From: Bacteroidales bacterium CF
GTDB lineage: Bacteria; Bacteroidota; Bacteroidia; Bacteroidales; UBA932
DNA length: 64,000 bases
Assembly: GCA_000473305.1 (NCBI GenBank)
Contig: CP006772.1
Location: 1,612,001 to 1,676,000, forward strand
Reading direction: 5' to 3'
Shown here: piece after piece, positions 1 through 64,000 of the stretch
How positions within the stretch are numbered: the stretch's first letter is position 1
Layout: each line of letters opens with the position of its first letter
Made by a program: the position numbers and the translations under genes
Notes under the pieces: generated by a model
The model's database searches: none
What the model saw: the letters and a program-made list of their open reading frames with translations, nothing else
What the model was told of the DNA's origin: nothing

Positions 1-1
1 G

Positions 2-637
2 CTGATTACAAAATATTTCCCCGACATTACAGAGAGCCAGAAAGAGAGATACAAAGCCCTCTACCCTCTCTATATGGAGTGGAATTCAAAGATAAATGTG
101 ATTTCACGCAAGGATGCCGGGAATCTTTATCTTCACCACATACTGCACTCTCTTTCAATTGCACGGTTCATAAAGTTCCCTGCCGGGGCAAGAGTCCTGG
201 ATGTGGGGACAGGAGGTGGTTTTCCGGGAATCCCGCTTGCCATAATGTTTCCTGAAACCTCGTTTCACCTTTGTGACTCGATAAAGAAAAAAATATTGGT
301 TGTAAATGAGGTTGCAAAGGCTGCCGGTATATCCAATATAGTTGCAGAGCAGACAAGAGCGGAGGATCTATCTTCCAAATATGACTTCATTGTCTCAAGA
401 GCCGTTACCGAACTGAAGGATTTCCTCCCATGGATATGGAAGAATATTGAGCCCGGGGTATGCGGAGGTGTATCAAGAGGAGTCATATATCTAAAAGGCG
501 GGGATCTGGATGAAGAGATATCCGCAGCCTGTGCAAGAATGAGGATTTCCCCCCGCAACATAGAAAAAGAGTATATAAACAAGTGGTTTGACGAGCCATT
601 TTTTGAAGAAAAACAGCTTTTGTACATCAAACGCTGA
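2..637 (+). CDS. rsmG: 16S rRNA m7G527 methyltransferase RsmG (5' partial)
   Basis: RsmG methylates N7 of G527 in 16S rRNA using SAM. The reading frame is open from base 2 through an ATG at 74, and the residues before that ATG (YFPDITESQKERYKALYPLY) match the N-terminal helix of the family. The ATG is therefore internal and the true start lies left of the window. The SAM-binding glycine motif LDVGTGGGFPGIPLA and the segment NVISRKDAGNLYLHHILHSL are typical of GidB/RsmG. The gene ends just before the rpmH promoter. Confidence is high for identity; only the start is missing. Confidence 0.95.
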   Translation: MITKYFPDITESQKERYKALYPLYMEWNSKINVISRKDAGNLYLHHILHSLSIARFIKFPAGARVLDVGTGGGFPGIPLAIMFPETSFHLCDSIKKKILVVNEVAKAAGISNIVAEQTRAEDLSSKYDFIVSRAVTELKDFLPWIWKNIEPGVCGGVSRGVIYLKGGDLDEEISAACARMRISPRNIEKEYINKWFDEPFFEEKQLLYIKR

Positions 638-645
638 TATAAATA

Positions 646-676
646 TTTGCTATTAAAAACATTTTACATATCTTTG
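646..676 (+). promoter_or_regulatory. rpmH promoter (Bacteroidota type)
   Basis: TTTG at 646-649, then 19 bp, then TATCTTTG at 669-676. This matches the Bacteroidota housekeeping promoter consensus TTTG-N19-TAnnTTTG exactly. The rpmH ATG follows about 38 bp after the -7 element. Confidence 0.8.
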
Positions 677-714
677 CACTCCCTTTTGAAGAAATAAAAT
701 AACAGGTATATATC

Positions 715-867
715 ATGAAACGCACATTCCAACCATCACAACGCAAGCGTCGCAATAAACACGGATTCCGCGAGAGAATGTCAACTCCCAATGGACGTCG
801 CGTACTGGCAGCCCGTCGTCGTCGTGGGCGCAAGAAACTCACAGTATCATCTGAAGATCTTTACTAA
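715..867 (+). CDS. rpmH: 50S ribosomal protein L34
   Basis: A 50-residue, strongly basic protein beginning [18 protein letters not shown] and containing [20 protein letters not shown]. This is the L34 signature over its full length. L34 is a structural protein of the large ribosomal subunit. It has its own promoter (646-676) and is followed within 22 bp by an intrinsic terminator, so it appears to be transcribed alone. It lies next to rsmG; rpmH and gidB/rsmG are classic replication-origin neighbours in many bacteria, and dnaA is about 19 kb to the right. Confidence 0.97.
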
Positions 868-888
868 CAGAGATATACTATAGACTAC

Positions 889-912
889 AAAGACGCCTTG
901 AGCGTCTTTTTT
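889..912 (+). terminator. rpmH intrinsic terminator
   Basis: A perfect 7-bp stem AAGACGC (890-896) / GCGTCTT (902-908) with loop CTTGA, followed by a run of T. It lies 22 bp after the rpmH stop. Confidence 0.85.
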
Positions 913-914
913 GT

Positions 915-922
915 TATATTTG
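915..922 (+). promoter_or_regulatory. -7 element of the mqnE operon
   Basis: TATATTTG matches TAnnTTTG and lies 20 bp before the mqnE ATG, just after the rpmH terminator. No clear TTTG is visible 19 bp upstream because that position falls in the terminator stem. Confidence 0.45.
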
Positions 923-941
923 AAGCCGTAATCAGAATTCT

Positions 942-1988
942 ATGGAAAAGGTTTCCAATTACCGCAAGCCTCTTGAACTATACTCTTCGACAGAGATGAA
1001 CAGCCTCTCAGGGGTTGCTTTGAAAATAAGGGAGGAGAAGAACGGCAATAAGGTATTTTACAATAACAACTTTCATATTGAGCCGAGCAACATCTGCATT
1101 CACAGATGCAGGTTCTGCTCATACAGGAGAAACGATTCATCCCAGAAAGGGGCATGGGCAATGACTCTGGATGAGATACGCGACTACTGCCATGAGAAAT
1201 ACCGGAAAGGGATGACAGAGGTACATGTTGTAGGCAGTGTCCATCCAGACAGAGACCTTCAATACTACACCTCAATCATATCTTTATTGAAAAGCGAACT
1301 CCCGGCCGAAGTAGCAATAAAGGCATACTCCGCTGTCGAGATAGATGACATGTCTAGAAGCTCGGGGAAAAGCGCCGAATATGTCCTGAAGACTCTCAGG
1401 GATACAGGACTATCTGCAATTCCGGGAGGCGGTGCCGAGATCTTTGCCCCAAGAGTGCGAAGAGAGATTTGTCCGGATAAGGCGGATGCATCACGTTGGC
1501 TCGATATACACCGTACTGCACACAAACTGGGCATAAGGAGTAATGCCACCATGCTTTTCGGTCATATAGAGAGCCGTGAGGAGAGAATAGACCATATGAT
1601 GCAGTTGAGAGAGTTACAGGCTGAGACAGGAGGTTTTGATGCATTCATTCCGCTCCTTTTCAGATCAGCAAACAACGAGCTGTCTCATCTTGGAGAGATT
1701 GGTATTATAGAAATTCTTAAAACATTTGCTATTTCCAGAATTGTCCTGGACAATATAACACATATTAAATCTTATTGGCCGATGCTTGGAAAAGAGTTGA
1801 GCCAACTTGCGCTTCTCTACGGTGCAGACGACATTGACGGAACAATCAACGATTCAACCAAGATATACAGCATGGCCGGTTCTCAGAAAAATCCGGGAAT
1901 GAGCAGTCTGGAGCTGAAAAAAATGGCTGAGGAGTGCGGATTTGTGGCAATTGAGAGAGACAGCTTCTACAATGAAGTGAAAAAATAG
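942..1988 (+). CDS. mqnE: aminofutalosine synthase MqnE (radical SAM)
   Basis: A 348-aa radical SAM enzyme with the CX3CX2C cluster motif at C52, C56 and C59 (ICIHRCRFCSYRR). MqnE joins the enolpyruvyl group of 3-(1-carboxyvinyl)oxybenzoate to the SAM adenosyl radical to make aminofutalosine, an early step of the futalosine menaquinone pathway. The motifs IPGGGAEIFAPRVRREICP, SNATMLFGHIES and GADDIDGTINDSTKIYSMAG separate it from the related MqnC and CofH enzymes. It implies menaquinone-based anaerobic respiration by the futalosine route. It leads a tight + strand operon with the PASTA protein (12 bp) and rluD. Confidence 0.9.
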   Translation: MEKVSNYRKPLELYSSTEMNSLSGVALKIREEKNGNKVFYNNNFHIEPSNICIHRCRFCSYRRNDSSQKGAWAMTLDEIRDYCHEKYRKGMTEVHVVGSVHPDRDLQYYTSIISLLKSELPAEVAIKAYSAVEIDDMSRSSGKSAEYVLKTLRDTGLSAIPGGGAEIFAPRVRREICPDKADASRWLDIHRTAHKLGIRSNATMLFGHIESREERIDHMMQLRELQAETGGFDAFIPLLFRSANNELSHLGEIGIIEILKTFAISRIVLDNITHIKSYWPMLGKELSQLALLYGADDIDGTINDSTKIYSMAGSQKNPGMSSLELKKMAEECGFVAIERDSFYNEVKK

Positions 1989-2000
1989 TATTTTTGTATC

Positions 2001-2825
2001 ATGGCAAAAGGAAAAGATATCTCAGAAAAGGTAAAGAAAAAAGTAAGGTGGGAGAATCCCGTACTACAAGAGCTTTACAAGGCAGCAGGCTGTCTGATAC
2101 TTTTATTTATCGTAACGACACTGCTTCTCAAGATTATAACAAGACACAACCAGGAAATGGAGGTTCCGGATCTGTCCGGCATGACGCTTGAAGAGGCAAG
2201 CGAGTTAGCTGACAGGCACCATCTGCGTCTGGAGGTCTCCGACTCAGTATTTATACCTACAATCGGCCGGGGCCTTGTTCTCAGACAGAACCCGAGAGCA
2301 GGGAATATGGTTAAGAAAAACCGGAGGGTATTGCTTACCATCAACACAATTCAGCCGAAACTGGTAAGCATGCCGTCACTGACAGGATACTCACTCCGTC
2401 AGGCAAAGGCAGAGCTTGATGCCAAACAGCTTACTGTAGGCAAACTTACCTACGTTTATGATATGGCAACAGATAATGTCCTATCGCAGAGACTGAACGG
2501 AAAATACATAGCTCCCGGCAAAATGATAGAGGCCGGCAGCGAGATCGACCTGGAGCTGGGCGACAACGGATACACAAACACATCAATGCCTGATGTCACT
2601 GGCTTGACTCTGCTTCTTGCAAAAGATATACTTATAGAGAATTCCCTTAATCTCGGTAAGGTCCACTATGACAGTTCCGTGAAAAATTACTCGGATTCTA
2701 TCTCCAGTGTTGTAATAAAACAGACACCTGCGCCGTCAAGATCAGCATCATTCTCCTTGGGAACCAGGGTAGAGCTCTATTTCTCCAACGACAAAGACAA
2801 AATTAAAGCTATTAAAACGGAGTGA
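2001..2825 (+). CDS. PASTA-domain membrane protein
   Basis: A 274-aa protein with a short basic N-terminus, one transmembrane helix at about residues 29-47 (AGCLILLFIVTTLLLKII) and three PASTA-type repeats at roughly 54-115, 118-190 and 195-265. Typical repeat starts are VPDLSGMTLEEASELADRH and MPSLTGYSLRQAKAELDAK. PASTA domains bind peptidoglycan fragments or muropeptides in penicillin-binding proteins and Ser/Thr kinases; here no kinase or transpeptidase domain is attached. The topology predicts periplasmic PASTA repeats anchored in the inner membrane. It lies 3 bp before rluD, a pairing common in Bacteroidota. The specific role is unknown. Confidence 0.85.
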   Translation: MAKGKDISEKVKKKVRWENPVLQELYKAAGCLILLFIVTTLLLKIITRHNQEMEVPDLSGMTLEEASELADRHHLRLEVSDSVFIPTIGRGLVLRQNPRAGNMVKKNRRVLLTINTIQPKLVSMPSLTGYSLRQAKAELDAKQLTVGKLTYVYDMATDNVLSQRLNGKYIAPGKMIEAGSEIDLELGDNGYTNTSMPDVTGLTLLLAKDILIENSLNLGKVHYDSSVKNYSDSISSVVIKQTPAPSRSASFSLGTRVELYFSNDKDKIKAIKTE

Positions 2826-2828
2826 CCG

Positions 2829-3881
2829 ATGCTCGAAGAAGATATCGATCTACCTGAGTCAGACGAAGAAGATGAAGAGACGGGGAGTTTTGAACACTAC
2901 CGCTTCATTTCTGACAAAGGACAGACTCCAATGAGGGTCGACAAGTTCATAACAAGCCGTATGGAGAAAACCTCCAGACACAGAATACAGCTCGCCGTCG
3001 GTGCCGGATATGTTCTTGTAAACGGTAAGATAGCCAAGGCAAGCTATATCGTAAAGCCTCTGGACATTGTAACCATTGAACTGCCCTATCAGAGGCGGGG
3101 AATGGAGGTCAGACCTGAAAAGATACCTTTAAGCATAATATACGAAGATGAAGATCTGCTCCTTATAAACAAACCCCCGGGACTGGTTGTCCATCCGGGA
3201 CACGGGCACTTTTCAGGGACGCTGGTCAACGCGTTGGCCTATCATTTAGGAATAAGCCAGGATGAGGATGCTCCGGATGATAGGATGGGCATACTAGTGC
3301 ACAGAATAGATAAAAACACCTCCGGACTTCTTTTGGTGGCAAAAAATGATGATGCCCAGCTTATTCTGGCAAAACAATTCTTTGACCATACTATTGACAG
3401 GGAATATATTGCACTAGTCTGGGGCAACCTCAAAGAAGACGAGGGAACAATCACGGGACATATTGCCAGAGACCCCAACGACAGGATGCGTTTTAAGGTT
3501 TTCCCGGACGGTTCACTGGGAAAACATGCTGTGACTCACTACAAGGTAATAGAGAGATTCGGATATACCACACTGGTTTCATGTAAGCTTGAGACCGGAA
3601 GGACACATCAGATCAGAGTACACATGGACTATATCGGCCACCCACTCTTCAATGACGACCGATACGGTGGAGATAGGATATTGAAGGGAACCCTATATGC
3701 CAAGTTTAAACAATTTGTGGATAACTGTTTTGAACTCCTGCCCCGTCAGGCTCTGCATGCAAGAACACTCGGATTTACCCATCCAAGAACAGGAAAAAGG
3801 CTCTTCTTTGAGTGCCCTGTTCCTGCAGATATGCTTTCAGTCATAGAAAAGTGGAGAGTTTACTCCAACTACTCAAAATAA
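2829..3881 (+). CDS. rluD: 23S rRNA pseudouridine synthase, RluD family
   Basis: A 350-aa RluA/RluD-family pseudouridine synthase that isomerises uridines in 23S rRNA (helix 69 for RluD itself). The N-terminal S4 RNA-binding domain spans about residues 35-100 (RVDKFITSRMEKTSRHRIQL). The catalytic motif HRIDKNTSGLLLVAKN carries the essential Asp, and the later motif LETGRTHQIRVHMDYIGHPL is family-typical. An acidic N-terminal extension (residues 1-20) precedes the S4 domain. The assignment between RluC/RluD subtypes rests on the Bacteroidota pattern and is less certain than the family. Confidence 0.88.
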   Translation: MLEEDIDLPESDEEDEETGSFEHYRFISDKGQTPMRVDKFITSRMEKTSRHRIQLAVGAGYVLVNGKIAKASYIVKPLDIVTIELPYQRRGMEVRPEKIPLSIIYEDEDLLLINKPPGLVVHPGHGHFSGTLVNALAYHLGISQDEDAPDDRMGILVHRIDKNTSGLLLVAKNDDAQLILAKQFFDHTIDREYIALVWGNLKEDEGTITGHIARDPNDRMRFKVFPDGSLGKHAVTHYKVIERFGYTTLVSCKLETGRTHQIRVHMDYIGHPLFNDDRYGGDRILKGTLYAKFKQFVDNCFELLPRQALHARTLGFTHPRTGKRLFFECPVPADMLSVIEKWRVYSNYSK

Positions 3882-3900
3882 TTATCTGTTAGATAGGATA

Positions 3901-6750
3901 TTATCTGTGGAATCCACCAGGAGGGCCATACATTCCAGGGCCTCTCATTCCTCTATCTCTATCCCTGCCGTGGTCATTGCCATCGCCAAACTTTCCGAAT
4001 CTCCAGGTGAAAGAGAGCATGAAATATTGCTTGAGAGTCATGCTGTTGACATCTTGTATATAGTTGTCAGTGCTTGTCCTCCTAACGCTTTTGGATTGAT
4101 CCAGTATGTCAAACACTCTCAATCTGAGTGTTGCGGAATTCTTCAACAAAAGTTTTGAGACCTCGGCATTCCAAACAGTTGCAGGATCATTATAACCCTT
4201 GCCAAAACCATAATAGAACTGATAGTCAATATCACTGGAAAGACCAAAGCCGGCGGGCAATGTCCAGTTTATGTTTGCATTGATTGCATTGCTCCATGTT
4301 GCATCCTTTGCCTTTCCGACAGTATACCATGCTTTTGCATAGGATGCCCTGCCACCAATGCCGGTTTCAAGTTTTTCTCCCCTGTATGAAACTCTGAGCA
4401 TTTCAGATACTGAGAAAGATGTTGTGATATTCTTCACTGCACCTGTCTCCGAAGCAGTACTGCTTGAGTAGTTGATTCCATTGTTGAGACCGCTTCGAGT
4501 GTTGGTCATTACGTAGAATTTCGATTTTCCGACAGGAGCGCTCCACATAATATTACCATACACAGAGTATACTGCCTGGTCATTTACCGGTCTTGTGTGT
4601 TGTACTCCCCCCTCTTCATACCATGTCTTGTTCACAATTTTATCCAGAGTATATGTTCCCTCCAACCTTGCGTCCACAGTACTGAAAGTAGCCCTGTCGG
4701 TATTTCTGTAACTTACAGAGAGGTTGTGTGAAAATTCGGGCAGCAGGTCAGGATTTCCCTCAGAAACAAAAAGTGGGTTTGAATTATCCTTAACAGGCTG
4801 CATCTGGGAGATAGAAGGTTGTCTTGTATTGCCGCGATACCTTAGCCTGAGAGCCTTTGTATCACTGAAATTAAACTCGAGCATAGCTGTAGGAGAGAAA
4901 TTTACTACACTCCTCTCCAGATCTGTTGTCTCACCGTCAGCGGTGGTCAGGCTGTGAGTATATGCCGGCTGTACATTCATACCTATTGTATAGTTGTATT
5001 TCTCTTCAACCTTTCTGATATTGATCTCACCTCTCTGATTAATGAAGATGTTTTCAAATGTATTTGAATATGTGGAGTCATACAGATCGTACTCCTGGGT
5101 TGCATTATTGAAATTATTGGCCACCTTGTCGGAATTGTTCTTTTTATAGTTGTACGAGTATGCAAGCTCCATGAAGTAGTTGTTTCCCAATGGCTCAGTA
5201 TATGATGCCCTTGCTCCCAGAGAGTAATTGTTCTGATTTGTGTTGTACATCTGTTTCACTTCAGAAGTCATACCTTGACTGCCATAACTATTGGTCAAGG
5301 ATTGATTGAACGCCCTTATGTCATTTTCCTCGTATCCGTATGTGATACTTACTGAAAAAGTCCTGCCGGTCTTATTGAATTTCTGACGGAAAAGGAGGTC
5401 TCCTCCAAGCGATCTTGTGTCGTTGTCCCCGAAAGACTTACTGTTACCGTCGTTTATAAGAGCTCCTAGTACCCCTTTTGTAGAATACATATTTCCCTCA
5501 TTGAAAGACCCGCCTCCGATATTGACATTTGGACGGAAAAGGATAGAGGTCATCTCGTTGAACTTGTACTCGAGGTTTAAAGATGCCCTGTGTGCATCTG
5601 ATCTTGAAAGAGAGTACTGATCACTGTTATATATAAAGCTGCTGTCGGTCAGGAATGTCTGCTTTGATGTCTGTTGCTTATTTTCTGTCTCTGCGCCGCT
5701 ATAAAGGTAGCTGCCTCCTATTGAAAGCTTTTTATTCTTGCTCTCTGTATTGGCATTTGCACCAGCCATCCAGGATGTAGTTATACCGCTTCCGCCGAAA
5801 TTCATTATAGCTCCGCCAACACGTACACCGCTCGATCCTCCCATAGAGTTTCTCATGCTTCTCATTGCCTCTCCTGCAACATCGAAAAATCCGCGGTTAT
5901 TTGTATTGTTGGCATTGGCTATCAGACTAATCTGACTTCTTGCTGTGAAGTTACCCAGCATACCGGCACCCTGATATTTATCATCAGTACCATATCCTGC
6001 GCTCATGTTACCGAACCATCCGTTCATCATTCCCGGCCTGATTGAAAGGTCAATCACAGTTTCAGAGTTTCCGTCATCTATTCCTGTGAATTGTGCCTGC
6101 TCAGATTTTTTCTCAAGTACCTTTATCTTTTCAATTATCTTGGCCGGAAGATTCTTTGTGGCCAATTGTGGGTCATCCAGAAAGAATGTCTTACCGTCAA
6201 TTGTAATTTTATTTATTGTCTTACCGTTTGCAGTAATAGAGCCATCACTTGCCACCTCTATACCCGGTAATTTTTTTAGAAGTGTCTCCAACATATCTCC
6301 ATCTGTAACCTTAAATGAAGATGCATTATATTCTATGGTATCTTTCTTGACAATGATAGGATTGGCAAGAGCAGAGACTGTAATAGATGAAAGTGTGTTG
6401 ACCTCCTCCTTCATCTTGACTTTGCCAAAATCAATCAGAGATTTTCCAATTGTGTTGAACTTGATTGTATAGGGAAAATACCCCAGACACTCGGCCTTTA
6501 AGGTATAGGATCCTTCCGGTATCTTCAGAATCTCAGCCCATCCGGATGCATCTGTAAGCGCATACTTCAATGCCTCCTTTTTCCCGTCAGGAGTTATGGA
6601 TACTGTTGCAAATTCAATAGGTTCCTGTCTTGTACTGTCTATCAGAATGATTTTAATTCTGAAATCCTTTGCATCAGTGTCGGCAAATGATTTGTAAGTG
6701 CTGAAAAAAACAAGAGATAGAGTTAGCAGGCATATGTTGATATACTTCAT
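3901..6750 (-). CDS. outer-membrane beta-barrel protein with carboxypeptidase-like plug domain
   Basis: A 949-aa exported protein. The frame extends to a TTG at 6759, but the ATG at 6750 gives a clean signal peptide (MKYINICLLTLSLVFFSTY...FA). After it comes a CarboxypepD_reg-like Ig domain (about residues 30-110), then a TonB-receptor-like plug segment (DTIEYNASSFKVTDGDMLETLLKKLPG) and a long beta-barrel rich in Tyr/Asn/Ser strands, ending in a Gly/Pro/Arg/Met-rich tail. This matches the outer membrane beta-barrel family (OMP_b-brl type) common in Bacteroidota. No TonB box or substrate can be read from sequence. It probably acts in uptake or outer-membrane assembly. It is convergent with rluD. 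Confidence 0.8.
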   Translation of the reverse strand: MKYINICLLTLSLVFFSTYKSFADTDAKDFRIKIILIDSTRQEPIEFATVSITPDGKKEALKYALTDASGWAEILKIPEGSYTLKAECLGYFPYTIKFNTIGKSLIDFGKVKMKEEVNTLSSITVSALANPIIVKKDTIEYNASSFKVTDGDMLETLLKKLPGIEVASDGSITANGKTINKITIDGKTFFLDDPQLATKNLPAKIIEKIKVLEKKSEQAQFTGIDDGNSETVIDLSIRPGMMNGWFGNMSAGYGTDDKYQGAGMLGNFTARSQISLIANANNTNNRGFFDVAGEAMRSMRNSMGGSSGVRVGGAIMNFGGSGITTSWMAGANANTESKNKKLSIGGSYLYSGAETENKQQTSKQTFLTDSSFIYNSDQYSLSRSDAHRASLNLEYKFNEMTSILFRPNVNIGGGSFNEGNMYSTKGVLGALINDGNSKSFGDNDTRSLGGDLLFRQKFNKTGRTFSVSITYGYEENDIRAFNQSLTNSYGSQGMTSEVKQMYNTNQNNYSLGARASYTEPLGNNYFMELAYSYNYKKNNSDKVANNFNNATQEYDLYDSTYSNTFENIFINQRGEINIRKVEEKYNYTIGMNVQPAYTHSLTTADGETTDLERSVVNFSPTAMLEFNFSDTKALRLRYRGNTRQPSISQMQPVKDNSNPLFVSEGNPDLLPEFSHNLSVSYRNTDRATFSTVDARLEGTYTLDKIVNKTWYEEGGVQHTRPVNDQAVYSVYGNIMWSAPVGKSKFYVMTNTRSGLNNGINYSSSTASETGAVKNITTSFSVSEMLRVSYRGEKLETGIGGRASYAKAWYTVGKAKDATWSNAINANINWTLPAGFGLSSDIDYQFYYGFGKGYNDPATVWNAEVSKLLLKNSATLRLRVFDILDQSKSVRRTSTDNYIQDVNSMTLKQYFMLSFTWRFGKFGDGNDHGRDRDRGMRGPGMYGPPGGFHR

Positions 6751-6835
6751 ATAGGTCAAAATTTACTTTGTGTAGTTTTAAATCCCTGCTTTGACTACAA
6801 AAACCGTGAAAAGTTAAATCGATTATGAAAAAAAG

Positions 6836-7390
6836 TTACTTAATCCTGTCCGGATTATTTTTTACGAACTCTTTCCAGTTTGATTTACCCCCATTTGAAA
6901 CGGCAGGTCTTGCAGATTCCAGGAAGTGACAATAAGCAACTGCCACACCATCAGTGGCATCCAGATAAGCCGATGGATTTTCAATTTTGAGTATATTACA
7001 GAGAAGAGAGGCCACTTGCTCCTTTGAAGCTGCCCCTCTCCCTGTTATTGCCATTTTAACCTTTCTTGGGGCATATTCCGAAACCTGAATATCAGTTGAT
7101 AACGCAGCAGTTATTGCCGCCCCCTGTGCCCTTCCGAGCACAAACATCGACTGTATGTTCTTACCGTAAAATGGAGCCTCGACAGCCATCTCGGCAGGCT
7201 TAAACCTGTGTATAAGCTCATTGACCCCATTATAGATTGCCCTTAATTTCTGATAGTGATCTTTACAAAGATGCAAATCTATGACCCCCATCTCTAAAAA
7301 ATAAACCTTATTACCGGAAACCTTTATAACGCCCCACCCAAGAATTCTTGTCCCAGGATCAATACCAAGTATGATCTTATCTGAGATCAT
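6836..7390 (-). CDS. ruvC: crossover junction endodeoxyribonuclease RuvC
   Basis: A 184-aa Holliday-junction resolvase. The N-terminal motif IILGIDPGTRILGWGVI carries the first catalytic Asp; the acidic residues of AVEAPFYGKN and the C-terminal YLDATDGVAVAYCH complete the RNase H-fold active site. RuvC cleaves four-way junctions during recombination together with RuvAB, which are not in this window. It starts 5 bp after serS ends, so the two are probably co-transcribed. Confidence 0.95.
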   Translation of the reverse strand: MISDKIILGIDPGTRILGWGVIKVSGNKVYFLEMGVIDLHLCKDHYQKLRAIYNGVNELIHRFKPAEMAVEAPFYGKNIQSMFVLGRAQGAAITAALSTDIQVSEYAPRKVKMAITGRGAASKEQVASLLCNILKIENPSAYLDATDGVAVAYCHFLESARPAVSNGGKSNWKEFVKNNPDRIK

Positions 7391-7395
7391 CAGGG

Positions 7396-8664
7396 CTAGT
7401 CAATATATGAAAAACCTGTATACTCTCTAAGCACTGAAGGAACCTCGATACCTCTTTCTGTCTGGTTGTTCTCAAGGATTGCGGCGAGGATTCTCGGCAG
7501 TGCCAGTGAACTTCCGTTAAGTGTATGTGCCAATTGTGTCTTTCCGTTCTCATCCTTGAAACGCAGCTTGAGCCTGTTTGCCTGGAAAGTCTCGAAATTT
7601 GACACCGAGCTGACTTCCAGCCACCTGCCCTGTGCTGCAGAGTATACCTCAAAGTCATATGTTAGAGCAGATGTGAAACTCATATCACCGCCGCAAAGTC
7701 TTAGAATCCTGTATGGAAGTCCGAGAGAACGAACGATTCCCTCTACATGCTTGACCATCTCTTCGAGAGCATCGTATGATGTATCAGGGTGAGATATCTG
7801 AACTATCTCCACCTTGTCAAACTGATGTAATCTGTTCAGCCCCCTTACATCCTTGCCGTATGATCCTGCCTCTCTTCTGAAACATGGAGTATATGCAGTG
7901 CATTTGACAGGTAGCTCATTGTTGTTTAAAATAACATCCCTGAAAATGTTAGTTACAGGAACCTCAGCTGTAGGAATCAGATAGAAGTTGTCAAGACCTA
8001 CATGATACATCTGCTCTCCTTTGTCAGGAAGTTGGCCTGTTCCGAAACCTGAAGCCTCGTTGACCATGAGTGGCGGTTGAAACTCCACATATCCTGCTTT
8101 TGTATTTTTATCAAGGAAATAGGATATCAGAGCTCTCTGTATCTTAGCTCCTTTACCCTTATAAACTGGGAAACCAGCTCCGGTAAGTTTCACTCCGAGA
8201 TCAAAATCTATAATATCATATTTCTTAGCCAGCTCCCAATGTGGCAATGCATCCTTCAACTCAGGAAAAGATCCTCCCTCCCTTACAATTACATTGTCTT
8301 CAGCCACTTTGCCCTTTGGCACTGATGAGTGCGGCAAGTTAGGAAGAAGGACAAGCTTCTCATTCATCTCGTTAGTATTGGACTGCATCTGGAGGTCCAG
8401 TTGCCTTGACCTCTCCTTAAGCTCTGCAACTTTGGATTTTGCCTCTTCAGCCTCGGATTTTTTACCCTCTTTCATAAAAGAACCGATAGCACGAGCCAGT
8501 GTGTTCTGCTCTGCCAAAATGGAATCCAGTTCTGTCTGAGTCTCTCTTCTCTTTTGATCAAGATCATTAATACTTTTAATTATCTCAGCTGCATCAAAAT
8601 TCTTGACAGCAAGCCTCTCTGCAACAAATTGAGGTTGTTCCCGGAGTAGTTTTATGTTTAACAT
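7396..8664 (-). CDS. serS: seryl-tRNA synthetase
   Basis: A 422-aa class II aminoacyl-tRNA synthetase that charges tRNA-Ser. The N-terminal coiled-coil arm that holds the tRNA long variable arm is visible at about residues 30-105 (KRRETQTELDSILAEQ, KSEAEEAKSKVAELKERSRQ). The catalytic core contains the class II motifs, including FRREAGSYGKDVRGLNRLHQF (motif 2 region) and LAHTLNGSSLALPRILAAIL (motif 3 region). Length is normal. A -7 promoter element (8686-8693) lies just upstream. Confidence 0.96.
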   Translation of the reverse strand: MLNIKLLREQPQFVAERLAVKNFDAAEIIKSINDLDQKRRETQTELDSILAEQNTLARAIGSFMKEGKKSEAEEAKSKVAELKERSRQLDLQMQSNTNEMNEKLVLLPNLPHSSVPKGKVAEDNVIVREGGSFPELKDALPHWELAKKYDIIDFDLGVKLTGAGFPVYKGKGAKIQRALISYFLDKNTKAGYVEFQPPLMVNEASGFGTGQLPDKGEQMYHVGLDNFYLIPTAEVPVTNIFRDVILNNNELPVKCTAYTPCFRREAGSYGKDVRGLNRLHQFDKVEIVQISHPDTSYDALEEMVKHVEGIVRSLGLPYRILRLCGGDMSFTSALTYDFEVYSAAQGRWLEVSSVSNFETFQANRLKLRFKDENGKTQLAHTLNGSSLALPRILAAILENNQTERGIEVPSVLREYTGFSYID

Positions 8665-8685
8665 CTTATCTTAATAAATGAGTTT

Positions 8686-8693
8686 CAAAGGTA
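8686..8693 (-). promoter_or_regulatory. serS -7 promoter element
   Basis: CAAAGGTA on the + strand reads TACCTTTG on the - strand, matching TAnnTTTG, 21 bp before the serS start. Confidence 0.5.
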
Positions 8694-8714
8694 GAAAAAA
8701 ATACATTACATTAT

Positions 8715-8750
8715 CTAAAAAAGAGAGCCGGACTCATGTTCCGGCTCTTT
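8715..8750 (-). terminator. terminator of the ferredoxin gene
   Basis: A perfect 8-bp stem AGAGCCGG (8724-8731) / CCGGCTCT (8741-8748) with a 9-nt loop. On the - strand it is followed by TCTTTTTTAG, a good U-run, and it lies about 23 bp after the ferredoxin stop. Confidence 0.85.
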
Positions 8751-8772
8751 ATCTTCTGTACAGCAATATTAA

Positions 8773-8940
8773 TTACATCTGGCTGATTGCTCCAACCGGG
8801 CAAACGTCAGCGCAAGTGCCGCAATCTGAGCAGATATTCGGGTCAATTTTGTAGATATCACCGGGAGAGATAGCCTCAACTGGGCACTCATCGATACATG
8901 TTCCACAAGCTGTGCAGTCTTCTGAAATTTTGTAAGCCAT
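8773..8940 (-). CDS. 2[4Fe-4S] ferredoxin
   Basis: A 55-aa bacterial ferredoxin with two CX2CX2CX3C motifs: CTACGTCIDECP and CSDCGTCADVCP. It is a small cytoplasmic one-electron carrier for anaerobic metabolism and a plausible partner of the [FeFe]-hydrogenase in this window, though no direct link is seen. The frame stays open upstream to 9045, but the start at 8940 (MAYKISEDCTACG) matches the family, and the promoter at 8971-9002 lies inside the longer frame. It is monocistronic, with its own promoter and terminator. Confidence 0.93.
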   Translation of the reverse strand: MAYKISEDCTACGTCIDECPVEAISPGDIYKIDPNICSDCGTCADVCPVGAISQM

Positions 8941-8970
8941 TACAATAAAATTTAATTTGGTTATTTCTCG

Positions 8971-9002
8971 CAAAGGTATAAAATTGGGTGGAAAAGAACA
9001 AA
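8971..9002 (-). promoter_or_regulatory. ferredoxin promoter
   Basis: On the - strand: TTTG (8999-9002), 20 bp, then TACCTTTG (8971-8978). It lies 31 bp before the chosen ferredoxin ATG and supports that start. Confidence 0.7.
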
Positions 9003-9011
9003 TAGTAATTG

Positions 9012-9019
9012 TATCTTTG
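9012..9019 (+). promoter_or_regulatory. -7 element of the DUF1573-meaB-permease operon
   Basis: TATCTTTG matches TAnnTTTG, 30 bp before the DUF1573 ATG. It is divergent from the ferredoxin promoter in the same 108-bp gap. No TTTG at ideal spacing is seen. Confidence 0.5.
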
Positions 9020-9048
9020 CAGAATAAAACCATTTTAACATTCATACC

Positions 9049-10137
9049 ATGCGTAATATATATAATTTATGTGCTGCACTCATATTAGCTCTCTACCCTC
9101 TTGCAGGCGCATCTGCACAGCAGGTAACTGAGATGAGTATTGAATTCAACAAGACTGTTCACGATTTTGGATATATAGATATAAATTCAGGTCCGAAGAG
9201 TTATGCTTTCTATTTCAAAAACATAAGCAAGCAAACGGTCATTATACAGACCGTGATCTCCTCATGCGGATGTACCACTCCCGAATGGACAAAAGAGCCG
9301 ATTAAACCGGGAGAGAATGGGAAGATAGATGTAACATTCCTCAACGATCAGGGTGCCTACCCTTTTGACAAGTCACTCACAGTATATGTTACCGGCTCTT
9401 CCAGGCCGATAGTGCTAAGGATAAAGGGTGTTGTCACACAGAAACCCAAATCCGTAAAGCAACAATACCCTGTAAAAATAGGTCATCTTGGTCTAAAAAA
9501 AAACCAGATTGATTACGGTCAGGCCTACTACGGATCAATCTCCAAAGGGGCTGTTGAGGTGGTAAACCTTGCCGGCAGCCCTATAAAAGTGACCTTTACT
9601 GATTTTTCAAAGGGATTTTACATAAATGCCAATCCCGAAGTGATTGGTGCAGGAGCAAGAAGCGACCTTATATTCTCAATTGATACAAGAGCTGCACATA
9701 CATGGGGACCGACTGTATTCTCTGCTACTCCAGTAATCAATGGCAAGAAGGCAGACAAATCAATACAGGTCAAGGCAACTATACTAGAGGACTTTACACG
9801 TATGTCAAAAGAGGAGCTTGATAATGCCCCGCTTCCAATATTTTCCAAAAGTTCATATAATTTCGGCGAGGTTAAAGCCGGGACGGTTGTGAAAGCATCT
9901 TTTGATTACAGGAACGTAGGCCGTAGCGACATGATTATCCGCCAGATTCAATACAGCGAAGACGGATTGACAGCTACATACAAGGAGAATACATCTCCGG
10001 GTGCTGCTTCCGGCATAGTATCGACATTTAATACAAAAGGTATGTCAGGAGAGAAAAACCTGATTATCACAATTATCACAAATTCACCAACAAGACCAAT
10101 AATAAACCTGATAATATCAGGTAAGATTATAAAATAA
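9049..10137 (+). CDS. DUF1573-family exported protein
   Basis: A 362-aa secreted protein with a signal peptide (MRNIYNLCAALILALYPLAGASA). At least two Ig-like DUF1573 modules are visible: VHDFGYIDINSGPKSYAFYF...SSCGCTTPEW (residues ~36-85) and SSYNFGEVKAGTVVKASFDY near residue 265. The SSCGCTTPEW motif is typical of the first module. The family is abundant in Bacteroidota, periplasmic or surface-located, and of unknown function. Its stop overlaps the next ATG by one base, so it is translationally coupled to the MeaB-like GTPase. Confidence 0.82.
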   Translation: MRNIYNLCAALILALYPLAGASAQQVTEMSIEFNKTVHDFGYIDINSGPKSYAFYFKNISKQTVIIQTVISSCGCTTPEWTKEPIKPGENGKIDVTFLNDQGAYPFDKSLTVYVTGSSRPIVLRIKGVVTQKPKSVKQQYPVKIGHLGLKKNQIDYGQAYYGSISKGAVEVVNLAGSPIKVTFTDFSKGFYINANPEVIGAGARSDLIFSIDTRAAHTWGPTVFSATPVINGKKADKSIQVKATILEDFTRMSKEELDNAPLPIFSKSSYNFGEVKAGTVVKASFDYRNVGRSDMIIRQIQYSEDGLTATYKENTSPGAASGIVSTFNTKGMSGEKNLIITIITNSPTRPIINLIISGKIIK

Positions 10138-11228
10138 TGCCTATGGACAATCTGGTAAAGGATAGCGCTCTCATTGTCAATGAGGGTGTTGAACAGCCAC
10201 CCGTTATAAATCCTTATATTACTAATTTCTATAAGAAGAATCGTGTAAAGACCCTTTCAGTTAAGGAGTACGTTGAAGGAATTCTTGCCGGCAATACAAC
10301 TATTCTGAGTCAGGCAATCACATTGATTGAGAGCTCCAAGCCCGAACACAGGGCAATAGCTCAACAAGTGATAGAAACCTGCCAGCCTTTTGCCGTCAAA
10401 TCTATGAGAATAGGAATCACCGGTGTTCCGGGAGCAGGAAAAAGCACATTTATTGAAGCCTTTGGCGGTCTTATCACTTCGGGCAATCACAAACTTGCTG
10501 TCCTGGCAATAGACCCGAGCAGTGAGAAGAGTAAAGGAAGCATACTCGGGGACAAGACAAGAATGGAGACACTCTGCTCTGATCCTAAAGCATTCATAAG
10601 ACCAAGCCCGAGCGGCGGTTCACTTGGAGGAGTTGCCAGAAAGACCAGGGAGAGCATAGTACTTTGCGAAGCAGCCGGATTTGATGTCATTTTCATTGAG
10701 ACTGTAGGAGTCGGACAATCCGAGACAGCGGTGCATTCAATGAGTGACTTCTTTCTTCTGCTGATGTTGTCCGGCGCAGGAGATGAGCTGCAGGGTATCA
10801 AGAGAGGAATTATGGAGATGTCCGACCTTATAGCTATTACCAAGGCTGATGGAACCAATATAGAAAAGGCAACTTTGGCAAAAGCCCTCTACTCAAACGC
10901 GCTTCATCTCTTTCCGCCTACTGAATCAGGCTGGGTTCCTACTGCACTGACATCTTCAGCAGTCACAAAAGAGGGCTTGGTTGAGATTCTTGATAAAATC
11001 AACGAATATTTCAAATTGACCACCGAGAACGGTTACTATCAACATAAAAGAAGAGAGCAGGCCAGATTCTGGATGTATGAGACCATTAACGAAGAGCTCA
11101 AGAACAGATTCTTCGAAGATCCAGAAATACAGGAAAAGCTCAGGGAGTACGAGGAATCTGTCTCAAACGGCAGTATCGGCTCATTTACGGCAGCATCTGA
11201 GTTACTCAAAATATACAACAAGCGATGA
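10137..11228 (+). CDS. meaB: methylmalonyl-CoA mutase-associated GTPase MeaB
   Basis: A 363-aa G3E-family P-loop GTPase of the MeaB/ArgK type. It has the Walker A motif GITGVPGAGKSTFIEAFG, the switch segment SGGSLGGVARKTRE, a DVIFIETVGVGQSE motif and the base-recognition element ITKADG. MeaB protects and reloads adenosylcobalamin-dependent methylmalonyl-CoA mutase, which serves the succinate-propionate pathway of many Bacteroidales. The mutase subunits are not in this window. The gene is coupled on both sides: 1-bp overlap upstream and 4-bp overlap (ATGA) with the permease downstream. A second in-frame ATG at 10143 is possible. Confidence 0.92.
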   Translation: MPMDNLVKDSALIVNEGVEQPPVINPYITNFYKKNRVKTLSVKEYVEGILAGNTTILSQAITLIESSKPEHRAIAQQVIETCQPFAVKSMRIGITGVPGAGKSTFIEAFGGLITSGNHKLAVLAIDPSSEKSKGSILGDKTRMETLCSDPKAFIRPSPSGGSLGGVARKTRESIVLCEAAGFDVIFIETVGVGQSETAVHSMSDFFLLLMLSGAGDELQGIKRGIMEMSDLIAITKADGTNIEKATLAKALYSNALHLFPPTESGWVPTALTSSAVTKEGLVEILDKINEYFKLTTENGYYQHKRREQARFWMYETINEELKNRFFEDPEIQEKLREYEESVSNGSIGSFTAASELLKIYNKR

Positions 11229-12322
11229 ACATAGTCATAGAGGCTCTCAAAAACAGCATCCTGATCACGGGGCTCGTGATGATAATGATGCTACTAATAG
11301 AGTATGTAAACATACATTCTCATGGTTCCACATTCAGTAAACTTAAGGGGTCGTCTGTCAGACAGGTACTTCTGGCAGCACTGCTGGGGCTGATTCCAGG
11401 CTGCGTCGGAGGATTTGCGGTAGTATCCCTGTATACTCACAATATAATAAGTTTCGGGGCTCTGTTAGCCATGATGATCTCCTCCTCCGGAGATGAAGCC
11501 TTTGTCTTAATGGCGGCAGTTCCAAAAACGGCGGCTATCCTCTTCGTATCACTTCTGGTCACAGGAGTTCTGACAGGTATTGCGGTGGATAGAATATTTA
11601 AACAGAATAAACGTCCATTTACCCCTGAAGAGTACAAGATACATGATGATTGCGACTCAATCGCTTCTCCATCCGTTTTCGGGGCAAGCATCAGGGAAAA
11701 TTTGAGAAATTTCAGCAAAGAGAGGTTAATTATTATAATTGGTATAGCAATATTTGTAATTGCTGTGGTTATGGGGCTTCTTGAACATGAACATATGGAG
11801 GCCGGGGCATCGGGACATCACGAAGAGGAGCACCTACACGGCGCTATCAATATTTTCAGCGAGCGTTGGATCAATTTACTCTTTGCAGGAATAAGCATTA
11901 TCACACTTTTCCTTACATTAAAGGCCAAAGAGCACTTCATCAAGGAGCACCTTTGGAACCATGTCGTCCTTAAGCACTTTAAATCCATTTTCCTATGGAC
12001 ATTCGGGGCATTGCTAGTAATTCACTTCGGCATGCAATATCTGCATATTGAAGATTGGGTAAGGGATAATGTGGTTTTGATGTTATTGCTTGCAGCAGCC
12101 ATAGGATTAATACCGGAGTCCGGACCTCATATGGTTTTCATAACTCTCTTCGCCGGCGGTCTTATCCCATTCAGCGTACTGTTTGTAAGCTCAATGGTGC
12201 AGGATGGACATACAGCACTGCCCCTGCTCGCGGAGAGCAAGGGCAGCTTCTTTAAGGCAAAAGCCGTTAATTTTGTTGTCGGCATAGCTCTCGGATTACT
12301 TCTTCACCTGTTTGGAATATAA
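11225..12322 (+). CDS. putative metal permease (ArsP_2 / putative manganese transporter family)
   Basis: A 365-aa polytopic membrane protein with about ten hydrophobic helices in two groups, separated by a cytoplasmic stretch and a His/Glu-rich loop (EHEHMEAGASGHHEEEHLHG, residues ~183-202) that could bind metal. The segments LLGLIPGCVGGFAVVSLYTH and AAAIGLIPESGPHMVFITLF are internal repeats of each other. The pattern fits the 10-TM putative heavy-metal exporter family (PF11449, ArsP_2), for which arsenic and manganese have been suggested as substrates. Substrate and direction are inferred only. Its ATG overlaps the meaB stop. Confidence 0.7.
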   Translation: MNIVIEALKNSILITGLVMIMMLLIEYVNIHSHGSTFSKLKGSSVRQVLLAALLGLIPGCVGGFAVVSLYTHNIISFGALLAMMISSSGDEAFVLMAAVPKTAAILFVSLLVTGVLTGIAVDRIFKQNKRPFTPEEYKIHDDCDSIASPSVFGASIRENLRNFSKERLIIIIGIAIFVIAVVMGLLEHEHMEAGASGHHEEEHLHGAINIFSERWINLLFAGISIITLFLTLKAKEHFIKEHLWNHVVLKHFKSIFLWTFGALLVIHFGMQYLHIEDWVRDNVVLMLLLAAAIGLIPESGPHMVFITLFAGGLIPFSVLFVSSMVQDGHTALPLLAESKGSFFKAKAVNFVVGIALGLLLHLFGI

Positions 12323-12345
12323 CAGGTTAAGAATATAATCTGAAA

Positions 12346-14298
12346 CTATTCACCATTCATTGAAATCAGGAACTCCTGATTGTTATCTGTGCGTATAAGC
12401 CTGGTCTTCATAAACTCCATGGCCTCTACGGAATTCATATCGGCAAGGTAGTTCCTGAGAATCCATATCCGGTTGAGAGTCTCCTTGTCAAACAATAGGT
12501 CATCTCTTCTAGTGCTGCTGAGTGTAACATCTACAGCCGGGAATATTCTCTTATTTGCAAGTTTTCTGTCAAGTTGAAGCTCCATATTACCTGTACCCTT
12601 AAACTCCTCAAAGATCACCTCATCCATCTTAGATCCGGTATCTGTAAGGGCTGTGGCCAGAATAGTCAGCGAACCTCCGTTCTCTATATTTCTTGCAGCA
12701 CCGAAGAATCTCTTCGGTTTATGTAGGGCATTTGCATCGACACCGCCGCTGAGAACCTTTCCTGAAGCCGGCTGGACAGTATTGAAAGCTCTTGCAAGCC
12801 TTGTAATTGAGTCTAGAAGTATAACCACGTCATGACCACACTCTACAAGTCTCTTGGCCTTCTCCAGTACAATATTTGCCACCTTTACATGTCTTTCTGC
12901 AGGCTCATCGAATGTTGAGGCTACAACTTCAGCCTTGACACTTCTAGCCATATCGGTTACCTCCTCCGGACGCTCATCGATAAGCAGGACAATCATATAT
13001 ACTTCAGGATGGTTAGCGGCAATAGCATTGGCTATATCCTTAAGCAAAACTGTCTTACCTGTCTTAGGCTGAGCAACAATCAGACCCCTTTGTCCCTTTC
13101 CGATAGGTGCAAAAAGATCCACCACTCTGGTTGAAAGGTTATTATGGCCATTAGATGTGATATTGAACTTTTCTTCAGGGAAGAGAGGTGTTAGGAAATC
13201 GAAAGGAACACGGTCTCTTATAAACTCCGGAGAGCGCCCGTTGATCTGGTTTACCTTCACAAGCGGGAAATATTTATCACCCTCTCTTGGAGGTCTAATC
13301 TCCCCTACCAGAGTATCGCCTGTCTTCAGACCATATAATTTGATCTGAGATTGAGAAAGATATATATCATCCGGTGAGTTAAGGTAATTATAATCAGAAG
13401 ATCTGAGGAAACCATATCCGTCAGGCATTATCTCCAGAACACCGGTTGCCTCAACTGTTCCTTCAAACTCAACCTTCTTAAACTGCTCCTTCATGCTGTT
13501 CTCGACACTCTCTACAGAGAGCATCTCATCAGTTACAGGGGTATGTTTCTTGTTATCCTTTGTTTGATTTGGATTTGGATTCGGATTTGGATTTGGATTC
13601 GGCCTGTTCTGCTGTTGTCCCGCCTGGTGCTGTTTATTGGCTTGATGCTGGTGTTGCTGATTGCCCTGCTGTGCATTCTGCTGAGTTTGTGGCTGGCCTT
13701 GTTGCTGATTTTGCTGAGGCTGCAACTGCTGATTTTGTTGAGATTGTTGTCCTTGCTGTGGTTGAGGTCTTGGCCCTTTTTGAATTTGCCCCCCCTTTTG
13801 AAGATTCTGTGGCTGCTTCTGATTTGGATTCTGAGCTCTTTCTATAACCTTTACCTCACTCTTCGATTTCTCCTGTTCCAATGACTCACCACCCTCTGCA
13901 ACAACAGGTTGATCTTTGCTTGTTGCCTGTTCAGCCAATTTAACGGCGAGAGGCTTTCTTCCTCTCTTCTTCGGTGCCGGAGTCTCCTCTTTTACAGCTT
14001 CAGCCTTAACTGGTACTGCTTCGGGCTTAACCTGTTTAACCGGATTTTCCGATGCAACCGGATTCTCTTTTGCAGGCCCTGTTGGTTTAGACTTGTCTAT
14101 ACGCAACTTTTTCTGTCTCTGAACTAACGGACGTTTTATCGGCTCGTTTGAGAGACTGCCCTGCCTGGCTTGCTCGTCTAATATTTCATAAACAAGTTCT
14201 TCCGGTGAAAAATTCTTGGCTTTGCTGATATTCAGCTTTTGAGCAATAGCAATTAAGTCATCCTGACCCATCTTGCTTAATTCTTTTATATCGTACAT
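12346..14298 (-). CDS. rho: transcription termination factor Rho with Gln/Asn-rich insertion
   Basis: A 650-aa hexameric RNA helicase that terminates transcription. Residues 1-45 form the Rho_N/SAP-like domain. Residues ~50-275 are a long low-complexity insertion: first Lys/Pro/Ala-rich, then Gln/Asn-rich (about 155-232), then a run of Asn-Pro dipeptides (233-244). The cold-shock RNA-binding domain follows (~277-340, [14 protein letters not shown]), then the ATPase core with Walker A QPKTGKT at 410-416 and Walker [19 protein letters not shown]. coli Rho has 419 aa; the extra length is the insertion, as in other Bacteroidota. It has a strong own promoter at 14351-14381. Confidence 0.96.
13571..13602. 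repeat. 6-bp tandem repeat in rho
   Basis: Five tandem copies of GGATTT/GGATTC on the + strand, encoding the Asn-Pro dipeptide run of Rho on the - strand. The period is a multiple of three, so copy-number change would lengthen or shorten the linker in frame. Confidence 0.85.
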
Positions 14299-14350
14299 TC
14301 GATGTTGTAGGGAGTATTGATTAATCAGAAAAGATAATCGTGATTGAATG

Positions 14351-14381
14351 CAAATTTATAGTTTATATTCAGAAAAACAAA
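14351..14381 (-). promoter_or_regulatory. rho promoter
   Basis: On the - strand: TTTG (14378-14381), exactly 19 bp, then TAAATTTG (14351-14358), matching the Bacteroidota consensus. The leader to the rho ATG would be about 45 nt. Confidence 0.75.
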
Positions 14382-14402
14382 AAAATTGCTTTACTGTCAA
14401 AA

Positions 14403-14780
14403 TTATTTTGCGGCGATTACATCAATTTCAACCAGGGCACCTTTAGGCAAAGCTACAACTGAATAGGCAACCCTGGCAGGATATGGCTCCTTGAAGAATG
14501 TTGCATATACCTCATTCATAGCTGCAAAATCTTTTATATCTGAAAGATATACTGTAGATTTAAGTACATTGTCGTAAGTACATCCCGCCTCTTCAAGAAT
14601 ATAGCCCACATTTTTCAGGGCCTGAGTTGTCTGTTCCTTAATTCCTCCCTCAACAAACTCACCGGTAGAGACATCAATAGGAAGCTGTCCTGAAACAAAC
14701 ACTATTCCATTGGCCTCTGTAGCCTGACTATAAGGGCCCACCGCCTTAGGAGCCCTGGCAGAAGATAAAACATTTTTCAT
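14403..14780 (-). CDS. ridA: RidA family enamine/imine deaminase
   Basis: A 125-aa YjgF/YER057c/UK114 protein. RidA homotrimers hydrolyse reactive 2-aminoacrylate and related enamines released by PLP enzymes. The family motifs AVGPYSQATEANGIVFVSGQ and ARVAYSVVALPKGALVEIDV are present, including the conserved Arg of PARVAY that contacts the substrate carboxylate. It starts 18 bp after lptD ends and may be co-transcribed with it. The rho promoter lies just downstream of its stop. Confidence 0.92.
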   Translation of the reverse strand: MKNVLSSARAPKAVGPYSQATEANGIVFVSGQLPIDVSTGEFVEGGIKEQTTQALKNVGYILEEAGCTYDNVLKSTVYLSDIKDFAAMNEVYATFFKEPYPARVAYSVVALPKGALVEIDVIAAK

Positions 14781-14798
14781 ATTATATTTTTTAAAAGT

Positions 14799-17567
14799 TT
14801 AATTGTCCCAATAACTTGCGCTCTTCTTATATTTCAAGAGATCTGCCAGTGCCGAGGCAGTTGCGTTTATTCTGAAACTCCAGCTCTTCCATGTACCTGT
14901 AGGAACCCATGAGAAAGAGATCATAAAGCAGTGAAGGTTGTATGTTGCACTTAATTGTGTAGTTGTCAGCTTTCTCTTCATTAGATCTATACCGGAATTC
15001 ATTGTAAATGAGAGTTGTTTGTCAAGATTGATGTTTCCCGACAAACCAAGTGTCTGATTATAAGTATTAATTGTGGTTAGCTGATTGCTCGCATAAGAGT
15101 AAGAGCGGCTATAGGAGTAATTATAGTTGACATTAAGTGACCAAGGTATCTCAGGATCAAGATAGTAGAGCCAACCACCGGGAATATACTCTCCGGTCAT
15201 CGGGTTCTGATAGACTCTGTTATAATATACAGGATCAGGATGGCCACCCACTGTTGAGGAGGCGTTCTTAATGTTGTTGGCCTCTGATTTTCCGCCACCT
15301 CTTTTACCTCCTCCTTTAAACGAATAAGAGAGTGAAACACTGGCGTTTGTCATTCTTGCAATCTTAAATCCCCCCTCTTTGACAACATTGTATTGATTTA
15401 TTCTCACTCCTCTCTCGTTTATTGCATAAGGGTCAAAAATCGCGTTGGCATTCAATGAGAGTGAACCAAACACACTCGTGCTGAGAGTAGATGAGATTGT
15501 TGACAATTTCATAGAATCAGCAAGAAAGTTATACGACCCTGTGAAATTCAGATTATCAATCAGTTTAAGTTTCTTAATTCCCCCCTTGGAGGTATCCGTG
15601 TCACTTTTGATTTTAGCCTCTAAATTATTAGCAAGCGAGAAGGATATTCCGCCACTCTCACCGGCAGCCGGATAACCATATAGAAGTCCATTGTATATAT
15701 TGTATTCATGGGTTTTTACCTCACCGTTTCTATCGGTGTAGGTCAGAGTTCTGTATCCATTTCCCCGCGTGCCAAGATCCGGCCTGTAGTTAAATGAGAT
15801 CTGAGGAGTGATCATGTGTCTGATAGCCCTGAGCTTTCCCCTGTTCCCGAAATTGAATGTTCCATAGAGGCGTGTATTCATTGACAACGAACCTGCATAA
15901 TCATTTGTCGCACCAAAATGGCTGAAGAGAGCAGAGGTATCGGTCACAAACTGATGTGTCTCCTGATCGTATGACTGGTTCATGGTCTGGAAATACCAGT
16001 TCATGCCGTATGATACACCCGGCGAGAATTGAAGATATTTCAGCAGGGTAAATGTTGGTAGACCTATTGAGAAGTTGTGTTTTACACCCATCTTGAATTT
16101 CTGTAGAAAATCAGCCCCGCCGAACTCTTTTGACTTGAAATTAATCTTATTGTCTACTGCTGCATTATATGAAAATTGAATCTTCTCGTAAAAACGCTCT
16201 TTACCGGCTGCCTCTTTTCTCTTGAAAGGATTGATCCTGTTCATTGTAAGAGTCAGATTAGGAAGGGTAAATGCATAGGAGCTGTCGAGTGAGTTCTGGC
16301 TGTGTAACAGGTTGGCAGACATGCTGAACGGAGTTCCGGAAAAAGTCCTTGCATATGATACGCTGGAAGATATCTGATTTTGCAGGCTCTGCTGTATCTC
16401 GTATGAGTTGTAGCGGTTATTTGACGGTGAAGAGAAGTTTACAGAGGCTCTGAATGTTGTTCCGGGATGTGCCTTTGAATCCTGTGAATGAGTCCACTTC
16501 ACAGAGAAATCCTTTGAATCGTAATAACTCTCAGTTCCCGGTTCTCCGACCCTGTTGTTGGACATGTTAAAACTGAATCCGCCGTCAAACTTGTACCTTG
16601 TCCTATATCTTGATTCCACCTGCAGATTGTATGACCCTAAAGTATAGAAGTCTGTCGTTACAGTAAAGTCCAGATGATCTCCAAGCACAAAATAGTAACC
16701 AAGACCAGTCATTCCAAAACCTCTGGCAGCCTCCTCGGTAAACGATGGGATTAGAAGTCCGCTTGCTCGTTTAACCTGATTTGGCACAAACCCGAAAGGG
16801 AGTGCAAAAGGAGTAGGCACATCTTCTACTACAAGGTATGCAGGGCCGAATACGGTATTCCTCGGATTGTTTGTCACCTTGGCTCTTGTCAACTGCAAGT
16901 AGAAGTGCGGATGGTCAAGCTCACAAGTTGTATATTTCCCCTTATTTATATTAACTGAGTTGTCCGGCATTTTTTTTATAACATCCCCGTGAAGAAAGCC
17001 CTCAGATTCCTGAGTTATCATATTCCAAATCTTTGACTTTCTGCTTTCGAAGTTATAATAAACCGAATCCATAGTGTATTCACTCCTGCCCTCTGTCATC
17101 TTCGGCAATCCTACAACATTGCCTGCAGTGTCAAGAGATCCTTTTGCAAAGATTGTCTTTGAATCCAGGTCATATTTCATATAGTCAGATGTAAGTTCCA
17201 GATTGCCATACTTAACCTTTACATCCCCATAATAATAGACCATTTTCCGGCCATTGCCGAAGTCCTCGATAACGGAATCCTTGGCTCCGGAGAAGACAGG
17301 TTTTGTAATAGAGCCTTTAGGGGCAAGAGTATCTGTAGAATCCTTAATCTTTGCGGCTAACGAGTCTTTTGAGAGCAGAGAAGTCTCCTTATTCAATAAT
17401 AAAGTATCTCTCCTTTGTAATATTGTATCAGCAGGTTTTGACAATGTATCCCTCTCAGCAGAACTGAAACCCGCTCTTCCGGGAGAGGGAATGGAATACA
17501 TGTACCCTGCCAAGAGAGTGAATACTGAGCCCCAAAGGATTCTGTTGATGTTGTATCGAAAGCCCAA
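14799..17567 (-). CDS. lptD: LptD-like LPS assembly outer-membrane protein
   Basis: A 922-aa protein with an N-terminal secretion signal (about residues 9-24), an OstA/LptA-like beta-jellyroll at ~95-200 (VYYYGDVKVKYGNLELTSDY, DSKTIFAKGSLDTAGNVVG), the conserved segment VEDVPTPFALPFGFVPNQ and a large C-terminal barrel. This matches the divergent Bacteroidota LptD, which inserts lipopolysaccharide into the outer leaflet. The frame opens with a TTG at 17567; the first ATG (17501) would remove the signal sequence, and a stop lies upstream. So either TTG is the start or the sequence has an error here. The promoter element at 17614-17621 fits the TTG start. Confidence 0.83.
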   Translation of the reverse strand: MGFRYNINRILWGSVFTLLAGYMYSIPSPGRAGFSSAERDTLSKPADTILQRRDTLLLNKETSLLSKDSLAAKIKDSTDTLAPKGSITKPVFSGAKDSVIEDFGNGRKMVYYYGDVKVKYGNLELTSDYMKYDLDSKTIFAKGSLDTAGNVVGLPKMTEGRSEYTMDSVYYNFESRKSKIWNMITQESEGFLHGDVIKKMPDNSVNINKGKYTTCELDHPHFYLQLTRAKVTNNPRNTVFGPAYLVVEDVPTPFALPFGFVPNQVKRASGLLIPSFTEEAARGFGMTGLGYYFVLGDHLDFTVTTDFYTLGSYNLQVESRYRTRYKFDGGFSFNMSNNRVGEPGTESYYDSKDFSVKWTHSQDSKAHPGTTFRASVNFSSPSNNRYNSYEIQQSLQNQISSSVSYARTFSGTPFSMSANLLHSQNSLDSSYAFTLPNLTLTMNRINPFKRKEAAGKERFYEKIQFSYNAAVDNKINFKSKEFGGADFLQKFKMGVKHNFSIGLPTFTLLKYLQFSPGVSYGMNWYFQTMNQSYDQETHQFVTDTSALFSHFGATNDYAGSLSMNTRLYGTFNFGNRGKLRAIRHMITPQISFNYRPDLGTRGNGYRTLTYTDRNGEVKTHEYNIYNGLLYGYPAAGESGGISFSLANNLEAKIKSDTDTSKGGIKKLKLIDNLNFTGSYNFLADSMKLSTISSTLSTSVFGSLSLNANAIFDPYAINERGVRINQYNVVKEGGFKIARMTNASVSLSYSFKGGGKRGGGKSEANNIKNASSTVGGHPDPVYYNRVYQNPMTGEYIPGGWLYYLDPEIPWSLNVNYNYSYSRSYSYASNQLTTINTYNQTLGLSGNINLDKQLSFTMNSGIDLMKRKLTTTQLSATYNLHCFMISFSWVPTGTWKSWSFRINATASALADLLKYKKSASYWDN

Positions 17568-17598
17568 CCGGGTTAAAAGTTTTAAAAAAAATTATTAC

Positions 17599-17606
17599 TA
17601 CTTTTG
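17599..17606 (+). promoter_or_regulatory. -7 element of the amidase-MCE operon
   Basis: TACTTTTG matches TAnnTTTG, 37 bp before the amidase ATG, in the divergent gap with lptD. Confidence 0.45.
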
Positions 17607-17613
17607 TGAATTG

Positions 17614-17621
17614 CAAAGATA
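17614..17621 (-). promoter_or_regulatory. lptD -7 promoter element
   Basis: CAAAGATA on the + strand reads TATCTTTG on the - strand, 46 bp upstream of the TTG start of lptD. The amidase promoter element is 7 bp away in the opposite direction. Confidence 0.5.
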
Positions 17622-17642
17622 AATCATTTTTAAGCAACAAAA

Positions 17643-18875
17643 ATGCCATACAGGATACTTTTATTACTTTTTTGTTTACTGACCCAGTTCCCATCGGTAA
17701 TCCTGGCAACAGACCCGGTAAAAATAAAAAAAGTCGTTATTGACGCAGGGCATGGCGGACACGATCCCGGTTCAATCAGTCCTGACCGTAAAGTTAAGGA
17801 GAAGACCATTGCACTATCTGTGGCGCTTAAGTTTGGAAAATTGATTGAGCAGAACAATCCCGACATAAAGGTCATTTATACGAGAGACACCGACATTTTC
17901 ATTCCTCTCGACACCCGTTCAGATATTGCAAATAATAATAAGGCTGACCTTTTCATCTCCATTCATGTCAACTCGGTCAAAGCCCGGTCTGCTTCCGGCT
18001 CTGAAACCTATGTAATGGGAGAGAGTAAAAGCAGCTCAAACCTTGAGGTTACAATGAAGGAAAACAGCGTTATTTCGCTCGAAGGAGACCATCAGTCTGT
18101 CTATGAGGGTTTTGACCCGAATAATCCTGAGTCCTATATCATTTTCAGCCTCCTCCAGAATGCACATCTGGAACAGAGCCTTCAAATAGCCGAATTTGTT
18201 CAGGAAGAGCTTGGAAAAGGTCCTGTTAAGATAAACAGAGGGATAAAGCAGGGTGGTCTTATTGTCTTATGGAGAAGCTCCATGCCGGCAATTCTGGTTG
18301 AACTTGGATTCATATCCAACCCGAATGATTATCTTGTACTTACCAGAGAGGAGAACCATGATAAATTTGCCAATTCACTATATAAAGCATTTAGTAAGTA
18401 TAAAAAGGCTTATGAGTCAAATAATGGAGAGAAAGTTGCAGTAAAAAACCCGGACTCCGTTGTCAAGAATGAAAAGGCATGTAGTGAAAAGAGTAAAGAG
18501 ATTAAAGCAGAGGAAAAAACTCAAGGAGTAACGAGGGACACATTGGCCGAGATACGTAGAGCCTTGCAGAAAAAGAGCAATATACAAAACAAAGCTACTC
18601 CTGAGAAGTCGGATACGACAAAGAGTACACTTGAAGCCAAGAAAAAATCAAAACCAATAAGCTTCAGGGTACAGATACTGGCGGTGACACGGCCATTGCC
18701 CGAAAAAGCACCTGATTTCAAGGGAGAAAGAGACCTTAAATATATAAAAGTGGGAATTTACTATAAATACAGTGTCGGAGAGTTCAGCTCCAAAGAGGAG
18801 GCCGAGAAAGAACTAATCCGCGTAAAAAAGAAATTTCCACAAGCATTCATTATAAAAGTTGAAAATGAAAATTAA
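17643..18875 (+). CDS. N-acetylmuramoyl-L-alanine amidase (Amidase_3) with C-terminal SPOR-like domain
   Basis: A 410-aa exported enzyme. The signal peptide covers about residues 1-22. The Amidase_3 domain (~residues 28-255) has the zinc motif VIDAGHGGHDPGS, the second His in FISIHVNS and the catalytic Glu in MPAILVELGFISNP. It cleaves the amide between MurNAc and L-Ala in peptidoglycan, usually at division. A charged Lys/Glu linker (~265-335) leads to a C-terminal SPOR-like module (SFRVQILAVTRPLPE...YSVGEFSSKEEAEKEL), which would bind denuded septal glycan. The 3' end overlaps the MCE gene by 11 bp. Confidence 0.88.
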   Translation: MPYRILLLLFCLLTQFPSVILATDPVKIKKVVIDAGHGGHDPGSISPDRKVKEKTIALSVALKFGKLIEQNNPDIKVIYTRDTDIFIPLDTRSDIANNNKADLFISIHVNSVKARSASGSETYVMGESKSSSNLEVTMKENSVISLEGDHQSVYEGFDPNNPESYIIFSLLQNAHLEQSLQIAEFVQEELGKGPVKINRGIKQGGLIVLWRSSMPAILVELGFISNPNDYLVLTREENHDKFANSLYKAFSKYKKAYESNNGEKVAVKNPDSVVKNEKACSEKSKEIKAEEKTQGVTRDTLAEIRRALQKKSNIQNKATPEKSDTTKSTLEAKKKSKPISFRVQILAVTRPLPEKAPDFKGERDLKYIKVGIYYKYSVGEFSSKEEAEKELIRVKKKFPQAFIIKVENEN

Positions 18876-19782
18876 TTTTAACAGAGAACAGAAGATCGGT
18901 TTGTTTGCGATATTGATAGCAGCATCGTTGTACATTACAATAAACTACCTTAAAGGAAAGGACATTTTCGGGACTACCAACATATATTATACGGTATATG
19001 AAAGCGTCGATGGCTTAAACGCCACCGGTCCGGTATTTATAAAAGGTTTCAAGGTTGGAACAGTTCAGAAAATCGAATACCAGGAAAAGAGCGAAAACTT
19101 TCTTGTAACAATGAAGGTTGATTCAAAATTCAGTATCCCCGACAGCTCCATAGCCCAGTTATACAGCTCTGACCTGCTTGGCGGCAAGTCGATCCGGATA
19201 CAGATTGCCAAGGGAGACAGGATAATAGGTGAGCGAGACACTCTCCAATCGCAGATTGAACCCGGTATGATCGAGAATATCGCCGCACAGATTCTTCCAT
19301 TGAAGGATCAAGCGTCTGAACTCATATCCAACCTCAACACAACCTTTGTGAACGTCAATGAAGTTCTCGATCCCCAAGCCAAGAAGCATCTTGCTATGTC
19401 AATTCAGAATCTTGACAGGACATTGCAGAATATAAAGAACATCACATCAAACCTTGACCAGAATGGTCCTGAGATATCCTCATTGATCAGCAATCTCGAC
19501 AATCTCTCCTCATCTCTCAAGAAAAGTGTTGTTGTTCTTGATAAAGGTTTGGGAAACATAACCGAAATCACAGACTCTTTGAAAACAGCAGACCTCTCCG
19601 GTACTGTCAAATCACTTAAGGATCTGCTTTTGGAGATAAATAATCCTCAGGGTTCAATCGGAAAATTGATTAAAACAGATTCGTTACACAACTCAATTGA
19701 TGTGTTGGTAAGGGATATCGATGTCTTGATAAAAAACATACAGGATAACCCTAAAAAGTACATAAAAATTTCCGTATTTTAA
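18865..19782 (+). CDS. MCE/MlaD-family lipid transport protein
   Basis: A 305-aa protein with one N-terminal transmembrane helix (KIGLFAILIAASLYITINYL) and an MCE domain (~residues 38-120: YYTVYESVDGLNATGPVFIK, YSSDLLGGKSIRIQI). A long helical C-terminus resembles MlaD/PqiB needle helices. MCE proteins form periplasmic hexamers that shuttle phospholipids between membranes with an MlaE/MlaF ABC pair, not present here. The frame also opens six bases earlier at a TTG, but the ATG at 18865 is the natural start. The amidase-MCE gene pair is commonly seen in Bacteroidota. Confidence 0.87.
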   Translation: MKINFNREQKIGLFAILIAASLYITINYLKGKDIFGTTNIYYTVYESVDGLNATGPVFIKGFKVGTVQKIEYQEKSENFLVTMKVDSKFSIPDSSIAQLYSSDLLGGKSIRIQIAKGDRIIGERDTLQSQIEPGMIENIAAQILPLKDQASELISNLNTTFVNVNEVLDPQAKKHLAMSIQNLDRTLQNIKNITSNLDQNGPEISSLISNLDNLSSSLKKSVVVLDKGLGNITEITDSLKTADLSGTVKSLKDLLLEINNPQGSIGKLIKTDSLHNSIDVLVRDIDVLIKNIQDNPKKYIKISVF

Positions 19783-19798
19783 AGAAAATTTTTTCTTT
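19781..19798. repeat. A/T-only inverted repeat after the MCE gene
   Basis: AAAGAAAA (19781-19788) and TTTTCTTT (19791-19798) are perfect arms around TT, overlapping the MCE stop codon. It could be a weak terminator or part of the A+T-rich dnaA leader. Confidence 0.5.
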
Positions 19799-19953
19799 AT
19801 TTTATTGATTTTTAAGATTGTCAATTTTAAAAAAATTTTCCGTCTGAAATACAGCCTCTTGAAAAATTCTTGAATTTTCAAAGCGATTATTTGTTTTTTT
19901 TTAAAGAATTTATCCCCATTTTTGTTTTGCAATCTAAAACAAAAATCTTAAAC
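19783..19953. other. A+T-rich dnaA leader, possible origin or DnaA-regulatory region
   Basis: This 171-bp gap is about 79% A+T (36 G/C by hand count), well above its surroundings. It holds the inverted repeat at 19781-19798, an imperfect one at 19859-19881 (TTGAAAAATTC / GAATTTTCAA), and one near-match to the DnaA box, TTATCCCCA at 19910-19918 (one mismatch to TTATCCACA). Origins often lie beside dnaA and contain A+T-rich unwinding DNA, but one imperfect box is not enough to call oriC; dnaA autoregulation is an alternative. Confidence 0.3.
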
Positions 19954-21369
19954 ATGTCTGAAGCTTCATATACAACAGTATGGAATAATTGTCTCCAAAT
20001 CGTAAAGGACAATATTCCACCTCAGAGTTTCAAGACGTGGTTCGAACCTATAAAGGCTGTAAAACTCACAGGGAGCATACTGACAATAGCCGTACCTACC
20101 CATTTCTTTATAGAGTTTCTTGAAGAATACTATATTGACCTTATCAGTAAGGCCCTCAAACGCGAGCTTGGCAGGGATGCTAAACTTGAGTACAATGTGA
20201 AGGTTATTTCAAATGAAAAACCGGTACAGATTCCACATCAATCTACAGCCGAGATAACAAATAAGACCTTACCTTTTCCTAATCAGGCAAGACAAATAGC
20301 GAACCCGTTCGTCATCCCGGGACTCCAACAATTGAAGATTGACCCACAACTCAATCCTCACTTCAGTTTTGAAAATTTCATAGAAGGCGAATGCAACAGA
20401 CTTGCAAGATCTGCGGGACTCACTATCGCATCCAACCCGGGGTCGAGTGCGTTCAACCCTCTCTTCCTTTACGGAGGTTCGGGACTTGGAAAGACACACC
20501 TTGCACAGGCAATAGGGATCAACATAAAGGAGAGATTCCCCGACAAGATAGTTCTTTATGTAAGTGCAAACCGCTTCCAGACCCAGTTCATGGATGCTGT
20601 TAACGTTAAGAACAAACTGACAGACTTCCTTCATTTCTATCAGATGATAGATGTACTGATTATTGACGACGTTCAGGAATTTGCCGGAAAGAGCGGTACA
20701 CAAAATGCCTTTTTCCACATTTTCAGCCATCTTCACAATCTCGGCAAACAACTTATACTTACTTCGGATAAGCCACCTGTAGATCTGCAGGATCTGGAAC
20801 AGAGACTGCTTTCAAGGTTCAAATGGGGTTTGCTTGCAGAACTGCGTCAGCCGGACTATCAGACAAGGATGGCAATTATAAGGGCAAAATGTTACAATGA
20901 CGGTGTAACCCTTCCGGAAGAGGTCGTATCATATCTTGCTTCAAGAGTGACTACAAATATCAGAGAGATCGAGGGAACATTAAACTCATTGCTTGCTCAG
21001 GCTATATTCAACAATAAGACCATCGACATGGAGCTTGCGGAGAGTCTTACCGAAAAGATTGTCAGCAGGAACAGAAATGAGCTCACTATTGATGAGATTC
21101 AGAAGACAGTATGCGAATACTTCAAGATAAATACTGAACTATTCCTCTCTTCATCCAGAAAGAGAGAACTGGTACAGGCAAGGCAGATTGCCATGTTTCT
21201 AAGCAGAAACCTCACAAACAACTCCCTTGCCACTATCGGCTCCCAGACAGGAGGAAGAGATCATGCAACAGTACTTCACGCATACAATACCGTCTGTGAC
21301 CTTATCGATACTGACCGCTCTTTCCGTAAGTATGTCACAGATATAGAGAAAAAACTAAAACCACAATAG
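19954..21369 (+). CDS. dnaA: chromosomal replication initiator protein DnaA
   Basis: A 471-aa AAA+ initiator. Domain I is at the start (TVWNNCLQIVKDNIPPQSFK), followed by a short linker. The AAA+ domain has Walker A GGSGLGKTHLAQA, Walker B VLIIDDVQEFAGK, and a sensor/arginine-finger region around LEQRLLSRFKWG. Domain IV ends with the DNA-binding signature GGRDHATVLHAYN that reads DnaA boxes. The open frame reaches back to 19870, but the start at 19954 (MSEASYTTVWNN) matches the family and follows an A-rich leader. Confidence 0.97.
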   Translation: MSEASYTTVWNNCLQIVKDNIPPQSFKTWFEPIKAVKLTGSILTIAVPTHFFIEFLEEYYIDLISKALKRELGRDAKLEYNVKVISNEKPVQIPHQSTAEITNKTLPFPNQARQIANPFVIPGLQQLKIDPQLNPHFSFENFIEGECNRLARSAGLTIASNPGSSAFNPLFLYGGSGLGKTHLAQAIGINIKERFPDKIVLYVSANRFQTQFMDAVNVKNKLTDFLHFYQMIDVLIIDDVQEFAGKSGTQNAFFHIFSHLHNLGKQLILTSDKPPVDLQDLEQRLLSRFKWGLLAELRQPDYQTRMAIIRAKCYNDGVTLPEEVVSYLASRVTTNIREIEGTLNSLLAQAIFNNKTIDMELAESLTEKIVSRNRNELTIDEIQKTVCEYFKINTELFLSSSRKRELVQARQIAMFLSRNLTNNSLATIGSQTGGRDHATVLHAYNTVCDLIDTDRSFRKYVTDIEKKLKPQ

Positions 21370-21375
21370 AACAAC

Positions 21376-22812
21376 ATGGAATCCCAAAAAGTCCTGTCAT
21401 ACTTTTCAGAGATCTGCAAAATTCCCAGAGAATCAGGTCACGAAGAGATGATAGTAGCATACTTGGAAAATTTTGCAAAGGAGAACTCTCTTGAATACAA
21501 GATAGACGATTCAGGAAACATTGTTATATCGAAAGAGGCGACTCCCGGAATGGAAAGCATTCCGACTGTAGTTTTGCAAAGTCATTCTGATATGGTATGC
21601 GAGAAAAACAGCGACAGCACACACGACTTCAGTAAAGACCCAATAAAAGTAGTCGAGGAGGATGGCTGGCTTATAGCAAAAGAGACGACCCTTGGAGCAG
21701 ACTGCGGAATCGGTATGGCTGCCCAGATGGCAATCCTTACAGACAAAACAATTGAGCACGGCAGAATTGAGGCCCTCTTTACAACAGATGAAGAGACCGG
21801 CCTTACAGGAGCTAAAGCTCTTAAACCAGGTTTTATAACAGGCAACATACTTATAAACCTTGACTCGGAGGACGAGGGAGAGCTTTTTATCGGTTGTGCC
21901 GGAGGAATTGACACAACAGCTGTTTTCAAGTACAAAAAAGAACAGATACCATCCGGAATGGACTTTATGAAGGTAGGCTTCTACGGAGCTACCGGAGGAC
22001 ACAGCGGAGACGACATCAACAAGAACAGGGCAAATGCCAATCAGCTTCTGACAAGATTTCTCCTGCCTATTTTTGAGAAATACAATATTGCCATTTGCAG
22101 GATAGATGGCGGGAACAAACGTAATGCGATATCACGCGAGGCATACGCAACAATTGCCTTTAAGCCTGCTGACAAGGACAAAATATTAAACCTCTTCAAG
22201 AAGACGGAGGCAGAGATTTTAGATGAGTACCGGGTTGCGGACCCTGATCTTTTCGGAAAGATAGAGACAACACAGCAGGAGGAGTGGTGTATGGATTCTG
22301 ATACAACATACCGTTTGCTGAACTCTTTAAATGCCTGCCCTCACGGTGTTCTTGCCATGAGTCAGGACATTCCCGGATTTGTTGAAACCTCTACGAACCT
22401 GGCATCTATCAAGATGACTGCAGAAGAGGAGATAACTATATGCACAAGTCAGAGGAGTTCACTGAATAGTGCCAGATATCAGGCCGCAAGCAGGATTGAA
22501 TCAATGTTCAAGCTTGCAGGAGCGCAGGTAACACATGAAAGTGAATACCCTGGATGGAAGCCAAAAATGGATTCCAAACTTCTCGGAGTAAGTAAAGAGG
22601 CATACATCAAACTATTCGGAAACGAGCCGGTAGTCAGGGCAATACATGCAGGATTGGAGTGCGGACTTTTCCTTGACAAATATCCGAATCTCGATATGAT
22701 CTCATTCGGCCCGACACTTAGAGGAGTACATGCTCCCGGAGAGAGACTGGAACTTGCAACTGTGGACAAATTCTGGAAACTTCTTGTACAGATACTTAAA
22801 GACATAAAATAA
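21376..22812 (+). CDS. pepD: aminoacyl-histidine dipeptidase PepD (M20 metallopeptidase)
   Basis: A 478-aa cytosolic M20 family dipeptidase (Xaa-His dipeptidase). Metal-binding motifs are visible: LQSHSDMVCEKN, TTLGADCGIGMAAQMAIL, FTTDEETGLTGAKAL (general-base Glu region) and NLDSEDEGELFIGCAGG. The dimerisation-domain motif GATGGHSGDDINKNRANANQ is family-typical. It hydrolyses carnosine-type and other dipeptides for amino-acid supply. It starts 6 bp after dnaA and could be read through from it. Confidence 0.94.
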   Translation: MESQKVLSYFSEICKIPRESGHEEMIVAYLENFAKENSLEYKIDDSGNIVISKEATPGMESIPTVVLQSHSDMVCEKNSDSTHDFSKDPIKVVEEDGWLIAKETTLGADCGIGMAAQMAILTDKTIEHGRIEALFTTDEETGLTGAKALKPGFITGNILINLDSEDEGELFIGCAGGIDTTAVFKYKKEQIPSGMDFMKVGFYGATGGHSGDDINKNRANANQLLTRFLLPIFEKYNIAICRIDGGNKRNAISREAYATIAFKPADKDKILNLFKKTEAEILDEYRVADPDLFGKIETTQQEEWCMDSDTTYRLLNSLNACPHGVLAMSQDIPGFVETSTNLASIKMTAEEEITICTSQRSSLNSARYQAASRIESMFKLAGAQVTHESEYPGWKPKMDSKLLGVSKEAYIKLFGNEPVVRAIHAGLECGLFLDKYPNLDMISFGPTLRGVHAPGERLELATVDKFWKLLVQILKDIK

Positions 22813-22824
22813 AAAAGAAAAATT

Positions 22825-23475
22825 ATGGGAGTATTGATTGCCCCTTCCATGCTCTCTGCGGATTTTGGAAATCTGGCACAACAGGTTGACATGGTCAACA
22901 AGAGCGATGCAGACCTGATACATCTTGATATCATGGATGGCGTTTTCGTACCAAACATCTCATATGGTTTTCCGGTAGTCAAGGCAATAGCCGGGACTGC
23001 CGTAAAGCCTCTTGATGCACACCTTATGATCGTAGACCCGGACAGATATTTTGATAATTTCAGGAATCTCGGGGTTGAATATCTGAGTGTACACTACGAG
23101 GCTTGCACACACCTTCACCGCTCCCTTCAAAGGATAAAAAACCTCGGAATGAAAGCCGGGGTTGCCCTTAACCCACACACACCTGCACACCTGCTATCAG
23201 AAATTGTAACTGAAGCCGATTTCATCCTTATAATGTCCGTCAATCCCGGATTCGGCGGACAGAGCTTTATAGAGAATACATACCATAAATTGGGAAAAAT
23301 CAAGGAGATAATCAAGGAGGCCGGTTCAAAATGTCTTATAGAGATAGATGGTGGAGTGAACAAGGATAATGCACCTTTGCTTGTAAAAGCCGGAGCAGAC
23401 ATCTTAGTTGCAGGAAACAGTGTCTTCGGGGCACCAGACCCAATTAAGGCCATCAGAGATTTAAAATATACCTGA
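22825..23475 (+). CDS. rpe: ribulose-phosphate 3-epimerase
   Basis: A 216-aa TIM-barrel enzyme interconverting ribulose-5-P and xylulose-5-P in the pentose phosphate pathway. Catalytic motifs present are IAPSMLSADFGNLAQQ, LIHLDIMDGVFVPNISYG (His/Asp metal ligands), KPLDAHLMIVDPDRY and MSVNPGFGGQSFIENT, with phosphate-binding GADILVAGNSVFG. It starts 12 bp after pepD. Its last 23 bases overlap the 3' end of birA on the other strand. Confidence 0.96.
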   Translation: MGVLIAPSMLSADFGNLAQQVDMVNKSDADLIHLDIMDGVFVPNISYGFPVVKAIAGTAVKPLDAHLMIVDPDRYFDNFRNLGVEYLSVHYEACTHLHRSLQRIKNLGMKAGVALNPHTPAHLLSEIVTEADFILIMSVNPGFGGQSFIENTYHKLGKIKEIIKEAGSKCLIEIDGGVNKDNAPLLVKAGADILVAGNSVFGAPDPIKAIRDLKYT

Positions 23476-24205
23476 TCTCTTTAAAAGCATAGCTTTTTAC
23501 ACACCCGTCCCTCCTCTCCAACAGAAGACATGCGCACTTGTCTATACCGGTGATTTTTGCCTCAAACCTCTCATTTGTGGCTGTATCTTCGTATAAATAA
23601 AACTCATTGATATGATATAAATGGCTAAGGTAGTCAGCTTCTGTTTTTTTTGCCAGATATTCAAAATTAGCGACATCTATTTCATTATACAACCCCTCTA
23701 TCGCTGAGGCAAGCAATTCTAGTTCGTTTTCTACAACAAGAGATTTACCGGTCTCATTAATCACAGAGGTAGGATTGGGAGCATCGGATGCAAACTTTTT
23801 CTGGTTTAAGTTTAATCCTATACCGATAATGGATGCTGACAATTTGTCACCCCCCAGATAGTGCTCTATGAGGATACCGCATATTTTCCTGTTGTATACA
23901 TAAATATCGTTTGGCCACTTTATTGACGCAGTAATACCTCTGTTTTTCAAATAGTTGACAATCCCCAAAGTTGTTATTTGTGATATTAGAAACTGATCTT
24001 CAGCTTTTATAAATTTTGGTTTAACAAGAATTGAAAACGTAAGATTCTCTCCTACTGCACTTTCCCATGTGTTTCCCTTCTGACCGCGACCATTTGTCTG
24101 GTATCGTGCCGCAAAGACAGTAAAGTCTTCAACTCGGTCCATCTGCCTATTCGCCTCATAATTAGTGGAATCTAGGATTTCAAACCATTTTATGCATTTT
24201 GCCAT
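23453..24205 (-). CDS. birA: biotin--[acetyl-CoA-carboxylase] ligase
   Basis: A 250-aa BirA-type ligase without the N-terminal DNA-binding domain of E. coli BirA, so it is probably catalytic only. It adenylates biotin and transfers it to a carboxylase carrier lysine. The biotinyl-AMP loop RYQTNGRGQKGNTWES and the segments SIKWPNDIYVYNRKICGILIE and IIGIGLNLNQKKF are diagnostic. The open frame extends to 24268, but the ATG at 24205 (MAKCIKWFEILDSTN) fits the family start. It is divergent from rsfS and overlaps rpe by 23 bp at the 3' ends. Confidence 0.92.
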   Translation of the reverse strand: MAKCIKWFEILDSTNYEANRQMDRVEDFTVFAARYQTNGRGQKGNTWESAVGENLTFSILVKPKFIKAEDQFLISQITTLGIVNYLKNRGITASIKWPNDIYVYNRKICGILIEHYLGGDKLSASIIGIGLNLNQKKFASDAPNPTSVINETGKSLVVENELELLASAIEGLYNEIDVANFEYLAKKTEADYLSHLYHINEFYLYEDTATNERFEAKITGIDKCACLLLERRDGCVKSYAFKEIRYILNL

Positions 24206-24239
24206 TATAATAAAGTTGTAATTGGAAACAAAATTGCAG

Positions 24240-24247
24240 TAATTTTG
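24240..24247 (+). promoter_or_regulatory. -7 element of the rsfS-ftsH-cdsA-psd operon
   Basis: TAATTTTG matches TAnnTTTG, 41 bp before the rsfS GTG. Confidence 0.45.
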
Positions 24248-24288
24248 CGATATATAAAAATGAATCAATTAAATAAACACTTAGTATA

Positions 24289-24672
24289 GTGCCAACAAAA
24301 AAGAACTCAACCACAAAGGAGACAGATGCATTGGAAGTTCAATGCATCGCTGAAGCAATGCTTGAAAAAAAGGGTAAAGGGGTTTGCTCGCTTAATCTGA
24401 AGGAGATAGGAACTGCAATTACAGACTACTTTATAGTTTGTAATGCCGATTCATCTACTCAAGTGGGCGCAATAGCCGACTATGTAGAGGAGATGATGTA
24501 CACAAAGTGCAACCGCAAGGTTGTCCGTATGCAGGGTAAAGAGAATTCATTCTGGGTAATCCTTGATTACACAAACATTGTAGTCCACATCTTCCAGACC
24601 GAGTACAGACTGTTTTACCGTCTTGAAGATTTATGGGCTGATGCACCAAAGACAAATTACGAAGATAAATAA
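24289..24672 (+). CDS. rsfS: ribosome silencing factor RsfS
   Basis: A 127-aa RsfS/Iojap protein that binds L14 on the 50S subunit and blocks subunit joining under starvation. The family core is AEAMLEKKGKGVCSLNLKEI, DYFIVCNADSSTQVGAIADY and WVILDYTNIVVHIFQTEYRLFYRLEDLW. The start is a GTG at 24289; no in-frame ATG is available upstream, and the next ATG would remove part of the first helix. It is the first gene of a + strand operon, 17 bp before ftsH. Confidence 0.92.
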   Translation: MPTKKNSTTKETDALEVQCIAEAMLEKKGKGVCSLNLKEIGTAITDYFIVCNADSSTQVGAIADYVEEMMYTKCNRKVVRMQGKENSFWVILDYTNIVVHIFQTEYRLFYRLEDLWADAPKTNYEDK

Positions 24673-24689
24673 TCTGAAACTAAATAATA

Positions 24690-26687
24690 ATGGATATTCC
24701 AAACAAAGATAAAGAGCGCAACAAGCTCAAGCTCCCCAAATTCAACGTATTGTGGATATATGTAATTATGCTCGGCGGCATATTTTATATGTGGACAACA
24801 TACGACGGCGGTGACCCGGTTAAGACAGAATGGACCGAAGTAAAAGAGAAGATGGCTCCGGCAGGTGATATAGATAAGATAATATTTGTCACTAATATGA
24901 ACCGTGCCGAGGTATATATCAAAAAAGAGAGTATAGCAAAGTACAAGAACAAATTCGGGGGCAAAATACCAAAATATGCACCTCAGTTCTACTTTGTCGT
25001 ATCTAATAATTTCAATGCCGAAGAGCAGATTGACCTTGTGAGACAACAATTACCCGAGGGTAATAAGTTCTCATTTGAGAATGAAGAGAGGACCAATTAC
25101 TTTGCCAAGGCAATGGAGTGGCTTCTTTTCCCGATTCTGCTGGTTGCACTTTGGTTCTTCATGTTCAGAAAGATGAACAAAGGAATGGGCGGCGGCAGCC
25201 AGGGCGGAGGAGGAATCTTCTCTGTAGGAAAATCACAGGCCAAGCTTTTTGACAAGGACAATAATACAAAAATAACCTTTAAGGATGTTGCCGGTCTCGA
25301 AGAGGCAAAGGTAGAGGTGATGGAGATAGTGGATTTCCTCAAGAATCCTAAGAAATACACAAGCCTCGGAGGTAAGATACCAAAGGGTGCTCTGCTTGTT
25401 GGCCCTCCCGGTACCGGTAAAACCCTGCTTGCAAAGGCAGTTGCAGGCGAGGCAAATGTTCCTTTCTTCTCTATCTCGGGTTCAGACTTCGTTGAGATGT
25501 TCGTCGGAGTAGGTGCATCACGTGTAAGGGATCTGTTCAGACAGGCTAAGGAGAAAGCTCCTTGTATTGTATTTATAGATGAAATTGATGCCGTAGGAAG
25601 GGCAAGAAGCAAAAATGCGGGATTCTCTTCAAACGACGAGAGAGAGAACACACTCAACCAGCTGTTGACAGAGATGGATGGATTCGGTTCCAACTCGGGC
25701 GTCATAATTCTTGCTGCAACCAACCGCGCAGATATACTTGACAAAGCTCTTATGAGAGCCGGCCGTTTCGACAGACAGATTCATGTTGACCTGCCGGAAC
25801 TAAAAGAGAGAGTTGAAATTTTCGGAGTTCATCTAAGAAACCTCAAACTGGTAGATGGCTTCAACATTGAGTTCCTGGCAAAACAGACACCCGGATTCTC
25901 CGGTGCCGACATAGCAAATGTTTGTAACGAGGCAGCATTGATTGCAGCAAGAAAGAACAAGGAAGCAATTGACAAACAAGATTTTCTTGACGCTGTTGAC
26001 AGGATTATCGGAGGACTTGAAAAAAGGAGCAAGATAATCTCACCTCAGGAGAAGAGGACAATTGCCTTCCATGAAGCAGGACACGCCACAGTAAGTTGGA
26101 TACTACCCAATGCAAACCCGCTTCTCAAGGTAACAATCATTCCTCGCGGAAGGGCACTGGGTGCAGCATGGTATCTTCCGGAAGAGAGACAGATTACCAC
26201 AACCGAACAGATGATGGACGAGATGGCCGCAACATTGGGTGGACGTGCTGCAGAAGAGATAATTAACAACAAGATATCCACAGGAGCCCTAAATGATCTT
26301 GAAAAGATTACAAAGCAGGCATACGCTATGGTTTCATACCTAGGTATGAGCAAGAGTGTGGGAAACATCTCCTTCTACGACTCAACTGAGTCCAATGGTT
26401 TCAACATAGGAAAACCATACAGCGAGAAAACAGCAGAGCTGATCGACAAGGAGGCAAAGAGGCTTATAGACGAGTCGTATGATACTGCCCGGAAGATTCT
26501 GAAGGATAACATAGAGGGATTCACTAAGCTTGCCGAACTTCTGTTGGAAAAAGAGGTGATTTTCTCTGAAGACCTGGAGACAATATTTGGTAAAAGAGCC
26601 GGGAGCCAGCCACCTTCAAGAACCGGAGACGAGCCTTCATCTGCAAACTTGTTGCCTGAAGCTGACAGGGAGGAGAAAACAGAATAG
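24690..26687 (+). CDS. ftsH: ATP-dependent zinc metalloprotease FtsH
   Basis: A 665-aa membrane protease. Two transmembrane helices (~residues 17-35 and 143-160) flank a periplasmic domain. The AAA+ module has Walker [14 protein letters not shown], Walker [14 protein letters not shown] and the second region of homology [21 protein letters not shown]. The zinc site HEAGH lies in the peptidase domain. FtsH degrades unfolded membrane proteins and short-lived regulators. The Ser/Glu/Pro-rich C-terminal tail is typical for the family. It is followed after 2 bp by cdsA. Confidence 0.97.
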
Positions 26688-26689
26688 AG

Positions 26690-27559
26690 ATGAGTGGTAA
26701 AATAAACACTACACTTGTAAGAAGTATAAGTGGTATAATATTCCTTGCAATAATGGTGGGCTCTATGTTTTTGAGCCCAATTGCATTTGGTGCTGTCATG
26801 GCATTCGCTGTGGGGTTGATGATTACAGAATACCTTATGATGACCCTTAATGCCAGGTTCAGGCTTGCACAAGCTCTTACAGTAACAGCAGGAGTCACAT
26901 TATACATCCTGGTATACCTCTATAAGGCTTATGACATAGATCCGCGCTGGTTCTATCTGATGACTATTCCAATATCGTCAATATTTATATCATTACTTTA
27001 TTACAAGGGCAATCTGCAGGATGATACAGTAAACGGCACAGAGATATACAAGATGCATCCGTTCTTGTTTACATCCTTGATATACATAGCACTGCCATTT
27101 TCTCTGACCTCCTTTATTCTTTTTGACTCGGGATTAAACTACAAACCACTGCTTCTTTTGTCCATGTTTATCATTATGTGGGCATCAGATGTAGGAGCAT
27201 ACGTTTTTGGAATGCTATTCGGACAGAAAGGCGGCCATAAACTTTTTCCTTCAATATCTCCGAAAAAATCCTGGGAGGGATTTTTCGGAGGTCTTTTTTG
27301 TGGCCTTGTAGCAGGTTTTCTTGTCTGGACATTCTCACTGACAGATTTTTCACTCATTCACAATATCGTGATCGCGCTTATCATAAGTTTGACCGGAGTC
27401 ACCGGTGATTTGGTAGAGTCGCAGTTAAAACGTAATTTTGGCGCTAAGGATTCGGGAAAGCTTATGCCCGGACACGGAGGTCTTCTTGACAGGTTTGATG
27501 CAACACTGATCTCGTTTCCTCTCGCAATAACATATATAAAACTATTTTCTCTAATTTAG
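26690..27559 (+). CDS. cdsA: phosphatidate cytidylyltransferase
   Basis: A 289-aa polytopic membrane enzyme that makes CDP-diacylglycerol from phosphatidic acid and CTP. The C-terminal signature KRNFGAKDSGKLMPGHGGLLDRFDA is present in full, preceded by SDVGAYVFGMLFGQKGGHKL and SPKKSWEGFFGG. About seven hydrophobic segments are visible. It sits 2 bp after ftsH and 6 bp before psd, so phospholipid genes are grouped with ftsH and rsfS. Confidence 0.95.
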   Translation: MSGKINTTLVRSISGIIFLAIMVGSMFLSPIAFGAVMAFAVGLMITEYLMMTLNARFRLAQALTVTAGVTLYILVYLYKAYDIDPRWFYLMTIPISSIFISLLYYKGNLQDDTVNGTEIYKMHPFLFTSLIYIALPFSLTSFILFDSGLNYKPLLLLSMFIIMWASDVGAYVFGMLFGQKGGHKLFPSISPKKSWEGFFGGLFCGLVAGFLVWTFSLTDFSLIHNIVIALIISLTGVTGDLVESQLKRNFGAKDSGKLMPGHGGLLDRFDATLISFPLAITYIKLFSLI

Positions 27560-27565
27560 AAAACG

Positions 27566-28222
27566 ATGGGTATACATAAAGAGGGGTACGGTATAATCAC
27601 TAAGAGCTTTCTGCTGCTTGCAGCAATAACCGTTGCACTTTATTTCATCCTTGGTCTTGTGACTGCTTTCACGATTGCGGCCATCTCCATTGCAATTATC
27701 TTCATAATTATTGTCCGCTTCTTCAGGTCTCCTAAAAGAGTGCCAGTGATTGAGGATGGTGCCGTAATTTCTCCTGCAGACGGCAGAATCGTCGTTGTCA
27801 AGGAGGTTTACGAGGGGGAATTCCTTAAATGCAACTGCATTCAGGTTTCAGTTTTCATGACCCTCCTTAACGTACATGTTAACTGGTTTCCTGTCTCTGG
27901 GCAGATAAAATACTACAAATACCACCCGGGAAACTATCTCGTGGCAATGCATCCTAAATCGTCGGAAAAGAATGAGAGGACTTCAATAGTAGTTGAAGAG
28001 ATGGGCCACAAGGTGCTTTTCAGGCAAATTGCAGGATATCTCGCCAGAAGGATTGTCTGCTATGCCGTAGAGGGACAGAGTGCAAAAAAAGGGTCAGAAG
28101 TGGGATTTATCAAGTTCGGCTCGAGGGTTGATCTTTTCCTTCCCATCGATTCAAGGATTCAGGTCACAAAAGGCCAACGTGTACGTGGATGTGAGACAGT
28201 CATTGCCAGACTGCCGGAATAA
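27566..28222 (+). CDS. psd: phosphatidylserine decarboxylase
   Basis: A 218-aa PSD proenzyme of the short type. Two hydrophobic segments at the N-terminus (~residues 13-48) anchor it. Self-cleavage normally occurs at a Gly-Ser bond; here the motif is FIKFGSRVDLFLP, so Ser would become the pyruvoyl group. Other family motifs are VISPADGRIVVVKEV and FMTLLNVHVNWFPVSG. It converts phosphatidylserine to phosphatidylethanolamine; pssA is not adjacent. The last gene of the operon, convergent with pyrF. Confidence 0.93.
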   Translation: MGIHKEGYGIITKSFLLLAAITVALYFILGLVTAFTIAAISIAIIFIIIVRFFRSPKRVPVIEDGAVISPADGRIVVVKEVYEGEFLKCNCIQVSVFMTLLNVHVNWFPVSGQIKYYKYHPGNYLVAMHPKSSEKNERTSIVVEEMGHKVLFRQIAGYLARRIVCYAVEGQSAKKGSEVGFIKFGSRVDLFLPIDSRIQVTKGQRVRGCETVIARLPE

Positions 28223-28232
28223 TCCGGAATAA

Positions 28233-29120
28233 TTAAAGATACAGAGCCATCTCCTTTGCTGCTTCCTCGGCTTTTTCAGCTGCGGCCTGAGCAAAATCCT
28301 CACCTTTAGAAGCATAGATAATGCTTCTCGATATATTTACGAGCAACCCGCAACTCTTGTTCATGCCAAACCTTGCAACCTCGGCAATGGTTCCCCCCTG
28401 CGCTCCCACCCCGGGAACAAGCAGAAAGTTATTTGGACAGAACATCCTTATCTCGGCCAGTTTCTGAGGCCTGGTTGCCCCAACGACAAACATTATGTTG
28501 TTAATGCTCCCCCACCTCATGGATTTCTCTATCACACTTTTGTATAAAGGAGCCCCCACAGATGAAGGCTGCGTATAGTATAACCCCTCGCTGTCATACA
28601 GCACAGAGAGGTCTTCAATCAACTGAATGCTGCCCGTCAGTGGTAATGTCTCAAAGTCATCTGCAGAGATATTTGAAGTAAGCGCAAGAACTATAGCCCA
28701 CTTACCCTGGTGCTTAAGGAAAGGAGCAATGGAATCCTTTCCCATATATGGAGAGAGAGTAACAGCATCAAAGTCATTGTTGACAAAGAATGCCTTTGCA
28801 TAGCGCTCCGCAGTATTTCCTATGTCGCCTCTTTTTGCGTCAGCTATAATAAAAACCGAAGGGTCTTTCTTACGAATGTACTCAACAGTCATCTCCAGTT
28901 GTTTCCAACCTTCTGCCCCCTCAGCCTCATAAAAGGCAAGATTGGGTTTATATGCCACCGCATAACCGATTGTTGCATCGATAATTGCTTTATTGAAGCT
29001 AAAAAGTGGGTATTCCTTTGTCCTTAAATGGTCAGGTATCTGATCAATGTCAGTATCGAGCCCTATACAGAGGAAACTCTTCTTCCTCATAATATTGTTG
29101 TAAAGTTCAAGGTAGGTCAT
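28233..29120 (-). CDS. pyrF: orotidine-5'-phosphate decarboxylase (type 2)
   Basis: A 295-aa TIM-barrel enzyme for the last step of UMP synthesis. The catalytic motif FIIADAKRGDIGNTAERYAKA carries the Asp-Lys-Asp array. CIGLDTDIDQIPDHL and FLLVPGVGAQGG (phosphate loop) are typical of the longer type 2 enzymes found in Bacteroidota. It lies 26 bp after prfA and is probably co-transcribed with it. Confidence 0.95.
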   Translation of the reverse strand: MTYLELYNNIMRKKSFLCIGLDTDIDQIPDHLRTKEYPLFSFNKAIIDATIGYAVAYKPNLAFYEAEGAEGWKQLEMTVEYIRKKDPSVFIIADAKRGDIGNTAERYAKAFFVNNDFDAVTLSPYMGKDSIAPFLKHQGKWAIVLALTSNISADDFETLPLTGSIQLIEDLSVLYDSEGLYYTQPSSVGAPLYKSVIEKSMRWGSINNIMFVVGATRPQKLAEIRMFCPNNFLLVPGVGAQGGTIAEVARFGMNKSCGLLVNISRSIIYASKGEDFAQAAAEKAEEAAKEMALYL

Positions 29121-29146
29121 ATCAGCGACTATTAATTATATCAGCA

Positions 29147-30232
29147 TCATTCTCCTGAAGCCTTGAGTCTCTCGGCATTCTCTGCTATCTGAAGCAGGTC
29201 GATTACCTCCTGGATAGCTCCGTCCATAAAGACCGGAAGATTGTACATCGTATAGTTTATCCTGTGATCGGTAACTCTTGATTGTGGGTAGTTATAGGTA
29301 CGGATCTTTGCTGACCTGTCTCCTGTCGAGACCATAGTCTTCCTCTTTGCCGAAATCTCGTTCAGGTATTTCTCATACTCAAGATTGTAGAGACGTGTCC
29401 TGAGCTCAATGAGAGCCTTGTCATAATTCTTCAGCTGAGACTTTTCATCCTGGCACTGAACTACAATTCCGGTAGGAATGTGGGTCAGACGAATGGCAGA
29501 ATAGGTTGTATTTACAGACTGTCCGCCCGGACCTGAAGAGCAGAAAGTATCCTTTCTTACATCGTTTATATTTAACTCAATATCGAATTCATCCGCTTCA
29601 GGAAGTACAGCAACAGAGGCTGCCGATGTATGAACACGACCCTGAGTCTCTGTCTGAGGCACACGTTGAACACGGTGTACACCACTCTCGTATTTCAGGA
29701 CTCCGTATACCCCGTTACCGGAAATAGTACAGATCAACTCCTTGAAACCACCGGAAGAGCCCTCACTTTTACTTGTTATCTCCAGTTTCCACCCTTTGGT
29801 CTCTGCATATTTTGAGTACATTCGGAACAAATCCCCTGCAAAAATAGATGCTTCATCGCCACCGGCGCCGGCCCTTATCTCGAGTATTGCATTCTTGGAA
29901 TCCTGAGGATCTGCAGGTATCAGAAGAAGCTTTATCTCCTCCTCCATCCTGGGAAGTATCTCATCTATTGATGCAATCTCCTCCTTCGCCATCTCCCTGA
30001 GTTCCTCATCCTTTTCAGTAGAAAGAATCTCTTTTGCCGATTCATAATCATTCATCAGCTTGCTGTACCTGTCTCCGGCCTCTACTATCGGTTCAAGCTC
30101 CTTATACTCTTTGTTGAGTGAGACATATTTCTTCATATCCGCCATCACGGCAGGATCTGATATCTGTGCTGAAATGCTCTCGTACTTTTCTCGAAGTCCA
30201 GATAACTTCGACAATAAACTGTTTTCGCTCAT
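29147..30232 (-). CDS. prfA: peptide chain release factor 1
   Basis: A 361-aa class I release factor for UAA/UAG. The catalytic GGQ is seen in FCSSGPGGQSVNTTYSAIRL, and the anticodon-like PxT region falls in RVQRVPQTETQGRVHTSAAS, which contains PQTETQ rather than the RF2 SPF, consistent with RF1. The N-terminal helical domain is complete. A -7 promoter element is at 30250-30257. Confidence 0.95.
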   Translation of the reverse strand: MSENSLLSKLSGLREKYESISAQISDPAVMADMKKYVSLNKEYKELEPIVEAGDRYSKLMNDYESAKEILSTEKDEELREMAKEEIASIDEILPRMEEEIKLLLIPADPQDSKNAILEIRAGAGGDEASIFAGDLFRMYSKYAETKGWKLEITSKSEGSSGGFKELICTISGNGVYGVLKYESGVHRVQRVPQTETQGRVHTSAASVAVLPEADEFDIELNINDVRKDTFCSSGPGGQSVNTTYSAIRLTHIPTGIVVQCQDEKSQLKNYDKALIELRTRLYNLEYEKYLNEISAKRKTMVSTGDRSAKIRTYNYPQSRVTDHRINYTMYNLPVFMDGAIQEVIDLLQIAENAERLKASGE

Positions 30233-30249
30233 ATAAAATTAATATCCTG

Positions 30250-30257
30250 CAAAAGTA
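30250..30257 (-). promoter_or_regulatory. prfA -7 promoter element
   Basis: CAAAAGTA on the + strand reads TACTTTTG on the - strand, 17 bp before the prfA start. Confidence 0.45.
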
Positions 30258-30284
30258 ATCAAATTTGTTGATACATACCAACCA

Positions 30285-30323
30285 TAAAAAAGAGGGGTCA
30301 AAAATAGTTTCTGACACCCTCTT
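30285..30323 (-). terminator. terminator for hcp or for an RNA downstream of it
   Basis: On the - strand AAGAGGGTGTCA (30323-30312) pairs with TGACCCCTCTT (30300-30290) with one bulge, and TTTTTTAT follows. It lies about 160 nt after the hcp stop and 28 bp before the prfA -7 element. Confidence 0.75.
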
Positions 30324-30484
30324 ACGCACCTGTATCTGCCGGCCCTACCAATTGTCCGCGGCTCTCCCTCTGACTACATCCGGACACTGACCAATCTAAC
30401 TATTCCGGAAAAAGGAAGGGGGCTCATCTACTTATTACTTACCTGCCGGCAGGCACTCTCCATCACAATTCATATATATATAAC
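30301..30484 (-). ncRNA. candidate structured RNA (hcp 3' UTR)
   Basis: This gap is about 51% G+C over 30301-30460 (82 of 160 by hand), whereas other intergenic regions here are near 20-30%. It has no convincing ORF. On the - strand it contains a 12-bp palindrome CCTGCCGGCAGG (30442-30453) whose half CTGCCGGC can pair with GCCGGCAG about 105 nt downstream, a CCGGA/TCCGG pair, and ends in the terminator at 30285-30323. No separate promoter is visible, so it may be a processed 3' UTR. I do not recognise the family. Confidence 0.3.
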
Positions 30485-32143
30485 CTATTTTCCGAGAAAA
30501 AGTTTCATATCATCATCAACTGTTCCAATCGGAGCTATCCCGAAATTTTTCACCAGGACATTGGCAACGTTTGGTGAAAGGAAGCCCGGCAGTGTTGGCC
30601 CCAGATGTATATTCTTGACTCCCAAGGCAAGAAGAGCCAGGAGGACAATAACTGCCTTCTGCTCATACCAAGCAATATTGTATGCAATCGGAAGCTCATT
30701 GATATCGTTTGCATTGAAAATCTCTTTCAATTTAAGGGCTATCACTGCAAGAGAATATGAGTCATTACACTGTCCTGCATCCAAGACACGCGGAATACCA
30801 CCTATGTCCCCCAGAGGAAGCTTGTTGTACCTGTATTTCGCACACCCTGCAGTAAGTATGACTGTGTCTTTAGGAAGAGCTGCAGCGAAATCTGTATAGT
30901 AATTTCTGTCTTTCATCCTTCCGTCACAACCTGCCATTACAAAAAACTTGCGTATTGCCCCTGACTTGACAGCCTCGACAACTTTATCTGCAAGTGCGAA
31001 AACCTGAGCGTGTGCAAACCCTCCGATTATTTCTCCGGTCTCTATCTCTACAGGAGGCTGGCATCTTTTTGCATGCTCAATGATTTCAGAAAAATCTTTC
31101 TGACCATCCTTTACTCTGTCTGCGATATGCTTGAATCCCGGGAATCCTGATGCACCTGTGGTATATATCCTATCCTTGTAAGTAGAGTTCGGTCTCGGCG
31201 GCACAATACAGTTTGTAGTAAACAACACCGGTCCGTTAAAGGTCTCAAAGTCCTGTACCTGTCTCCACCATGAACTTCCGTAGTTACCGACAAAATGTTT
31301 GTACTTCTTGAAAGCCGGATAGTAATTTGCCGGGAGCATTTCAGAATGTGTATAAACATCAACTCCAGTATCTTCGGTCTGTTTGAGCAGATCCTCCATA
31401 TCTCTCAGGTCATGACCGGAGATAAGAATTCCAGGATTTTTTCCGACGCCGATATTAACTTTGGTAATCTCCGGATTGCCATATTTTGTTGTATTTGCCT
31501 TGTCAAGCAGAGCCATCACCTTTACACCATGGTTACCTGTCTCGAGTACAAGTGAGACCAAGGCATCTGCTGAGAGCGAATCATCAGTCACAGCCACGAG
31601 TGCCTTCTGCATAAATGCGTAGATCTCCGGATCTTCCATACCAAGATTGAATGCATGTTCGCCATAGGCAGCCATGCCTTTTAATCCATAGACTGTCAAC
31701 TCACGGAGAGAGCGTACATCTTCATTTTCAGTTGCCAGTACACCAACCTCAGCAGCCTTCTCCTCCATTGCCGCAATATCGTCTGAAGCCCAGAAAGCCC
31801 CGTCATACTTGATCTTCTCAATATCTCCGCCTTTTGAAACATAGAGAGACCTGATATTATCCCTTAAGACCAATGCCTCTCTTACCCTCTTTACAAAACG
31901 ATCCTTATCAAAATTGGCATTTGTAATAGTCATAAAGAGAGAATCAGTAATGAACTTGTTCACCTCAGCGCTCTCCACACCCATCTCCCTCAGAGGAACA
32001 GAGAAATGAGAGATTCCCTTGCAGAGGAAAACCAGTAAGTCCTGTAAGTTCGCAACATCTGCCGTCTTACCGCAGACACCTTGCACAGTGCAGCCCTGAT
32101 TTCTGGCTGTCTCCTGACATTGGAAACAAAACATCTTATTCAT
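30485..32143 (-). CDS. hcp: hydroxylamine reductase / hybrid cluster protein
   Basis: A 552-aa hybrid cluster protein. The N-terminal cysteines C6, C9, C18 and C24 have CX2CX8CX5C spacing, the pattern of anaerobe-type Hcp with a cubane [4Fe-4S] rather than the enterobacterial spacing. Hybrid-cluster ligands are visible in [29 protein letters not shown] and [16 protein letters not shown]. Hcp reduces nitric oxide or hydroxylamine and supports nitrosative-stress tolerance in anaerobes. It is divergent from a Crp/Fnr regulator, with a shared palindrome between them, so NO- or redox-responsive control is likely. Confidence 0.96.
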
Positions 32144-32170
32144 AATAAGTAATTTTAATTGTGATTTTTA

Positions 32171-32178
32171 CAAAGGTA
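32171..32178 (-). promoter_or_regulatory. hcp -7 promoter element
   Basis: CAAAGGTA on the + strand reads TACCTTTG on the - strand, 27 bp before the hcp start. The expected -33 position (about 32198-32201) has no TTTG and touches the palindrome at 32200, which would suit an activator-dependent promoter. Confidence 0.55.
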
Positions 32179-32199
32179 CCTATCTGTTATACGAAAAAG

Positions 32200-32215
32200 T
32201 GTAATAATTGTTACA
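32200..32215. promoter_or_regulatory. Crp/Fnr-type operator candidate between hcp and its regulator
   Basis: TGTAATAATTGTTACA is a near-perfect palindrome of the form TGTAA-N6-TTACA, 14 of 16 bases symmetric, the half-site spacing used by Crp/Fnr proteins. It overlaps the -33 positions of both divergent promoters, so one dimer could control hcp and the regulator gene together. Confidence 0.6.
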
Positions 32216-32230
32216 GAGATAAAATTGTTG

Positions 32231-32238
32231 TATTTTTG
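32231..32238 (+). promoter_or_regulatory. -7 element of the Crp/Fnr regulator gene
   Basis: TATTTTTG matches TAnnTTTG, with ATTG at 32207-32210 placed 20 bp upstream inside the palindrome. The ATG follows 20 bp later. Confidence 0.5.
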
Positions 32239-32258
32239 ATAAGAACATTTCTATAAGT

Positions 32259-32954
32259 ATGCAAATAAAAAACAATCAAGGAATTCCAAAGTTCAATTTT
32301 TTCGGAGAACTCTATGAAGATTATCAGTCAGCAATTCCCGAAGGGATAGAATACTCCATCAGAGAGTATGGTAAAAACGATGTGATTGCAAGACAGGGAG
32401 ACCTTTGCAAAGGTCTCTACATTCTTATTGAAGGCAGTGTCAGGACAGATATGATTGCTGAAAACGGAGCCATTCTGAATATTGAGACAATCTATGCCGT
32501 AACCCCGCTTGCCTCTGCTTTTATTTTTGCCACAACCAACGGGTTCCCTGTTGATGTGACAGCTCTTGAGAAGAGCAGGATTCTTTTCATGGCAAGAGAG
32601 CAGATTCTGAAAATGTTTCAGAAAGATCAGGAGTTATTGATGCGGTATTTAAGATATAATGCAGACAAGACCAAGTTCCTGTCGGATAAGATTCAGATGC
32701 TCTCGGTCAGGACAATAAAGGCAAAATTGGCCCACTACATCCTGGGACTTCACATGTCCGCACAACAGACAGACGGTGATAATTTCACTGTTGTCCTGGA
32801 TAAAAACCAGACAGAGCTTGCAGCCTTTTTTGGTGTGACAAGGCCGTCTCTTGCACGTGCATTAAGCGAAATGTCAAGAGACGGCCTTATTTCAATCAAT
32901 AAAAAGATGGTCCGCATCAGAAGCCTCAAAGGTCTGATGGAGGCCAGAGGGTAA
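32259..32954 (+). CDS. Crp/Fnr family transcriptional regulator
   Basis: A 231-aa regulator. The N-terminal cyclic-nucleotide-binding-like beta barrel (~residues 25-120) includes VIARQGDLCKGLYILIEGSV. A dimerisation helix follows, then the HTH_Crp domain (~150-225) with KNQTELAAFFGVTRPSLARAL as helix-turn-helix. It has only one Cys in the sensor domain (DLCKGL) and no N-terminal Fnr Cys cluster, so Fnr-like oxygen sensing is unlikely; HcpR-type NO sensing through haem is possible but unproven. Divergence from hcp suggests it controls hcp. Its stop is one base away from the stop of the hydrogenase operon on the other strand. Confidence 0.88.
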   Translation: MQIKNNQGIPKFNFFGELYEDYQSAIPEGIEYSIREYGKNDVIARQGDLCKGLYILIEGSVRTDMIAENGAILNIETIYAVTPLASAFIFATTNGFPVDVTALEKSRILFMAREQILKMFQKDQELLMRYLRYNADKTKFLSDKIQMLSVRTIKAKLAHYILGLHMSAQQTDGDNFTVVLDKNQTELAAFFGVTRPSLARALSEMSRDGLISINKKMVRIRSLKGLMEARG

Positions 32955-32955
32955 T

Positions 32956-33432
32956 CTATTCGTAACTGTCCAGAATCTCCTTTATCTTGGATGCTTCCAG
33001 ACGGCCATAAACCTTCTCCCCTATCAGCATAACCGGAGCCAGTCCGCATGCACCCACACAACGCAGGCAGTCAAGAGAGAACTTGCCATCTTCAGTTACT
33101 CCGCCCACTTTTATATTAAGCTGGCTTTTAAGTTCATCCAGTACCTTCTCGGCACCACGAACATAACATGCCGTACCCATGCATACAGAGATAGGGTATT
33201 TCCCCTTGGGAGTCATAGTGAAGAAAGAATAGAAAGAGACTACTCCGTACACCTTGGCAACGGAAATATTAAGTATTCTTGCAACTTCCCTCTGCACATC
33301 CTCTGGAAGGTATCCAAACTCCCGTTGTGCGCTGTAAAGAATCTTTATCAGGTTTCCCGGTTCATTCTTATAATATGTACAAATATCTGCTATTGTCTTT
33401 TTATGACACTCTTGTATTTTAAATGCGCCCAT
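32956..33432 (-). CDS. NADH:ferredoxin [FeFe]-hydrogenase subunit, NuoE-like (HndA/HydC)
   Basis: A 158-aa thioredoxin-like [2Fe-2S] protein of the NuoE/24-kDa family. The cluster cysteines lie in SVCMGTACYVRGAEKVLDEL and CLRCVGACGLAPVMLI. The N-terminal helical segment (LIKILYSAQREFGYLPEDVQ) is typical. It is the smallest subunit of trimeric or tetrameric bifurcating hydrogenases, passing electrons between NADH and the other Fe-S centres. It is the last gene of the operon, 6 bp after the catalytic subunit. Confidence 0.92.
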   Translation of the reverse strand: MGAFKIQECHKKTIADICTYYKNEPGNLIKILYSAQREFGYLPEDVQREVARILNISVAKVYGVVSFYSFFTMTPKGKYPISVCMGTACYVRGAEKVLDELKSQLNIKVGGVTEDGKFSLDCLRCVGACGLAPVMLIGEKVYGRLEASKIKEILDSYE

Positions 33433-33438
33433 GGTGAA

Positions 33439-35202
33439 TTATTTTTTGTTTTTTTCAAAGTAGTGAGTATGTAACAAATGGTGAGCCTTTTCACTCAAAG
33501 GATGACCCAGGAACTCCTCATACAGCTTCACTATATAAGGATTCTCGTGAGATTTACGGATCTTCTTGCCTGCATCCTCCCTGTATATAGCATCAAAACG
33601 GGCTTTTATAACATCCGAGTTACCATGATGCAACGGTTGACCGGCACCGCCGATACATCCACCGGGACAAGCCATGATCTCTATAGCGTGGAAATTGTAC
33701 AGACCTGCACGGATGCCGTCAAGAAGCTTGCGGGCATTACCGAGTTGATGAGCAATTCCTATATTGATCATAGTTCCGTTAAAATCAATTGAAGCAGTTC
33801 TTATGCCTTCAAGTCCCCTGAGTTCGGTAAAGTCTATCCTGTCAAGTTTCTTTTTGGTAAAGAGTTCATAAGCTGTACGTACAGCAGCCTCAATCACACC
33901 ACCAGTCGCACCGAAAATAACGGCAGCTCCGGTAGATTCTCCCAGAGGTGAGTCATAATCTTCATCTTCAAGAGAATTGAAATCGATGTTGGCAGCTTTA
34001 ATAAGGCTTGCAAGTTCCCTTGTGGAAATTGAGAAGTCTACATCAGGATTACCATTTGTCTTAAACTCATCTCTCTGACACTCGTATTTTTTAGCAAGGC
34101 AAGGCATCACGGAAACTACAACCAGATCCTCTCTCTTTATACCCAAAAGTTGTGTATAGTAATTCTTTGCAATTGAACCGAACATCTGTTGAGGAGATCG
34201 TGCTGTAGAAGGCACATCAAGCATATCCTGGTAATTGTTCTCAAAGAAGTTGACCCATGCAGGGCAGCACGATGTAAGGATAGGAAGTTTAACATCCTTG
34301 TCTCCTTCGAGGAATTTTGAGATCCTTCCCAGCAGTTCGGTACCCTCCTCCATAATTGTGAGGTCTGCTGCAAAATCTGTATCAAACACTTTGTCAAAGC
34401 CGAGAGTACGCAATGCCGAAACCATTTTACCTGTTACCAGAGTTCCTGGTTCCATACCGAACTCCTCGCCAAGAGCGGCACGAACTGCAGGAGCTGTCTG
34501 TACTATAACCGTCTTTGTAGGATCAGAAAGGGCTCTGATTACTTTTCCTGTGTCATCAAACGGTGTAAGAGCACCTGTAGGACATACTGCAACACACTGT
34601 CCGCAGAATGTACATGGAGAATCTATAAGGTCCTGCTCGAAAGCCGGTGCAACAACAGACATGAATCCGCGGTTGATTGCACTAAGCGCTCCCACTGACT
34701 GTACAGTATTGCAGATAGTCTCGCAACGGCGGCACATTATACATTTGTCCATATCCCTCCTTAGAGCAGGAGAGACATCCTTTCTATAAGTTGAAACGGC
34801 AGCGTTCTCAACAGCGTGAATTTCTCTAATGCCAAGAGTCTGGGACAGACTTTGCAGGTCACATTGTCCTGAAGATGAGCACACAAGACAATCCTTAGGG
34901 TGGTCTGAAAGTATCAGTTCCAAAACTGTCTTTCTTGCATTAAGTACCCTGATTGTGTGAGTTTTAACAACCATTCCGTTAGTACATTCGGTAGAACATG
35001 AGGGAGCAAGATTCTTTCTTCCGTCAACCTCAACAACACAAACCCTGCAGCCGCCCGGACGGTTTTCAATCTTAAGGTGGTCCAGGTTAAGATAACAAAG
35101 GGTTGGAATATGTATCCCGTTATCCTTTGCAGCCTTGTAGATAGTAGTGCCTTTTGAAACCTCTATCTCTTTCTTGTCTATAGTGATTTTGATTTTTTCC
35201 AT
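33439..35202 (-). CDS. [FeFe]-hydrogenase catalytic subunit (HndD/HydA type)
   Basis: A 587-aa enzyme. Domains in order: plant-type [2Fe-2S] (~residues 1-78, GGCRVCVVEV), His/Cys [4Fe-4S] (H101, C105, C108, C114), two [4Fe-4S] (C154-C164 and C197-C207), then the H-cluster domain. All active-site loops are intact: L1 LTSCCPAW (C312, C313), L2 MPCLAKKYE (C368) and L3 IMACPGGCIGGAGQP (C512, C516). It evolves or consumes H2. With NuoE/NuoF-like partners it should be an electron-bifurcating NADH/ferredoxin hydrogenase. The frame runs to 35289 into the neighbour; the ATG at 35202 (MEKIKITIDKKEIEV) leaves a normal 13-bp gap. The maturases HydEFG are not in the window. Confidence 0.95.
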   Translation of the reverse strand: MEKIKITIDKKEIEVSKGTTIYKAAKDNGIHIPTLCYLNLDHLKIENRPGGCRVCVVEVDGRKNLAPSCSTECTNGMVVKTHTIRVLNARKTVLELILSDHPKDCLVCSSSGQCDLQSLSQTLGIREIHAVENAAVSTYRKDVSPALRRDMDKCIMCRRCETICNTVQSVGALSAINRGFMSVVAPAFEQDLIDSPCTFCGQCVAVCPTGALTPFDDTGKVIRALSDPTKTVIVQTAPAVRAALGEEFGMEPGTLVTGKMVSALRTLGFDKVFDTDFAADLTIMEEGTELLGRISKFLEGDKDVKLPILTSCCPAWVNFFENNYQDMLDVPSTARSPQQMFGSIAKNYYTQLLGIKREDLVVVSVMPCLAKKYECQRDEFKTNGNPDVDFSISTRELASLIKAANIDFNSLEDEDYDSPLGESTGAAVIFGATGGVIEAAVRTAYELFTKKKLDRIDFTELRGLEGIRTASIDFNGTMINIGIAHQLGNARKLLDGIRAGLYNFHAIEIMACPGGCIGGAGQPLHHGNSDVIKARFDAIYREDAGKKIRKSHENPYIVKLYEEFLGHPLSEKAHHLLHTHYFEKNKK

Positions 35203-35215
35203 AACAGAGAATACA

Positions 35216-37015
35216 TTATTGAACATGAATTGCAGTAAACTTACACTTATCGTAGCATGCACCGCAACGGATACACTTGTCAGCGTCAATTACATGAGGC
35301 TGGCGTTTCTCACCTGAAATCGCTCCTACAGGGCAAGATCTTGAACAAGCAGTACAGCCTGTACACTTATCTGTAAGAATAGTGTAAAGTTTAAGTGCCT
35401 TACACTGACCGGCAGGACATATTCTCTCGGTAACGTGAGCCTTATACTCATCATAGAAGTGTTCAATAGTAGAGAGAACAGGGTTTGGAGATGTCTGTCC
35501 GAGACCACAGAGAGCTGTATCTTTTATAACAGCACCGAGGTTTTTGAGATATTCTACATCTTCGATAGTTCCCTTACCGCTGCATATCTTCTCAAGCATT
35601 TCATGTAAACGCTTGTTTCCGACACGGCATGGGGCACATTTGCCGCATGACTCGTCTACCGTAAACTCCAGATAGAATTTTGCAACTGAGACCATACAGT
35701 CGTCCTCGTCCATAACAATCATACCGCCTGAACCCATCATAGAACCGGCAGCAATCAGGTTGTCAAAATCGATAGGTGTGTCAAGGTGTTTCTCTGTCAG
35801 ACATCCGCCTGAAGGACCACCTGTCTGGACAGCTTTAAATTTCTTGCCGTCTTTTATACCACCGCCGATTTCAAAAATAACCTCTCTCAAGGTTGTTCCC
35901 ATAGGAACCTCGATAAGACCTACGTTATTGATTTTTCCTGCAAGGGCAAATACTTTTGTACCCTTTGACCTCTCTGTTCCAATGCTTGCAAACCACTCGG
36001 CACCTTTAAGAATTATGGCAGGAATATTTGCAAATGTCTCAACGTTATTTACATTGGTTGGTTTTCCAAGATAACCGCTTTGAGCCGGGAATGGTGGTTT
36101 TACGGTTGGCTCACCTCTGAGTCCCTCCATAGAGTGGATCAATGCTGTCTCTTCACCGCAAACGAATGCTCCGGCTCCGTATCTTAACTCGATGTCAAAA
36201 TCGAATCCTGAACCGAGAATGTCTGTCCCAAGAAGGCCATATTCACGACACTGCCTTGCTGCTATTTTCAAGCGTTGAATTGCAAGGGGGTACTCAGCAC
36301 GGATATAGACGATACCCTTAGTTGCACCTATACAGTAACCGCAGATCGCCATTGCCTCAATAATAGAGTGAGGGTCACCCTCAAGTATTGAACGGTCCAT
36401 GAATGCCCCCGGGTCTCCCTCATCGGCATTGCAGACTACATATTTCTGATCGGCTTTGTTGCCTGCTGCAATCTCCCACTTGAGACCTGTCGGGAATCCT
36501 CCGCCGCCCCTGCCTCTTAATCCCGATTTTTTGATTAAATCAATAACCTGCTGGTTGGTCATCTCTGTCAAAACCTTGCCCAGAGCTGCATATCCGTCTC
36601 GTGCTATATACTCGTCAATATTCTCAGGGTTGATGAATCCGCAATTCCTTAAAGCAATACGGATCTGCTTCTGATAGAACCCCATATGCTTTGAGTCTGC
36701 AATGTGTTCTTTTGTAGCAGGATCCTCGTAAAGCAGTCTTGTTACCTTTCTTCCCTTAAGCACGTGCTCGCTGATAATCTCCTTGCAATCCTCCGGCTTA
36801 ACCTGAGTATAGAAAGTATTATCCGGAATGATTTTTACTATAGGTCCCTTCTCACAAAAACCAAAACAACCGGTTATGACAACTTGTGCCTCATTCTCAA
36901 GACCGAGATTCTTTATCTCCTCTTTAAGATTACCGGCAATCTTCTCACTTTGTGATGCCCGGCAACCTGTTCCGCCGCAAACTAAAAGATGCATTTTATA
37001 CTGTGCCATATCCAT
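35216..37015 (-). CDS. NADH-binding hydrogenase subunit, NuoF-like (HndC/HydB)
   Basis: A 599-aa flavoprotein. An N-terminal thioredoxin-like [2Fe-2S] domain (CGGTGCRAS, GCFGFCEKGP) precedes the NuoF core, with FMN/NADH motifs GLRGRGGGGFPTGLKWE and GAGAFVCGEETALIHSMEG and the [4Fe-4S] motif ESCGKCAPCRVG. A C-terminal pair of [4Fe-4S] motifs (CTGCTACSRSCP, CIRCGACYDKCK) completes the HydB architecture. This subunit holds the FMN where NADH is oxidised or reduced; in HydABC-type enzymes it is tied to bifurcation. A second in-frame ATG (37009) is possible. The start abuts the stop of the HndB-like gene. Confidence 0.95.
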   Translation of the reverse strand: MDMAQYKMHLLVCGGTGCRASQSEKIAGNLKEEIKNLGLENEAQVVITGCFGFCEKGPIVKIIPDNTFYTQVKPEDCKEIISEHVLKGRKVTRLLYEDPATKEHIADSKHMGFYQKQIRIALRNCGFINPENIDEYIARDGYAALGKVLTEMTNQQVIDLIKKSGLRGRGGGGFPTGLKWEIAAGNKADQKYVVCNADEGDPGAFMDRSILEGDPHSIIEAMAICGYCIGATKGIVYIRAEYPLAIQRLKIAARQCREYGLLGTDILGSGFDFDIELRYGAGAFVCGEETALIHSMEGLRGEPTVKPPFPAQSGYLGKPTNVNNVETFANIPAIILKGAEWFASIGTERSKGTKVFALAGKINNVGLIEVPMGTTLREVIFEIGGGIKDGKKFKAVQTGGPSGGCLTEKHLDTPIDFDNLIAAGSMMGSGGMIVMDEDDCMVSVAKFYLEFTVDESCGKCAPCRVGNKRLHEMLEKICSGKGTIEDVEYLKNLGAVIKDTALCGLGQTSPNPVLSTIEHFYDEYKAHVTERICPAGQCKALKLYTILTDKCTGCTACSRSCPVGAISGEKRQPHVIDADKCIRCGACYDKCKFTAIHVQ

Positions 37016-37417
37016 CTATTTTTTTTCGTTTATGGTCTGGTAATTAACAGGAATGATACCTTCAAGGAGTTCACCTTTTCCGATATATCTCTCAATGATG
37101 TCAATTGCAACCTTTGAGTCAACATAGCCAAAAACAACAGGATCCTTGCCCGGAATCCTCACTTCAACTGTAGGTTCTGCATAACAGTATCCCATGCATC
37201 CACCCTGAGTTACTACCGCCTGTACTTTGTCTTTTTCAATCTTCTCGATAAGAGTGTTCATGACCGTTCTTGCTCCCGAAGCGATCCCACATGTTGCCAT
37301 AGCCACGCGTATCTGAACCAAAGACTCTGGCGAATTGCTCTTTTCACGGATATTCATCCCGCTCTCAAGATCTTGCTTCATCTTGCGCAAATCGTCAATT
37401 GATTTAATCTTGTTCAT
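37016..37417 (-). CDS. thioredoxin-like [2Fe-2S] protein, HndB-like
   Basis: A 133-aa protein with a thioredoxin-like [2Fe-2S] ferredoxin domain; the four cysteines are in MATCGIASGAR and TQGGCMGYCYAEP. It corresponds to HndB of tetrameric NAD(P)-reducing [FeFe]-hydrogenases, and in domain terms to the N-terminus of NuoF. It is the first gene of the hydrogenase structural operon, with a candidate promoter at 37460-37490, and abuts the NuoF-like gene with no gap. Its role in electron transfer is inferred from the family. Confidence 0.87.
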   Translation of the reverse strand: MNKIKSIDDLRKMKQDLESGMNIREKSNSPESLVQIRVAMATCGIASGARTVMNTLIEKIEKDKVQAVVTQGGCMGYCYAEPTVEVRIPGKDPVVFGYVDSKVAIDIIERYIGKGELLEGIIPVNYQTINEKK

Positions 37418-37459
37418 AAATAATTGGTTATTTGATAGTTAATCGTTTGTGATAAAGTA

Positions 37460-37490
37460 TAAAATTAGTAATAAATATATCAAAAACAAA
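37460..37490 (-). promoter_or_regulatory. candidate promoter of the hydrogenase structural operon
   Basis: On the - strand: TTTG (37487-37490), exactly 19 bp, then TAATTTTA (37460-37467), one mismatch to TAnnTTTG. The predicted start site is near 37453, giving a leader of about 36 nt to the HndB-like gene. Confidence 0.45.
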
Positions 37491-37491
37491 T

Positions 37492-37517
37492 AAATTTTAA
37501 CTTTTTAGTTAAAATTT
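37492..37517. repeat. 11-bp perfect inverted repeat at the sirtuin stop
   Basis: AAATTTTAACT (37492-37502) and AGTTAAAATTT (37507-37517) around TTTT. It spans the sirtuin stop codon and ends two bases from the TTTG of the hydrogenase promoter. It could be a weak terminator for the upstream cassette or an operator for the hydrogenase operon. Confidence 0.55.
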
Positions 37518-38212
37518 GTAATCATTTTGCCCGAAACTAGTTCATCGTATAACCTTGGTAAGCCGATAGCAGCTCTTTTGCAAATATACCTGACCCCTTT
37601 CAATTTAACTCTTAAAGGTGATGGGTCAACAAGATAGACAGGGACATTGTCCGGAATATTATAAATTAGCGATGCTGCCGGATAGACCTCCAGAGATGTT
37701 CCGACAACTATTAAAATATCAGCCTTCGACGCTATCTCTGATGCTTTTTCAAACATAGGGACCGGCTCTCCGAAAAATACTATGTGCGGTCTCAACTGAC
37801 CTCCGTCCGGGGCAAGATCGCCCACATGCAAATCATCATTAATATTGGCAATGTATGATGGGTCTTTCATGCTCCTGCATTTCATCAACTCTCCGTGGAG
37901 GTGCAGGACCCTGGAACTTCCGGCCCGTTCATGCAGGTCATCCACATTCTGAGTTATTACATCTACATCATAGAATTCTTCAAGCCTTGCAAGAGCTTTG
38001 TGACCCTCATTCGGTTCTGCGGATTTAAGCTGGTGCCTCCTCTTATTGTAAAAATCAAGCACCAGTTCAGGATTTCTTATAAGAGCCTCCGGTGTACAGA
38101 CATCTTCAACTCGATGTTTTGCCCACAGGCCGTCTGCATCGCGAAAAGTTTCCAGTCCGCTGTCGGCACTGATTCCTGCCCCAGAAAGCACGACAATGTG
38201 AGCTTTATTCAT
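37505..38212 (-). CDS. cobB: NAD-dependent protein deacylase (sirtuin, SIRT5-like)
   Basis: A 235-aa sirtuin. NAD-binding motifs are LSGAGISADSGLETFRD and ITQNVDDLHERAGS with catalytic His in HLHGEL, plus VVGTSLEVYPAA. The Tyr-x-x-Arg pair of class III enzymes, which prefer succinyl- or malonyl-lysine, is seen in LDFYNKRRHQL. The usual zinc-binding Cys tetrad is missing (one Cys only in ELMKCRSM); this appears common in Bacteroidota homologues. Its start overlaps the stop of the HATPase gene by 8 bp, so it is translationally coupled to the putative H2-sensing cassette and lies directly upstream of the hydrogenase operon. Confidence 0.92.
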   Translation of the reverse strand: MNKAHIVVLSGAGISADSGLETFRDADGLWAKHRVEDVCTPEALIRNPELVLDFYNKRRHQLKSAEPNEGHKALARLEEFYDVDVITQNVDDLHERAGSSRVLHLHGELMKCRSMKDPSYIANINDDLHVGDLAPDGGQLRPHIVFFGEPVPMFEKASEIASKADILIVVGTSLEVYPAASLIYNIPDNVPVYLVDPSPLRVKLKGVRYICKRAAIGLPRLYDELVSGKMITNFN

Positions 38213-38750
38213 CTCTCAGATCCTTGATGTTCTCTTTTATCATCTCCGTGAGAATCCTTATCACTGAGGCATCATTTAGCGGTGTCCCCTCCAGAGCCTC
38301 CTTTATCTCTATTGTGTCAAAAACATACTCTCCCCTGCCGATAATATACCGAAGAATGAAATCCTTTTCAGGGTTCGCCGATACTGTAAGGATAAAAGCA
38401 TTCGCAACATCACCCAGAGGAGGACGGTCTATATGGGACATTTTGAACCAAGCCCTCACATAAGTACCCACACCGACCTCTGATTTTATCTCAATACCTC
38501 CGCCACTCTGCTCTGCAGATTGTTTAAGGAGTGGAATGCCCATTCCTACTTTCCTTGTTGTCCTGGAGGTGAAGAATGGATCCGTAAGTCGTTCTACCTG
38601 CTCCTTGTTCATTCCACAACCATTATCCTCAATTATTATCTCGAGCCTGTCCGAAGGCCCGTCCTCCTCCACGGTCAGCTTTACAAGGATAGCCCCTGCA
38701 CTCAGTGAGTTCTGGATTATATCCAGTATATGCATCGCCAAATCATTCAT
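38205..38750 (-). CDS. HATPase-domain protein (histidine-kinase-like ATPase)
   Basis: A 181-aa protein whose N-terminal two thirds is a GHKL ATPase domain: N-box MHILDIIQNSLSAGA, G1 box IIIEDNGCGMNKEQ, F-box DPFFTSR and G2 box RKVGMGIPLL. No dimerisation/phosphoacceptor His domain, membrane segment or sensor is present. The C-terminal part (~residues 110-181) is a small uncharacterised domain. Such stand-alone kinases are found beside [FeFe]-hydrogenase genes in anaerobic Firmicutes and Thermotogae. It overlaps the PHP gene by 4 bp and the sirtuin by 8 bp. Substrate unknown. Confidence 0.85.
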   Translation of the reverse strand: MNDLAMHILDIIQNSLSAGAILVKLTVEEDGPSDRLEIIIEDNGCGMNKEQVERLTDPFFTSRTTRKVGMGIPLLKQSAEQSGGGIEIKSEVGVGTYVRAWFKMSHIDRPPLGDVANAFILTVSANPEKDFILRYIIGRGEYVFDTIEIKEALEGTPLNDASVIRILTEMIKENIKDLRDE

Positions 38751-39466
38751 AACAACACTTTATTATTTTTCAGGGCACCTTTAAGGAACTCGAAATTAGG
38801 TTTTTCTATATCAAAGAATGTAAAAATATCTCCAAAATCAGCGGGATAATGAGCATCAGAGGAGTGCAGGAAACAATACTCCTTTAACCAGCCGCATGCA
38901 CTTATCAAGCCGGGCAGATCCGCTCTCTTTGAGAGTTCTAAAGCATCAGCCTTAAGTCCGGGTGGCACGAATCCAAGCTGACTTATCAGGGAGTTTTGGG
39001 GTTTGTCTATGTGTGCAGGTATAAAAAGCCCGCCTATTGAATGTATGAACTCCTCTGTCTGATCTATCGACCTGTTTAGTGCACTTATCAAAAGGGTGGG
39101 TTCCTGATACAAAACCTCCTCCATTTCATTTACTACCAACTGGTATCCAAAGTACTCCTCGTTGTTCGGTATTTTGGGCAGATAGCTGTCAATCCACTCC
39201 TGCAAGAGCCCTCTCATAGAGTAATCAACCAGTGCAATGACATGAACCTCCTCTTTTGTCGTAATTTCGGCCCCGCACAAAACCTCAACGCCTTCCCTTT
39301 TGCCGATTCTTACCACCTCTTCGCATTGCCTTGTTGAATTGTGGTCAGTGATTGCAATAAGATCAAGCCCCTTCTCCTTAGCCCTTTGTACAATAAAAGA
39401 GGGGGTCATCTCAATGTCTCCGCATGGGGAGAGAATCGTATGTATGTGAAGGTCAGCCCTTATCAT
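38747..39466 (-). CDS. PHP-domain phosphoesterase
   Basis: A 239-aa PHP (polymerase and histidinol phosphatase) metal-dependent hydrolase. Motif I is RADLHIHTILSPCGD, motif II is IAITDHNSTRQ, and later metal ligands fall in GGLFIPAHIDKP and FLHSSDAHYPADFGDI. The family hydrolyses phosphoesters of small molecules or nucleotides. In this operon it may act on a signalling nucleotide or phosphoprotein, but that is inference. It overlaps genes on both sides by 4 bp (ATGA), showing translational coupling. Confidence 0.9.
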   Translation of the reverse strand: MIRADLHIHTILSPCGDIEMTPSFIVQRAKEKGLDLIAITDHNSTRQCEEVVRIGKREGVEVLCGAEITTKEEVHVIALVDYSMRGLLQEWIDSYLPKIPNNEEYFGYQLVVNEMEEVLYQEPTLLISALNRSIDQTEEFIHSIGGLFIPAHIDKPQNSLISQLGFVPPGLKADALELSKRADLPGLISACGWLKEYCFLHSSDAHYPADFGDIFTFFDIEKPNFEFLKGALKNNKVLL

Positions 39467-39795
39467 TTGAGTATATTGAACAGTTCTCCGGAGAGTTCAA
39501 ATGCCTCCAGATTACTACCCAATATAGGAATACCTTCCGCCAACGATGCCTCGATTGTATCGGCCTCAGGTTTAAAACCCTTAACGAGGATTATTGCTGC
39601 AAGATCTTTCAGAGTGGCTACTGCCATTACATTCTTGTGAGTCTGAAGGGTAATCCAGATTTGTCCCTCCCTTGCATGACCCATAACATCTGAGAGAAGG
39701 TCCGAGGTGTATCCCCCCTTGACAACCCTGTCAACACCTTCCGGAGCCGAAAAGATTTCCAGATTTAACTTTTCAATTACATCTTTTACTATCAT
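39463..39795 (-). CDS. DRTGG-domain protein (first copy)
   Basis: A 110-aa protein made of a single DRTGG domain: DVIEKLNLEIFSAPEGVDRVVKGGYTSDLLSDVMGHAREGQIWITL. DRTGG domains occur with CBS domains and in PTA-like or HPr-kinase-like proteins, and are thought to bind ligands; the stand-alone function is unknown. A second copy lies at 41557-41901 in the same operon. It overlaps the PHP gene by 4 bp and starts 9 bp after the sensory hydrogenase. Confidence 0.85.
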   Translation of the reverse strand: MIVKDVIEKLNLEIFSAPEGVDRVVKGGYTSDLLSDVMGHAREGQIWITLQTHKNVMAVATLKDLAAIILVKGFKPEADTIEASLAEGIPILGSNLEAFELSGELFNILK

Positions 39796-39804
39796 ATCGG
39801 GTAA

Positions 39805-41145
39805 TTAATAATTTCTCTTTACAAAACGATCCTTTCCCCAGATACTCTCCATAATATTAACAGCCTCTTCAAGAGAGAGTTCCCCCCTCTTTTCATATAG
39901 AGTTCTCAGGAATATACAGTCATTAATATCCGCCTGTCCCTTCACCACATCCTCGGACAAAGCCTCACAACTTGGAGCTCCGCATGCTCCGCAGTCAATA
40001 CCGGGAAAAAGTTTTCTAAGCTCTCTCGCCTTTTCCATCTTAATGATTGCCATGTCCAGATCCCTGTCATATTTCACCATTGAGCGCGGCTCAACCTTGT
40101 CCATGTGTATCACGGCAGAACAGTGCTTTTTGTAATCACTGACGAGTTCATGTACCCTACCCAGAGTAGAAGCGTATTTCCTCATGCTCTCCGCTATAAG
40201 GAAACGATTTCTATGAGAAAGGATTCCCCCGGCACAAGATTCATCACAAGCTCTCAGCTCAAGAAAATCAATTCCTTCAACCTCCTCATTCTCAAGTATC
40301 TCTAGAAATTCCACGACATTCTTCATCCCATCTATCGAAAGAGTCTTTCCCTCAATGTGTACCTCTTCTCCTCCGGTTGTCGGGAATAAAACCCCCTTGG
40401 AAGATATTGCGCCATTGACAAACACCTCTTTTGTAATTGGTATCCTTTGTTTATAAGCAAGATAGACCTTGTTATAAAAATAATCCATATTAATAACGCC
40501 GTTAATCGGAGATGTGTATCCACCGACAGGAGACTTAACAGCAGCAATTTTACCAATGCATGGGGTAAGATAAAAAATACCAAGGTCACTTTCAGCAACA
40601 CCCTTTTCTGCATATTTCCGCTTATAATACTGGGCAGTAATCTCTATTGGCGGAAGCAATCTCATTATGTTCTCAACAAGAGAGGGAAATCTGACCTGTA
40701 TAAGTCTTACCACGGCAGGACAAAATGATGAAATCACCGGTTTCACGGCATTTCTGACATATTCATTCTCCTCATCTATCAAAGAATCTATACTCTGCTC
40801 AACAGCACAAATTTCGGTAAAACCAAGCTCTCCAATAATTTCATTAATCTGCTTCTTGGTTATGTTGTCACTGAATTGTGCATAGAAAACAGATGGCACA
40901 AGCAATACGCGATGTTTATAGTTGAAAATCCGGCTGAAATCATCATCCATAACCCTTATTGCGCGGGTAGGGCACTCTCTGTAACACTCTCCACAGTCAA
41001 TACACCAGTCGACATGAATCTTTGCCTTTCCCTCAGACACTCTCAGTGCTTCTGTAGGACATACCTTCATACAATGTGAGCAACCGATGCAAATATCGTT
41101 GTCTATTTGAAGTGCTCTGTTGTATGTTGTCTGCTCCAGTTTCAT
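39805..41145 (-). CDS. putative sensory [FeFe]-hydrogenase (group C/D-like)
   Basis: A 446-aa protein: two N-terminal [4Fe-4S] motifs (CIGCSHCMKVCP, CIDCGECYRECP), a compact H-cluster domain, then a C-terminal 4-Cys Fe-S motif (C385, C388, C393, C410; DCGACGAPSCEAL). The four H-cluster cysteines are kept (C142, C196, C300, C304), but the loops differ from catalytic enzymes: SSFCPAVV instead of TSCCPAW, LTPCIGK instead of MPCxxK, and RACDESCAGG. The proton-relay Cys is replaced by Phe. Such enzymes are regarded as putative H2 or redox sensors. No PAS domain is present, which fits group D better than C. It is coupled to the RsbW-like gene by a 4-bp overlap. Confidence 0.88.
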   Translation of the reverse strand: MKLEQTTYNRALQIDNDICIGCSHCMKVCPTEALRVSEGKAKIHVDWCIDCGECYRECPTRAIRVMDDDFSRIFNYKHRVLLVPSVFYAQFSDNITKKQINEIIGELGFTEICAVEQSIDSLIDEENEYVRNAVKPVISSFCPAVVRLIQVRFPSLVENIMRLLPPIEITAQYYKRKYAEKGVAESDLGIFYLTPCIGKIAAVKSPVGGYTSPINGVINMDYFYNKVYLAYKQRIPITKEVFVNGAISSKGVLFPTTGGEEVHIEGKTLSIDGMKNVVEFLEILENEEVEGIDFLELRACDESCAGGILSHRNRFLIAESMRKYASTLGRVHELVSDYKKHCSAVIHMDKVEPRSMVKYDRDLDMAIIKMEKARELRKLFPGIDCGACGAPSCEALSEDVVKGQADINDCIFLRTLYEKRGELSLEEAVNIMESIWGKDRFVKRNY

Positions 41146-41555
41146 CTGAACTTTATCTCTATATTCAGGGAGGTTCCCTTACCTACTATGGTATCTATCG
41201 TAAAAACATCAGAGTTGTCACTTATATTAGGCAACCCCATTCCGGCACCAAAGCCCATCTCCCTTACCTCTTTCGATGCTGTGGAGAATCCCTTTGTCAT
41301 AGCCTTCTCCACATCCGGAATTCCGGGCCCCTCATCCTCTAGTTTCAACACAATCCCGGAACTGCTTATCTCTGCATCAATCTTTCCCCTGTATGCATGA
41401 GCCACAATGTTAACCTCCGCCTCATACAAAGCAACCACAACCCTTTTTATCACAGAAGGATCGATATTTAGTTGCTTCAGCACCCTCTTTATCTGCGATG
41501 AGGCACTTCCAGCATTAGAGAAATCACCGCCCTCTACATTAAACTCAAGATGCAT
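41142..41555 (-). CDS. RsbW-like ATP-binding protein (anti-sigma-type serine kinase fold)
   Basis: A 137-aa GHKL ATPase of the RsbW/SpoIIAB type. The N-box is VALYEAEVNIVAHAYRG, G1 is LKLEDEGPGIPDVEKAM, and the ATP lid is GFGAGMGLPNIS. RsbW proteins phosphorylate STAS antagonists or bind sigma factors; a STAS protein exists in this window (62603-63856) but is far away and in a different operon. Here the partner is more likely within the operon. The stop overlaps the start of the sensory hydrogenase by 4 bp. Confidence 0.87.
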   Translation of the reverse strand: MHLEFNVEGGDFSNAGSASSQIKRVLKQLNIDPSVIKRVVVALYEAEVNIVAHAYRGKIDAEISSSGIVLKLEDEGPGIPDVEKAMTKGFSTASKEVREMGFGAGMGLPNISDNSDVFTIDTIVGKGTSLNIEIKFR

Positions 41556-41556
41556 A

Positions 41557-41901
41557 TTAATATACAGGTTTTAAACCATTTGAATACAAAAGACCGGCAC
41601 ACCTGAACAATGAATACTGTGTGCATATTATCACTATATTGCTCTCCTCCGCAATCTCCAGCATGTCAGGAGTTACCTGCTTGTTGCGGCATACAATCAT
41701 ATATGGCACATCAGACATCTCTGCAGTACGCACGGACTGTATGTTGCAAAGCCCGGTCAACAAAATGAAATTCTGGATTTTTACTGTAAGCACATCACTC
41801 ATAAGATCAGAAGCAAAGGCATACTCTACTTCATCATCCAAACGCGACTCCCCTATTACGACAACACCTTCTATAAGTGAACATATTTCAGAGACTTTCA
41901 T
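41557..41901 (-). CDS. DRTGG-domain protein (second copy)
   Basis: A 114-aa single-domain protein resembling the copy at 39463-39795: MKVSEICSLIEGVVV...YAFASDLMSDVLTVKIQN. It shares the SDLLSDV/SDLMSDV core with the first copy but is diverged elsewhere, so the duplication is old. It is the first gene of the sensory cassette, 1 bp before the RsbW-like gene and 5 bp after the GNAT-like gene. Confidence 0.8.
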   Translation of the reverse strand: MKVSEICSLIEGVVVIGESRLDDEVEYAFASDLMSDVLTVKIQNFILLTGLCNIQSVRTAEMSDVPYMIVCRNKQVTPDMLEIAEESNIVIICTQYSLFRCAGLLYSNGLKPVY

Positions 41902-41906
41902 GTTTG

Positions 41907-43022
41907 TTAAAGATTTTTAATATAACACCTTCTCTTCATGTATGGTGCGTAATCATACCTTTCCCATACCTTAAACACAGTATTTTCCTCAGCCTGAGGA
42001 TTTGTGACAGCATATTTCAGGTCAAGTTCCTTGAAACGAGTAGCAAGGTAAGTATGTAACACCGATGATATGCCTGTGTTCTGCCACTCTTTTGCAGCAC
42101 CCATTATCATAAGGTCAATACTGTCATACTTTCTGAAACTCTTCAGAATATGATACCATCCGAACGGGAACATCTTACCTTTAGCCTTCTTCATAGCTTC
42201 AGACAAGCTTGGGAAACATACTGCAAATGCAGCTATTTTATCATTTTCGTCAAGAATAAGACATGTCAGCTCATCCTTCAACAAAGACATATACTCCCTG
42301 CCAATCTCCTCAACCTCAGCATTAGTAAGCGGAACAAAATTTGGTATATTCCTGAAACTTGTATTATAGCTTTCAAAAAAGTCAAAGAGCATCTTCTTGT
42401 TCTTTTTAAACTTTTCAACATCCACAATTCTCAGTTTATGCTTTTCAAGAAGCATTTCATTAATCCTCCTGAGTTTGTCCGGAACTCCGACATTCGCCTC
42501 CAGCTTTATCTGAATCCAGTCAAGCTGCTTCCCGTATCCCAGACGTTCAAGCATCTCACCATAGTACGGAAAGTTGTAGAGACAATTTGAAGGTGGCGTG
42601 TTCTCGAAACCCTCAATCAATATCCCCTGTCTGTACCATGTATTATACCCCAACGGACCATGTATCTCAGTCATACCTAGCGACATACCCCACTTTTCAA
42701 CCTTAGAGAGAAGTGATGACGCAACCTCAAAATTGTTTATAAAATCAAACCACCCGAATCTCACCCTTTTGTTAGACTGATACTCATTTGCCTTTGGGTT
42801 ATAAATACCGGCTATACGGCCTATAATCTCGTTTCTCTCCGAATATGCAAGCCATAGTTTTATCTGGCAATACTCCAGCGAGGGGCTCTTTGTCAAAGAG
42901 TGAATCTCCCCGTTGTCAAAAACAGGGACATATTGCTTGCAATTCTTGTACAGATTATGAGGGAAACGGACGAATGCCCTGATTTGAGCATCGGTTACAG
43001 CCTCACGGATTTCAACTTTCAT
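41907..43022 (-). CDS. GNAT-like acyltransferase of unknown substrate
   Basis: A 371-aa cytoplasmic protein resembling a conserved Bacteroidota family with a GNAT-like fold. An N-terminal half (REAVTDAQIRAFVRFPHNLY, LWLAYSERNEIIGRIAGIYN, FINNFEVASSLLSKVEKWG) is followed by a second acyltransferase-like half (LILDENDKIAAFAVCFPSLS, GISSVLHTYLATRFKELDLKYAVTNPQAEEN). I cannot name the substrate. It is followed after 5 bp by the DRTGG protein and so may be co-transcribed with the H2-sensing cassette; a sirtuin lies in the same run, raising the idea of an acylation/deacylation pair. Confidence 0.65.
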   Translation of the reverse strand: MKVEIREAVTDAQIRAFVRFPHNLYKNCKQYVPVFDNGEIHSLTKSPSLEYCQIKLWLAYSERNEIIGRIAGIYNPKANEYQSNKRVRFGWFDFINNFEVASSLLSKVEKWGMSLGMTEIHGPLGYNTWYRQGILIEGFENTPPSNCLYNFPYYGEMLERLGYGKQLDWIQIKLEANVGVPDKLRRINEMLLEKHKLRIVDVEKFKKNKKMLFDFFESYNTSFRNIPNFVPLTNAEVEEIGREYMSLLKDELTCLILDENDKIAAFAVCFPSLSEAMKKAKGKMFPFGWYHILKSFRKYDSIDLMIMGAAKEWQNTGISSVLHTYLATRFKELDLKYAVTNPQAEENTVFKVWERYDYAPYMKRRCYIKNL

Positions 43023-43051
43023 TACAGGTTTAAATTTTAGGTTACAGAAAA

Positions 43052-43059
43052 CAAATGTA
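43052..43059 (-). promoter_or_regulatory. -7 element before the GNAT gene and sensory cassette
   Basis: CAAATGTA on the + strand reads TACATTTG on the - strand, 29 bp before the GNAT-like ATG and just after the tcdA stop. No TTTG at ideal spacing is seen, so it is a weak candidate. Confidence 0.35.
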
Positions 43060-43060
43060 A

Positions 43061-43798
43061 TTAATAATTTTCATTTACACCGCAGCACTCTATAAGGTGA
43101 CATATAACCACCTGTGCACAAAGCAGTCCGAAAGCAGCAGGCAGATATGAAATTGTTCCGACCATCGATTTCTTGTTCTGCTCCTCAACCGGAACAATTG
43201 CATCATTGTCAGGCAATTCTTTTGAAAAAACGACCTTGAAACCTTTACTGATCCCCTCTTTTCTCAACCTTTTCCTGAGCATATAAGCCAGCGGACAATT
43301 ATAGGATTTAGAAATATCGGCAATCTCAAGTTTTGTGGCATCAAGTTTTGCACCTGCACCCATTGAACTTACAAGAGGGATACCATTGGCGATAGCATGC
43401 TTGATAAGGGCTATCTTGGGAGAGAGAGTATCAATGGCATCAACCAAATAGTCAATTCTGTCACTCCCTATCAATCTGCCAACACTCTCCTCTGTCAGGT
43501 ATTCATCAACTATGGTTAACTTTATTTCAGGATTAATATCCTTAAGCCGTGCAGCCATTATTTCAGCCTTGTTCTTCCCTATGGTGCTGTCCAGCGCAAG
43601 TAACTGGCGGTTCTTGTTTGAGGGATTGACAACATCCGAATCCAGAATAAGCATAGAACCAATGCCTGCTCTTGCAATCATCTCCGCAGCATAGGCACCG
43701 ACTCCGCCGAGACCAATCACAGCGACCCTGGCATCTTTCATCTTTCCAAGAACTTCACTGCCAAGCATGAGTTCACTTCTGACGAGCCACTCTTCCAT
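43061..43798 (-). CDS. tcdA: tRNA threonylcarbamoyladenosine dehydratase (TcdA)
   Basis: A 245-aa E1-like/ThiF-fold ATP-dependent enzyme that cyclises t6A37 of ANN-decoding tRNAs to ct6A. The nucleotide-binding glycine motif VAVIGLGGVGAYAAEMIARAG, the Asp-rich DSDVVNPSNKNRQ and the segment DYLVDAIDTLSPK match TcdA/CsdL. LVSSMGAGAKLDATKLEIADISKS is also typical. Its ATG overlaps the mazG stop by one base. Confidence 0.92.
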   Translation of the reverse strand: MEEWLVRSELMLGSEVLGKMKDARVAVIGLGGVGAYAAEMIARAGIGSMLILDSDVVNPSNKNRQLLALDSTIGKNKAEIMAARLKDINPEIKLTIVDEYLTEESVGRLIGSDRIDYLVDAIDTLSPKIALIKHAIANGIPLVSSMGAGAKLDATKLEIADISKSYNCPLAYMLRKRLRKEGISKGFKVVFSKELPDNDAIVPVEEQNKKSMVGTISYLPAAFGLLCAQVVICHLIECCGVNENY

Positions 43799-44625
43799 TA
43801 ATTATCCTCCAGCCTCTTAGCCTCATCCCATATCTGATCCATCTCCTGAAGGGACATACTTTTCAAAGAGAGTCCACGTTTCTGCGCTTCACTTTCAAGA
43901 TAACCAAACCTTCTGATAAACTTACGGTTTGTCATCTCAAGGGCAGTATCCGGATTTATGTTGTACAATCTTGCCGCATTTATGATAGAGAAAAGAAGAT
44001 CACCAAACTCTCCCTCCAGCTTCTCATCCCCTACAGTCTCATTTTTATTTATGTTTCCGTCAGGGAATCTCTTTTTCATTTCAACCTCAAACTCACCAAT
44101 CTCCTCACGAACCTTATCCCATACCTGCTCTCTCTTTTCCCAGTCAAAACCAACGGCACGGACCTTATCCTGTACCCTGTAGGCTTTCACTATTGATGGC
44201 AGCGAAGACGGAACTCCGGATAAAATAGTCTTATTACCATCCTTCTCCTTTCTTTTCAACTGCTCCCAGTTCTCTATCACATCCCTTGCCCCTGAGACCT
44301 GTGTCTCGGCAAATACATGCGGATGCCTGTATACAAGCTTATCAGAACACCTGTCCATAACATCCGTTATATTGAATGTGCCTTTTTCAGAGCCAATCTT
44401 TGCATAGAAGACAATATGAAGCATAATGTCACCCAACTCCTTGCTTATATTGAAATCATCCGAATTCATAATCGCATCGCTAAGCTCATATGTCTCCTCA
44501 ATAGTAAGCGGCCGGAGCGACTCTGTTGTCTGCTCCCTGTCCCATGGACACTTCTCCCTCAATTCATCCATTATGTCAAGTAACCTCACAAATGCACGAA
44601 TCTCCTCTTCTCTTCCTTTTTTCAT
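43798..44625 (-). CDS. mazG: nucleoside triphosphate pyrophosphohydrolase MazG
   Basis: A 275-aa all-alpha NTP pyrophosphatase with two MazG domains. The first contains CPWDREQTTESLRPLTIEETYE and KELGDIMLHIVFYAKIG; the second contains EGEFGDLLFSIINAARLYNI. The acidic E-x-x-E and E-x-x-D metal ligands are present in both. It removes pyrophosphate from NTPs and aberrant nucleotides. It is packed between the SAM hydrolase (3 bp) and tcdA (1-bp overlap). Confidence 0.95.
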   Translation of the reverse strand: MKKGREEEIRAFVRLLDIMDELREKCPWDREQTTESLRPLTIEETYELSDAIMNSDDFNISKELGDIMLHIVFYAKIGSEKGTFNITDVMDRCSDKLVYRHPHVFAETQVSGARDVIENWEQLKRKEKDGNKTILSGVPSSLPSIVKAYRVQDKVRAVGFDWEKREQVWDKVREEIGEFEVEMKKRFPDGNINKNETVGDEKLEGEFGDLLFSIINAARLYNINPDTALEMTNRKFIRRFGYLESEAQKRGLSLKSMSLQEMDQIWDEAKRLEDN

Positions 44626-44628
44626 TTC

Positions 44629-45399
44629 TTAATTATCAAATCTAATTTTTATTTCCGTTGCGGTATTAATATTTTCCAGCGCAGCAATATTTCCCTGATA
44701 TACACCTAATTCCAACAATCCAAGCGAATTAAACATGGCAAAAATCTGTCCCGGATAGTGAGAGGAATATCCTGCCGAGACGGAACGGATTTTTGAATAC
44801 GGCCCCTGAATATATACAGTATAGTTCCTGGCTCTGTGAATTCTGTCAAAGAGTGATTTGTCAATATTGGTAATGGCATTGCCGAAAGAGTCGATATAGA
44901 CCACTCTGCCGGTAATTGAATCATCATTGTATACAACCTGAGGTGAAGATTCAGACTTAACATCAGTTGCAACCGTATTTTCGCTGAATGTGTTGTTAAT
45001 TATAGTATCAACACCCTTGACAAATAGTTTCAGAGCAGAGAAAGAGCCATGAGACTCCTGGTCATTCAACGCAAACGCTATTGCAGGAAGCGGGTCAAGC
45101 AGCAATGAAAACCTTCCGTCGTTTATTCCGATAAAATAGTGCCCCTCTGCATAAACCACAACCATTCCAGATTCAGGAGATGGTTCACTCATTACTCCCA
45201 TAAGATGTATTGTCCCTTTTGGGAAAAACCTGAAGGTGTTCTTCAATATAAAGACCTCCTGTAATACATCAAATGAGGGGATTGAATTCGTAATCTCGGT
45301 AAAAGTAATGTCGCCATTCAATGACAAAAGCATACCCTTCAGAGCTCCGGTGTAATAGTCACCATTGTTCCAGTCGCTCGTGATTGTAATTATTGTCAT
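44629..45399 (-). CDS. SAM hydroxide adenosyltransferase (DUF62 family)
   Basis: A 256-aa protein of the SAM hydroxide/halide adenosyltransferase family, which in most bacteria hydrolyses SAM to adenosine and methionine. Family features: ITSDWNNGDYYTGALKGML, the IHLMGVMSEP region, YFIGINDGRFSLLLD and VVYIDSFGNAITNIDKSLF. The open frame extends to 45498, but the ATG at 45399 gives the proper N-terminus (MTIITITSDW), and the divergent promoter elements lie inside the longer frame. Confidence 0.85.
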   Translation of the reverse strand: MTIITITSDWNNGDYYTGALKGMLLSLNGDITFTEITNSIPSFDVLQEVFILKNTFRFFPKGTIHLMGVMSEPSPESGMVVVYAEGHYFIGINDGRFSLLLDPLPAIAFALNDQESHGSFSALKLFVKGVDTIINNTFSENTVATDVKSESSPQVVYNDDSITGRVVYIDSFGNAITNIDKSLFDRIHRARNYTVYIQGPYSKIRSVSAGYSSHYPGQIFAMFNSLGLLELGVYQGNIAALENINTATEIKIRFDN

Positions 45400-45420
45400 C
45401 AGCTGGTTTTTATGATTGTG

Positions 45421-45428
45421 CAAAGATA
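45421..45428 (-). promoter_or_regulatory. -7 element of the SAM-hydrolase/mazG/tcdA operon
   Basis: CAAAGATA on the + strand reads TATCTTTG on the - strand, 21 bp before the chosen start at 45399. Confidence 0.5.
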
Positions 45429-45439
45429 GAAAAAATTCA

Positions 45440-45447
45440 TACATTTG
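45440..45447 (+). promoter_or_regulatory. -7 element of the CoA-transferase gene
   Basis: TACATTTG matches TAnnTTTG with TTG at 45416-45418 about 21 bp upstream; the ATG follows 57 bp later. Confidence 0.45.
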
Positions 45448-45504
45448 CCCCTTAATTGAAAATGTGCAAAAATATTGAAACCAATTAAATATTAACAATT
45501 TATC

Positions 45505-46809
45505 ATGCTAAACAACATTAAGTTTATCAGTGCCGACGAGGCTGTAAAAGTTGTAAAATCAGGAGACCACATCCATCTGAGCAGTGTGGCTAGTGCTCCT
45601 AAAGTCCTTATCGACGCGTTAATGCGCAGGGGTGATAACGGAGAACTGAAAGATGTACGCATCCATCACCTTCACACAGAGGGTGGAGCTCCATACACCG
45701 ATGCAAGGTATGAAGGAGTCTTCTTTCATCAGGCCTTCTTTGTAGGAGGAAACGTACGTAAAAACGTACAGGCAGGTTATGCAGATTATATTCCGATTTT
45801 TCTGAGTGAGACTCAGAAACTATACAGAAGCGGAGTTCTTCCTTGTAACGTTGCTATGATTCAGGTTTCCCCTCCGGACAAGCATGGATTTGTCTCCCTT
45901 GGAACATCTGTCGATGCCACACTTGCAGCAATTGAATGTGCAGAGCATGTTATAGCAGTGGTTAACAAGAACGTTCCAAGAGCATGGGGCGATGCCATGA
46001 TACCTGCAAGCATGATAGATTATTTCGTTGAGTGCGATGGTCTTCTTGAACCAGCTCACTTCACTGAACCTGATGAAATTGAGGCAGCAATTGGAAAGAA
46101 TTGTGCCGGATTGATTGAAGACGGGGCTTGCCTTCAAATGGGTATCGGTGCAATTCCGAATGCAGTGCTTGCACAATTGGGAAACCACAAGAATCTGGGA
46201 ATACACACAGAGATGTTTGCGGACGGCGTTCTTCCTCTTGTTGAGAAAGGTGTTATTAACGGAGCAAACAAGGTGATAGACAAAGGCAAGATGGTTTCTA
46301 CATTCCTGATGGGATCGCAGACCTGCTACGACTTTATCGATGATAACCCAATGGTAAGAATGATGGATGTTGCCTATACAAACGATCCTTTCATCATTGC
46401 AAAAAACCCAAGGGTAACCGCAATTAACTCTGCACTTCAGGTAGATATCACAGGACAGGTTTGTGCCGATTCACTCGGAACAAAATTCTTCTCAGGTGTA
46501 GGTGGACAAGTTGACTTCATTTACGGAGCATCACTTTCAGAAAGAGGTAAAGCAATTATAGCCATGCCATCTGTGACAAACAAGGGTATCAGCAAGATTG
46601 CTCCGGTTCTGACAAGCGGGGCAGGTGTTGTTACTACCAGAAACCACATCCACTGGTTCGTAACCGAGTATGGTGCTGTTAATCTATACGGCAAATCTCT
46701 TCAGGAGAGGGCTAAACTAATTATCAGCATAGCTCATCCTGAACATCGTGAGGAACTTGACAAGGCAGCTTTCGAGAGGTTCGGACCTCACTACCACTTT
46801 ATCGGGTAA
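45505..46809 (+). CDS. acetyl-CoA hydrolase/transferase family CoA-transferase
   Basis: A 434-aa class I CoA-transferase of the AbfT / butyryl-CoA:acetate type. The active-site Glu is in LGIHTEMFADG, and the C-terminal motif GVGGQVDFIYGASLSERGKAI is the CoA-binding signature. Likely reactions are acetate:butyryl-CoA, 4-hydroxybutyryl-CoA or succinyl-CoA exchange during fermentation; the exact acyl group cannot be read from sequence. Length (about 430 aa) is normal. It is monocistronic, with its own promoter element and a strong terminator. Confidence 0.88.
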   Translation: MLNNIKFISADEAVKVVKSGDHIHLSSVASAPKVLIDALMRRGDNGELKDVRIHHLHTEGGAPYTDARYEGVFFHQAFFVGGNVRKNVQAGYADYIPIFLSETQKLYRSGVLPCNVAMIQVSPPDKHGFVSLGTSVDATLAAIECAEHVIAVVNKNVPRAWGDAMIPASMIDYFVECDGLLEPAHFTEPDEIEAAIGKNCAGLIEDGACLQMGIGAIPNAVLAQLGNHKNLGIHTEMFADGVLPLVEKGVINGANKVIDKGKMVSTFLMGSQTCYDFIDDNPMVRMMDVAYTNDPFIIAKNPRVTAINSALQVDITGQVCADSLGTKFFSGVGGQVDFIYGASLSERGKAIIAMPSVTNKGISKIAPVLTSGAGVVTTRNHIHWFVTEYGAVNLYGKSLQERAKLIISIAHPEHREELDKAAFERFGPHYHFIG

Positions 46810-46832
46810 CACATTTCCCGGACATAAATACA

Positions 46833-46875
46833 AGAGGGCTAAAATTAATTTTAGCCCTCTCATTTTTATTTTTTA
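46833..46875. terminator. bidirectional terminator between the CoA-transferase and FKBP genes
   Basis: A perfect 12-bp stem: AGAGGGCTAAAA (46833-46844) / TTTTAGCCCTCT (46849-46860), loop TTAA, followed on the + strand by a T-rich tract. It lies between convergent genes. Confidence 0.9.
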
Positions 46876-46885
46876 ATGGCAAGAA

Positions 46886-47878
46886 TCACTCACTTTCGGT
46901 TGCATCATCATCATTATCCGTAACGACCTTTATCCAATAAAACATCGGCTGGTACCTTCCAAACGACTTGGTCTTTGAGCCATATCCCCAGTCAGACGAG
47001 AAGAAAGCAATAGAAACACCACCATGCTTCATGTTTAAAAGAGCTTTGTCAATACCGCGGATAAGATCACTCTCAGAAGAGGTGTCAGGATCTACGACTG
47101 TATGACCAAGGGCAGAATATGACCTTGAAGAGCTGTATATCCTGTACTTTCTTGCAGTATCCTCAATATTGGTATCTACCACAAAACCATCCAGCAAACG
47201 GGCAACATACCAGAAAGAAATATATTCATCCACACCCAGAGTATCTCCGATACCGGCCTCCAGCGACTTGTGGTAAAAACCATATGAAAGTGAATCAATT
47301 CCTCCATAATACTTTTCACTATATGCCTCAAGTGTGTCAATCTCGAATTTTGAAATACTAGGAACAACCCTAACAACCTCAATGTCATACACCGCCGGCG
47401 TAGCAAGCCCGTATGAACTGCCGGTATAGTTGTAATCAGACAACCATGTAGGAATTATAAACCTTATTCTCCCCCCCTCTTTCACCATCTTAAGGGCCTC
47501 TTCAACTCCTCTCATTAAAGAATAGTCTCCCATTTGAAATAGTTGAGGCCCGAAATAGACTGAATCGGCATACGATCCCATAATCTTTGCAACTGATTCA
47601 TAGGTAGATTTTGTATAATTATTCTTGAAATCCATTACAGAATATCTGACATATACGCCGGATGTATCGGTAATGGCATTCCCGTTTCCCTCCTTAAGGT
47701 TAATTATATACAGACCTGATTCAGTTTTAGTCAAGGTATCCTTGTATATTACCTTCACATGAGATTCAATATATCTCTTCTCTAAATCGTTATTACTTAC
47801 TGACTCCTCTTTAGCACAAGAGATTAAGACGAAAGTAAAAGAAAGGAGCCACAAACTTGATTTAAATAACTTATTCAT
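46886..47878 (-). CDS. FKBP-type lipoprotein with two PPIase-like domains
   Basis: A 330-aa lipoprotein. The signal peptide ends at a lipobox (FVLISC), so it is lipidated in the membrane. Two FKBP-like halves follow: the first has GLYIINLKEGNGNAITDTSG and GVEEALKMVKEGGRIRFIIP; the second has GYGSKTKSFGRYQPMFYWIKV. Several FKBP active-site positions are not conserved, so isomerase activity is doubtful in one or both halves. The frame opens at a TTG (47884); the ATG at 47878 is the natural start, 15 bp after the upstream FKBP gene. Confidence 0.83.
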   Translation of the reverse strand: MNKLFKSSLWLLSFTFVLISCAKEESVSNNDLEKRYIESHVKVIYKDTLTKTESGLYIINLKEGNGNAITDTSGVYVRYSVMDFKNNYTKSTYESVAKIMGSYADSVYFGPQLFQMGDYSLMRGVEEALKMVKEGGRIRFIIPTWLSDYNYTGSSYGLATPAVYDIEVVRVVPSISKFEIDTLEAYSEKYYGGIDSLSYGFYHKSLEAGIGDTLGVDEYISFWYVARLLDGFVVDTNIEDTARKYRIYSSSRSYSALGHTVVDPDTSSESDLIRGIDKALLNMKHGGVSIAFFSSDWGYGSKTKSFGRYQPMFYWIKVVTDNDDDATESE

Positions 47879-47893
47879 TAGCAAAGAACCTAT

Positions 47894-48439
47894 TTAATTT
47901 TTTACAATATTCAATATCCAAATTTCAAAAATAAGAGAAGACATTGGCGGAACCACACCTTTTTTTTCATTGCCGTAACCCATTGTTGAAGGAAATACTA
48001 TGTAAGAGTGTTCTCCCTTCTTGGCTCCAATGAGTCCCAACTCAAGGCCCTTTAATAACTCACCTTTTCCTACCACTAGCTTTCCGGCATTAAACCCTCT
48101 GTTATAAATATCAATTCCTATTTTAGACGACAACGACTCCATGTTGGTGTCAAAAATTGTGCCCAAACCACCGTTAAATATATAACCTGCATAATTTAAA
48201 TATACAGAATCCCCTTTTTCCACAGGTATATCCTCTCCGTCTTCTAAAATAATCCTGCTTGACCCGCCCGAGATTACCACACTTTGTCCGGAGTTACCCT
48301 GAGCCTCCACGTAGGCATCAATCTTCGTGACTTCACTCTCCAAAGCTGTCTGTTGCTCCTTATCAGTACAGGAGACAACAATCAGAAGTGCTGAAAGAAA
48401 CGGTAATAAAAAACCGATATAGATCCTAAATCTGTTCAT
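47894..48439 (-). CDS. FKBP-type peptidyl-prolyl isomerase lipoprotein
   Basis: A 181-aa lipoprotein with lipobox LLIVVSC after the signal peptide and a C-terminal FKBP domain (VYLNYAGYIFNGGLGTIFDTN, LLKGLELGLIGAKKGEHSYIVFP, GYGNEKKGVVPPMSSLIFEI). It probably assists folding of exported proteins. It overlaps nrnA by 14 bp and is followed by a second FKBP lipoprotein, so nrnA-fkb-fkb form one operon. Confidence 0.88.
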   Translation of the reverse strand: MNRFRIYIGFLLPFLSALLIVVSCTDKEQQTALESEVTKIDAYVEAQGNSGQSVVISGGSSRIILEDGEDIPVEKGDSVYLNYAGYIFNGGLGTIFDTNMESLSSKIGIDIYNRGFNAGKLVVGKGELLKGLELGLIGAKKGEHSYIVFPSTMGYGNEKKGVVPPMSSLIFEIWILNIVKN

Positions 48440-49457
48440 TTCTATACTCCTCTATACATATATTAAGAGATTCAACAAAATAATCCGCAACCCGATCGAA
48501 CGGGATATACAATTTTCCTCCTGAAGCTCTCTCGTGTCCGCCTCCGTTAAAGAACCTCCTGGCCATTTTATTTACGGAGAAGTCATTCGATGACCTCAGA
48601 GATACTCTAACCACGCCCTCTGATTCAGTAAACAGAGCAGCAATATTAATACCTTTTATAGAGAGCGGCATATTTACAAATCCTTCCGAGTCCCCCTCGT
48701 TAAATGAGAACCTCTCCTGATCCTCTTTTGAAAGCATTATGAATCCTGCCTCGAAATCGGGTAATACCGTCATCCTTTCAGAAAGAAGATAACCCATTAG
48801 CCTCATACGGGATTCGCTAAAACCCCCGAAAACAAGGTGCTGCAATCTCTCCTTATCAACCCCGGCCACGATCAGATCGGATGCCATCCTGAAAGTTGAA
48901 GCCAATACAGAATTAGCAAAGTTATTTGTGTCGGTCATCATACCAACATAGAGCGGTTCAGCCACCTCAAGAGGTAAATCCCGACCTGTTATTGTTTTGA
49001 ATAACCAATATAAAAGCTCACAGTTCGAAGAGATTTCAGTTTCAGAAAAGACAAGATCAAAAGGTCCTCTTTCCGGAGAGGGGTGGTGATCAACCAGCAC
49101 TTTATGAGAGATTGATTCTCTTACAATCGTTTCAAGTTCATCTATCCTGCTCAGCTGGTTGAAATCAAGCGCCAAAATAAGGTCACAACTTCTTATTAAA
49201 TTTTCTGCTCTGCCCCTGTGCTCCTTGTATACAACTATTTCCACTTCGGGATCAAGAAATGAGAGGTATTCCGGATGTTTATTGGGTATTATTATAGTTG
49301 ATTTCTTACCTTCTAAGGCAAGAAAACGCTTCATGGCCACCACGGACCCTATCGCATCACCGTCAGGATTTGTATGACTCAGTATAACCACATCATTAGC
49401 AGCCGAAAAAAGCTCTGAAAGCCTGCCAATCTGCTCTTTTGAGAAAAAATTTTTCAT
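48426..49457 (-). CDS. nrnA: DHH/DHHA1 phosphoesterase, NrnA-like
   Basis: A 343-aa DHH-family enzyme. The catalytic motifs are SHTNPDGDAIGSVVAMKRF, LALDFN, LVDHHPSPE and the DHHA1 signature GGGHERASGGKL. NrnA degrades nanoRNAs and pAp (3'-phosphoadenosine 5'-phosphate); related GdpP-type enzymes cleave cyclic di-AMP, but no membrane or GGDEF-like part is present here. A -7 promoter element is at 49474-49481. Confidence 0.9.
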   Translation of the reverse strand: MKNFFSKEQIGRLSELFSAANDVVILSHTNPDGDAIGSVVAMKRFLALEGKKSTIIIPNKHPEYLSFLDPEVEIVVYKEHRGRAENLIRSCDLILALDFNQLSRIDELETIVRESISHKVLVDHHPSPERGPFDLVFSETEISSNCELLYWLFKTITGRDLPLEVAEPLYVGMMTDTNNFANSVLASTFRMASDLIVAGVDKERLQHLVFGGFSESRMRLMGYLLSERMTVLPDFEAGFIMLSKEDQERFSFNEGDSEGFVNMPLSIKGINIAALFTESEGVVRVSLRSSNDFSVNKMARRFFNGGGHERASGGKLYIPFDRVADYFVESLNICIEEYRNEQI

Positions 49458-49473
49458 TATTTAATTCTTGTTG

Positions 49474-49481
49474 CAAAAATA
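49474..49481 (-). promoter_or_regulatory. nrnA operon -7 element
   Basis: CAAAAATA on the + strand reads TATTTTTG on the - strand, 16 bp before the nrnA start. Confidence 0.45.
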
Positions 49482-49490
49482 GAAAAATAT

Positions 49491-49522
49491 ATTGCGGGGT
49501 CTAAATATTTGTCTTACTTTTG
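49491..49522 (+). promoter_or_regulatory. promoter of the 49566 operon
   Basis: ATTG (49491-49494), 20 bp, then TACTTTTG (49515-49522), close to TTTG-N19-TAnnTTTG. The leader would be about 37 nt. Confidence 0.5.
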
Positions 49523-49565
49523 TAGAACTTATTTTATGAAGTAATATAAAAAATCCATAAACTCA

Positions 49566-50171
49566 ATGAAAAATATCTTGACTTACATTGTGCTGCCTAT
49601 TATTATCGTGTTATTAGGCTATTTAATCTACAGAAGCGTACAAGAACCTGTAGAGTTCAATAAAGCTAAAGAGTTCCGTGAAAAAATCGCCATCGAGAGA
49701 CTTAAGGACATCCGTACTTTAGAGGTTGCCTATAAGACAAAATATGGCAAGTATACAGCCAGTTTTGACACTCTTTTAGATTTTTACAACAATGGAAAAA
49801 TCACTGTTATCAAGCAGATCGGTTCCTTTGATGACTCTCTGGCAGTAGCACAAAAAAGAGTATATCGTGACAGTGTCAAGTTAGCTGTCAAAGACACCCT
49901 TCTCAAGAGAGACGGCTTTATCATAGATTCAATTCAGTACATTCCTTTCAGCGGAAAACAGAAATTTGAAATGAAAGCTATCATTGGTAAGGTTTCTGGT
50001 GTAGACGTTCCTCTATTTGAGGCAAGTGCTCCTTATGACTTACTCCTTGGCGGACTCAAACGTCAGCTTGTTGTAAACCTCAATTACCAGAAGACATCAG
50101 CCGACAAATATCCTGGACTGAGAGTGGGTAGTATTGATGCTCCTAACAATAACGCAGGTAACTGGGAATAA
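49566..50171 (+). CDS. conserved hypothetical single-pass membrane protein
   Basis: A 201-aa protein with one N-terminal hydrophobic helix (LTYIVLPIIIVLLGYLIY) and a soluble remainder rich in Lys/Asp with repeated Val-Lys-Asp patterns (RVYRDSVKLAVKDTLLKRDGF). It resembles conserved Bacteroidota proteins found upstream of DUF3822 and rsmD genes. I do not recognise a functional domain. The stop is followed after 1 bp by the DUF3822 ATG. Confidence 0.7.
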   Translation: MKNILTYIVLPIIIVLLGYLIYRSVQEPVEFNKAKEFREKIAIERLKDIRTLEVAYKTKYGKYTASFDTLLDFYNNGKITVIKQIGSFDDSLAVAQKRVYRDSVKLAVKDTLLKRDGFIIDSIQYIPFSGKQKFEMKAIIGKVSGVDVPLFEASAPYDLLLGGLKRQLVVNLNYQKTSADKYPGLRVGSIDAPNNNAGNWE

Positions 50172-50172
50172 T

Positions 50173-50985
50173 ATGCCGGTGCTTGTCGCGAATCAGCCGG
50201 AGCTGGGAAAGACAACGGAAAAAAGATTATCCATTCAGGCTGACTTGAATGGATTTTCTTTTTCTGTAATAGAAGAATCCCGCAAAAAGGTTCTTTATCT
50301 CTTTAAATCTGACTTTAACTGGGATAAGGGACATACCGATATTTTCCTCAGACATGTGGACAACTGCATTAAATCACAACCCATACTAAAAAAACCATAT
50401 AGTTCGGTTGATATTATATACGACACTCATAAATATGTTTTAATACCGAGACAATTATACAAAAAAGGCGAAGAGCTTCAATATCTGACAAAACTATACA
50501 CTCTTGATGATCTTGAGGAGATAGACATAGTTGACGTGGCTTCGGAAGAGATTGTAATAATATTTGCAGTTAACAGCACTTTGCTGCACATGTTAAGAGA
50601 GTCTCAACCCTCATTCAGGATTTTTCCGGCTATCTATCCGGTTATGATCCACTCCTCGGACTTCAGTGAGATTAATAAGATCTTTTTTAAATACATTAAA
50701 GGTGAGGCGAGTATAATCATATACGAAGACAAGCGCCTTGCCTTCTGCAATAATTTCCCTGCACAGCATTTTAACACTGCTCTTTACTATCTTTTCCTCG
50801 CACTCAAACAGGTTCAGTTCAATCCGGAGCAGACTACAATATTTGTTAGCGGGTCAATACCTGAATCAGAAATCTCAAATATAACAAAGTATTTCTCCAG
50901 AGTCAGGTATTTAAGAAATGTTGAAATTCCGCTTCAGGACGCAAACAGCGAGATGCAGCTTTCTTTACTTACATTCAGCTTATGA
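50173..50985 (+). CDS. DUF3822 family protein
   Basis: A 270-aa protein of the DUF3822 family, restricted to Bacteroidota and typically encoded next to rsmD. Visible segments are LNGFSFSVIEESRKKVLYLF, YKKGEELQYLTKLYTLDDLE and FRIFPAIYPVMIHSSDF, with a C-terminal half resembling the actin-like ATPase fold only distantly. Function unknown. The frame opens further upstream at a TTG and ATG inside the previous gene; the ATG at 50173 fits the operon spacing. It overlaps rsmD by 4 bp (ATGA). Confidence 0.75.
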   Translation: MPVLVANQPELGKTTEKRLSIQADLNGFSFSVIEESRKKVLYLFKSDFNWDKGHTDIFLRHVDNCIKSQPILKKPYSSVDIIYDTHKYVLIPRQLYKKGEELQYLTKLYTLDDLEEIDIVDVASEEIVIIFAVNSTLLHMLRESQPSFRIFPAIYPVMIHSSDFSEINKIFFKYIKGEASIIIYEDKRLAFCNNFPAQHFNTALYYLFLALKQVQFNPEQTTIFVSGSIPESEISNITKYFSRVRYLRNVEIPLQDANSEMQLSLLTFSL

Positions 50986-51539
50986 GAATAGTAGGTGGTG
51001 ATCTCAGAGGTAAACAGATAAATCCTCCTGTTAATTTTAAGGCCAGACCTACGACAGATTTCGCAAAAGAGGGTCTCTTCAATATTCTGTCGAATCAATA
51101 TGACTTTGAGGAAATCTCCGTACTCGATCTTTTTTCCGGAACAGGCAGTATTTCATTTGAGTTTGCCTCGAGGGGCTGTAAGGATATCACAGCTGTAGAG
51201 ATGAATCCTCTCCACGCATCTTTTATAAAATGTCAGTCTGCAAAATTACTGGGCAGTAAATTCTCGTTACAGGTTGTGCACCATAACGTGTTTGACTTCC
51301 TTAAAATATGCACAAAAAAGTACGATATCATCTTCGCAGACCCACCTTACGACCTCGCCGGCTTTAACAATATCCCGGATAAAATACTGGAGAGCGATAT
51401 TCTTCAGGATGGTGGTCTTTTTATTTTTGAGCATCCGAAAGATTTCGAATTTAAGAACAACCCTCACTATCTGAAAGAAAGAAAGTATGGCAACGTTCAC
51501 TTCTCATTTTTCTCCAAAGAAGTTCAAAAAAATGGGTAA
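50982..51539 (+). CDS. rsmD: 16S rRNA m2G966 methyltransferase RsmD
   Basis: A 185-aa N2-guanine methyltransferase. The SAM motif is VLDLFSGTGSISFEFASRG, and the catalytic DPPY motif is in IIFADPPYDLAGF. The N-terminal MRIVGGDLRGKQI is the family signature. It methylates G966 of 16S rRNA. Its start overlaps the DUF3822 stop. Confidence 0.94.
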   Translation: MRIVGGDLRGKQINPPVNFKARPTTDFAKEGLFNILSNQYDFEEISVLDLFSGTGSISFEFASRGCKDITAVEMNPLHASFIKCQSAKLLGSKFSLQVVHHNVFDFLKICTKKYDIIFADPPYDLAGFNNIPDKILESDILQDGGLFIFEHPKDFEFKNNPHYLKERKYGNVHFSFFSKEVQKNG

Positions 51540-51544
51540 TAAAT

Positions 51545-51575
51545 TTTGCAAATACTAAAAATCCGCATATCTTTG
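51545..51575 (+). promoter_or_regulatory. tRNA-Asp promoter
   Basis: TTTG (51545-51548), exactly 19 bp, then TATCTTTG (51568-51575), a full match to the Bacteroidota consensus, 38 bp before the tRNA. Confidence 0.85.
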
Positions 51576-51613
51576 CAATCCCAATCCCGAACAAGGTTTG
51601 GGGAACAAAAAAA

Positions 51614-51687
51614 GGTTTGGTAGTTCAGTTGGTTAGAATACATGCCTGTCACGCATGGGGTCGCGGGTTCGAGTCCCGTCCAGACCG
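51614..51687 (+). tRNA. tRNA-Asp (GTC)
   Basis: A 74-nt cloverleaf. The acceptor stem GGTTTGG/CCAGACC has one G-U pair. The anticodon stem-loop CATGC-CTGTCAC-GCATG gives anticodon GTC, and the T arm is GCGGG-TTCGAGT-CCCGT. The discriminator is G and CCA is not encoded. The body closely matches E. coli tRNA-Asp. Confidence 0.97.
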
Positions 51688-51694
51688 CAAACAA

Positions 51695-51733
51695 AAAAAG
51701 CTAAATAACAGTAATAAAGTTATTTAGCTTTTT
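51695..51733. terminator. bidirectional terminator after tRNA-Asp
   Basis: A 15-bp perfect stem AAAAAGCTAAATAAC (51695-51709) / GTTATTTAGCTTTTT (51719-51733), with T tracts on both strands. It can end the tRNA on + and the cold-shock operon on -. Confidence 0.9.
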
Positions 51734-51752
51734 TATTTATCTCTTGATCTCT

Positions 51753-52196
51753 CTACTTTACGATTGTTATTCTCACAGCAACCATTCCCTTCAGCCCTCT
51801 TTCCAATTCAAAAGAGACGGTAGATCTCTCTTCGATATTTCCATTGGTATCACTTACATGAAAAAAGAATTTTTCCCCGGCTCCTCCGGTCTCCCTTATA
51901 AAGCCATAACCCTTTTCAGTGTTAAAATGCTCAACAATGCCAATATAAACAGGGATAACTATATCCTCTTGCTTAGGAGTTGACACAGATATATTTTCGG
52001 CAATAACCTCTTTTTTATTAAAAGGATCCGGAGGTGTACTTGTTATAACACCATTCTCATCTACATAAGCAATCATATCTTCAAAAGACCCGCTTCCACC
52101 TGCTAGTTTTCGCTCTTCTTTACGCTTATTCTTTTCTTCTCTTTTTTGTTGCTTTTTCTTTTCCAGCTCTCTTTTATTAAATGAAGTTCTTGCCAT
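51753..52196 (-). CDS. cold-shock domain protein with basic N-terminal tail
   Basis: A 147-aa protein. Residues 1-30 are a highly charged Lys/Glu/Arg helix (KRELEKKKQQKREEKNKRKE), then a linker, then a C-terminal cold-shock domain (~residues 83-146) with the RNP motifs KGYGFIRE and KFFFHVSD. It probably binds single-stranded RNA or DNA. The architecture is common in Bacteroidota. It lies 26 bp after the NMO-like gene. Confidence 0.88.
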   Translation of the reverse strand: MARTSFNKRELEKKKQQKREEKNKRKEERKLAGGSGSFEDMIAYVDENGVITSTPPDPFNKKEVIAENISVSTPKQEDIVIPVYIGIVEHFNTEKGYGFIRETGGAGEKFFFHVSDTNGNIEERSTVSFELERGLKGMVAVRITIVK

Positions 52197-52222
52197 CTAC
52201 TACTATTTATTTTAATGTTAAT

Positions 52223-53320
52223 CTATTTTACTGCCTGGAGCAATAATGCATCAAATTTTATTTGTGCCAGCTCAATCTCATACTTAAGCCTCTGAATTAC
52301 CTCTTTGACACTACTCATCTTGTCTGCCAGAAAAGCATTGGCTCCGGCAAACGCATATCCCTTATTCATATTGCCCTTAGATGCATTAAAAAGGGCTTTC
52401 ATGATGCAGTATGGACTATTTGCATAATCACAGGTCTTTATACAATGATATGGGCAACCTTTTGGCTTCTGTTCTCCCTTAATTGCACTTTTCATAAATT
52501 CGCCTCCAAATGCACGACCCGGCATACCCACAGGGCTTTGAATTATTGAGAGATCCCCTATTGACGAATCAATATAGACATTTTTAAATTTCACTGAGGC
52601 GTCACACTCATATGTCGGAACAAACAAACTGCCCAATTGAACAGCGGATGCTCCAAGGTTTATGAACTTCAACATCTCCTCCCCATTGCTAATTCCACCT
52701 CCGGCAATTATCGGAATTTTTTTATCCGATGCATACTGAGACACAACTTCTAAAACTTCTGGGACAATCTGTTCAAGCATATAGTTTTCATCTTCAATCT
52801 GATCTCTCTTAAAACCTAAATGTCCTCCGGCTTTAGGTCCCTCAACCACGATTGCATCAGGCAGATAATTAAAGTTTGTAGACCATTTGTGGCAAATCAG
52901 CTTAGCCGCTCTTGCTGAAGAAACTATTGGTACAAGAAGTGTCTTACTGTCAGGTTTAAGATAGGATGGTAAATCCAATGGCAACCCGGCTCCGGAAAAA
53001 ATAATGTCAGCTTTCTCCTCTATTGAGGTACGGACCATATCTGCAAAATTGGTAAGTGCAACCATAATGTTTACACCAACGATACCGTTCGTTTTTTCAC
53101 GAACCTTGCGCAGCTCTTCCTTCAATCCCCAAATACTGTCTTTCAGATAATCAGCAGGAGTCCGCTTGTATAAAAGGCCTATTCCGGCACATGAAATAAC
53201 CCCTACTCCTCCCTCATTGGCAACAGCCGCAGCTAATCCGGATAATGAGATACCTACACCCATCCCTCCTTGAATAATTGGGATCTGTACCTCTTTATTA
53301 CCTATAAAAAATGATTTCAT
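52223..53320 (-). CDS. nitronate monooxygenase / FabK-like flavoprotein
   Basis: A 365-aa FMN-dependent TIM-barrel enzyme of the NPD/2-nitropropane dioxygenase family. The N-terminal IPIIQGGMGVGISLSGLAAAV, the central GPKAGGHLGF and the phosphate-binding IPIIAGGGISNGEEMLKFINLGA are family-typical. Members oxidise nitronates or, in the FabK branch, reduce enoyl-ACP; since fabI is present nearby, a nitronate or unknown oxidoreductase role is likelier. Cys-rich segments near the C-terminus (GCPYHCIKTCDYANSPYC) hint at a metal or Fe-S site, unusual for classic NMO. Confidence 0.78.
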   Translation of the reverse strand: MKSFFIGNKEVQIPIIQGGMGVGISLSGLAAAVANEGGVGVISCAGIGLLYKRTPADYLKDSIWGLKEELRKVREKTNGIVGVNIMVALTNFADMVRTSIEEKADIIFSGAGLPLDLPSYLKPDSKTLLVPIVSSARAAKLICHKWSTNFNYLPDAIVVEGPKAGGHLGFKRDQIEDENYMLEQIVPEVLEVVSQYASDKKIPIIAGGGISNGEEMLKFINLGASAVQLGSLFVPTYECDASVKFKNVYIDSSIGDLSIIQSPVGMPGRAFGGEFMKSAIKGEQKPKGCPYHCIKTCDYANSPYCIMKALFNASKGNMNKGYAFAGANAFLADKMSSVKEVIQRLKYEIELAQIKFDALLLQAVK

Positions 53321-53344
53321 CTCATAAAAAAATTACACTATACA

Positions 53345-53376
53345 CAAAAAACAGACTGAGCACTATTGTGGTCAGT
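53345..53376 (-). terminator. terminator of the DUF5686 gene
   Basis: On the - strand ACTGACCAC (53376-53368), loop AATA, GTGCTCAGT (53363-53355), one mismatch in a 9-bp stem, followed by CTGTTTTTTG. The rest of the 53321-53565 gap is A+T-rich and holds only a 32-codon ORF (53411-53509, +) with no recognisable product. Confidence 0.7.
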
Positions 53377-53565
53377 AATAAAAACAAGAAAGTTGATTTT
53401 GATTTTGACGATGAGGAAGCTTGCTATACTTCAGCAATACAATGAATTGCCATGGGCAAGTCAATCTAAACTTGATTGTCTTATTGACAAAGGTATGGTA
53501 ATATTTTGATATATCATATTTTTATTTATACTTACACCATTTCAGACTCCACTAAATAGACATAA

Positions 53566-56079
53566 CTATATATCAAACTTAAACATAATCCTAATCCCGG
53601 ATCTTGCCACATTCGGGTGGTCCAGGTAAGTAAGCCGGTGTATATAATCCACTCTGACAAACTTGAAGATATTCGCAATGGCAACGCCCACCTCCACATA
53701 GGGCTCCTTGCCCAAGGCAAAAGTAGTTATCTCACCGTCGGAGTTCATAGGAAACTTCATTTGGTTTATGTTGGTCACGGGATTATTCTTGTCACTCAAC
53801 CCACCATACAACACTTTGAAAGTTATCACCTCCCTGAGCCCTAACTTTTTCACAACAGGGATCTTGTTGAAGATAAACCCATTGAAACAGTGGTCTATAT
53901 TGAGGGAGACATATCTGTCCGATACAAACTCCAGAAAGTTCATCAGGTTATAGGCAATTGACTGATAATAATATGTCTGATTTGCATTATGAATATCCAA
54001 AAGCGGATAAGGCATCTCTCCGAAAGTAGCGGCCCCCTCAAGTCTCACTGTTGTATAACCGATCAAAGCCGGATATAGCATTTGATATAGGTTGAATTTT
54101 AATGTGTTATAATCGTAATCCCCGCCTAAAGCCTTAGAACCGTGGATGTAATCAAACATAATTATAGGAAATTTGCTTGAAACCGATTCACGATATAGTT
54201 TACCTTGATAGAAACGTTCATTGGGTGCATATCTAAGCTTAAGGCTTACTTCAGAAATATCTATCGGCTTGAAATCGAGGACCCCGCCGGGAGATTGCCG
54301 GGTATAGTTATACCCAAGTGTATAGGAGAAGTGATTTTCGAACTCGTTCAGGAATTCAGCCTTGAAGGTCTTGTTGTAAAACATTTTGTCATCTACACCT
54401 CTTTTAAAGGAGAGAAGGGCATTCCCCTCCTGAACATAATAGAGCTGCTGTCCGGGAACTTTTGTATCAACCTGATAATTAACCCTGAGACTCTTTACAG
54501 GAAAATCATATACTGAATTCTTAGTTAAAGAGTATGCTGCCCCGACATTGTACTTAAACTGTTCATCCTTTAGTCCGTAAGCCAGATAACCCTCCAGAAT
54601 AAGCTTTTTGAAGAGTTTCGGAGTCGTTCTTCCCCCAATCTTCACCCTTGCACCCTCAATCGGATTGTAACTGGCGAAAGTCCCGACAGGACCAAGCTCA
54701 AACTTTCCGAAGTCATGGAACCCGGCAAATGCGAGTCGCATGATGTCCATAGTTCTCCTGAATGCAGGCACTCTTTGCAAACTGTCAAGATTTGAATATA
54801 TAGCCTCCTCACTGTCCGAGAGTTCTGTATATCTGTTCTCCTCCCAGTATTCATCGCTCTTTTTGATGCTATCGACAACCGGAATGCTCTTCCTGAATTT
54901 CTCCTCATCAAAAGGAACATTGGCAACATAATCCCTGTAGGAGACACTCCTCTGGCCAAAAATACCAAGTCCCTGCTGATTGAATCCGAAATCCACCGAA
55001 AGCTCGTCAAGCGATATAATCCATTTTCCATTTTCTGTTTTGGAGAATTCCTGCGTAATCTTAACATCCTTCACCCAATTGAGGTTGATATTCCTGTTAA
55101 CCCCCATGTCGATTTTCTTTACCCCGTAAGAGCCATCGAGAGAGACAAACATATAGCCCTGAAAAAGCATATCCGCCTTACTTCTCGGTGTAAAGAACAG
55201 CTTTACACACTTGATTCCGTCTATATCAAGAGTATCCTTTATATAATATCTGTAGAAAATAGGTGCCGTATTGGCAATAGGGCTTAAAAAACGGTTTGTC
55301 AGGAATGTTATGTTCATGTCGTAGATATCGATATCCTGATATAGATGTTTCATATATGCAGTAATTCCGTTATTGTCAAGATATCCTTCAAAGTTCACCA
55401 TCTTGTCTGCCTTGACAATCTCATTTTCCGCCCTTGGATTTTTCCTGTAGTAATAGTCTGAAAGTGTCTCTTTTATATAGAGCGGGAGGAGCTCCTTACC
55501 GGGTTGTTTGACTGTATCGATATTGTCAAAAATAAAGTTGACCTTCCTGAGAGATTTGCTTTGTTTAAACTCCGGAGAGATATTACTGAGGGCAAATTGA
55601 GTCTTCTCATACTTTCCGTACTTGAGGAAATCAAAACTTTCAATCCTGTTCTGATTTCTATATGCAACGACACTATCTATCAGTGATACGGCCGGATTGT
55701 TCTTATTTCTGTATCTGACCCTGTCGGATTTGACAACAACCTCTTCAAGTTCAACAATAGCAGGTGTCATTAAAATACTTAGATTTTCCGAGTTATTGTT
55801 CAGTATTTTAACTGTCTCTGTGTTGTACCCCATTCTCGACACTCTTAGGCTGACATTGGCACGATCAGTAGTCATCGAAAAATAACCATTCTGATCAGTC
55901 GTTGTCCCTTGAACCGTTCCCTCTATTAAAATCTCCGCCAGATAAAGAGGAGATCCGCTTTTAGAATCTGCAACAACTCCGCTGATAACCGTCTTTGGGG
56001 TCTGCTGCGCTGCGACTGAACCGGCATTGAAAGACAAAACCGGAAGCAACATGAATAAATATCTTAATTTCTGGAACAT
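53566..56079 (-). CDS. DUF5686 outer-membrane protein with carboxypeptidase-like domain
   Basis: An 837-aa exported protein. The start at 56079 gives a signal peptide (LRYLFMLLPVLSFNAGSVAA); the frame is open further upstream but without a better start. Residues ~30-105 form a CarboxypepD_reg-like domain (VISGVVADSKSGSPLYLAEI), followed by the DUF5686 region (YRNQNRIESFDFLKYGKYEK) and a C-terminal beta-barrel ending in RIMFKFDI, a typical terminal strand with aromatic/hydrophobic ending for outer-membrane insertion. Function unknown, restricted to Bacteroidota. Confidence 0.82.
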   Translation of the reverse strand: MFQKLRYLFMLLPVLSFNAGSVAAQQTPKTVISGVVADSKSGSPLYLAEILIEGTVQGTTTDQNGYFSMTTDRANVSLRVSRMGYNTETVKILNNNSENLSILMTPAIVELEEVVVKSDRVRYRNKNNPAVSLIDSVVAYRNQNRIESFDFLKYGKYEKTQFALSNISPEFKQSKSLRKVNFIFDNIDTVKQPGKELLPLYIKETLSDYYYRKNPRAENEIVKADKMVNFEGYLDNNGITAYMKHLYQDIDIYDMNITFLTNRFLSPIANTAPIFYRYYIKDTLDIDGIKCVKLFFTPRSKADMLFQGYMFVSLDGSYGVKKIDMGVNRNINLNWVKDVKITQEFSKTENGKWIISLDELSVDFGFNQQGLGIFGQRSVSYRDYVANVPFDEEKFRKSIPVVDSIKKSDEYWEENRYTELSDSEEAIYSNLDSLQRVPAFRRTMDIMRLAFAGFHDFGKFELGPVGTFASYNPIEGARVKIGGRTTPKLFKKLILEGYLAYGLKDEQFKYNVGAAYSLTKNSVYDFPVKSLRVNYQVDTKVPGQQLYYVQEGNALLSFKRGVDDKMFYNKTFKAEFLNEFENHFSYTLGYNYTRQSPGGVLDFKPIDISEVSLKLRYAPNERFYQGKLYRESVSSKFPIIMFDYIHGSKALGGDYDYNTLKFNLYQMLYPALIGYTTVRLEGAATFGEMPYPLLDIHNANQTYYYQSIAYNLMNFLEFVSDRYVSLNIDHCFNGFIFNKIPVVKKLGLREVITFKVLYGGLSDKNNPVTNINQMKFPMNSDGEITTFALGKEPYVEVGVAIANIFKFVRVDYIHRLTYLDHPNVARSGIRIMFKFDI

Positions 56080-56144
56080 TTTTTCACTTTTACTGAAGTA
56101 TGTAAAACATACAATAAATGTTCCAAACAAGCCCCTCTGACAAT

Positions 56145-56179
56145 GTAAAAAAGGCATCGGTCAAATCTGACCGATGCCT
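56145..56179 (-). terminator. terminator of the mannosidase-MFS operon
   Basis: A perfect 12-bp stem AGGCATCGGTCA (56152-56163) / TGACCGATGCCT (56168-56179), loop AATC, followed on the - strand by TTTTTTACA. It lies 21 bp after the MFS stop. Confidence 0.9.
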
Positions 56180-56200
56180 CAAATCTGTCTGTCTCAGTAT

Positions 56201-57382
56201 CTACAAAGTTCTCTTAGTTTCTCTGTTAAGAAAAGCAAGAGAACCAAGATAGAGAATAAAAAATGATATTACAATCAGTGATCCTGCCTGACTTCCTGTC
56301 ATATCAGCAAAGAGACCCATCAGAGGAGGAGTAATACCCCCACCCACTACGCCGGTAATTAGAAGCCCTGATATTTCGTTTGCCTTATCCGGACTATGCT
56401 TAATAGCCATCGAATATATTATAGGGAAAAATGTAGAGATTGAGTACCCCAATAAACCCAACAATATAAGTATACCAATATTTGACGAGACGAAGAACAA
56501 TCCGATGGCAGCTGCCACAGCAAGAATGACGTGTGTCCTGAAATAGAGTTTTTCAGAGATTTTCATCAGCAATACAGCACCAATGAAGGCACCTATTGTA
56601 CGGCAAAGAAAATAGACACTCGATCCGTAACCGGCAGTGGCAACATCCATTGAACAACGTTCCATAAGCAGTTTCGGGGCAAGTGTGTTTGTTCCGACAT
56701 CCACACCAACAACAGCCACAATCCCGAGAAAAAGAAAGAGTAAAGTGCGTTCTTTCAGTAAAGAGAAGGTTTTTTGTATGCTTGCATTTGAACCTGATGT
56801 GGGGTTTTCTCTTTTTTCTTCGGGAATATGGGTAAAAGCCAGCCACAGCGACGAAATCAGAGTGATACCTGCAAATATCGGAAAGAGTGCCTTCCATGTG
56901 CCGAAATAGTATGCGGCTAAGGCGGCTATGAATGGGCCGCAAAATGAGGATACAGCCTTGATAACCTGTCCTGCTGTCAGGGAACTTGTCAATCTCTCAC
57001 CTTTTATTACATTGGTAAGCAACGGATTAAGAGACACCTGCAGAATTGTATTACCAATACCCAACAGAGCAAAAGCAATCATACATGTGACAAGATTGTA
57101 TGAAAAGAAGGGAATCATCATACCGACAACGGTTATCACATTACTCAGCTGTACGCTCCTTTTCCTGCCAATCCTGTTCATTAGCATTGCCGTAGGGACC
57201 GACAACAATAGAAACCATAGGAAAACCATGGTCGGAATAAATCCTGCCATAGTTTCGCTTAAATTGAAATCAATTTTAATATAACTGGTTGAGATGCCGA
57301 CAACATCGCAGAAACCCATTACAAAAAATCCAAATAACACAGGAAGAATTTTTCCTATACTATTTTTTTCTGAATCTGACAT
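56201..57382 (-). CDS. MFS sugar permease (FucP-like)
   Basis: A 393-aa major facilitator with about twelve hydrophobic helices. The N-terminal FGFFVMGFCDVVGISTSYIKIDF and the cytoplasmic loop MNRIGRKRSVQ after helix 2 fit the FucP/fucose-glucose-galactose-like MFS group. It is encoded 35 bp after an alpha-mannosidase and probably imports a released sugar such as mannose or a mannosyl disaccharide. The frame also opens six bases earlier at TTG; the ATG at 57382 is preferred. Confidence 0.82.
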   Translation of the reverse strand: MSDSEKNSIGKILPVLFGFFVMGFCDVVGISTSYIKIDFNLSETMAGFIPTMVFLWFLLLSVPTAMLMNRIGRKRSVQLSNVITVVGMMIPFFSYNLVTCMIAFALLGIGNTILQVSLNPLLTNVIKGERLTSSLTAGQVIKAVSSFCGPFIAALAAYYFGTWKALFPIFAGITLISSLWLAFTHIPEEKRENPTSGSNASIQKTFSLLKERTLLFLFLGIVAVVGVDVGTNTLAPKLLMERCSMDVATAGYGSSVYFLCRTIGAFIGAVLLMKISEKLYFRTHVILAVAAAIGLFFVSSNIGILILLGLLGYSISTFFPIIYSMAIKHSPDKANEISGLLITGVVGGGITPPLMGLFADMTGSQAGSLIVISFFILYLGSLAFLNRETKRTL

Positions 57383-57416
57383 TTTCAAAAAATTTTAAAA
57401 TTAAAAATTAGATTTT

Positions 57417-60400
57417 TTACCTGGGAACTGTGACATTTTCCGTTGCAACCGAGAAAGTACCCTGTTTCTCATCTGATACAGAAGCCGCAAAAATCATTAT
57501 ATCCTTATCATCAGGCAGTTCTATCCTGGTGCATCCTTCCGGTACAGGTAAGGCAATCTTGAACATATATGTGAATACATACGGTTCATTACCATAAACC
57601 TTATTATGTCTGTGTGTTCCTGCATAAGCTACAGAAGCTCCCTTAAGATAGCCGTTTCCCTGCCATCCCCACTGACCGGTGAAGCCGGAGAAATATGGAA
57701 TCAGGCACTTGATATCTTTTCCTTGAACATTGAATACAACCTCCTTGTCAGAAGTGGCAGAGGCAGCCAGAAGATAGAGTGTCCTCGGCTTTTCGCTTGC
57801 CGGCAGGACAATCGGCTTGCCATCACATCTTAAAACATTACTCCTGCCAATAGTTCCGAATTTAAAATCGACTCCTTCCGCAGACAAAACCTCGGGCAGA
57901 AGATCGTATGAGTATGAACTTCCTTTCCCGTCAATATCGGCAATATCCCTGAAAGCATCAGAGGTATATGCCTGAGCATTATATTTGAGTTCAATCTGCT
58001 CACTTGGTAGAGGCGCAATGACTTTAATCCCACCGGACAATTTAACACTAAAGGTCTTTGGTTTGAACGAAGAGGTGGTAACATAGAGCTTATTACCCTC
58101 AAATGCAGCACGACCGACAACCTCTTCTATTCCGTTCAGTTCAGAGGCAGATACGATATCTGAAGCAAACTCAATTGTGGCTTTATCCACACCCTTACCG
58201 GACCTTTCATATATCCTTACAACATATTCATCAGACTCTTCAGCCTTCTTAAATGCCTTAACATCAATATTTTCAGAATCAACCTTCAACATTGAAAAGT
58301 TTTTGCCGTTATAGCCCGCATGTTTGTCAGAGATAAAAGCAAAAAGCGGGTTGTTCTGTCCGTCCGCAAATCTTGAAATACCTGCGCTTACAAGATCTGC
58401 CTTATGCCCTATGATAGAATAAGTAACAGTATGATGTCCGAAATCCTGCTTATTCTGATATGTAAACCTGTCAGTAGTGCCCGGAGTATGCAATAGTGTC
58501 AACCTTATCAGGTTGTCGGCGGGCTTGTCCCATCCGTACTTGCAGTTGTTAATAACAGAGACACCATATGAGTTGTCGGCAGAGGTAATATCTGCCCATT
58601 GATGAGCATATACTTCATAAGCTGTGATAGTATTGTTTCCCCTCTTGACATAACCGAGGCCCAAATCATAAGATGCCTGCGGATTTGAGACAGTCAGCGG
58701 AAACTCTGCCTTTAACAGTGCATTGCTCTGTTTCCAGTCAATATCTATTTTTATATCTATTCTCTCATCACTTCCCCCGTCTGAGAGAGAAATGAGCTGA
58801 ACGAACCGGGAATCTCCGAATCTGCGTTCAACTCTTAATGAGGCTCTTGCAGGGCCTTTTTCAGCAATTGAGATATTTACATCATCAGATATCGGGAGCG
58901 GTGTGCCATCAACACTCTTTTTTGTTATCTCCCATGCAGGCCAGTTAACTGACATATTATCAGCAAGAAGCGCGAGTCGTACCGATTTGCCGCTTTCAAC
59001 AAGCTCTTTCCGGTTAATCTTATCGTATATAGAGCTGATGTCACCGTTCTTATCAAGCTTGACCCTATAGTGAGAATTCTCTATCCAATCTTTACCTGTC
59101 TTTAATGAGGTCGCCGGCGTACCTGCAGTTGTGCGAAGATCGTAAACAGAATAGCTCATCGACTCAACATCTGCAGCAAAAACCAACTCAGCCTTACCGT
59201 CCGAGTATGAGAGCAACTGAGCATTAACCCTTTTCCCTTTTGGAGAGTAGACCGCTACCCCTTTAGGTTTTGTCTCCATAGGGACAAAAACATGAACCAT
59301 CTCCTTCCTTGGAATTGCCAGAGAGTTGAAAACCACAACCGGAATACCTTTTGTTCTTGTATCCAAAGTCCTTCCAACACTTGCAGAAGCATGAGCTATT
59401 ATATCATTGAACTGTGTCTGCGACAGTAATTCGTCATTCCAGGAGAAGGTGTATGCCTGCGGAATACTTGTACCGGTCAGATCATCGTGAAACTGATGCC
59501 AGATAAAACGCTTCCATGCACCGGCAATTTTAGCTGAAGGGTAATTTGCCCCTCCCATCCAATCTGCTATTACAGATGCAGATTCAGCAGCAACTGCAAG
59601 TTGTTCGTTTCGTCTGTTGAAAAGTTTCATTGCCGATTGCGATGTATAGCATCCTGTCGCATGAACATCCATAAGCAGCTCTCCATCGAAAACCGGCAAT
59701 TCAGGATGAGCAGAGAATGGCAAATACTCCTTAAACAACTGATCAGAGGTGGCGCTTACAACATTCACCGGCCCCTCACCTTTGCCATTGACAGCCTTCT
59801 GGACAGATTCGACACTTAAAATAGTGGGAGATCCGCCTATATCACCTGTACCGTAATACCTGTATCCCTTTTTATTGGGACTTGCCGCAACAAGATCGTT
59901 AATCTCCTTGTCCTTGCTGACATCCTCCTTGTATTTAGAGGTATAATTTCTTGCATCCAATGCCGCAGCAATCCTGGAACCGTCAAGACCTTGCCAGAGT
60001 CCTATCATAAAAGGCACCTTAGCATCTCCATAGAATGGATTTGCTCGCCATTGAAGCTTTTGGGTTGAAAAACCAATCAACCCGCAATGTGCTGCAACTG
60101 TAGGCAACGTATAACCGAAACCGAAGCAATCCGGAAGAAATATATCAGTCGATTTCACTCCGAATTCCTGTTTATAAAAGAGCTGACCCAGAAGGATATT
60201 ACGGAAAAATGATTCTGGTGAGGGCATATTCGGGTCAGTTGCATCCCAGGATGCACCACTAATATGCCATCTTCCGTTTTTTACATACTCCTTTACCTTC
60301 TCAAATTGCAAAGGGTAATACTCTTTCATCCAGTTATACTTCACGCCTCCTTCAAAATTGAAGACGTAGTCTGGGTACATCTCGAAAAGTTTGAGATTCT

Positions 60401-60563
60401 GATTAATTGTGTTTCTTAAATACTCACTGATAGAGGTCTGGACTGTCCAGTTCCACTGAGTGTCGAAGTGGGCATTGGAGACCATATAGACGGTCCCCGT
60501 CTTTTGCTGTGCAAAAGTGCTTAAAGAGAAAAACATAAAAAGAACTACCAGGACTTTTTTCAT
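57417..60563 (-). CDS. glycoside hydrolase family 38 alpha-mannosidase
   Basis: A 1048-aa exported enzyme with a signal peptide (MKKVLVVLFMFFSLSTFAQQ). The GH38 N-terminal catalytic domain has MVSNAHFDTQWNWTV (zinc His-x-Asp) and the nucleophile Asp in FLPDCFGFGYTLP, with further metal and substrate residues near IWHQFHDDLTGTSIP. The long C-terminal part is beta-rich, as in the family. It removes alpha-mannosyl residues from glycans in the periplasm or at the surface. It is followed by an MFS sugar permease and a strong terminator. Confidence 0.93.
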   Translation of the reverse strand: MKKVLVVLFMFFSLSTFAQQKTGTVYMVSNAHFDTQWNWTVQTSISEYLRNTINQNLKLFEMYPDYVFNFEGGVKYNWMKEYYPLQFEKVKEYVKNGRWHISGASWDATDPNMPSPESFFRNILLGQLFYKQEFGVKSTDIFLPDCFGFGYTLPTVAAHCGLIGFSTQKLQWRANPFYGDAKVPFMIGLWQGLDGSRIAAALDARNYTSKYKEDVSKDKEINDLVAASPNKKGYRYYGTGDIGGSPTILSVESVQKAVNGKGEGPVNVVSATSDQLFKEYLPFSAHPELPVFDGELLMDVHATGCYTSQSAMKLFNRRNEQLAVAAESASVIADWMGGANYPSAKIAGAWKRFIWHQFHDDLTGTSIPQAYTFSWNDELLSQTQFNDIIAHASASVGRTLDTRTKGIPVVVFNSLAIPRKEMVHVFVPMETKPKGVAVYSPKGKRVNAQLLSYSDGKAELVFAADVESMSYSVYDLRTTAGTPATSLKTGKDWIENSHYRVKLDKNGDISSIYDKINRKELVESGKSVRLALLADNMSVNWPAWEITKKSVDGTPLPISDDVNISIAEKGPARASLRVERRFGDSRFVQLISLSDGGSDERIDIKIDIDWKQSNALLKAEFPLTVSNPQASYDLGLGYVKRGNNTITAYEVYAHQWADITSADNSYGVSVINNCKYGWDKPADNLIRLTLLHTPGTTDRFTYQNKQDFGHHTVTYSIIGHKADLVSAGISRFADGQNNPLFAFISDKHAGYNGKNFSMLKVDSENIDVKAFKKAEESDEYVVRIYERSGKGVDKATIEFASDIVSASELNGIEEVVGRAAFEGNKLYVTTSSFKPKTFSVKLSGGIKVIAPLPSEQIELKYNAQAYTSDAFRDIADIDGKGSSYSYDLLPEVLSAEGVDFKFGTIGRSNVLRCDGKPIVLPASEKPRTLYLLAASATSDKEVVFNVQGKDIKCLIPYFSGFTGQWGWQGNGYLKGASVAYAGTHRHNKVYGNEPYVFTYMFKIALPVPEGCTRIELPDDKDIMIFAASVSDEKQGTFSVATENVTVPR

Positions 60564-60590
60564 TTTACTGATTTTGTTTATTATTAAATA

Positions 60591-60627
60591 TTTATAAAAA
60601 CAAAAACTGTCAGGATAACCTAACAGT
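60591..60627 (-). terminator. fabI terminator
   Basis: On the - strand ACTGTTAGG (60627-60619), loop TTAT, CCTGACAGT (60614-60606), one mismatch, followed by TTTTTGTTTTTA. It lies about 53 bp after the fabI stop. Confidence 0.6.
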
Positions 60628-60679
60628 ATTGTTTATTCAGTAAAATTATAAAAAAAAGGGATCTTTTTATAAAATCAGG

Positions 60680-61540
60680 CTATTTCTTATGTTTTGACAA
60701 GTCCACCTCAACATCGGTGTACTCAAGCCCTTCATTATATACATTCATTGCGGCACGGCTCATACCCATGCTCGAATAACCACCGTCGTGATAGAGATTC
60801 TGCATAGTAACCTTCTTTGTGAGGTCGGAGAAGAGTGTGATTATATAATCGGCACACTCGTCAGCTGTTGCATTGCCCAGTGGAGACATCCTCTCGGCAA
60901 AATCCATAAGTTTATCAAAACCCATTATACCGCCACCGGCAGTGGTCATTGTCGGAGACTGTGACACTGTATTGATACGTATAAATTTTTCACGGCCGTA
61001 AATATAGCCGAAGCTCCGTGCAATCGACTCAAGCAAAGCTTTGGCATCAGCCATGTCATTGTATCCGTACAATGTCCTCTGAGCGGCAATATATGATAGC
61101 GCTACAACAGAACCCCACTCATTTATAGCATCGAATTTACGGCAAGTCTGAAGTACTTTGTGAAAAGAGAGAGCTGATATATCTAGTGTCTGGTGAAGAA
61201 ATTTGTAATCAAGATTATCATAAGTTCTACCCTTCCTTACATTTGGGGACATCCCGATTGAGTGAAGGACGAAGTCAAATTTTCCTCCTAGAAATTCCGT
61301 TCCTTGCTTTACAAGATTCTCCAGATCCTCAACATTTGTTGCATCAGCCGGTATTACAATAGTATTGCAAATTTCTGCAAGCTTGTCAATTGTCCCCATC
61401 TTCATGGAAACAGGTGTATTTGTCAGCACAAATGTAGCTCCCTCCTCGTGCGCACGCAGTGCTGTCTTCCATGCAATGGAATTTTCATTCAGAGCACCGA
61501 ATATAAGTCCTCTTTTTCCTTTTAGCAGATTATAACTCAT
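60680..61540 (-). CDS. fabI: enoyl-[acyl-carrier-protein] reductase FabI
   Basis: A 286-aa SDR-family enoyl-ACP reductase for the last step of each fatty-acid elongation cycle, using NAD(P)H. It starts LLKGKRGLIFGALNENSIAW, and the catalytic Tyr-x6-Lys is seen in GYNDMADAKALLES. Later segments YGREKFIRINTVSQSPTMTT and GNATADECADYI are typical of FabI. It is monocistronic, divergent from the ABC binding-protein operon. Confidence 0.93.
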   Translation of the reverse strand: MSYNLLKGKRGLIFGALNENSIAWKTALRAHEEGATFVLTNTPVSMKMGTIDKLAEICNTIVIPADATNVEDLENLVKQGTEFLGGKFDFVLHSIGMSPNVRKGRTYDNLDYKFLHQTLDISALSFHKVLQTCRKFDAINEWGSVVALSYIAAQRTLYGYNDMADAKALLESIARSFGYIYGREKFIRINTVSQSPTMTTAGGGIMGFDKLMDFAERMSPLGNATADECADYIITLFSDLTKKVTMQNLYHDGGYSSMGMSRAAMNVYNEGLEYTDVEVDLSKHKK

Positions 61541-61607
61541 TTTAAAATAAGGTTTAAGTTTTAAAACATAAATAGCAGAAAAAAGTTCTGCCGTATGATA
61601 TAATTAG

Positions 61608-61615
61608 TAATTTTG
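61608..61615 (+). promoter_or_regulatory. -7 element of the ABC transporter operon
   Basis: TAATTTTG matches TAnnTTTG but lies only 10 bp before the ATG at 61626, implying a leader of about 5 nt. It may therefore be spurious. Confidence 0.3.
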
Positions 61616-61625
61616 GAATCAAACT

Positions 61626-62618
61626 ATGAAAACAAATCTTCTAAACATCCTTAAAGCATTATTGCTTATAGCAGCTCTGTCCGCGATATTGATTTTCATG
61701 GACAGCAGTAACGGCAAAAAAGATACCAGAATTTTAAAACTGGCATTGATACAGTACAACGACTCCCCTCTTTCTGAGCTTTCCCTGCAGGGTTTTATGC
61801 ACGGACTGGTCGGTACCGGCATGAAGGCAGGGATTGATTACACACTCGATGTGCTTAATGCACAAGGCGATATCTCAACACTAAACATTATCATCGACAA
61901 AGTTGTATCTGACGGACCAGATCTGATTTTTGTAACATCCACACCTACACTTCAACTGGCTGCCCAGAAGATAAAGGATATTCCCGTTATTTTCTCGGTA
62001 GTGGCTGACCCTGCAGCGGCCGGAGTGTGCAACTCCTTCACAGACCATCAGGAGAATATAACCGGTATATCAACTATGGGTGATTATGAGGGAATGATCA
62101 AAATCATCCAGCAGCTTTCGCCGGATACAAAGACGATAGGTACCATCTTCTCTCCCGGAGAGGCCAACTCTGTAAAAAACATGAATGCACTTAAAGGGTA
62201 TGCTGAACAGAGCGGGATAAAGCTTTTATCCACACCGGTGAACTCCAGCTCGGAGATAGCAGATGCTGCCCTTGCTTTGGTAGAGGCAAGACCGGACATT
62301 ATATGCCAGATTGTAGACAACCTCACATCCTCATCAATAGCCAATATTATCAAGGTTGCCCGTGACAATAAGATTCCGCTGTTCGGCTTCGTCAGCGACC
62401 AGTCCGAAAAGGGTGCGGTGCTTGTAGTATCGAGAGATTACCAGCAGGCAGGCATAGATGCAGTAGTGCTTGCAAAGAGATATTTTGACGGTACTCCCAT
62501 AAAGGATATACCTATTGAATTTGTCAGCAAGACAAACATATTGATAAACAAAGAAGCCGCTAAGGCTGCAGGAATAATTATCCCAAAAGATTTTGAGAGA
62601 AAATGGACGGAAAACTGA
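61626..62618 (+). CDS. ABC transporter substrate-binding protein (TrpX/ABC_sub_bind family)
   Basis: A 330-aa periplasmic binding protein of the ABC_sub_bind (PF04392) family, related to the tryptophan/tyrosine TrpX proteins. An uncleaved-looking N-terminal helix (ILKALLLIAALSAILIFMDS) anchors or exports it; no lipobox Cys follows. The two-lobed fold is visible in LALIQYNDSPLSELSLQGFM, VIFSVVADPAAAGVCNSF and IPLFGFVSDQSEKGAVLVVS. Its stop overlaps the STAS gene by 16 bp. The ligand is probably an aromatic amino acid or similar, but this is inference. Confidence 0.85.
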   Translation: MKTNLLNILKALLLIAALSAILIFMDSSNGKKDTRILKLALIQYNDSPLSELSLQGFMHGLVGTGMKAGIDYTLDVLNAQGDISTLNIIIDKVVSDGPDLIFVTSTPTLQLAAQKIKDIPVIFSVVADPAAAGVCNSFTDHQENITGISTMGDYEGMIKIIQQLSPDTKTIGTIFSPGEANSVKNMNALKGYAEQSGIKLLSTPVNSSSEIADAALALVEARPDIICQIVDNLTSSSIANIIKVARDNKIPLFGFVSDQSEKGAVLVVSRDYQQAGIDAVVLAKRYFDGTPIKDIPIEFVSKTNILINKEAAKAAGIIIPKDFERKWTEN

Positions 62619-63856
62619 ACATAATCCGCGAAGAGAGACCGGGCTACATCATTTTCAGGCTTGAAGGCCGTATAGATGCATACTGGTCAAAATACCTGGA
62701 CGAGGCTCTCGATAATGCCTTCAGAGAGAGGGAATACAACATAGCTCTCGATATGGGCAATATTGAATATCTGAGCTCACTGGGAATCAGATCGCTCATC
62801 AAGTATGCCAAGATGGCTAAAGGTGTAAACGGGATTTTCGGAATCTCAGCCCTTTCAAAAGAGGTACAGACAGTCCTCGAGATGGTGGGACTTGCCGGTA
62901 TGCTGGAATGGAAAGCCCCCGCCTCAAATGAGGACAAAGCCGAAGAGAGCACTCTGGAATTCGAGAGTGATGGATTTTTATTCAAGGCTGTAGAGATCAA
63001 AGGAAAAGAAAACGGCACATTCAAATGCACGTTAAACGGAGATCCGGAAGGAATCAAAAAAGGGTTCACCCAAAAGGATTGTATTTCAGCCAAATTCGGC
63101 AGCGGAAAATATGGTCTGGGACTCGGTGCAATCGGCTCAGGTTTTGAGGATTGCCAATCCAGGTTCGGAGAGTATATTGCATTGGGCGATGCAGTTGCAT
63201 TCATGCCGTCCGGCGATGTCAACACCCCGGACTTTATGATTACAGAGGGCAACCTGATTCCTTCAATCAACATGTTGTATGGTATTTCGCTCGAGGGCAG
63301 CTTCAGCAGGTTTATAAAATTCGCACCATCCGAAAACAAAAAAAGCATCCCGTTAAGCAAAATAATAAGGGCTGTTGCAGCAAACACAGGATTCAAAGAG
63401 TTTGCAATGGTTATGATGGCTGAGAGTAAGGGAATGGTCGGGGTTGCGCTGAAGCGTTCACCTGTAACTATAGGAAACAATGAGATATTCTCTTTTCCGC
63501 AGATTAAAGACAACCTCAATCTGACAACCGAACCTGAATACACAGGCGATATATCCCTAAGTCTGAGTATAATAACATCCGGCGAAGATACTCCTCTGAA
63601 AAAGTTTACAAGAGAATCAGCCCCGGATCGTGATAACCCGGAAAAGTTAAGGCACCACACCCACTCCGCAATATTCGGATACAAACCAATTGCCAAATCA
63701 CAGATTGGTGCAGAAGAGGCAATTAAAAACCTGTTTGACGAGGAGAGACTCGGGAGCGTCATGCATCTGCTGAACGACAGGAGAGATGCAACCGGTGCCG
63801 GAGAGAGCGAATTCACTCAAGGTGTCTGCTGGATAGGAAAAATTGATAAATTTTAA
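62603..63856 (+). CDS. STAS-domain protein with unknown C-terminal domain
   Basis: A 417-aa cytoplasmic protein. Residues 1-105 are a STAS (anti-sigma antagonist) domain: FRLEGRIDAYWSKYLDEALD, YNIALDMGNIEYLSSLGIRS with the phosphorylatable Ser after the LSS turn. Residues ~115-417 form a second, mixed alpha/beta domain that I cannot place (FGSGKYGLGLGAIGSGFEDC, GDAVAFMPSGDVNTPDF). It lies inside an ABC importer operon, overlapping the binding protein by 16 bp and ending 12 bp before the permease. It may regulate transport or sense occupancy; RsbW-like kinases elsewhere in the window could in principle act on it. Confidence 0.8.
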   Translation: MDGKLNIIREERPGYIIFRLEGRIDAYWSKYLDEALDNAFREREYNIALDMGNIEYLSSLGIRSLIKYAKMAKGVNGIFGISALSKEVQTVLEMVGLAGMLEWKAPASNEDKAEESTLEFESDGFLFKAVEIKGKENGTFKCTLNGDPEGIKKGFTQKDCISAKFGSGKYGLGLGAIGSGFEDCQSRFGEYIALGDAVAFMPSGDVNTPDFMITEGNLIPSINMLYGISLEGSFSRFIKFAPSENKKSIPLSKIIRAVAANTGFKEFAMVMMAESKGMVGVALKRSPVTIGNNEIFSFPQIKDNLNLTTEPEYTGDISLSLSIITSGEDTPLKKFTRESAPDRDNPEKLRHHTHSAIFGYKPIAKSQIGAEEAIKNLFDEERLGSVMHLLNDRRDATGAGESEFTQGVCWIGKIDKF

Positions 63857-63868
63857 TAACAGGGTACA

Positions 63869-64000
63869 ATGTCATTACTCATAGGTGCACTTACAATAGG
63901 ATTAATCTTGTCGTTGCTTGCCCTCGGCATGTTCATAAGCTTCAAGATTTACAATTTTGCGGACATTACTGCAGAGGGCTCAATCACATTGGGAGCCTCT
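63869..64000 (+). CDS. ABC transporter permease (3' truncated by the window)
   Basis: The first 44 codons are visible: a hydrophobic helix (LIGALTIGLILSLLALGMF) followed by FADITAEGSITLGAS, the conserved N-terminus of BPD_transp_2 permeases paired with ABC_sub_bind proteins (usual form FxDITVEGSFxLGAA). The rest lies beyond the window, where an ATPase gene would be expected next. Confidence 0.85.
   Translation, partial: MSLLIGALTIGLILSLLALGMFISFKIYNFADITAEGSITLGAS

Follow-up and report, generated by a model that had tools for sequence, protein, structure and literature searches.

A group D [FeFe]-hydrogenase homologue with conserved kinase-like partners beside a trimeric hydrogenase operon in Bacteroidales

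Bacteroidales bacterium CF carries a minus-strand gene cassette next to the operon of a trimeric, putatively electron-bifurcating [FeFe]-hydrogenase, all of whose subunits are present. The central protein, HydS, is a modified hydrogenase homologue of the putative sensory group D (M2e). It probably senses H2 or redox state and tunes the neighbouring hydrogenase, a role made probable by its travelling with kinase-like partners beside a real hydrogenase. The cassette is, on balance, likely to be a signalling module that works as an H2/redox-responsive phospho-switch controlling HydABC. Such a relay had been proposed by a sequence-only reading of the window (the whole 64,000-nucleotide stretch analysed here). 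The group D sensory-type HydS, the conserved partners and the strong link to one trimeric type stand, but the novelty of two HATPases and the membership of a sirtuin do not.

H2 handling by Bacteroidales matters for the fermentation balance in guts and digesters. Sensors of this kind are already known in Clostridia. A regulatory link of group D HydS to a trimeric hydrogenase has already been proposed for Firmicutes, in the sections available to us (PMC3561251, PMC8163306), and a 2026 paper on TamHydS, as far as its text was available, calls the identification of interaction partners critical (PMC13104023). Open-literature searches found no description of HydS partners, and one combining DRTGG with hydrogenase gave nothing related. 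The conserved triad, fusions and phosphatase neighbours described below name specific candidate protein pairs for group D signal transfer.

Layout and conservation of the cassette

Seven minus-strand genes had been said to overlap or abut at 37505-41901, and the ORF list places all seven at these bounds. The overlaps are 4 bp for RsbW/HydS, DRTGG2/PHP and PHP/HATPase and 8 bp for HATPase/Sir2, as claimed; at the two remaining junctions the genes stand 1 bp (DRTGG1/RsbW) and 9 bp (HydS/DRTGG2) apart. Pfam agrees with the family labels of the RsbW-like, HydS, PHP, HATPase and SIR2 proteins; the two DRTGG calls are weak, and the pair is kept in relatives. The features are:

41907..43022, minus strand: 371-aa protein, 5 bp gap upstream of DRTGG1; no Pfam family over cut-off
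41557..41901, minus strand: DRTGG1, 114 aa, DRTGG/HprK-N-like, gene 1 of the core triad (Pfam Hpr_kinase_N 1.4e-05, DRTGG 0.0014)
41142..41555, minus strand: RsbW/SpoIIAB-like GHKL kinase, 137 aa (HATPase_c_2 2.2e-11)
39805..41145, minus strand: HydS, group D (M2e) putative sensory [FeFe]-hydrogenase (Fe_hyd_lg_C 4.7e-21, FeS 4.4e-13)
39463..39795, minus strand: DRTGG2, 110 aa, second DRTGG-like protein (Hpr_kinase_N 2.9e-05, DRTGG 0.00017)
38747..39466, minus strand: PHP metallo-phosphoesterase, 239 aa (PHP 7.4e-11)
38205..38750, minus strand: HATPase2, GHKL ATPase, 181 aa, extended C-terminally by ~70 residues (HATPase_c 8.6e-17)
37505..38212, minus strand: deacylase of the Sir2/CobB type lacking the zinc-ribbon cysteine pairs, a passenger specific to the genus (SIR2 1.5e-42)
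37460..37490, minus strand: promoter-like element of the catalytic operon, TTTG (37490-37487), 19 bases, TAATTTTA (37467-37460); by eye
37016..37417, minus strand: HydC/HndB-like thioredoxin-fold [2Fe-2S] protein, 133 aa, first gene of the operon (2Fe-2S_thioredx 0.029, weak; conserved place)
35216..37015, minus strand: HydB, NuoF-like diaphorase subunit, 599 aa (nuoF_fam 1.7e-146, 487.8 bits, below the cut-off of 558.65)
33439..35202, minus strand: HydA, catalytic [FeFe]-hydrogenase subunit, 587 aa (NF040763, 883.8 bits, cut-off 765)
32956..33432, minus strand: NuoE-like subunit, 158 aa (PRK07539.1-2, 145.7 bits, cut-off 141)

Members of the genus, G035 from the same family and L041-L043 all have the gene for the 371-aa protein at this position; it may share a transcription unit with the cassette, and its membership of the system is doubtful.

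Gene order in the cassette is beyond chance, because DRTGG1-RsbW-HydS recurs in 64/64 testable Bacteroidota loci (and in 12/13 Bacillota loci) in a set of 80 collected using HydS alone as query, the partner genes playing no role in the choice. The neighbourhood check across Bacteroidota that had been suggested came out in favour of a conserved order. HydS-DRTGG2-PHP follows in 59/62 Bacteroidota and 9/10 Bacillota loci of this set, and HydB lies within 6 kb in 41/48 and 6/8, respectively. In a sample of the phylum, 5/395 genomes have HydS, and the three from outside the order have DRTGG1-RsbW-HydS-DRTGG2-PHP-HATPase2.

The cassette is also linked to one type of HydA, that of its neighbour (type I), which supports an association with the trimeric hydrogenase of this type. 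Among 247 genomes of the order, in counts uncorrected for phylogeny, 68 have both strong HydS and type-I HydA, two have HydS alone, 28 type-I HydA alone and 149 neither; type-I HydA is therefore present in 68/70 strong-HydS genomes. The 59 genomes of this set with only the other HydA type include none with strong HydS and two with a weaker one. The two HydS genomes without detected type-I HydA are G036 and G099, and in the latter (L116) HydC-HydB-NuoE stand without HydA. One of the 28/96 type-I HydA genomes without strong HydS, G225, has a HydS fragment. On the HydA tree the cassette label switches 13 times, at least 8 of them on starred branches.

The catalytic operon, ordered HydC/HndB-like, HydB, HydA, NuoE, had been placed immediately downstream. 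It is indeed present, but it starts after an AT-rich gap of 87 bp, with no overlap. Its HydA passes the NCBIfam model 'NADH-dependent [FeFe] hydrogenase, group A6'. The Bacteroidota promoter consensus is TTTG/TAnnTTTG, and visual inspection of the genus alignment shows elements similar to that listed above ahead of HydC. With a promoter-like element of its own before the catalytic operon, a single transcript shared with the cassette is unnecessary. Part of the genus also has, on visual inspection, a TAACAA/TTGTTA-like element ahead of HydC.

HydS and its H-cluster pocket

HydS consists of two [4Fe-4S] sites, the H-domain and a C-terminal [4Fe-4S] site, and ends at residue 446, shortly after the FeS domain; a Pfam scan at E 0.1 found no PAS domain in it. 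The model (pLDDT 93.4) resembles solved [FeFe]-hydrogenases. H-cluster cysteines C142, C196, C300 and C304 are present in 114/114 HydS rows, some of them near-copies, and in this alignment the ferredoxin cysteines are kept at 98-100%, C385, C388 and C393 at 100% and C410 at 99%. Residues T257/E260/D272/E296 correspond to the group D proton path S249/E252/D265/E289, TamHydS itself being absent from the alignment and L100 having all four residues at the published numbers. In Bacteroidota HydS, the path is T/S in 96/101, E in 99/101, D in 99/101 and E in 101/101 rows. On the HydS tree, these proteins form a clade (100/100) with two mini-cassette HydS and 13 Bacillota HydS, the Bacillota rows being labelled by homology, without a named M2e reference; group C lies elsewhere (99/91). 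Placement in group D by alignment and tree upholds the idea of a sensory-type hydrogenase. Calling HydS 'non-catalytic' was too strong, given the invariant H-cluster cysteines and the slow but real activity reported in the accessible text on TamHydS (PMC10407848).

As described in the parts of these papers at hand, TamHydS of Thermoanaerobacter mathranii and its relatives Cthe_0335, Csac_1857, Athe_1292 and Cphy_3798 resemble the HydS described here in lacking PAS and in having the C-terminal [4Fe-4S] site and proton path (PMC10407848), and they too have a trimeric hydrogenase nearby, from which kinase genes separate them (PMC3561251). The Bacteroidota loci differ in that NuoE follows HydA rather than preceding HATPase2, no AraC gene is seen in the cassette, and the H-cluster pocket is another one. 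At the places of Cys299, Met353 and Met497, the 101 Bacteroidota rows have Phe (87) or Tyr (14), Thr (98) and Arg (98), whereas the 13 Bacillota HydS have mostly Ala, Ser/Thr and Leu. The window HydS, with Phe, Thr and Arg, does not match the TamHydS set of Ala (C299), Ser (M353) and Leu (M497). It is kept in group D, as a variant, because the available passages give Ala/Ser/Leu as a description of TamHydS and not as a definition of the group. This predicted pocket of Bacteroidota HydS is new here; it amounts to a natural set of second-sphere changes at the H-cluster, of which the available passages on group D enzymes make no mention.

Partner proteins and the sirtuin

The RsbW-like kinase has anti-sigma F factor as its closest solved chains, over residues 1-132, and keeps E45, N49, D74, G76, G78 and G101-G107 at 99-100% (114 rows); against NCBIfam spIIAB it scores 52.5 bits, below the cut-off of 135. 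It resembles the kinase of SpoIIAB/RsbW partner switching over nearly its full length, and a SpoIIE-type phosphatase is nearby in some relatives. However, there is no sigma or STAS gene among the cassette genes, and DRTGG proteins stand in the antagonist's place. The cassette kinase thus works like a SpoIIAB/RsbW anti-sigma kinase and is not filed as one. DRTGG family scores are weak (18.9 and 21.8 bits against a cut-off of 25.2; Hpr_kinase_N 25.5 and 24.5 against 24). Nevertheless, S35, T49 and T59 of DRTGG1 occur in 111/111 rows and S35 and T49 of DRTGG2 in 108/108; DRTGG2 had no match among solved structures at E 0.1. The PHP residues D5, H7, H9, D41, H42, E67, H75, H152, D204 and H206 are at 100% (101 rows). 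HATPase2 (model pLDDT 92) matches topoisomerase VI-B, MutL/PMS2 and histidine-kinase ATPase domains best; for its extension, the fold search returned general GHKL matches and no function. Two HATPases plus a sirtuin in one Bacteroidota cassette had been thought possibly new; the two HATPases are usual across loci. New here are fusions of DRTGG1 to the kinase (L113, L114) and of PHP to HATPase2 (L098).

Also new is the presence, in some lineages, of a PAS-type partner and a SpoIIE phosphatase by the cassette, or by the same hydrogenase without it. The phosphatase adjoins the cassette in L055, L058, L059, L061, L062, L084, L086, L094, L096, L116 and L126, and cassette-less type-I hydABC in 7/20 loci; it is found in 8/57 loci with 4 kb upstream, against ~0.4% expected. 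The pairing is confined to few lineages and occurs also beside hydABC where no DRTGG client remains. Elsewhere in the window's genome, L112 encodes a 585-aa group C-type HydS with a weak PAS match (PAS_8, E 0.02), a 399-aa SpoIIE protein and a 475-aa group B-like hydrogenase. Group C (M2f) PAS-type HydS (HfsB/HfsA, R. albus HydS) are likewise putative H2 sensors beside other hydrogenases, but they form a separate clade and here go with a phosphatase, not a kinase. The genome's own group C protein, used as query, found matches in 31/247 genomes; this screen was set aside as a test because the query is divergent and missed G078 and G099, which carry group C proteins by the cassette.

The sirtuin had been counted as a member of the system. 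It stands at the cassette end in the window and in 18/23 genus relatives with a readable end; among 67 Bacteroidota loci it occurs in four, all of the window's genus, and in none of other lineages. This distribution rules it out as a core part and makes it a genus-level addition. It is the only Sir2 found in the genome, and CxxC is absent from 19/19 genus copies.

The proposed phospho-switch and its alternatives

The analysis shows directly which genes the cassette contains and how well they are conserved, that it co-occurs with one HydA type, that catalytic and ligand residues are intact, that fusions exist, and that a phosphatase can lie close by. From these we infer H2 as the signal, DRTGG phosphorylation, and the direction and level (transcriptional or on the enzyme) of control. 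HydS would bind an H-cluster, respond either to H2 or to how reduced its electron carriers are, and pass its state to the SpoIIAB/RsbW-type serine kinase. The client of the kinase would be a DRTGG protein, in the place of the STAS protein of classical partner switching; DRTGG2, PHP and the second GHKL ATPase may add a second tier to this pathway. What the pathway would ultimately adjust is the amount or activity of the HydC-HydB-HydA-NuoE hydrogenase; the kinase might be opposed, in some relatives, by a PAS-type partner acting with the SpoIIE-type phosphatase. A fuller version, possible but doubtful, has two H-cluster proteins setting one switch from opposite sides: group D HydS would gate the SpoIIAB-like kinase on a STAS-free DRTGG client, group C or PAS-only partners would gate the SpoIIE phosphatase on the same client, and Bacteroidota HydS would be tuned by Arg and the aromatic residue beside the H-cluster. 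Regulatory [NiFe]-hydrogenases are slow hydrogenases that report H2 to a kinase-type partner. The one acting with HoxJ/HoxA is alike in this reporting, as summarized in the accessible part of PMC5707799, but belongs to an unrelated enzyme family with a different kinase and output.

Alternatively, the cassette could act on the HydABC protein itself, through ATP-dependent assembly, repair or covalent modification, with no relay to transcription, which we consider rather unlikely. The cassette has no DNA-binding output gene, and 102 regions upstream of HydC (79 with the cassette in the locus) gave no common palindrome or convincing word as a shared operator. Both findings also weigh against the phospho-switch. 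HATPase2 sits between NuoE and HydC in 6/13 Bacillota loci (L100, L101, L102, L104, L106, L108). Full-length HydB and HydC were found in 22/22 cassette-bearing operons first inspected and, in the wider set, in 66/67 with the cassette (the exception, L177, is on a short contig) against 7/20 without. This architecture was nonetheless rejected as a cassette-linked trait, the difference being not significant after correction for phylogeny (independent pairs on the HydA tree: 8 starred pairs, 3.8 the same way, 1.0 opposite, median p 0.375). Moreover, among type-I loci from genomes without strong HydS (20 of 28 examined), 19/20 keep HydB, HydA and NuoE although genes for DRTGG, RsbW and PHP are absent beside them, which argues that assembly is independent of the cassette; L145 retains DRTGG2 and HATPase2, and four further loci have a weak HATPase2 match (99-123 bits). 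Signalling systems, moreover, commonly have GHKL kinase, SpoIIE and PAS partners, which counts against this reading.

It is quite unlikely that the cassette has some other target, be it redox enzymes elsewhere or a general stress switch working through the genome's STAS protein, and adjoins hydABC only because the two were transferred together. One small STAS protein and a second RsbW-type protein are encoded elsewhere in the genome; STAS rather than DRTGG could therefore be the client of the cassette kinase, a point against the phospho-switch. In the C. thermocellum dataset, in the portion available, the HydS gene Cthe_0335 had a growth-phase profile unlike that of the remaining FeFe hydrogenases, which argues against simple co-expression of HydS and hydrogenase (PMC3478167). 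Cassettes away from hydABC also exist (L069 and, in Parabacteroides, L060, L068, L074 and L076). With L065, L073, L103, L105 and L107, ten loci show no adjacent hydABC, some of them ending early. However, all ten genomes have HydA elsewhere (63-72% identity in the seven Bacteroidota), and 68/70 strong-HydS genomes have type-I HydA. A metabolic role for HydS, as a slow hydrogenase or in electron transfer, with accessory neighbours and no sensing, is also quite unlikely: its conserved H-cluster, [4Fe-4S] cysteines and proton path and the H2 turnover described for TamHydS would fit, but not its near-invariant linkage to a kinase-fold protein or a pocket in which Cys299, Met353 and Met497 are all replaced.

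The cassette and its neighbours in the window

The sequence-only reading had described seven minus-strand genes joined by overlaps of 4, 4, 4 and 8 bp. The seven open reading frames have the claimed bounds and strand, and the overlaps were reproduced; at the two remaining junctions the genes stand 1 and 9 bp apart. The family labels proposed match the domain scans, with both DRTGG calls falling below the Pfam cut-off. The host genome is a single contig of 2.66 Mb.

37505-41901, minus strand: cassette of DRTGG1, RsbW-like ATPase, HydS (putative sensory [FeFe]-hydrogenase), DRTGG2, PHP, HATPase2 and sirtuin (Sir2)
41907-43022: conserved 371-aa protein just 5' of DRTGG1, with no Pfam family above cut-off; occurs in the genus, in the relative G035 and at loci L041-L043
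32259-32954: Crp/Fnr-type regulator (Pfam), its end 1 bp from nuoE
30485-32954: region holding this regulator and, divergent from it, a gene read by eye as hydroxylamine reductase (Hcp); the two are probably an HcpR-type pair
62621-62905: STAS domain match within a 419-aa open frame

Located 3' of the cassette, across a gap of 87 bp, are the catalytic genes HydC/HndB-like, HydB, HydA and NuoE (hydABC). Because a promoter-like element, TTTG-N19-TAATTTTA, precedes HydC and has likenesses, judged by eye, in relatives, the catalytic operon can, on sequence grounds, be a transcription unit separate from the cassette. No shared operator was found upstream of HydC. In C. thermocellum, the HydS gene is reported, in the parts of the paper covered, to depart from the growth-phase pattern of other FeFe hydrogenases, which argues against simple co-expression there (PMC3478167).

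Conservation and the link to type-I HydA

Genome contigs were scanned with a HydS alignment; of the 572 relatives confirmed, the best 80 were taken, comprising 67 Bacteroidota loci (including L093, which has no phylum label) and 13 Bacillota loci. These loci were searched with profiles of the window proteins, and the counts refer to loci with sufficient flank. The neighbourhood search suggested by the sequence-only reading bore out the order of the core genes: among these best 80 of 572, DRTGG1-RsbW-HydS is found in 64/64 Bacteroidota and 12/13 Bacillota loci (the exception is L107), and HydS-DRTGG2-PHP in 59/62 and 9/10, being missing in L056, L069, L073 and L107. In L069, DRTGG2-PHP-HATPase2 is located on the other side of HydS. 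In the same best 80 of 572, HATPase2 lies within 6 kb in 42/48 Bacteroidota and 5/8 Bacillota loci, and HydB in 41/48 and 6/8; in six Bacillota loci NuoE and HATPase2 precede HydC. The published C. thermocellum numbering, as far as the portions covered give it, fits this last order (Cthe_0335, the HydS gene; Cthe_0339, histidine kinase; Cthe_0340-0342; PMC3561251, PMC3990059).

Strong HydS matches occur in 24/24 genus relatives, one interrupted by a contig end, in 4/11 family relatives and in 7/24 order relatives; in a phylum sample, HydS is present in 5/395 genomes. Among 247 genomes of the order, 70 have strong HydS (E up to 1e-130), 96 have type-I HydA, the type of the window operon (E up to 1e-250, at least 64% identity), and 68 have both (Fisher p 3e-35, uncorrected for kinship). 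Strong HydS is found in 0/59 genomes whose HydA is exclusively of the other type; two of these genomes (G193 and G118) have a weaker HydS. The two genomes with strong HydS and no type-I HydA are G036 and G099; the G099 cassette (locus L116) is accompanied by HydC, HydB and NuoE, with HydA missing between the latter two. Cassette loci without visible hydABC have HydA elsewhere in the genome in 10/10 chosen cases, the search having covered 14 genomes, of which the other four carry HydA within the locus.

Loci were inspected for 20 of the 28 genomes with type-I HydA and no strong HydS. HydB, HydA and NuoE are present in all 20 and HydC was called in 16; 19 loci have no DRTGG, RsbW or PHP gene. 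DRTGG2 and HATPase2 are present in L145, and weak HATPase2 matches in L136, L140, L144 and L146. In an 87-row HydA tree made by a quick method, the cassette label switches 13 times, at least 8 of them via starred branches; from these changes, the block seems to have been gained or lost repeatedly. Eight type-I operons of genomes without strong HydS (L130, L134, L136, L138, L143, L144, L146 and L147) have a HydB without the N-terminal 110 residues.

Class and pocket of HydS

Domain scans of the window HydS show an N-terminal pair of [4Fe-4S] sites, then the H-domain and, C-terminally, an FeS domain, with no PAS. Its AlphaFold2 model (47 sequences; mean pLDDT 93.4) matches solved [FeFe]-hydrogenases. 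All four H-cluster cysteines are kept in 114/114 HydS rows. From this set, HydS shorter than 380 aa or scoring under 300 bits were left out, as were short loci from the genus/family/order survey; near-copies remain in it, and at least one genome is present twice (L076 and L117). The group D proton path, reported as S249, E252, D265 and E289 (PMC10407848, in the part covered), corresponds in the alignment to conserved T257, E260, D272 and E296; HydS of the Bacillota locus L100 has all four residues at the published numbers. In a 52-row tree, for which the program warned of long branches among non-HydS rows, 30/30 HydS group together in a single clade (100/100), separate from the rows of group C (99/91) and of group A (100/100), and the 15 Bacteroidota HydS lie on one side of a branch (100/100). 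The window HydS is filed as group D, the reference TamHydS (Thermoanaerobacter mathranii) being itself outside the alignment.

Among 101 non-Bacillota HydS rows, the place of the catalytic Cys299 is occupied by Phe (87) or Tyr (14), and the Met353 and Met497 places by Thr and Arg, respectively (98 each). The 13 Bacillota HydS have mainly Ala (12), Ser/Thr (7/6) and Leu (9), in agreement with residues reported for TamHydS in the parts of the papers covered (PMC8163306, PMC10407848). Because of these replacements, the Bacteroidota HydS look like a chemically distinct branch. No mention of their pocket residues was found in the literature covered. A 2012 paper described group D hydrogenases as located close to trimeric ones, separated from them by kinase genes, and as possible regulators of them (PMC3561251). 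The additions here, as far as the literature covered shows, are the Bacteroidales spread, the HydS pocket, the gene fusions and the pairing with a phosphatase.

Partner proteins

The sirtuin, counted as a member in the sequence-only reading, did not hold up as one: Sir2 closes the cassette in the window and in 18/23 genus relatives whose cassette end is readable, and does so in no lineage outside the genus among the 67 Bacteroidota loci. Of the five genus relatives without it there, G004 has Sir2 elsewhere and G007, G008, G015 and G016 gave no match. The cassette Sir2, the sole one found in the window genome, is without paired cysteines for zinc; it is treated as a passenger.

SpoIIAB is the nearest of the solved chains to the RsbW-like protein, whose GHKL residues, like the PHP metal residues, are intact in alignment. 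S35 and T49, invariant in both DRTGG1 and DRTGG2, are at most candidates for phosphorylation. DRTGG1 and RsbW are fused in L113 and L114, and PHP and HATPase2 in L098. L113 and L114 are mini-cassettes in which the fusion and a divergent HydS lie near NuoE-HydB genes, with an additional DRTGG match in the same frame region.

A SpoIIE-type phosphatase and a partner adjoin the cassette in 9/67 Bacteroidota loci of the best-80 set, as well as in L116 and L126; three arrangements occur. The partner is a group C-type HydS, except in L084, L086, L094 and L096, where it is a protein of 308-315 aa, PAS-only in both proteins scanned (L084 and L096). The phosphatase is present in 8/57 loci with 4 kb upstream vs about 0.4% expected, a figure from eight of nine counted genomes (1 to 8 SpoIIE-type genes each; G071 left out), most chosen for having the pairing. 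Few lineages contribute to this pairing. The phosphatase and partner also adjoin type-I hydABC in 7/20 cassette-less loci, including L147, where the partner is PAS-only on scan. In the Bacillota locus L107, group D and group C HydS are in tandem. The window's own genome has, at 1879000-1897000 (L112), a group C-like HydS (585 aa) with a SpoIIE phosphatase (399 aa), and a group B-like monomeric hydrogenase (475 aa).
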